Shown here: piece after piece, positions 1 to 23,167 of the stretch
Layout of the letters: each line of letters opens with the position of its first letter
Numbering within the stretch: position 1 is the first letter of the stretch
From: a virus
IMG/VR virus record: IMGVR_UViG_3300024289_000099
Coordinates: 1-23,167 of that record
Strand: one strand, 5' to 3'
DNA length: 23,167 bases
Notes under the pieces: generated by a model
Database searches by the model: none
Seen by the model: only the letters and a program-made list of their open reading frames with translations
What the model was told of the DNA's origin: nothing
Position numbers and translations under genes: made by a program

Positions 1-1552
1 CACCTGAGGGTAGCTGTAGCTTACCGTCATTCTTAAACTGCCATTGACTGGCTCCAGCATTTATCAAAACTTTGCCATAATAGCTGAGCCCTCCAGCCGA
101 TTGTCCGCCTGTGATAGTGACATCGCCGCCTGGTCCGTCTGTGCCATAGCCGCCAGCGAGGCTGATATAACCTCCAGTTGTTCCCTGGCCACCTTGACTT
201 TGAATATATCCGCCGGTGCCGATGTTGACATCGCCGCCCTTTTGATAAATGTAGCCTGGTGTTCCTGAACCTTGCACATCACCGGCTTCTACTCGAATAT
301 AGCCACCCTGCCCATCGCCAGGGCCATAGCCGCCACGTATCTTGATATCGCCACCATTGCCGTTGGTATCACCGCCGCGGCCTGCCCATAAGTAGATGTC
401 GCCACCTTCACCGCCGGTGCCGTCTTGGCCTTTACCAGGATTGATTACCAGTCGTTGTGCATTGTAACTGGTGGCGTCGGGTGTGGTGATAATAGCTTCT
501 TGTTGGCCGTCACCTATGTTTAGAGTATATCCTGTGATTGTACCGTTGGCAGTGTCACCGCGAGCCACTGAAATGAAAGGCAACACAGTCTGGCCATTGG
601 CTTTGAAAAGCCAGTTGTTGCCAGTGTAAAGTCCTATACCGCTGCCAGCTGTGCTGTAGATCTGCACAGGCTGTGTGGACGCATTGGCTGAACCAGGTAG
701 AGTTATACCAGTAGAGCCTTCTATGGCAGGATCGATGCGTATGCCCACTGTGCCGCCGACGCCGTTGCCACTGAACTCACCTATGGTCCATTCGCCGTCT
801 AACCAGGCACCTATATTGCCCATACCAAAACGCTGTTCGTTTATAGGCCAACCATCTCCGCTGTTATCTGGGAATGTCAATGTTCCGTCTGTGCCAAATG
901 TCCAAGTATTGATTCCTGGTCCAAATGTCGCTGTCTTAGGTCCATCGGAAAATCCAGTGATTACATTTTGATTAAAAGTGAACACCCAATAGCCAGCGCC
1001 AGTGTCGTGTATGACAGTCTGTACTGTGGCAGTGACTGGTGTACCCCACGCTGTCCTCACCGTAGCACCTGCTGTAACAGTCGTGCCCAATGTTGGGTAA
1101 TCGCTGTCTAACACAAACAGGCGCCAAACGCCAGGACCAAAAGTGTCTGCAGCAAATATTGTAACACTCTGTACCAGTGGATGAGATCCCACGGTAATGT
1201 CTATGGCAGAGTTACTTTGTAAGTTGCTGCCGCTGCCACCTTGTACTGGATCGCCATCTACTGTAAGATTGCCATTACCATCTAAGCTGATAGGAACATT
1301 GTTGATGTAGAGTGTGTTAAGACCCACGTACATGCTACGCCATTGGCGTGTAGGACTTCCAATATCATAGGTATTGTTAGTCTTAGGTAAAAGATGTGTA
1401 TCTACGTTTGATGGATCAAATATTGTTCCATCAGCTGCCAATGTGCTGTACAGTTCATTAAAGTTTGAGTTGACTTTGTTAAAGGCCGTCCTTAGGTTAT
1501 CGCCTGTGCGATCGTTAGCGGTTTGTCCTATGTTGATTGTTTGTTTTGCCAT
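1..1552 (-). CDS. Phage tail-fibre/appendage protein with Gly-rich repeats, 3' part outside window
   Basis: The frame opens with ATG at 1552 and stays open to the left edge, giving 517 codons plus one base, so the C-terminus is missing. A GGAG sits six bases before the ATG. The first ~35 residues (INIGQTANDRTGDNLR, then FNKVNSNFNELY) match the N-terminal module of the 2856-residue protein upstream in the same operon. Residues ~65-80 hold a fibre-type stretch (YDIGSPTRQWRSMYVG). Residues ~370-487 are a glycine-rich repeat zone with recurring GGDI/GGYI steps. The start lies 12 bases after the previous stop, so this is the third gene of the structural operon. Such Gly-rich zones are known in phage adhesins and fibres. 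The exact role here (adhesin tip, whisker or side fibre) is inferred, and a virion structural role is fairly secure. Confidence 0.85.
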   Translation of the reverse strand, partial: MAKQTINIGQTANDRTGDNLRTAFNKVNSNFNELYSTLAADGTIFDPSNVDTHLLPKTNNTYDIGSPTRQWRSMYVGLNTLYINNVPISLDGNGNLTVDGDPVQGGSGSNLQSNSAIDITVGSHPLVQSVTIFAADTFGPGVWRLFVLDSDYPTLGTTVTAGATVRTAWGTPVTATVQTVIHDTGAGYWVFTFNQNVITGFSDGPKTATFGPGINTWTFGTDGTLTFPDNSGDGWPINEQRFGMGNIGAWLDGEWTIGEFSGNGVGGTVGIRIDPAIEGSTGITLPGSANASTQPVQIYSTAGSGIGLYTGNNWLFKANGQTVLPFISVARGDTANGTITGYTLNIGDGQQEAIITTPDATSYNAQRLVINPGKGQDGTGGEGGDIYLWAGRGGDTNGNGGDIKIRGGYGPGDGQGGYIRVEAGDVQGSGTPGYIYQKGGDVNIGTGGYIQSQGGQGTTGGYISLAGGYGTDGPGGDVTITGGQSAGGLSYYGKVLINAGASQWQFKNDGKLQLPSG

Positions 1553-1564
1553 TTATCGCTCCGA

Positions 1565-3541
1565 TTAACCAAATGTCTCTAACTTACCATGCACACTGAT
1601 AACACCGCTTGCATTATAGAAAGTAAATGTAACTATGTCTCGTTTGTTAGCATTGCCTGTGGGTGGCGATCCACCTTGCCAGTACAGTGTAACACCAGTG
1701 TTACTACCATCTAGTAGAACGGCGTTTGGTATTCTTCCAGTAGCACCTTGTACTAAGATAAGAGTTACCACGGTATATTGTCCATCTAGCAGGTTCATAT
1801 TAGTGAAGTCTGCGTTGAAGTTACCTTGTAGACTAGTATGTACGAATGTATCACTTAATCTATAATCATGTTCTACTGTAGCTGTAGCACCAGCTATTGG
1901 TGCGTATACTCTTTTTACACCTTTAGCTATAGTAGTGTTTCTGATTGTCGTTGTTCCAACACCATTTGCACCCATGGTCAGTGCTGTGGCAGCACCACCT
2001 AAGGTCAATGTGGTTGGAGTACCCAATGCTGCAAATGTTGCGGCATTAGAATCTAGAGAACTGGTGCCCCAGTTAGCATTGGTTGGAATGACACTATGTA
2101 GGTCCCATGACCCATTGCTAGTACCGTTGTTATAAAGTACAGCTCTTTTATTACCGCCTGCTATGACACTGCCCACCTGTGTGGCATCATTGTACTGTAT
2201 AGTCAGTGTACCTGTGGAGTTGTTATTGAATACAAACAATGTTCCTGTAGGTAATGTAGTAGCATCTGGCAGCTTAAATGTATGATTGCTACTTCCAGAA
2301 AGTAGCTGCTGTTGATTTGAAGTTGATGTTAGTGTGGTAGTACCACCTGAACTGGTTGTTGCTGTAACTCCATTGACGAAGTTTTTAGCACTACCCCAGT
2401 TAGAGATTGTCAAGCTACCTAGTGTACCAACTGATGTTAGGCTTGAACTAACAACATTTGATGCTAGAGTAGTTCCGGTCAACAATCCGGCAGGAGCAGT
2501 TCCTGAAACGTTACCAGTTACGTTACCAGTTACATTACCAGTAACGTTTGCAAATACAGGACCGACGATACGTCCCATTACAGCATCTACTAGCAGTGTT
2601 GAATCGTCGGCAAAGATACTGCCATTGAGGTCTATCTTGTTGTTCAATGAAAGTACCATTGAACGTCCACTAGCATTAGTACTGATGTTTATTCCATAGC
2701 CAGGAGTAATGCTTAGTGTATCTGTATTATTAGTAGCAGCGATCAGCGGTTGTCCTGGAACTGATACGTTTCTAAATGTAAACAGTCCGCTGGCAGGTGA
2801 TGTATTATTAAGTGTAGCTATCTTTGTAGTAGGATCAACGCTGACACTTAAACCTGTGATAACGCTTATACCTCTAATACCACTGTTGGTGATAGTTACA
2901 TTACCTGTTGAGCCGCTAACTGTAATACCACTGCCAGCAGTGATCTGAGTCACTCCAGTGTTAGTAAAAATCACATTGCCGGTAGACGAGCTAACTCCAA
3001 TACCGGTTCCTGCTACAGCACCAGTGACTCCACTGTTACTAACAGTTAGAGTCTTAGTTGTTGGATTTGCTGTCAGTGTTATAGCTGTTCCTGACAACAG
3101 TTTTAAGGTATCATTGAACTGTCCTGCAACGATATTGCTGCTGTTATCGACATTAAAAGTCTTGAAAAATGTTTTAGATGGATCAATGATCAGTTCACCG
3201 CCTAAGGTAGTCGATGCTGGAAGTTCTACAGTACCGTTACTGCTCTTGATCTGCGCAGACCCTAGCCATATACCATTGTTTTCAGAACCAGGTGTTAGAC
3301 TTTGATCCTCTATGTACAATGATTTAAACGCTTTTCCACTATCACCTAACTGTAATGTGTTAGTTGCTGTTGGTATGATTGAACTATTAAAGTTGGTAAA
3401 ATCAGCCAGAGAAACATTATTTTCTGATAATGCTGTGCTGATCAGTGTGAAGTTTTGGCTGACTGCTTTTAGAGCATCGTCGACGTTGCTCCAAAGTAAG
3501 GGAGGACTTCCTGCGGTGATGTTTGTGTTTATTCCTGACAT
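1565..3541 (-). CDS. Phage tail-fibre-like structural protein (658 aa)
   Basis: The product has 658 residues and starts at ATG 3541, which shares one base with the stop of the giant gene (TAATG). AGGGAG lies upstream, so translational coupling is likely. Residues 1-40 are a divergent form of the N-terminal module of the two flanking fibre genes (DDALKAVSQNF). Around residues 170-245 a GSGITVSGSTGNVTITN-type motif recurs. Around 330-345 there is a VTGN tandem repeat, followed by a TLASNVVSSSLTSVGTL stretch commonly seen in phage fibres. From ~543 to the end is a beta-rich terminal domain ending in KLETFG, with a GSPPTGNANKRDIVTFTF segment typical of such ends. No enzyme motif was seen. It is probably a trimeric beta-structured fibre or appendage; the exact place in the virion is unknown. 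Confidence 0.85.
   Translation of the reverse strand: MSGINTNITAGSPPLLWSNVDDALKAVSQNFTLISTALSENNVSLADFTNFNSSIIPTATNTLQLGDSGKAFKSLYIEDQSLTPGSENNGIWLGSAQIKSSNGTVELPASTTLGGELIIDPSKTFFKTFNVDNSSNIVAGQFNDTLKLLSGTAITLTANPTTKTLTVSNSGVTGAVAGTGIGVSSSTGNVIFTNTGVTQITAGSGITVSGSTGNVTITNSGIRGISVITGLSVSVDPTTKIATLNNTSPASGLFTFRNVSVPGQPLIAATNNTDTLSITPGYGINISTNASGRSMVLSLNNKIDLNGSIFADDSTLLVDAVMGRIVGPVFANVTGNVTGNVTGNVSGTAPAGLLTGTTLASNVVSSSLTSVGTLGSLTISNWGSAKNFVNGVTATTSSGGTTTLTSTSNQQQLLSGSSNHTFKLPDATTLPTGTLFVFNNNSTGTLTIQYNDATQVGSVIAGGNKRAVLYNNGTSNGSWDLHSVIPTNANWGTSSLDSNAATFAALGTPTTLTLGGAATALTMGANGVGTTTIRNTTIAKGVKRVYAPIAGATATVEHDYRLSDTFVHTSLQGNFNADFTNMNLLDGQYTVVTLILVQGATGRIPNAVLLDGSNTGVTLYWQGGSPPTGNANKRDIVTFTFYNASGVISVHGKLETFG
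2509..2544 (-). repeat. 12-bp tandem repeat coding VTGN units
   Basis: Two identical 12-base units (CGTTACCAGTTA on the plus strand at 2509-2520 and 2521-2532) are followed by a third with two changes (2533-2544) and a fragment of a fourth. On the coding strand each unit adds one V-T-G-N step to the 658-residue fibre protein, near residue 335. Because the unit is a multiple of three, a gain or loss of copies would keep the frame. Confidence 0.85.
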
Positions 3542-6500
3542 TATGTTCTCCCTACCGCTATTTCAACAGTGCCAATATGATCACTGTCATAATCTTTTAG
3601 AGCCTTACCTACTACAGTTCCGACTTTAACATCGCCTGTGGCAGCTACAGCTACTCCTGGAATTCCTGATGTAATCAAGATGTCTCCTTTTTTAATCTTT
3701 CCAACTACTTTGCATGGAACACGACCTTGCAGCGCGACCAAGTTTTTAAATCCTGGACATGCTTCATACATGGTATAAGCAGCAGTATTAGATACAACAC
3801 CTGCTACTCTTGTATCTCCTTTGATATTAGAAGTTGTAACTTCTTTTTCACCACCAAACACAAGAACTGTACCTACTTCATATTCTTTATCACCTTCATA
3901 GTTTTCTGCAAGGTCAGCGGAATATGTTGCCTGCAATCTTGATTCGTTCGGTGAAGTGCCAGTCAATGTCCAACGTCCTGTTATAGTACCACTATTAGTA
4001 TTACCACCTGTGGTGATCGCGGTTACTTGGATGCTCGATGCTGTTATAGGAGCATCGGTACCACCGTCTTTGGTCTTAAACTGGTGTGTATCATTCCAAT
4101 ACAATGATTTGTTATCAGTAGATACTGTACCAGATTGTACTAGTATACCACCTACGCTGTTCCAGCCATAGTATCTAATATAGCCACCACTACCTGCTGT
4201 GGCAGTATCAATACTGGTATTGTTATCAACGTTGACCTTGCTGACGTTAATCTCATTGGCAGAGAAGTTACCGCTCGAGTCTCTGTTAATAAGTTTGTTG
4301 TTATCGGAGGATCCTGTATAGGCCGCTGACATTTCAACAACGGTATAATCACCGTCGCCGGTTCCGGTACCACCTGTCCTTCTCAAGAAACCTGTAGTTG
4401 AATATTGAGATTTCTTAATGGATCCGCCACTGTCAACTACAGTGGTAAAGTTTACCGCAGTAATATTGCCTGTGCTGATACTAGAGTTACCTAGTACAGT
4501 GTTAGACGCTATCTGTGAAATAGATGTCAACGGCAATGAGTTAGTTTTGATAGTGATCCAACCGTTGGTTGAAACAAACAGTGCATCATCGAAACTAGCA
4601 AGTCCTAGAGCTGCTTGGTTTATACCAGTAGCATTTGTTCTGGTAGTGGCAGCATTCATGTTTAACTTGCTTTGATCGATAGCTGCCGATCCTGAAACTT
4701 TACTGTTTGTGATAGTTCCTGCACCTACTGATGCAGTGATTAATCTAGTTGTAGGATTCAACGATAGTGTGATATCGCCAGTTACTGTGGCGTTAACAGC
4801 ACCAAAGCCTGTTCCTGTGAAACTTAACAGTTGACCGCTTGCGATGCTAGCACCAGAGAAGTCTTGGAAGTTGGCAAAGGTCATGCTCTGTAAGTTTACT
4901 GCGTCTAACGGGTTGACTGGGTTAGCGATATTGATAACCTTTTGGTTACCCATATCTAAGTTGGCCTTCATCTTCAAGGCGCCGTTAAGTGGTAGGAAAC
5001 CGCCTGTGTTGATCGGAATAACCTGGCTAGGATCAACCACCGCACCGTTGTGTGTTAGGCCCAATCTACGTTCGAGATAGATACGTGTCGCGTTTTGTGT
5101 TGGAACGGTATCTGTAGCGTTGTTGGCAAATGATGAGTCTGTTGAGAACTCACTGATTGGAACACCACGTTTAAATCCTAGACCGTCTAGGTTACTCAAC
5201 GCAATAGCAGCTGAGAACGACACCTTACCAGTACCTTGGTCAACGCTAAAGTATGGACCGACTCTAAAGTTACCATATTGGTCTGTGGTCACATAGAACA
5301 CACGACCTACTGTTTTTTCAATAACTTCCCCTGCTGCGTTTCTGGCGTTTACGGCTGGACCATAGATTTCGTTTGGATAGTTAGTATCTGCGTATGAACC
5401 AGTACCAATGTCCAGCAAATCGTGTCCTGTAACACGGGTCAACGCAATACGAATGGTCAGTGTACCGTTGGCGTTGGTAGTTCCTCTACGCACACCTGCT
5501 TTGAGAGTGATAGCTGAAGTATAAGATATTACACTGTCATTCAAACCAACTCCAGACTGCACACCAGTGACTAGATTGATCTGGCTAACATATACGCGAC
5601 CAAATGCTGTGTTAGTAACAGTTTCTGGATCGTACTTGGTGATTACATAGTTTACACCTTTCCAGTTAAACACAGAACCAGCTGCTCTTGATCGATCATA
5701 TGGACCTAGAGCGACCACAGCAAACCACGTATCTCCCACTCTGCCTCGTACTTTACTGACAGAGTGTGTACCTGCATTTAGTAAAGATGTCTGGATCGCA
5801 GTACCGCCTGGAGTTAGAGAAAGAGTAAAAGAAGTAGTAGTTAATCCTGATGCCAATACAAAGTAATGGGTTGTCGCGAGCAGTCCTGTAGGCAATGTTC
5901 CAGATGTTTCTAACTTGACTACATCACCGGCTGATAGTCCGTGTGCATAGGTTGATGTCAAGACGGCAGGTGAAGCTACACTTATAGTAACCGGAGTACC
6001 TCCTCCGAACACGGTATTAATAGTCCCAGATGCTGATGATACTGTAACAGGGTTATGTTTCGCTATACCTGGGATAGATCCTGAAGCATTAGATATCTGG
6101 AATATCGAAGTTAGTGCAGATGTGGCACTCAATGCTAGAGATGTGCTGCTTGGTATAGCCGCGATATAGTATTGTGTACCACTGGCTATGTTACCAAAGC
6201 CTGTACCAGTAAATGCTATAGGCTGTCCAATGCTCATTAGCCCACTGTTGGTTACAGTGACCGTATAAGCGGTAGCACTCATACTAGTTGATGCAACAGT
6301 CTGTGCGGTGTTAACGATCCACGATGCACCCGATCCGCTGACTATGTATGTGTTAGCTGCGATGCCGCTGCCACTCAATACCATACCTGCTATAATAGTA
6401 CCTGATGCAAGATTGGTAACTGTTAAAATGCTACTGCTGATACTACCTGTAAATGAAGCAGTAGTGATAGTAGTGGCGGTTGCAGTAGTAGTTACATGCG

Positions 6501-9500
6501 GAGTCGTTGATAATGTTATCTTACCACTAGATGGAATCGATCCAACATAATATTGTTGACCTGCTGTGATACCACCAAACGCACCGGTGGTCAACACGTT
6601 CATCAACCCTGCGCTAGTAGTGACAGAAAGTACTGATCCTCCGTTAGTAGCACTAATAGTTAACTGGGTACCGCTAATAATAGAGCTAACGTAGTAAGTA
6701 GTTCCAGAAGTCAGCCCACCGATCGGTGACGAACCCTGGGCTGTAGTGAACGATACTGGCATGTTTACAACCATACCTAGTGTACTAGTCACTGTGATAT
6801 AGTTTGTTAGTGCATCTGAGTTAGTTGCTTGAGTACTAATACCAAACTTGATCGGTGTGTTTACAGTCATGCCTGTAGTTGAACTTAATGTCACTTGGTT
6901 GCTAGTACCAGTGATAGTTGTCGAACTTACAGTTTGACTGATGCTGACGGTCCATGTTGAGCCGTTGCCGCTACCGCTGATATTGGAAACGATATATGTT
7001 CCAGAAGCAGTAGTTCCTCCACTTAATACCATTCCTGCTGAGATAGTACCTGACGATAGAGTTCCGACAGTTAATGTTGTGCCACTAATACTAGAACCAG
7101 TCATAGTCGCTGTGGTCTGTGCTGTGGCAGTGGCTGTTGTTTCTACAGTAGCGTAATCATTTGGCTGATACACTGTCATAGAAATATATTGATAGTTTTC
7201 TCTTAGTAGAGTGGTTGTTAACCCAGTTGGAGTATAAGAGAATGTTCCAGAGCCTGCTGAAGTCGTGGTAACTGCTCCACCGCCTTTAACTGTAGATATC
7301 TGGAAGGTATTTGATGTAGGGTTAATAACATAATACACCTGCCCTGCAGTAATACCAGTAGGTAATGTAGCTGTGCTACTAAAAGTCAACGAATAGTTTG
7401 TTAATAAACCGTGGTTATTTCTTGTAACGACTGCAGGACTTGCATTGCTAATAGTACAAGTAAACGGTGCATTAGGATCGTTATAGTCTGTGAACTGTAG
7501 AACACGATAAACGTTATTAGCAGCTTCAGTTAACACAAGACCAGTCGATGGTCGAACACTAACTCCAGACAGTGTACCAGTCAACATCAGTGCTTGGTTC
7601 TGTCTCACCGTCATTAATGTGCCATCATTGATCTGTGCATACAGACCAGATAGACCGCTGGCACCTGTAGTAGAGCCTAGCGTTAGACGTGCAACACCGG
7701 AAGGTAAGTCAGCACCTGTGTAGGCACTATTGATCGGATAACGATACAATATACCACTGCCATGATCGACTTCTAGTTCTGAGTTTGGAAGTGGAACATA
7801 TGTATAGTTGTTAATATAGACAATAACGCCTTGTGCAGAGTTTGCATAGTTTCCGCTAGGATAATAACAGGTCACTGATTGTGCTAGGTCATAGTATAAA
7901 TCTGTGGGTGTTGGAACTTCTAATGGATCGCTGCCTTCTGCGACAAGAGCATATACACCGTGCGCACTTGAACCTGCGATAGAACGTATCTGACCACCGT
8001 TGATAGAATAGTAAGATACTTGACAGTAGTAGGTAAACATTGACACAGCTTCTGTCAAACCGCCGTTGGTTACCATCACACCGTAGCCTAGGTCAGCGAC
8101 TTGTGTAAAGTCGTTTGACAGCATACTACGGTTACCCGGCATCAATAGTTCATAGACACGATTATAGGTATGTGTTCCTGAACCTGCCGAAGTTGTTGCT
8201 ACAGGAGTGATACTTCCTAATGTATCAGTGACCTGGAAAGAGTTCGCTCCAAGTCCGATTAAAAGCACATAATATCTCTTGCCCACAGACAGACCGGTTG
8301 GTAATGAACCTGTGGTTGTAAAGGTAATAGTGGCGCCGGCCTGAAGACCGTGATCGACTTTGGTAATGACCGCAGGGCTGCCGTTGCTGATGGTACAGGT
8401 CTGTACACCAACGTCTTTGGTATAAGGTGTTCCTGGATCAAACACGAATGTAGCCGTAGAACCGTTTACATTGTAGACCCAATCTCTAACGTAGTTTATT
8501 CTGTAAACACTGCCAGTGATAATAACTGAAGCAGGTAAGTTAGGGAATCTCTGAAGACCAGTAACAACGATTCTAGTTGAACTGATCTTGCTGACCATGG
8601 TAAATTCTAGGTTGCCTGCGAAGCCGTCGACAAACATACCGCCGGCAAACTGCTTGCGTCCAGTGGATCCGATAAATGAAGCACTTTCTTGACAGTATGG
8701 AGATTTAGCAAGGATTTGACCTGCAGGATCAAGAATCATCATGAACCCGCCTTGTCCTTGTGCTGTCATTCGACGTAGCATCGTAGCGTCGTTCATCATG
8801 AACACGTCAATCTTGTTATTATCTTTTGGAAGATTAACTAATGTTGATCCACTGACAATATCGATAATAGCATTAACTAAGTTAGTTACGATGGCTCTAG
8901 TACCACCTTCTGCTATGTAAGCATTATCGATGATCTGGGGTACTAGTTCTTGTGTGCTGTTGGTATAGAGAATGTTCTGTAGAACATAGTCAGTCAAGAC
9001 GATTAAATGATTCCACGCTGCCACGGTTTGATCTAACTGATCAGTGATGGCTTTTAGAGCACTAGCACTTTGGAAGTACTTTAACGCTGCTGAAATAGTT
9101 CTATTATACCCACCGTATCTAAGATCAAATATTAATGCTTCAACAATCAGACCCACGTCTCTCTTACATAGTTTTCTGTTGTAGGTAAATGTACCTGGAC
9201 TGTATGTTGCATTAAGATAAGAAATAACTTGATTTTGTATACTAACTGAAGCTGCTAAAGTAACAGTTCTATCGTTGGCCGCTACAATATTAGCGGCGTT
9301 AGCATCAATGGTTGGATCTACAGGAGAAGCTGCTGATGCTGCACCAACACCGTTGATAATGATATCTTTGATGATGTCAAACGCACTAGTAAGTGTGGTA
9401 GCTGATACACCGCTAGATGAAGCCGCAGGTAGAGTGGTCGTCTGTGAAGTAGTGTTAGAAGCTGATTTACCAGTCCATGATGTTTGATTTGATATTACAG

Positions 9501-12111
9501 CAGGAAGAATTATCTTTAACTGATTAAGTACACTAGTAAATGCACTGGTTTCTCCGCCGACGGTTGTTGCATTGAGCGCATCATAGTAAGCAAGTCCTGC
9601 TTTAATAGTCTGACTGGTGCCGCCATAGATTAGGTCATAGACCATGGCATCAATGATAAATCCTACATCTCTTCCACACTTGTCTGCGTCATATCCAGGA
9701 ATGCTTCCAGGATTGAGTTGATCGGTGATATAGCCTAAGACTTCATTTTGTATAAATGTCCTATTGGCAATGATGATATCTTTAGCATATGATTTATCAG
9801 TTACCAACCCTCCTGGATTAGTATAGGTAATAACAGTCGACGGCGTACCTGATTCTATGATATAAACGATCTTGTTGAACAGTGTGGTCACAGTCGCAGC
9901 ACTGGCCACATAGGTAGTGCTACCATAGATAGTATTCAAGACAAGGTCTCTTACTTTCTTGATAGCAGCAAGTGTCTGACCTTTCTGATAGCTAGTTACC
10001 ACTCCTGAGTAAGATCTTAGATATGCATTGGCTGCGGTCACGGTTCGATATGTAGATCCTAGTACTAGGTCATCCATGACCGCATTAATCATGAGATCCA
10101 CGTCTCTCTTACATTTTACTGTATCAAATGTAAAGTTTCCATCGAATGGTTCTATGTCTGCGGCTATCTGCGCATCGATCCAACCGACGATTTCTTCTTG
10201 GAACCATTGTTTGTTTAGATATAGTAACTGTGCTGCTGCCTTGTAGTTTCCAGCGTTAGAAATAGCAGGATATACTCTATTGGCAGGATCTGTTAGATAA
10301 TGTCTTGCAAATAGTTGTGTTGACGTAGTGATGCTGTCAATAGTAGAATCTCTACGGAATATATCAAATGCCCAAGGACTTGAACTAGGTCCTGATCTAG
10401 GCTTAACTAAGACACGTCTGAACTCGTCACCGATCAATGAAACGTTCTGTGATACTTTCAAAGGAAAGTTTTCTTCGTAGATACCACTTTCGATAAAAAT
10501 AGTGATCTGTATATTTTTAGTAATGTCACCATAGCTTATAGCTTCACCAATCTGGAAAGACCCATATTTGATGTCAACGTCAAACAGTTCATTTCCCTGA
10601 TTATCCATAGCACCAGTATGTGTTAGAATCTGTGCTAATGCTCCCGAGGTTTCGCCTCGCATGTATAATCCAGGTCTAATATCTCTAGTTGCTAGAGCAG
10701 TAGGCGTATCTACCGAATAGTTTCCAGTAAAGTCTGTGAGCTTACCTGCTGTATAGATAGCGAACGTTGGAAGGTTAGCCACGACACTAGGAACGCTGGT
10801 AAAACCAGAACCTGGATCAGTGATCGTAACGCTTTGGATAACTCCGCCGACTACGTTTGCAGTACCAAATGCGCCAGATCCTCCACCGCCAGTAATACGT
10901 ACAGAAACAAGTCCAAACCCACTACCACCATTGGAAATAGCGATGTTGTTGACCTTATAGGTTACATCAAATGTTGCGCCTGCGCCGAATGTTACTTTGG
11001 TTGTGTTTGAGGCAGTACTAGCTACTGATAAGTTACCTGGAATCGCACTATAAACACCTGAACTTAGTATCTTAAATGTTATTAGAGAACCCGGAGTGGA
11101 TGCTGTACTGAGCACCTGTATCTTACAAGGCTGGCCACCGGAGGCGACTGTACCACCATCTAGGGTAATAATATCGCCAACCCAATAGTTTGAACCAGGA
11201 GCGTTGATCGTTATCTTATCAACGCTCATTAGGGCAGCGCCAACGAAGCCCGAACCGGAATCGTTTGAAATACTGATATTGCTTAGAGTACAGGTTCCTG
11301 CGCCATTATTATAAGTTAATAGCTTTTTGTATGGTCCTATCTCTACTCTAGATTCGTTTACTAGTTCTTCTGCACGTTTTAATGCAGCTTCTATTGTGCG
11401 ATAGGCATAGGCAAGAGCTCTACCTTGTAGTTCGTCGCTGACTCCAGGACGTGCATCAGCACCGCTAGTTGCGACATATAAGTTTGCGACAGAACCAAAA
11501 GCACTGCTGTCTACGTAGGATTTTGTTGCTGCGATCAATCCATCATAGGTTTGATCATCTTCAGGCTGTGGGTTTCTTGACAAAATCAACGGACCAGTCA
11601 TTCTTCCGAATGCTTCGTTGACTTCACCTGTGGCAGGATCTATAGCATTAATACCTGCTCTAGCGATCTTGCTGTCTACGTATCCTTTGTTTGCTGCTTC
11701 GCCAGATGCAACAGGAGTTGTAAGATCAACGATTCTGTATTGATTACCACCTGATGTTGCGCTAAGATTTCCACCTAGCTGTGGATATCTATCTGCTGAA
11801 ATCGCAGAGAAAATAGCGTTAAGTCTGATTTCATTAGGATTAGATGTTTGATCTACGCTAATGCCAACGCCCGGAACTAGCTGTTTAAACTTTAAACCTG
11901 TAGTAGTTTGGTTAACAGTTACTAGCGCACCTTCTTGACCTACATAGGAAGTAGGAGCGTCTGATAGTCCTGTAAACTTTAGTCTTTCACCGAGACCTAA
12001 AGAACTGTATAGTTCGAGAAAGTTGTCGTTGACTTTACTAAAGGAGTCGCGAATACTATCGCCTGTGCCGTCATTACCAACCGCACCAATATCAATGATT
12101 TTTCTTGCCAT
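3541..12111 (-). CDS. Giant modular virion structural protein (2856 aa)
   Basis: The product has 2856 residues. ATG 12111 is preceded by a weak GGGA. Visible modules in order: an N-terminal IDIG-NDGTGDSIR-FSKVNDNFLELY module (1-40); a segment with VATSGADARPG and YRTIEAAL like the start of pectate-lyase-type beta-helices (~210-245); three C-x-RDV helical repeats (Cys at ~667, 812, 982); a beta-helix-like IESGIYEENFPLKV segment between the first two parts; three TISN-SPAV...HGL modules (from ~1238, 1551 and 2041); two SGTTLTV...GMVLSG...QTV modules (from ~1670 and 1885); a GNQKVINIANPVNPLDAVN segment near 2400; and a terminal domain (~2725-2856) with ADLAENY, GDTRVAGVV and LQGRVPCKVVGKIKKGD. 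Similar very large proteins occur in cyanophage-type myoviruses as fibre or baseplate appendage proteins. The location in the virion is inferred. Confidence 0.88.
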   Translation of the reverse strand: MARKIIDIGAVGNDGTGDSIRDSFSKVNDNFLELYSSLGLGERLKFTGLSDAPTSYVGQEGALVTVNQTTTGLKFKQLVPGVGISVDQTSNPNEIRLNAIFSAISADRYPQLGGNLSATSGGNQYRIVDLTTPVASGEAANKGYVDSKIARAGINAIDPATGEVNEAFGRMTGPLILSRNPQPEDDQTYDGLIAATKSYVDSSAFGSVANLYVATSGADARPGVSDELQGRALAYAYRTIEAALKRAEELVNESRVEIGPYKKLLTYNNGAGTCTLSNISISNDSGSGFVGAALMSVDKITINAPGSNYWVGDIITLDGGTVASGGQPCKIQVLSTASTPGSLITFKILSSGVYSAIPGNLSVASTASNTTKVTFGAGATFDVTYKVNNIAISNGGSGFGLVSVRITGGGGSGAFGTANVVGGVIQSVTITDPGSGFTSVPSVVANLPTFAIYTAGKLTDFTGNYSVDTPTALATRDIRPGLYMRGETSGALAQILTHTGAMDNQGNELFDVDIKYGSFQIGEAISYGDITKNIQITIFIESGIYEENFPLKVSQNVSLIGDEFRRVLVKPRSGPSSSPWAFDIFRRDSTIDSITTSTQLFARHYLTDPANRVYPAISNAGNYKAAAQLLYLNKQWFQEEIVGWIDAQIAADIEPFDGNFTFDTVKCKRDVDLMINAVMDDLVLGSTYRTVTAANAYLRSYSGVVTSYQKGQTLAAIKKVRDLVLNTIYGSTTYVASAATVTTLFNKIVYIIESGTPSTVITYTNPGGLVTDKSYAKDIIIANRTFIQNEVLGYITDQLNPGSIPGYDADKCGRDVGFIIDAMVYDLIYGGTSQTIKAGLAYYDALNATTVGGETSAFTSVLNQLKIILPAVISNQTSWTGKSASNTTSQTTTLPAASSSGVSATTLTSAFDIIKDIIINGVGAASAASPVDPTIDANAANIVAANDRTVTLAASVSIQNQVISYLNATYSPGTFTYNRKLCKRDVGLIVEALIFDLRYGGYNRTISAALKYFQSASALKAITDQLDQTVAAWNHLIVLTDYVLQNILYTNSTQELVPQIIDNAYIAEGGTRAIVTNLVNAIIDIVSGSTLVNLPKDNNKIDVFMMNDATMLRRMTAQGQGGFMMILDPAGQILAKSPYCQESASFIGSTGRKQFAGGMFVDGFAGNLEFTMVSKISSTRIVVTGLQRFPNLPASVIITGSVYRINYVRDWVYNVNGSTATFVFDPGTPYTKDVGVQTCTISNGSPAVITKVDHGLQAGATITFTTTGSLPTGLSVGKRYYVLLIGLGANSFQVTDTLGSITPVATTSAGSGTHTYNRVYELLMPGNRSMLSNDFTQVADLGYGVMVTNGGLTEAVSMFTYYCQVSYYSINGGQIRSIAGSSAHGVYALVAEGSDPLEVPTPTDLYYDLAQSVTCYYPSGNYANSAQGVIVYINNYTYVPLPNSELEVDHGSGILYRYPINSAYTGADLPSGVARLTLGSTTGASGLSGLYAQINDGTLMTVRQNQALMLTGTLSGVSVRPSTGLVLTEAANNVYRVLQFTDYNDPNAPFTCTISNASPAVVTRNNHGLLTNYSLTFSSTATLPTGITAGQVYYVINPTSNTFQISTVKGGGAVTTTSAGSGTFSYTPTGLTTTLLRENYQYISMTVYQPNDYATVETTATATAQTTATMTGSSISGTTLTVGTLSSGTISAGMVLSGGTTASGTYIVSNISGSGNGSTWTVSISQTVSSTTITGTSNQVTLSSTTGMTVNTPIKFGISTQATNSDALTNYITVTSTLGMVVNMPVSFTTAQGSSPIGGLTSGTTYYVSSIISGTQLTISATNGGSVLSVTTSAGLMNVLTTGAFGGITAGQQYYVGSIPSSGKITLSTTPHVTTTATATTITTASFTGSISSSILTVTNLASGTIIAGMVLSGSGIAANTYIVSGSGASWIVNTAQTVASTSMSATAYTVTVTNSGLMSIGQPIAFTGTGFGNIASGTQYYIAAIPSSTSLALSATSALTSIFQISNASGSIPGIAKHNPVTVSSASGTINTVFGGGTPVTISVASPAVLTSTYAHGLSAGDVVKLETSGTLPTGLLATTHYFVLASGLTTTSFTLSLTPGGTAIQTSLLNAGTHSVSKVRGRVGDTWFAVVALGPYDRSRAAGSVFNWKGVNYVITKYDPETVTNTAFGRVYVSQINLVTGVQSGVGLNDSVISYTSAITLKAGVRRGTTNANGTLTIRIALTRVTGHDLLDIGTGSYADTNYPNEIYGPAVNARNAAGEVIEKTVGRVFYVTTDQYGNFRVGPYFSVDQGTGKVSFSAAIALSNLDGLGFKRGVPISEFSTDSSFANNATDTVPTQNATRIYLERRLGLTHNGAVVDPSQVIPINTGGFLPLNGALKMKANLDMGNQKVINIANPVNPLDAVNLQSMTFANFQDFSGASIASGQLLSFTGTGFGAVNATVTGDITLSLNPTTRLITASVGAGTITNSKVSGSAAIDQSKLNMNAATTRTNATGINQAALGLASFDDALFVSTNGWITIKTNSLPLTSISQIASNTVLGNSSISTGNITAVNFTTVVDSGGSIKKSQYSTTGFLRRTGGTGTGDGDYTVVEMSAAYTGSSDNNKLINRDSSGNFSANEINVSKVNVDNNTSIDTATAGSGGYIRYYGWNSVGGILVQSGTVSTDNKSLYWNDTHQFKTKDGGTDAPITASSIQVTAITTGGNTNSGTITGRWTLTGTSPNESRLQATYSADLAENYEGDKEYEVGTVLVFGGEKEVTTSNIKGDTRVAGVVSNTAAYTMYEACPGFKNLVALQGRVPCKVVGKIKKGDILITSGIPGVAVAATGDVKVGTVVGKALKDYDSDHIGTVEIAVGRT
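8964..10233 (-). repeat. Three diverged C-x-RDV protein modules in the giant protein
   Basis: Three coding segments share the pattern: hydrophobic helix, then K/L-C-K/G-RDV, then an aliphatic stretch with (I/V)-(N/D/E)-A and DL, then YG or GS, T, and an A-x-x-Y helix. The Cys codons lie at about 10113, 9678 and 9168, which is 145 and 170 residues apart. The modules are clearly related at protein level but too diverged to show as DNA repeats. They are probably old internal duplications. The function is unknown; the single conserved Cys followed by Arg-Asp is the most fixed feature. Confidence 0.7.
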
Positions 12112-12139
12112 GGTTTATCCCAAGAATAGCTTATATCCA

Positions 12140-12147
12140 TTATTTAG
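12140..12147 (-). promoter_or_regulatory. Candidate late-promoter box CTAAATAA for the giant structural gene
   Basis: The minus strand reads CTAAATAA at 12147-12140, 28 bases before ATG 12111. It resembles the T4 late box TATAAATA and the NATAAATA form described for cyanophages, though with CT in place of TAT. The same eight bases occur before the plus-strand gene at 12498. A transcript from it would have a short leader. The motif is short and AT-rich, so chance is possible. Confidence 0.4.
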
Positions 12148-12180
12148 CCTAAACTTTTATAAGCCTAATGTAAATACCAT

Positions 12181-12468
12181 ATGTACTTGGGAAAAGAAAC
12201 AGAATTAAATCAATATGTAAGAACCAGCAAGCTCGGTAATGAGCATGTTTATTATCGTCGAAAGACTCTGGCTATCTTCCGTTGTGATAACTGTGACGAA
12301 ATCTTTAAAAGAGATCTAAAAAAGATGCATAAGAAAAGATTGAGCAACAATTTTTTCCATTGCTGTTCGAAGTGTGACTCTAAACGTTTTGCGCAGAAAA
12401 AAGGAGTAGAACAGAAAAAGATATGGGATATGCCTGCCAGTACAGAACTTCCTGTGGCCAAGTATTGA
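12181..12468 (+). CDS. Small zinc-ribbon protein (95 aa), unknown role
   Basis: The product has 95 residues and opens MYLGKETEL. It has two CxxC knuckles, C35-x2-C38 (FRCDNCDEIF) and C62-x2-C65 (CCSKC), separated by a Lys/Arg-rich helix, so a zinc-ribbon fold is likely. The C-terminus has an IWDMPAS stretch. Similar small zinc-finger proteins are familiar from T4-like aquatic phages, where they lack a defined role; nucleic-acid binding is an inference. It is the first gene of the only plus-strand island, 69 bases from the divergent giant structural gene. No Shine-Dalgarno is visible before the ATG. No alternative start was found that keeps the YLGK opening. Confidence 0.75.
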   Translation: MYLGKETELNQYVRTSKLGNEHVYYRRKTLAIFRCDNCDEIFKRDLKKMHKKRLSNNFFHCCSKCDSKRFAQKKGVEQKKIWDMPASTELPVAKY

Positions 12469-12471
12469 CAA

Positions 12472-12479
12472 CTAAATAA
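12472..12479 (+). promoter_or_regulatory. Candidate late-promoter box CTAAATAA before the basic protein gene
   Basis: CTAAATAA lies 18 bases before ATG 12498, in the 29-base gap after the zinc-ribbon gene. It is identical to the eight bases before the giant structural gene on the other strand. A TTGACA at 12465-12470 just upstream has no matching -10 at 16-18 bases, so a sigma-70 reading is weaker. Confidence 0.35.
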
Positions 12480-12497
12480 AGCACAAGGAGATTTACT

Positions 12498-12737
12498 ATG
12501 TTAAAGCTATTAGCCAAACTTTTTGGAGCCAAGAATACAGCACCAGCTGAGCCAGAGGCACCCTATAAAGTAGAAGCACCTGCTCCAGCACCAACGCCGG
12601 TCGCAGAACAGGCAGCTCAGGCTGTGGTAGAAAGCATTGCACCTGCCAAAAAGAAAGCACCTGCCAAAAAGACTGGTGCTCCTAAGCAAGGTGCTGCTAA
12701 AAAACCACGTAAGCCTAAATCAAAGCCCCAAGCGTAA
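12498..12737 (+). CDS. Lys/Ala/Pro-rich basic protein (79 aa), histone-H1-like composition
   Basis: The product has 79 residues, with AGGAG seven bases before the ATG. The first ~12 residues form a short amphipathic hydrophobic helix (MLKLLAKLFGAKN). A Glu/Pro/Ala linker follows (APAPAPTPVAEQAAQ), then a strongly basic tail of AKKK, PAKK and KKPRKPKSKP runs, much like the tails of histone H1 or bacterial AlgP/HU-like tails. DNA, RNA or polyanion binding is inferred from composition alone. The reading frame ends inside the 3' end of the convergent uvdE gene, an 18-base overlap of tails. It shares the plus-strand island with the zinc-ribbon gene. Confidence 0.7.
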   Translation: MLKLLAKLFGAKNTAPAEPEAPYKVEAPAPAPTPVAEQAAQAVVESIAPAKKKAPAKKTGAPKQGAAKKPRKPKSKPQA

Positions 12738-13745
12738 GGCTTGCTGATGTAGAGCAAAACTAGCTAGATTTTTAGCTTTGCTCTCACACATAATATCAAA
12801 GCTGTCTCGGAAACTCAGAGCCCATTCATTAACTGCTGTATTCCAGTAGAAGTTAGAGTGAGCTCTGAGTTTCGCTTTTTTGTAACCTTCGGAAAGTAGT
12901 TTGTGATAGTCGGGCAATGTTTGATCGCAATGATCTACGAGAACATCTTCACGACTAATAGAATAATGCATGACAGGCCTAACACCCCGCCAGCTCTCAA
13001 CCACCATTTGAACACGCGAGTCCATGGGTTGTATATATTCCCCGCTATGTACCCAATGGTGATGTACATCCATAACCACAGGAACGATATCGCTAATACT
13101 AAGGCAAGTTTCAAGTCCATGCGTCATTTCCTCATTTTCGATAGTGATAGTGTTACGTGCTTCGGGTGTTAAGCGGCCCAATACAGCACGTATTCCATCG
13201 GGGCCTCGTCGACCCGCGATATGAACGTTGATTTTAAAGTCCTGAAACGTTTGGCCAAATCCCATCCAGCGAGCCATGTCCACATGATATTCAAACTCCT
13301 CTATAGATCGGCTGACAATATCATCGTTATCACTTGCCAGCACAGTAAACTGACCAGGATGAAAACTGAGCCTAACACGATTCTTGCGAGCCAAATCACC
13401 GACGGCTCTGAAATGTCTTTCGGCGTAATCTCGCACATCGGGAGTCCGCCAAAACCAAGACCAGCTTGGCTCAGTGTACACAGGAAGTATATCGCTGCTG
13501 AGTCGTACCATTCTAAGATCTTCATCAAGTGCTCCTACACGTTCTACAAGAAGACGTGTGGACTCAATGTTTTGTTTCATGAGAGACCATAGTTTATCTA
13601 CAGCCACGTCCTTGGTTTGTCTATTTAACCAAGCTACGGTAGTAGTTCCGGTGTTGTAGATCTTGCACTCATCTTTAGGCTTAATGCCATCTACCTGATG
13701 AGGGTGATCGATCCATTTGCAAGCGAAGCCAATACGTTTAGTCAT
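12720..13745 (-). CDS. uvsE: UV damage endonuclease UvdE/UvsE family
   Basis: The product has 341 residues from ATG 13745; an in-frame TTG 36 bases upstream (13781) is less likely. UvdE enzymes nick DNA 5' to UV photoproducts and other lesions and start excision repair, using a metal-bearing TIM barrel. Family ligand motifs are visible: H129 in SFHPGQF, H175 in VHIAG, E203 in IENEE, D226 and H229 in MDVHHH, H260 in VMHYS and E321 in IMCESK. The set looks complete, so activity is expected. The length is near the family norm (about 300 residues or a little more). It is the last gene of the minus-strand run, 19 bases after the glycosyltransferase stop. It has no Shine-Dalgarno but a perfect sigma-70 promoter directly upstream. 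It probably repairs phage DNA damaged by sunlight. Confidence 0.93.
   Translation of the reverse strand: MTKRIGFACKWIDHPHQVDGIKPKDECKIYNTGTTTVAWLNRQTKDVAVDKLWSLMKQNIESTRLLVERVGALDEDLRMVRLSSDILPVYTEPSWSWFWRTPDVRDYAERHFRAVGDLARKNRVRLSFHPGQFTVLASDNDDIVSRSIEEFEYHVDMARWMGFGQTFQDFKINVHIAGRRGPDGIRAVLGRLTPEARNTITIENEEMTHGLETCLSISDIVPVVMDVHHHWVHSGEYIQPMDSRVQMVVESWRGVRPVMHYSISREDVLVDHCDQTLPDYHKLLSEGYKKAKLRAHSNFYWNTAVNEWALSFRDSFDIMCESKAKNLASFALHQQALRLGL
12751..12784. other. Imperfect inverted repeat at the convergent gene junction
   Basis: AGAGCAAA (12751-12758) pairs with TTTGCTCT (12777-12784). Inside it GCTA (12763-12766) pairs with TAGC (12773-12776), leaving a four-base bulge and a six-base loop. 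It begins 13 bases after the stop of the plus-strand basic gene and lies inside the uvdE 3' coding end. No T-run follows on the plus strand, so a classical intrinsic terminator is not supported. It may stabilise or process mRNA ends, or be chance. Confidence 0.35.
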
Positions 13746-13751
13746 AGTATT

Positions 13752-13781
13752 ATTATACAATAAATCAACGCCAGTTGTCAA
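13752..13781 (-). promoter_or_regulatory. Perfect-consensus sigma-70 promoter for uvdE
   Basis: The minus strand has TTGACA (13781-13776), an 18-base spacer and TATAAT (13757-13752). Both hexamers are perfect. The -35 lies in the last codons of the glycosyltransferase gene. The usual start point, about seven bases past the -10, falls on or beside the A of ATG 13745, so the mRNA would have no or almost no leader. Confidence 0.75.
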
Positions 13782-14451
13782 TGATGAAAGGATCCATTAC
13801 ATCTTCTGGTTTTGGATCTCCGTGGAATACTAATACGCTACATTGTGCAGGTATAGCGATGTCTTTTACTTCTTTGAATACACGTTTGGCGTTTATATAG
13901 ACTAGCTCTTCTTTGGTTCTTATTTCCCATTTATAGCTCATGATCCATTCTAATGGCCAATATTTGATATAAGACTTAGATATGCTGTAGATCCAATCTT
14001 GATCCCCGGGCATAGACAATGCTTCTCCGGGATTTTCTTTAAACTTTGCCCATATGATAGACTGTGATCCTTTAGTCCAACTCATTACTGAACTGTTTAA
14101 CACACACCAGTCCTTATGGAATGCTCGGTTGAAGTCTCTTATTCCATAAAAATCTTCGCCGCCAAGTAACTTTTCTATGTTACCACAGACTACAACATCG
14201 AGATCAAAATAAAGTATGCGGCCTTGTATGTCCAACGACGGATCGAACATATGAACTTTATGCCACCAACCTTTGGCATATCCGGCATTTGATTGCACTA
14301 TCAGTCTTACACCTTCGATGGGTTCGGGATCGTCCGTTAGGCAAACAAAATCGTAAGGTATCGTAATATGTCGAGAGACCATATTTCTCAATCTCTCGAC
14401 ATATTCTTTTCCGTATTTGTTTCCAAATCTAACGCAGAGTATAGTTACCAA
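13765..14451 (-). CDS. GT-A fold glycosyltransferase, GT8-like
   Basis: The product has 228 residues. The start is TTG 14451, because the conserved first strand (VTILCV) begins at once and no ATG lies upstream in frame; an AGGAG is ten bases before it. Motifs are FVCLTDD (35-41), the metal-binding DxD in ILYFDLDVVV (D83, D85), LNSSVMSW (118-125), GDQDWI (149-154) and FHGDPKP near the end (from 209). These fit GT8 and related nucleotide-sugar transferases, where DxD holds the metal and the sugar diphosphate. The acceptor is unknown: phage DNA, virion protein and host surface sugar are all possible. The start overlaps the stop of the small membrane gene by seven bases, and the coding end carries the -35 of the uvdE promoter. 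Confidence 0.8.
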   Translation of the reverse strand: MVTILCVRFGNKYGKEYVERLRNMVSRHITIPYDFVCLTDDPEPIEGVRLIVQSNAGYAKGWWHKVHMFDPSLDIQGRILYFDLDVVVCGNIEKLLGGEDFYGIRDFNRAFHKDWCVLNSSVMSWTKGSQSIIWAKFKENPGEALSMPGDQDWIYSISKSYIKYWPLEWIMSYKWEIRTKEELVYINAKRVFKEVKDIAIPAQCSVLVFHGDPKPEDVMDPFIIDNWR

Positions 14452-14603
14452 TGTCGTATCACTCCTGCTACAATAAAAATATTAGTGATAATGTAGATCA
14501 GGATGATTACAGTACGGACAAGTGCTATTTTATCAGCTTCCTGATCATTAGCACCTGCCTTTTCACCTAGGGCCTTTGCCCATAGTCTCCATATGTTACG
14601 CAT
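14445..14603 (-). CDS. Small single-span membrane protein (52 aa)
   Basis: The product has 52 residues from ATG 14603. It overlaps the QueD-like stop by eight bases upstream and the glycosyltransferase start by seven downstream, a packing that supports a real, coupled gene. The N-terminal half is soluble and charged (RLWAKALGEKAGANDQEADK). It is followed by one hydrophobic span, TVIILIYIITNIFIVAGVI (31-49), and a short RHW end. There is no cleavable signal site, so it is probably an inner-membrane anchor with the long side inside by the positive-inside rule. Similar short proteins are known to me from T4-like aquatic phages without a function. It might tether a neighbour to the membrane. Confidence 0.7.
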   Translation of the reverse strand: MRNIWRLWAKALGEKAGANDQEADKIALVRTVIILIYIITNIFIVAGVIRHW

Positions 14604-15138
14604 CACCCTCATAGATCGCTGAGTTTCCTGCGTGTTCGAAAACTTCTACACTTCTCAGTTTTACACCTTGTCCAACCGGATATCTGGCAGTGAAAGTATT
14701 TTTAGGTCCTTGAGTACCGTGCAGTATCCAATGATCACCTCTCTGAAAGGTCTTAAGAATATCATCCATGGTCTTGTATGCGAGTTCTGCAAACTTTTCA
14801 CAACCTACAGCTTCGACAACTCGTAGGTCACACATACCTCCTTGGTCCTGCAATCCATATGCCGCCATGCCTCGGAAAATATCTAGATAAGGGTCGTCTT
14901 GTGCGATAATCAGAGTATGATCAAACATATGTTCTGACCATTCTTTAAATGCTTTAAGACCGCCGAAGTCCATTACCCAGTTACGATCATCTAGTGTTTC
15001 TGATTCAAATATTAGTTTGATACCGATAGAATAACCGTGGAGCAATGAACAATGACTATGGGTGCTACGCCATTGTCTGAAACAACAACTGAGCCCTCTG
15101 TCGTTGCCGTATGTTTTAGTTGAAATATATTTCGCCAT
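14596..15138 (-). CDS. queD: QueD-like 6-carboxytetrahydropterin/6-pyruvoyltetrahydropterin synthase family protein
   Basis: The product has 180 residues. The start is ATG 15138, chosen because a perfect AGGAGG lies six bases before it; an in-frame GTG at 15180 is less likely. The PTPS/QueD fold turns dihydroneopterin triphosphate into pterin products, the first committed step to queuosine and other 7-deazaguanines. Visible motifs: C30-x3-HGY (30-36, usual form C-x3-HGH), W54-x2-DFGGLK (54-62), FDH (72-74), GCEKFAEL (112-119) and E167-x-HAGNSAIY. The third zinc His is Tyr here, and the upstream HRL-type His is shifted to H27 or H29, as I recall for a proteobacterial/phage subgroup. No other queuosine gene is in the window. 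It might feed preQ0 synthesis for DNA or tRNA modification. Confidence 0.82.
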   Translation of the reverse strand: MAKYISTKTYGNDRGLSCCFRQWRSTHSHCSLLHGYSIGIKLIFESETLDDRNWVMDFGGLKAFKEWSEHMFDHTLIIAQDDPYLDIFRGMAAYGLQDQGGMCDLRVVEAVGCEKFAELAYKTMDDILKTFQRGDHWILHGTQGPKNTFTARYPVGQGVKLRSVEVFEHAGNSAIYEGDA

Positions 15139-15189
15139 CTCTTGCCTCCTGTAAAAATAAGCGAGTAAGTTTGATGACACGCAGAGTAT

Positions 15190-15210
15190 TTAGAGAGGGG
15201 TGAGCGTCAT
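15190..15210 (-). CDS. Possible hexapeptide leader ORF upstream of queD
   Basis: In the ~95-base leader after the sigma-70 promoter, AGAGGA (15221-15216) stands five bases before ATG 15210. The reading frame is MTLTPL followed by TAA. The same AGAGG can pair with CCTCT at 15198-15194, which would hide the ribosome site of this short frame. It may be a regulatory leader peptide, a decoy or chance; coding status is uncertain. Confidence 0.2.
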   Translation of the reverse strand: MTLTPL

Positions 15211-15240
15211 TCGAGTCCTCTTTGTGTATGTGTGTTTATT

Positions 15241-15269
15241 AATATACTATTTTTAGTTACCTTTGTCAA
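15241..15269 (-). promoter_or_regulatory. Sigma-70 promoter for the queD operon
   Basis: The minus strand has TTGACA (15269-15264), a 17-base spacer and TATATT (15246-15241). This is a perfect -35 and spacing with five of six bases in the -10. The -35 lies in the last codons of the preceding 203-residue gene. The predicted leader to ATG 15138 is about 95 bases, unusually long for this window. A CTAAATAC at 15193-15186 inside the leader could be an additional late box. Confidence 0.65.
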
Positions 15270-15864
15270 CCACAAAATCATTTATGTTCTGGAAATGTAC
15301 ATGGTCATGTCGCCATTCTTCTGGTATTTTCCAACCTTCATTATTCAGTACTGTGAACTCTACGAACGGATTGATTTTGAAGATCATTCCTATTTGATAA
15401 ATCCAATATGCTGGATCGACTGCATCGGCAGTCTCTGGAAGATAATGTTGTGTGCCTTTGTAGATGTTATTGATTTTTCCATTAGATGGATACAAGTCAA
15501 AACCTGCTAATACTATTTTTGGAAATCCAAGTTCAGTAGCCAACAATACAGCATAAGGACCACTACCCCAATGCTCGGCACGATCTTGTTTTTGTGTGCC
15601 TACATATGGAATATTCGGAAGAGGTTTGAATATTTCAACACGATTGAGCGCGACCATGTTTTGTGGTCTAACAAATATCCCTACTCGATGTTGATTAATG
15701 CGACTAGCTTCTTGTGCCATACGGACATCGCAGCATACAACATAGTCCATTGGATGGTCGCGGACGATGGCATTACAACCGATCGTAGTGAAATGGTTTG
15801 AAAGATTTTCAATGTCAAGGCTTTTACGGCTCTCACCGTTGCCTAATACCAATGCTTGCAACAC
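15253..15864 (-). CDS. DUF115/GT42-like Rossmann-type protein, possible sugar transferase
   Basis: The product has 203 residues and starts at GTG 15864, directly after the stop of the upstream fibre gene. The N-terminus LVLGNGESRKSLDIENL (5-21) resembles the GNGPSLK-ID nucleotide-binding start of the GT42 sialyltransferases and the MptE/DUF115 proteins. The middle SGPYAVLLATELGFPKIVLAGFD resembles their SG-x-x-A...LGY-I-L-G-D segment, followed by NNIYKGTQHY with an HY pair near the place of the GT42 catalytic His. A transferase acting on sugars or on a pterin-like diphosphate is possible. The assignment rests on motif resemblance only. The abutting fibre gene suggests a link to virion protein or receptor modification. 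No membrane segment or signal peptide was seen. Confidence 0.6.
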   Translation of the reverse strand: MLQALVLGNGESRKSLDIENLSNHFTTIGCNAIVRDHPMDYVVCCDVRMAQEASRINQHRVGIFVRPQNMVALNRVEIFKPLPNIPYVGTQKQDRAEHWGSGPYAVLLATELGFPKIVLAGFDLYPSNGKINNIYKGTQHYLPETADAVDPAYWIYQIGMIFKINPFVEFTVLNNEGWKIPEEWRHDHVHFQNINDFVVDKGN

Positions 15865-16692
15865 TTATTTTATTTCGCCGAATGGTTTCCATTGTCCCGG
15901 AGTTCCGCCTTGCACACAGACCCAACCCATATAGGATCCTGTTGCAGGTTCCGAGTTCCATACGACATCTCCTCTATTGTATGTACCATCAATAGGGAAA
16001 GTGTTATCTTTAAAGTGAGCGACACCGTTGAATTTGATTGGCCCTGCAGCATCGAGGCTCATACGAGAATCGATATTATTAACACCGATACCTACAGCAC
16101 CATGTACTTTGACTTTTATAGGACCACTTTGTTTGTTTCCTAGATCGATATTTCCATTAGCACCAACAGTGATTCTTGTTTTGTTATCAGTGACTATGCT
16201 AAGATCACTGCTGTTATATGTTCCGATAAGGCCGTTAACAAAGTCTTGGCTTCCAATAACGATTTCTGTTTGACCGTCAGCTACTGTAAATGTAGCGTGG
16301 GGAGTTTCTGTTCCGATGCTAAGACTGTCTAGTCCTGCATTATAGAACATGTATTGGTTGACACTAAACGAACCGTCAACATCGAGATTTTTTAATCTAC
16401 CAACTTCTCGAAGATTACTCTTAACGACATTTTTACCTAGTCCGTTTTGATTTATAACTTCAATGCCGTTTATGTTTAGACTTTTACCTTCTGCTAGTTC
16501 TAGAGTTTCTGATAAAAATATTCTATCGGGATTGCTTCTAAACACTAACTGCTTATTGTAATCGTCTCTTAGCCAAAGTATACCTTTGTTTTCGATATCC
16601 TCAAACTCTATGAAGTCGTTGACTATTGTGGCCTTTGTCGAAACAAGGTCCTTGATTTGTTGTACTACTGAATCTACTTTATCGTTGGCCAT
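15865..16692 (-). CDS. Fibre-like structural protein B, tandem paralogue of the gene upstream
   Basis: The product has 275 residues from ATG 16692, one base after the upstream stop; an in-frame TTG at 16716 lies inside the previous gene and is less likely. It shares with its upstream neighbour the motifs NPDRIFLSETLEL, NVVKSNL with GRL, and a C-terminal GDVVWNSEP...GSYMGWVCVQGG-PGQWKPFG domain, a closing motif common in phage fibre and appendage proteins. The N-terminal ~35 residues are helical and could form a trimer coil. There is no enzymatic motif. A virion appendage or receptor-binding role is inferred from architecture and neighbours. Duplication followed by divergence best explains the pair. 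Confidence 0.78.
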   Translation of the reverse strand: MANDKVDSVVQQIKDLVSTKATIVNDFIEFEDIENKGILWLRDDYNKQLVFRSNPDRIFLSETLELAEGKSLNINGIEVINQNGLGKNVVKSNLREVGRLKNLDVDGSFSVNQYMFYNAGLDSLSIGTETPHATFTVADGQTEIVIGSQDFVNGLIGTYNSSDLSIVTDNKTRITVGANGNIDLGNKQSGPIKVKVHGAVGIGVNNIDSRMSLDAAGPIKFNGVAHFKDNTFPIDGTYNRGDVVWNSEPATGSYMGWVCVQGGTPGQWKPFGEIK

Positions 16693-16693
16693 A

Positions 16694-17488
16694 TTATTGA
16701 TTTCCAATCTTACCAAATGGTTCCCAACGTCCGGGATTTCCTGAGGTAATACATACCCAACCGACGTATGAACCTTCTCTAGGTTGTGTATTCCATATTA
16801 CATCACCTACACCATGTATACCTGACGTAGGCGGAGCATTATTATATCGATGTACTCTGCCTTCGTATTTTATAGCACCGGCAACATGAAGATCAACATC
16901 TGTATCCGGATTAGCGACTCCAACAGCTAGTTTTCCATTTACTATTACTTGTACTGGTTCTTCGTTTGGGCTACCGAAAGAGACGTTTCCTTTTTCATCT
17001 ATCAGTATTCGTGTTGTCGACAAAGTACCAATAGAAAGGGGACCTGAGCTCGTTCCAATGCGTCCAGGGTTTAAGTTTAGGTCTGCTCCTGATTCTTCTA
17101 AGGTTATGAATCCTTTAGGATCACTGGTTCCTAGACCTACTTTTTTATTAACATTATCAAAGTAAACAAACTGATCCAACACTACTGGACCGTCAACTAT
17201 TAGTCCAGTTAATCTTCCTAGCTGTTCTAGATTGCTTTTAACTACGTTATCGCCCAGCGAATCTGCAGATAACACTGGAGTGCCATTTATTGAGAAAACT
17301 TTATCTTTTCCTAGATCAAGGCTTTCTGTAGACAGAAAACGATCTGGGTTTACTGTGAATAAGAACTGTTTTGTAGGTCCGTCGCCGGCCCAAACAAAAC
17401 CTTTTCCGACGATATCTCCGTCGAAAGTTTTATGGTCAGTTAATAGCTCACGCAACGACTTCGCTAGGTCTTCCATTTGTTTAGACAT
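16694..17488 (-). CDS. Fibre-like structural protein A, tandem paralogue of the gene downstream
   Basis: The product has 264 residues from ATG 17488; TTG 17500 is in frame but weaker. A helical N-terminus (MSKQMEDLAKSLRELL) is followed by a beta-rich body with NPDRFLSTESLDL, NVVKSNLEQLGRLTGL and VDGPVVLDQFVYF. The C-terminal GDVIWNTQP-REGSYVGWVCITSG-PGRWEPFG is the same domain as in fibre B and typical of phage tail-fibre ends. It is first in a three-gene unit led by a candidate late box 24 bases before its ATG and separated from upstream genes by a strong terminator. It is probably a virion protein made late. Whether A and B form homo- or heterotrimers cannot be told. Confidence 0.78.
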   Translation of the reverse strand: MSKQMEDLAKSLRELLTDHKTFDGDIVGKGFVWAGDGPTKQFLFTVNPDRFLSTESLDLGKDKVFSINGTPVLSADSLGDNVVKSNLEQLGRLTGLIVDGPVVLDQFVYFDNVNKKVGLGTSDPKGFITLEESGADLNLNPGRIGTSSGPLSIGTLSTTRILIDEKGNVSFGSPNEEPVQVIVNGKLAVGVANPDTDVDLHVAGAIKYEGRVHRYNNAPPTSGIHGVGDVIWNTQPREGSYVGWVCITSGNPGRWEPFGKIGNQ

Positions 17489-17512
17489 ATTGGGTTCCAA
17501 ATACTTATTAGA

Positions 17513-17520
17513 TATTTATC
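17513..17520 (-). promoter_or_regulatory. Candidate late promoter GATAAATA for the fibre A/B unit
   Basis: The minus strand reads GATAAATA at 17520-17513, matching the T4 late box TATAAATA at seven of eight positions and the cyanophage NATAAATA form fully. It lies 24 bases before ATG 17488 and three bases after the U-tract of the preceding terminator. The position between a terminator and a virion gene strengthens the call. Confidence 0.55.
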
Positions 17521-17523
17521 CCC

Positions 17524-17554
17524 AAAAGAAAAAGCAGGCCGAAGCCTGCTTTTT
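17524..17554 (-). terminator. Rho-independent terminator with UUCG loop after the 402-aa gene
   Basis: On the minus strand GCAGGC, loop TTCG, GCCTGC form a perfect six-base-pair GC-rich stem (17549-17534), extendable by A-T pairs on both sides. TTTTTCTTTT follows (17533-17524). UUCG is an especially stable tetraloop. It begins 17 bases after the stop of the 402-residue gene. The flanking A-run means it may also work for plus-strand transcripts. Confidence 0.92.
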
Positions 17555-17571
17555 ACTGAGCCATTACTTTG

Positions 17572-18780
17572 TTATTGTACTTTAAGCAATACAGTATCTT
17601 CATTAATGCGCCCGTTGAGCTTGATATCTACTGCTTTAATGTCTTCTAAGAACTTACGCAGAGCTACTTTTCCTGAACTCTTAAACTCTTTAAGTTGTTC
17701 ATCGGGCTTGCGCAGAGTTTTTTGTACGCTCTTGTTCTCGTCAAACCCAATCAATGTAGTTCCTTTTACACGGATATCGTTGTAGGCAGCAGCCACATAC
17801 TTTCCTAGCTTACGAGTTTTGGTGTTATAGACCCACACTTCTTGTGATCCAATGATGTCCGCAGGATTGATAGACACTAGTTTGAGCTGGTCGTCGGTCT
17901 TTTTGTACTTCAACTTAGCAACAAGTTTGTCTTTGCTAACAGCTTTCTTAGCACGTGGTTTGCGATTGACTTTACCTTCTTGCTGTAGCATTTCGCAGGC
18001 ACTAAGGATTTCATGATAGAAATCGTAGAGCTTCTTGAGATTCTTTTTACCTAGCCAAGCATAACCTTCTTTAAGCTGATCGTCTTTGCCCTCGATAGCT
18101 TCTGCTACTTCGTCATGAGCACGTTGATACAAATCCTTAATAACTCGAGCATGTGCCCCTTTGCATTCGCGACCTTTGAGCAGATTAACGATCTTGATGG
18201 CTTTAGGATCAAAGCTATCCGGATCTAGTAAGAAGCTTTCGTGAGCATCTTCGATTTCTGTAGTCATAGCGTAGGCAGCTTCACGAAGTCGATCTTGGAT
18301 AGAAAGCACAACTCCAGTATCTTTTTTCTCAGTAACTTCTTCCTCTTCTTTGATAGTCTTACCACGTTCGATGGCGTCAGCGATACGTTCACGGAGAAAT
18401 ATAGTTACAGGTTTGAGCTCGCCCATGGTTCCGGGAAGTTCTTCCCAATGTTTGGCTTCTTTTTCGTTAAGATCGGGCATACCGGTGCGCAGACAACGAG
18501 CGATGATAGCAGCCTGCGTGAGGTTGAATCCGCCTGATTGTTTGATATATTTGATATCTTCTGCGCTATACTTGTTTTCTTTCATCCAAGCATAGACATC
18601 TGGCAGGAGATCTGCTGTTTTGTATTCAGCATAGTAATAGGCTACAGCATTACGACGGAAGCGATGATACTCCTCACCGGTCATCTTTTCCCAATCAGCC
18701 CACTTCGGATCAGGATTCGCACCGCGGCGAGTACCTGCCGAAACAGAAACTTTCTTGGGTTTTGCTTTAGTCACAGCCAT
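17572..18780 (-). CDS. Conserved phage protein of unknown function (402 aa)
   Basis: The product has 402 residues. ATG 18780 is preferred over GTG 18783 because AGGAG is six bases before the ATG. The N-terminus is basic (AKPKKVSVSAGTRRG). The body is highly charged and mainly helical, with an acidic patch KTIKEEEEVTEKK (~165-177). A basic linker (NRKPRAKKAVSKDK, ~292-305) leads to a C-terminal part with beta character (EVWVYNTKTRKLGKYVAAAYNDI, then GTTLIGFDENKSVQKTLRKP), a segment I recall in unknown proteins of T4-like aquatic phages. No catalytic motif was found. It has its own perfect sigma-70 promoter and its own terminator, so it is a single-gene unit, probably transcribed early by host polymerase. 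A nucleic-acid role is possible from the charge pattern but unproven. Confidence 0.85.
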   Translation of the reverse strand: MAVTKAKPKKVSVSAGTRRGANPDPKWADWEKMTGEEYHRFRRNAVAYYYAEYKTADLLPDVYAWMKENKYSAEDIKYIKQSGGFNLTQAAIIARCLRTGMPDLNEKEAKHWEELPGTMGELKPVTIFLRERIADAIERGKTIKEEEEVTEKKDTGVVLSIQDRLREAAYAMTTEIEDAHESFLLDPDSFDPKAIKIVNLLKGRECKGAHARVIKDLYQRAHDEVAEAIEGKDDQLKEGYAWLGKKNLKKLYDFYHEILSACEMLQQEGKVNRKPRAKKAVSKDKLVAKLKYKKTDDQLKLVSINPADIIGSQEVWVYNTKTRKLGKYVAAAYNDIRVKGTTLIGFDENKSVQKTLRKPDEQLKEFKSSGKVALRKFLEDIKAVDIKLNGRINEDTVLLKVQ

Positions 18781-18813
18781 CACATGCTCCTATGTAAGTT
18801 AAACAATACATAT

Positions 18814-18842
18814 ATTATACGGCCAAAAAAGAGATTTGTCAA
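18814..18842 (-). promoter_or_regulatory. Perfect-consensus sigma-70 promoter for the 402-aa gene
   Basis: The minus strand has TTGACA (18842-18837), an exact 17-base spacer and TATAAT (18819-18814), ideal in every respect. It starts three bases after the stop of the 62-residue gene. The predicted leader is about 27 bases and holds AGGAG. Confidence 0.9.
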
Positions 18843-18844
18843 CC

Positions 18845-19033
18845 TTATTCAAATCGTTCTACTTCGTCCAAATCGCCGTCTTCATTTTCTTTATATATGA
18901 TAGTTTGGATATAATCGGTTCCAATACTATCTTCGGCTAACTTAACCGCTTCTTTTCTACTGCTAGTCGTTTCGATCAACTCTTCGTGACCCCGTTCGTC
19001 GACTCCCCAAACTTCATAGAGTTCGAAGTTCAT
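18845..19033 (-). CDS. Small acidic protein of unknown function (62 aa)
   Basis: The product has 62 residues from ATG 19033, is acidic, and opens with NFELYEVWGVDERGHEEL, a beta-hairpin-like start followed by an EAVKLAED helix and a strand (YIQTIIYKEN). It ends DLDEVERFE. The shape (short alpha/beta, acidic) would suit a small inhibitor or adaptor, but no family was recognised. AGGAG is 13 bases upstream, longer than ideal. A closer ATG at 19044 would make only a four-codon frame that ends across this start. It is last of the seven-gene chain and lies 24 bases after the 182-residue gene. Confidence 0.65.
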   Translation of the reverse strand: MNFELYEVWGVDERGHEELIETTSSRKEAVKLAEDSIGTDYIQTIIYKENEDGDLDEVERFE

Positions 19034-19057
19034 TTTATTGCCATTTCTCCTATTAGG

Positions 19058-19606
19058 TTAAACAAACTTTTTCCAATCTCCATCAGGCGCAACTGCCCAA
19101 CCAAGACGTTGGAGATCATTCCGGATCTCGTCGGTTATGCACCCTTCTGCAACATAGTTTCTACCATCCCAAAGTTTGTTCTCTTCTTCATCATGTGATA
19201 CATCACGAATACCAGAACAATACCAATCGATATAATCACCTTTCTGTTGCATGTCGGCGATTATGCCACCAGCATATCGCCAAGAGCAACTCCATTCTTC
19301 TTGTTTGAGCACAGGTATAACTTCCAAACGGATAAAGCCATTGTTGCACATTGCCGCATATAAGTTTTGAGCGTAGGCATCATTGTTTCGAGCTTTCTCC
19401 AAAATCCAATCAGTAGTCACAAGATCGTACTCCAAATTGTTAATACGAGATTCTGGATCGTCAAACTTGCGGTTGTCATCATCTAGGATTTTTTGAAAGT
19501 AATCTAGATACGCTTCGTTAGGCTCTTCGCCTTTTTCTTCCATGCGTTTGATATAACCTTCTTTTTGGAAAGTATGTCTTTCAGGGCTTTTTGAAACCTT
19601 TGACAT
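19058..19606 (-). CDS. Conserved phage protein of unknown function (182 aa)
   Basis: The product has 182 residues from ATG 19606, overlapping the end of the previous gene by 26 bases. The N-terminal third is charged and helical (ERHTFQKEGYIKRMEEKGEEP). The centre has TTDWILEKARNNDAYAQNLYAAM and NGFIRLEVIPVLKQEEWSCSW. It is followed by RYAGGIIADMQQKGDYIDWY with a Cys, a pattern I recall from unknown proteins of aquatic T4-like phages. It ends GWAVAPDGDWKKFV. It is rich in Trp, Tyr and Asp. No catalytic motif was found. It is probably expressed from the sigma-70 promoter at 21483. Confidence 0.8.
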   Translation of the reverse strand: MSKVSKSPERHTFQKEGYIKRMEEKGEEPNEAYLDYFQKILDDDNRKFDDPESRINNLEYDLVTTDWILEKARNNDAYAQNLYAAMCNNGFIRLEVIPVLKQEEWSCSWRYAGGIIADMQQKGDYIDWYCSGIRDVSHDEEENKLWDGRNYVAEGCITDEIRNDLQRLGWAVAPDGDWKKFV

Positions 19607-19994
19607 CTTCTACGGCTTTCTTAAGAGTTTCTGCATAGTTAAGAGCTTGTTGCTCAGTCATAGCGATAGTAGTTTCACACTGCACGTATCCTTTAGTCCA
19701 GATTCTCCATGTAAGGCGAAGTCTAGTTACAAGGCCATTCCAGAGATCTTTCCAGAACCAATCAAACTCTTGTTGCCAAGGACTATCGATATCATAACGC
19801 TTTTTAACTGATTCAGTCCAATAATCAGTCTTAGCGGTAACATAGGTGTTGACATTGACACCGGTTTCGTCTGCTTCTACTTCTACAGTTAGAGAATGAT
19901 CGGGCTGACCACAGCCACAGACGACGCTGTACCATTTTGAATCACCCCAATCGTGGGTTTTCAAGATTCCTTCTGCTGGTTCTTGTGCTTTCAT
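19581..19994 (-). CDS. Conserved phage protein of unknown function (137 aa)
   Basis: The product has 137 residues from ATG 19994, with an ATGA overlap with the previous stop. It opens with an acidic stretch, then VCGCGQPDHSLTVEVEADE (~25-43), a C-x-C...H cluster that could bind a metal. A Trp-rich segment follows (WQQEFDWFWKDLWNGLV), then RLTWRIWTKGYVQCETTIAM and a C-terminal helix (EQQALNYAETLKKAVEDV). I recall this pattern (CGCG-PDH, TKGYV, QALNYA-L) from unknown proteins of cyanophage-like phages. The compact size and aromatic content suggest a host-takeover or adaptor protein, but this is conjecture. Confidence 0.8.
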   Translation of the reverse strand: MKAQEPAEGILKTHDWGDSKWYSVVCGCGQPDHSLTVEVEADETGVNVNTYVTAKTDYWTESVKKRYDIDSPWQQEFDWFWKDLWNGLVTRLRLTWRIWTKGYVQCETTIAMTEQQALNYAETLKKAVEDVKGFKKP

Positions 19995-20239
19995 TGTAGT
20001 GTCCTATCGTTGCCTTTACCAAAGGCACGAACTAATCTTTCTCTATCATCGTCATCCATCTCGTCGAAATCTTCTTCGGTTAAAGGACGACCGATGCTTT
20101 CTAGTTCTTCTTTGGTCTTACCTTCAAACATATTTTTGATTTCGTTTATGAACTCATCGAGTTCTTCTTGTGTCCCCTCGAATCCGTCGAAAGCACCTGG
20201 TGCAAACTCGACTTTCAGGATTTTCTTTTCTTCAGTCAT
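19991..20239 (-). CDS. Small acidic protein of unknown function (82 aa)
   Basis: The product has 82 residues from ATG 20239, directly after the previous stop (TAA then ATG). It is strongly acidic, with EELDEFINEIKNMFEGKTKEEL and an EEDFDEMDDDDRERLV patch near residue 60. Two or three short helices are likely. The stop overlaps the next ATG (ATGA). Acidic small phage proteins can mimic DNA or bind basic host factors, but nothing here shows it. Confidence 0.7.
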   Translation of the reverse strand: MTEEKKILKVEFAPGAFDGFEGTQEELDEFINEIKNMFEGKTKEELESIGRPLTEEDFDEMDDDDRERLVRAFGKGNDRTLQ

Positions 20240-20458
20240 TTATGCTTCTATCCTTTTAACTTTGTCACGCGAGTCGTAGATTGATTTAACCATGCGTTGG
20301 TATTCATCTTCGTCCAAGATTGTCCGGTAGTATGTAAGTCCTTGCGTAACCATAATGGCTGCTACTTCTAATGGGCTATGATCTTCCATCATGAGAGTAT
20401 TAAAAGACATAAACTTCTCATAAAGACTTTCTAGACTACCATCGCGTTCTGTCAGCAT
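20240..20458 (-). CDS. Small protein of unknown function (72 aa)
   Basis: The product has 72 residues from ATG 20458. This start is preferred to the longer frame open to 20551 because AAAGGA stands six bases before it and it overlaps the upstream gene by only 23 bases. It is helical: ESLYEKFMSFNTLMMEDHSP, then LEVAAIMVTQGLTYYRTIL, then a charged C-terminal helix (DEDEYQRMVKSIYDSRD). Such helix-only proteins of about 70 residues are common in phage early regions. No family is recognised with confidence. Confidence 0.7.
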   Translation of the reverse strand: MLTERDGSLESLYEKFMSFNTLMMEDHSPLEVAAIMVTQGLTYYRTILDEDEYQRMVKSIYDSRDKVKRIEA

Positions 20459-20621
20459 TGTTGTTCCTTTGATGTTTGTATTCTCTCTTGAGCCACCATT
20501 TAAACTTCTGGAAATATTCTTCATATGTGTATTTAGGTATCCTGGATTCAAAATGCTCGTCGCAGTTATCTAACCAAAGGTTTCTAACCCAGTTCCTAAA
20601 TGGTGAAGATTTCATGTCCAT
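20436..20621 (-). CDS. Small Trp-rich phage protein of unknown function (61 aa)
   Basis: The product has 61 residues from ATG 20621; ATG 20615 would give 59. It overlaps the previous gene by ten bases. The motif SPFRNWVRNLWLDNCDEH followed by YTYEEYFQKFKWWLKREY is familiar from short unknown proteins of T4-like aquatic phages, which supports reality despite the lack of a clear Shine-Dalgarno. It has one Cys, many aromatic residues and a basic tail. The function is unknown. It is coupled by overlap on both sides within the chain. Confidence 0.7.
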   Translation of the reverse strand: MDMKSSPFRNWVRNLWLDNCDEHFESRIPKYTYEEYFQKFKWWLKREYKHQRNNNADRTRW

Positions 20622-21427
20622 AGTGATTGACGTATTTTAATAAGACGAATCATCATTTCTTCGTCTTCGTTCTCATATTGTAGTTCCAGTTTGTTGATTG
20701 TGTCAAGAGCTTTTCGTGATTCGGTTTTTTCTTTTTTAGTTTCGTCTTCTGGAAATATTTCGTCTGGATACTGTTTACGGCGACGTTCGCAGATATCATG
20801 CCAACCAGAAACTTCATAAGGATCCGGACGCTTTGGGCGTTCGTACTTCCACCACTTATAAAGGATTTCGATTTCCTTAGCAGCTTCTGCCTGTGCAGTA
20901 GGTACAGCTTCGTGCTTCTTATCCTCGTCCAAAAACTCTGCATTGGTCAGGGTTTTAGCCCAAGCACAGTAGGCCATAGCGGCTTCTTCCGAACGCCAGT
21001 TACGATACCATCGGCGCCACCAAGGATAGCTATACTTCTTGCGAGCTTCGCTGTCCCATACACAGTAGTTCCATGCTAGTTCCACTTCAACAAAATCAAC
21101 CAGCTCATTGAATAAGCAAGGCAAAAAGCGGTTCCCCACGTCTTGCCAGCTGCCAGGTTTAATATCCCTGGGATGAGCGGTAAGAGCATGAGTGCGAGTA
21201 ACAAAGCGGTTGTTAATGTAGTATCGAACATCGTTAATCCTATCAGGAATCCACATCCAAACGTCCTGGATGTAGTCAAGCCCTTCCTCTGCTAACCAAT
21301 AGCGGAAAGGGTGTTTTTCTTTGGAGGCACGTTTCCACTGAGCCCATCCTTTAGATGTCTCAGCTGTAGGTTTATTTGAACCACGCAACCAATCTGCGAA
21401 TCGTGAACAAGTCCAATAGTTTCTCAT
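20612..21427 (-). CDS. Conserved Trp-rich phage protein of unknown function (271 aa)
   Basis: The product has 271 residues from ATG 21427. It opens MRNYWTCSRFADWLRG, then KHPFRYWLAEEGLDYIQDVW, an RINDVRYYINNRFV-x-RTHAL stretch (~63-82) and FNELVDFVEVELAW. After a Trp/Arg-rich block (PWWRRWYRNWRSEEAAMAY, ~135-153) comes LYKWWKYERPKRPDPYEVSGW (~188-208), and the end is a charged helix. The pattern is one I recall for an unknown protein widespread in cyanophage/pelagiphage-type myoviruses. The very high Trp content is notable. No enzyme motif was found. It is the first gene after the promoter at 21483 and heads the seven-gene chain. Confidence 0.85.
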   Translation of the reverse strand: MRNYWTCSRFADWLRGSNKPTAETSKGWAQWKRASKEKHPFRYWLAEEGLDYIQDVWMWIPDRINDVRYYINNRFVTRTHALTAHPRDIKPGSWQDVGNRFLPCLFNELVDFVEVELAWNYCVWDSEARKKYSYPWWRRWYRNWRSEEAAMAYCAWAKTLTNAEFLDEDKKHEAVPTAQAEAAKEIEILYKWWKYERPKRPDPYEVSGWHDICERRRKQYPDEIFPEDETKKEKTESRKALDTINKLELQYENEDEEMMIRLIKIRQSLWT

Positions 21428-21454
21428 AGTCTTTTCTCTTAGCTGAACAACTTA

Positions 21455-21483
21455 ATTATATGATAAAACAAAAAACTTGTCAA
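21455..21483 (-). promoter_or_regulatory. Perfect-consensus sigma-70 promoter for the seven-gene chain
   Basis: The minus strand has TTGACA (21483-21478), an exact 17-base T-rich spacer and TATAAT (21460-21455). It lies in the 73-base gap after the 128-residue gene. The predicted leader is about 20 bases and has only a weak purine-rich ribosome site (AAGAGAAAAG). Confidence 0.9.
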
Positions 21484-21500
21484 GATGGTTCAAAAACGAA

Positions 21501-21887
21501 TCAAAACTTTTTTTGGTATCCTGCTAGATTGAGCATGATAGAATACTGTTCATAGGCTTTTTGGACTGCGGCATTTTGATGTCTGATAGTAGCTTCTTCC
21601 CGTTCTTTGCTCATTAGCATATCAAAGAAGTCAACTTCATGTTTAGTGTGCTGTTGCCATTTAAAAAACCTCTTCTCGAGTTCTATCAAGGTTCTTAAAC
21701 GACTTTCAGGTATTTCTAGTGTGAACACACGTTCAGTTTCGTATTCCACTACATCATTTCTAATAATACTGGCGTTCTCAGGTTCAGTAAAAAACCGGGG
21801 AGGATGGTACCTCGCCCGGCGCTTAGTGTCATTGAGAACCCTAACTTCGTAGTTCTTGCAGAACTCGTCTAGGTGTTCTTTTTCCAC
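21501..21887 (-). CDS. Conserved phage protein of unknown function (128 aa)
   Basis: The product has 128 residues from GTG 21887, supported by AAGGGA five bases upstream and by the upstream stop one base away. It opens with an acidic/basic helix, then RARYHPPRFFTEPENASI (~24-41), an ETERVFTLEIPESRLRTLIELEKRFFKW block (~50-77) and a helix MSKEREEATIRHQNAAVQKAYEQYSIML. I recall the RHxNxAVxKAxExYxxML end from unknown proteins of cyanophage-like phages. It is probably cotranscribed with the BI-1 gene. No catalytic motif was found. Confidence 0.8.
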   Translation of the reverse strand: MEKEHLDEFCKNYEVRVLNDTKRRARYHPPRFFTEPENASIIRNDVVEYETERVFTLEIPESRLRTLIELEKRFFKWQQHTKHEVDFFDMLMSKEREEATIRHQNAAVQKAYEQYSIMLNLAGYQKKF

Positions 21888-21888
21888 A

Positions 21889-22566
21889 TCAGTCCCTTTT
21901 GACTCCGATAATCTGTAGTAGATTGATAAAGAGGTTGATGAAATCCATATAAAGAGTCAATGCTCCTAAGACTTCTTCACGGCCTGTATCTGAGTCTACA
22001 CTGACCATTTCGCGGATTTGTTGTGTATCGTAGGCAGTTAAGCCTAAGAAGATCACGATGGCCAATGCGGAGATCACCATCTGCATCACGGTGCTACCAA
22101 TAAAGATGTTAACAATACTGGCAATACAAATGGCGATCAAACCAATAAACATAAACTGACCGACACTTTCAAGGCTACGTTTAGTAAAATATCCATACCC
22201 GCTCATAGTTACGAATAAGATACTAGCACCAAAGAAAGCCGATACTACAGAACCTAGCGTGAATACTGCGAAGAAGGCGCTGATACTCAGCCCCATCAAC
22301 GCGGCAAACGCCATTAGGAATAACTGTAGCTGTGTCTTATTAAAGTTTTCCTGTGCAAAGGCAAACGCTAGAATAGCGACCAGTGGCAGGAAAATAGTTA
22401 CATACTGCATAAAACCTGTGAAAAAGAATGATAACAGTGCAGGTGAGCTTGCGACTCCTGCAGCGGTCAACATACTGATAATCACAGCAGTGAGCATATT
22501 ATTATAGACACGCAACATAGCTGAGTTAACGGCTGCTGCATCTCTATATGTACTTGTTGCAAACAT
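21889..22566 (-). CDS. Bax inhibitor-1/YccA family integral membrane protein
   Basis: The product has 225 residues from ATG 22566, with AGGAG five bases upstream. There are about seven hydrophobic spans (near 24-42, 46-70, 83-102, 105-122, 137-157, 160-178, 203-222). Family signs are the YDTQQIREM motif after the sixth span (179-187) and LYMDFINLFINLLQIIG in the last. D180 and D208 match in place the Asp pair that gates calcium leak in the bacterial homologue YetJ. BI-1 proteins are pH-sensitive calcium leak channels or protease partners in bacterial inner membranes. In a phage the role is unknown; delaying host lysis or death is one idea. It sits 14 bases after thyX and directly before the 128-residue gene. 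Confidence 0.9.
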   Translation of the reverse strand: MFATSTYRDAAAVNSAMLRVYNNMLTAVIISMLTAAGVASSPALLSFFFTGFMQYVTIFLPLVAILAFAFAQENFNKTQLQLFLMAFAALMGLSISAFFAVFTLGSVVSAFFGASILFVTMSGYGYFTKRSLESVGQFMFIGLIAICIASIVNIFIGSTVMQMVISALAIVIFLGLTAYDTQQIREMVSVDSDTGREEVLGALTLYMDFINLFINLLQIIGVKRD

Positions 22567-22580
22567 GATATCTCCTTAAG

Positions 22581-23167
22581 TTAATCACTAATAAAGTCTA
22601 CACTCATTGGGAACACTTGGGCAATGACCTGAGCACACATTTGGGCGATTTCCCTGTGTTCTTTTTGGGTTCCATTGCCCGAACGCAGTTCGATGAAGTG
22701 TACCCAACTGCGAAGAGTCCCATTCATATATAGTCTGCTTTCGATCAAACCCTCTGGTAATACAGCGCGAGCTTGTTCTTTGGCTATGCCATTAGCGATA
22801 GCCCACTCGTATTCTCGTTTGGCTGCATAGATGACTCGTTGCTGAGCTCGGTACCATTCGTTTTGTAACAGTTGATCATCCACTTCGACGCTATTCTGTC
22901 TGTTTTTGTCGTCTTGAAGTCGTGCTTCTCTTGTAACAAAGTTAAGGTCTTTAGTTGGGTCAGCATAGCGTTGACTGAACTCTTGGAAGCTAAAGCTTCT
23001 GTGTCGCAGGATTTGTCTTGCGATGTCTCTGGTTGTTGTGATTTCGACACAGGCTGAGACCATTTCGAGTGGTGACCAGTGTTTGTGTTTGACCAAGTAT
23101 CTGATGAGTTTTTCTGATGTCTCGGTGTTAAACTGATTGCTGGGATTGCTGACACGGGCGCAATACG
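22581..23167 (-). CDS. thyX: Flavin-dependent thymidylate synthase ThyX, N-terminus outside window
   Basis: There are 195 codons in frame to the right edge, so the start is missing. ThyX methylates dUMP to dTMP using FAD, NADPH and methylenetetrahydrofolate. The signature RHR-x7-S is present as RHRSFSFQEFSQRYAD, preceded by ARVSNPSNQ and HKHWSPLEMV, all family landmarks. Towards the end are LPEGLIESRLYMNGTLRSW and FIELRSGNGTQKEHREIAQM, with the substrate-binding Arg region. Given a typical length of 210-250 residues, 15-50 residues are lacking. It gives the phage its own dTMP supply. It is upstream of the BI-1 gene in the same orientation and probably cotranscribed. Confidence 0.96.
   Translation of the reverse strand, partial: YCARVSNPSNQFNTETSEKLIRYLVKHKHWSPLEMVSACVEITTTRDIARQILRHRSFSFQEFSQRYADPTKDLNFVTREARLQDDKNRQNSVEVDDQLLQNEWYRAQQRVIYAAKREYEWAIANGIAKEQARAVLPEGLIESRLYMNGTLRSWVHFIELRSGNGTQKEHREIAQMCAQVIAQVFPMSVDFISD

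Follow-up and report, generated by a model that had tools for sequence, protein, structure and literature searches.

Leaderless mRNAs of phages are usually cited as single cases. Leaderless initiation was first found in phage lambda (PMC3160421), and in the leaderless genes of Deinococcus-Thermus the -10 element adjoins the open reading frame (PMC12340547). In phage T4, early genes are transcribed from promoters of the host sigma70 and late genes from gp55-dependent TATAAATA promoters; the relatives of the DNA described here are probably like T4 in both respects. The T4 late box occupies positions -13 to -6 (PMC1524935). Host-sigma70 promoters beside T4-like late boxes are already a known kind of feature. 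The part that appears to be new is a separate spacing class, predicted to be leaderless, which is found in the early as well as in the late promoters of the clade.

The window and its near-consensus promoters

The window, i.e. the whole stretch of 23,167 nucleotides that was analysed, is a 23-kb fragment of jumbo-phage DNA. A contig of 53.6 kb in IMG/VR encodes proteins 100% identical to those of the window, and the relatives in IMG/VR include contigs of up to 383 kb. The gene content comprises thyX, queD, uvdE, a glycosyltransferase gene and very large tail-fibre genes. Genes were called with a simple longest-ORF rule. The genes and signals needed here are as follows.

21427 down to 18845, minus strand: seven-gene chain, headed by a 271-aa gene (ATG 21427)
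ATG 18780, minus strand: 402-aa gene, phrog_11903, with the SD sequence AGGAG in its leader
17528..17554, minus strand: predicted intrinsic terminator hairpin, GCAGGC-TTCG-GCCTGC-TTTTT, after the 402-aa gene and before the fibre genes
14596..15138, minus strand: queD, 6-pyruvoyl-tetrahydropterin synthase family (PF01242, phrog_2389), with the SD sequence AGGAGG
13765..14451, minus strand: glycosyltransferase gene (phrog_1962, E 1e-27), its 3' end containing the uvdE -35
12720..13745, minus strand: uvdE, UV-damage endonuclease of 341 aa, ATG 13745 (PF03851, E 7e-37)
21455..21483, minus strand: promoter 1, TTGACA-17-TATAAT, 27 nt before ATG 21427 of the 271-aa gene
18814..18842, minus strand: promoter 2, TTGACA-17-TATAAT, 33 nt before ATG 18780 of the 402-aa gene
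15241..15269, minus strand: promoter 3, TTGACA-17-TATATT, preceding the queD leader
13752..13781, minus strand: promoter 4, TTGACA-18-TATAAT, its -10 ending 6 nt before the uvdE ATG

The first-pass annotation had named four near-ideal sigma-70 promoters at these genes. All four were found, three of them perfect and one with TATATT. They had been described as standing at gene starts throughout, and each does lie just before the gene stated, but that of uvdE extends into the upstream glycosyltransferase gene, whose final codons include the -35, and so is not intergenic. The scan of both strands that had been proposed gave three perfect sites (TTGACA-N16-18-TATAAT) against 0.03 expected per window, and none of 100 shuffled windows reached three. 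No perfect site was found on the plus strand of the window, and no match to the reversed pattern. With a looser threshold of 9 of 12 matches, the window has 50 sites and shuffled sequence 45 ± 7, so that an excess over chance is confined to the near-perfect class. The 271-aa gene itself contains a fifth strong site (TTGACA-18-TACAAT, 20706-20677), which overlaps conserved codons, so that its conservation may be that of the protein.

The same excess was observed in eight relatives (2.08 Mb), which contain 163 perfect sites against about 2.8 by Markov simulation, an enrichment of about 60-fold. In 14 records, among which there are near-duplicates, 112 perfect sites stand against 5 matches to the reversed pattern. 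In two relatives (G001 and G018) the perfect sites are clustered in tightly packed runs of small genes on one strand, an arrangement that would suit immediate-early regions. Promoter 1 is kept with diverged spacers before the orthologues in L025, L026, L031, L036 and L037, and promoter 2, likewise with diverged spacers, in L006-L013. In the L006 group the upstream sequence and gene are wholly different, and TTGACA-17-TATAAT before the 402-aa gene is retained.

PF00562, the family of multisubunit RNA polymerases, had no match in nine relatives, the contigs of which are possibly incomplete; phiKZ does match. A gp55-like late sigma was detected in seven of the nine by weak matches (E about 1e-6 to 1e-7). 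With no multisubunit polymerase found and a gp55-like sigma present, the four sites are read as host-sigma70 promoters, and their timing is probably early. Selection on the near-perfect promoter class is well supported by these comparisons. The proposal of selection for strong host-polymerase promoters thus holds on the enrichment, the few reversed matches and the sites conserved over diverged spacers, and also on the lack of a PF00562 match and the separate gp55/TAAATA late system. The wider interpretation stood only in part: other phages have perfect promoters too, and the four sites, taken earlier as a single class, differ in type, two being leadered, that of uvdE predicted to be leaderless and that of queD followed by a structured leader.

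The queD leader

The leader downstream of promoter 3 contains one further element.

15175..15221, minus strand: H-type pseudoknot RNA (P1 AGAGG/CCTCT, P2 TGACGC/GTGTCA), a riboswitch candidate by covariation

This 47-nt element was found at 151 distinct places, and in 144 of the 149 copies that have a downstream ORF, a queD-like gene follows directly. Position 3 of P1 is C-G in 44, A-U in 32 and U-A in 16 of 92 sequences, with 0 mismatches; position 5 of P2 is A-U, C-G, G-U or U-A in 89 of the 92. In a smaller set, 311 of 330 helix pairs form, the maximum in shuffles being 277. The pairs were counted on anchored segments; MAFFT misaligned the 5' arm of P1. In relatives, -10-like elements stand 6-24 nt before the conserved RNA. 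TAAATA at 15192 was considered as a late promoter of queD and rejected, as it is part of the conserved pseudoknot RNA.

The queD leader (171 nt) gave no match to RF00522 or to any other Rfam family at E up to 10, and the leaders of 13 relatives gave no Rfam match. A scan of the region for known riboswitches and sRNAs returned only chance or terminator-hairpin matches. The terminator hairpin at 17528..17554 had surfaced as a partial Rfam hairpin match. The leader is a riboswitch candidate that probably senses a putative queuosine-pathway metabolite, for which a preQ0/preQ1-type sensor would be the natural guess.

Spacing between promoter and start codon

For TTGAC[AT]-N16-18-TATAAT in the eight relatives (n=201), the gap between the -10 and the ATG was measured, with ORFs of 60 aa or more counted. 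The distribution is bimodal, its main peak being at 29-32 nt and a second one at 5-7 nt. The second peak holds 29 of the 201 sites (6, 16 and 7 at 5, 6 and 7 nt, respectively), while only 6 sites fall at 8-19 nt; the Poisson probability of the excess is about 3e-27. Start codons in the near class are ATG (29), TTG (3) and GTG (0). The near peak vanishes for TATAAT with a poor -35. An SD-like motif was found in 2 of 45 cases of the near class versus about 41% overall, in a window that the promoter itself partly fills. Counted from the -10, leadered promoters have a pyrimidine as the sixth base and A or T as the seventh, which fits a +1 at position 7, the A of the ATG in the near class. The natural reading of the near class is therefore a predicted leaderless mRNA with +1 on the A of the AUG, and for about one in five comparable promoters of the relatives the mRNA is predicted to have the start codon as its very first bases. 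True start sites could differ by a few nucleotides from the predicted +1, and read-through from upstream promoters could supply leadered mRNA as well. Where a DnaJ domain is encoded, it starts at residue 3 from the assigned start, which fits the known N-terminus. Across IMG/VR, among the matches listed, an ATG 6 nt behind a perfect promoter begins an ORF of 60 aa or more in 65%, as compared to 22% at a 12-nt gap and 19% for any ATG; the layout is therefore not confined to the clade of the window.

The uvdE gene is the clearest case, and a leaderless mRNA is predicted for it. Its distinct upstream regions number 59, of which 33 score at least 10/12, with a gap of 5-6 nt and ATG in all; the others score 7 or less. 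No region scores 8-9, and the two groups therefore separate cleanly. In 29 of the 33 the terminal glycosyltransferase codons (...D-N-W) contain the -35, so that the protein may account for part of its conservation. In L073, L074, L083 and L087 an unrelated gene stands upstream of uvdE and the geometry is unchanged. Extending uvdE at its N-terminus (L069, L058, L085 and L102) brings in an in-frame ATG that is likewise 5-6 nt away from the -10. A minority of uvdE loci, of the L116 type, has a leader of 28 nt. The UvdE N-terminus from the assigned ATG agrees with that of the Erwinia phage homologue, MRFGFACK.

Late boxes were identified in the window as follows.

17513..17518, minus strand: TAAATA, 24 nt before ATG 17488 of a fibre-like gene
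12141..12146, minus strand: TAAATA, upstream of the 2856-aa fibre gene, 29 nt from its ATG
12170..12176, plus strand: GTAAATA, with a gap of 4 nt to ATG 12181, the start of a 95-aa ORF; late mRNA predicted to be leaderless
12473..12478, plus strand: TAAATA, 19 nt before the SD-led ATG 12498 of a 79-aa gene

The statement that fibre genes carry AAATA-type boxes agrees with the TAAATA at 17518 and at 12146, both on the minus strand. In the relatives, 488 of 2050 genes have a TAAATA in the 100 nt upstream of them, as compared to 31 in a coding control, and its distance to the ATG has a peak at 4-5 nt in addition to a leadered peak at about 18-29 nt. From the T4 late box at -13 to -6 it follows that a gap of 5 would put +1 on the A of the AUG. 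About 60 loci, with protein identities as low as about 45%, retain the box of the 95-aa ORF and a gap of 3-5 nt. Genes with the leaderless late layout include virion structural and tail-tube proteins. TAAATA at 20535 was rejected as a leaderless late box, since the start of that gene lies further on, behind an SD-like motif.

Reciprocal best pairs in which both members have the early leaderless layout number 38 versus 2.8 expected, and those with the late leaderless layout 63 versus 7.6, both mostly below 60% protein identity; ortholog pairs are non-independent events, and kinship inflates these counts. The predicted leaderless class is inherited at orthologous genes.

Judged from the sequence data, the following arrangement is very probable: host-sigma70 promoters together with a gp55/TAAATA late system, leadered and leaderless modes in both classes, and a structured leader at queD. 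The T4-related jumbo phage would transcribe with the host RNA polymerase from the four sigma70 sites, and its own gp55-like sigma would read the TAAATA boxes of late genes. Most early promoters would be about 30 nt upstream of the AUG, and most late ones 15-30 nt. In a second class of both promoter types the A of the AUG would be +1, giving a leaderless mRNA that is translated from its 5'-terminal AUG. The uvdE gene would be early leaderless and the 271-aa and 402-aa genes early leadered, and the queD promoter would produce a long structured leader, the probable sensor.

Three other explanations were weighed. A compositional artefact, in which AT-rich phage DNA yields the hexamer pairs by chance, fits the weak promoter-like sites, which are no commoner than in shuffles; for the near-perfect class it is already refuted by the three sites against 0.03 expected, by the 163 against about 3 in relatives and by the conserved positions, and it has practically no probability left. 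That the sites are ordinary host-sigma70 early promoters, with the 6-nt gap of uvdE due to chance or packing and its translation coupled to a read-through mRNA of the glycosyltransferase gene, is unlikely. The stop codon of that gene does lie 19 nt before the uvdE ATG, and the gene overlaps the promoter, but the spacing is bimodal genome-wide, ATG-only and dependent on the -35, and the geometry persists at the four uvdE loci with unrelated upstream genes.

It is more improbable still that a phage-encoded RNA polymerase or sigma shares the sigma70 consensus, the sites then being middle or late rather than early. A sigma-like gp55 is indeed present, but promoters of the gp55 type carry their own TAAATA box, no multisubunit polymerase subunit was found, and perfect TTGACA-17-TATAAT is the consensus of the housekeeping sigma. 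Host-sigma70 promoters with a leadered and a leaderless class thus remain the preferred reading.

Comparison with described systems

An environmental jumbo-phage clade with a dual translation regime, in which a kept set of genes uses leaderless mRNAs and another ribosome route, possibly helped by bS21, is a tentative extension of this reading. Phage bS21 is present in six relatives. As a clue to the host it was rejected: its matches are scattered over four groups (Myxococcota, Deltaproteobacteria, Latescibacterota and Zixiibacteriota), and therefore no host is called. If the extension is true, the leaderless early set would comprise genes for DNA repair, primase, DnaJ, exonuclease and nucleotidyltransferase, the leaderless late set virion and tail-tube genes, and these genes would initiate by a ribosome route different from that of SD-led genes. 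Both promoter classes, each with a leaderless group at orthologues, would allow the idea of a virus that divides its genes between two translation starts to be tested. Gene finders would gain a signal, the position of the promoter giving the correct start codon in these phages. The queD leader is a separate phage-riboswitch candidate. Like the preQ1-I riboswitches (RF00522; type III, PMC10622847), it is small, forms an H-type pseudoknot whose 3' strand is rich in A, and is tied to queuosine-pathway genes; unlike them, it has six pairs in P2, a conserved TCTGC at the junction and no Rfam match.

Perfect sigma70 sites also occur in RaK2 (31), at a density like that of the relatives, and more sparsely in PA5oct (11) and P-SSM2 (8), and none was found in T4, Cr30, phiKZ and two uvdE-bearing jumbo phages of Dickeya/Erwinia. 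T4 differs from the relatives in its GTTTAC -35 (PMC1524935), in the lack of a perfect sigma70 site and in the counts of leaderless early and late genes, which are 0 and 0 by the same test. RaK2 and PA5oct are alike in having perfect sigma70 promoters and TAAATA boxes without a PF00562 match, and PA5oct has a member of the 402-aa gene family. They differ in the leaderless layout, with 0 early and 2 late cases in RaK2 and 1 early and 3 late in PA5oct. The TAAATA spacing in T4, RaK2, PA5oct and P-SSM2 has essentially only the leadered peak. With the leaderless genes of Deinococcus-Thermus the near class shares a -10 a few nucleotides before the ATG, a predicted lack of a leader and an AUG start. 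Known leaderless cases are either a genome-wide trait of bacteria, as in Deinococcus-Thermus, or a single phage gene, as in lambda, whereas the phage clade described here has a recurring class, predicted to be leaderless, with a full -35 and in both early and late promoter types.

Leader RNA and promoter region of queD

The leader of the queD transcript contains a conserved, covarying RNA structure:

15175-15221, (-) strand: H-type pseudoknot

The pseudoknot was also found at about 150 loci (e.g., L012:17061, L083:3659 and L210:6643 in sequences of relatives), and Rfam contains no family for it. The phage structure is a candidate riboswitch. Upstream of the queD leader in the relative L052 (3548-3607), a late-type box, TATAAATA, is located within the sigma-70 spacer beside TATAAT; the equivalent stretch in L050, L058, L093 and L012 also carries the TATAAATA box and TATAAT. 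The box together with the sigma-70 elements looks like a composite early/late promoter.

Further promoter-like sites and a terminator

20677-20706, (-) strand: TTGACA-18-TACAAT, within the 271-aa gene that heads the seven-gene chain
17528-17554, (-) strand: strong intrinsic terminator, between the 402-aa gene and the late fibre unit
12141-12176: divergent pair of late boxes (TAAATA type), located between the 2856-aa fibre gene (-) and a 95-aa ORF (+)

The site within the 271-aa gene is retained in L025 and L037, but conserved codons overlap it. A block of roughly 30 nt separating the two divergent late boxes is strongly conserved. In the related genome G018, a 10.5-kb stretch of small genes (G018:C1:87231-97762) carries 18 perfect sigma-70 promoters, all on the same strand; this cluster is apparently an immediate-early array.

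Phage-encoded bS21

Ribosomal protein bS21 (PF01165), which is linked to translation initiation, is encoded by the relatives G001, G003, G004, G005, G015 and G018, as well as by the known jumbo phage PA5oct.
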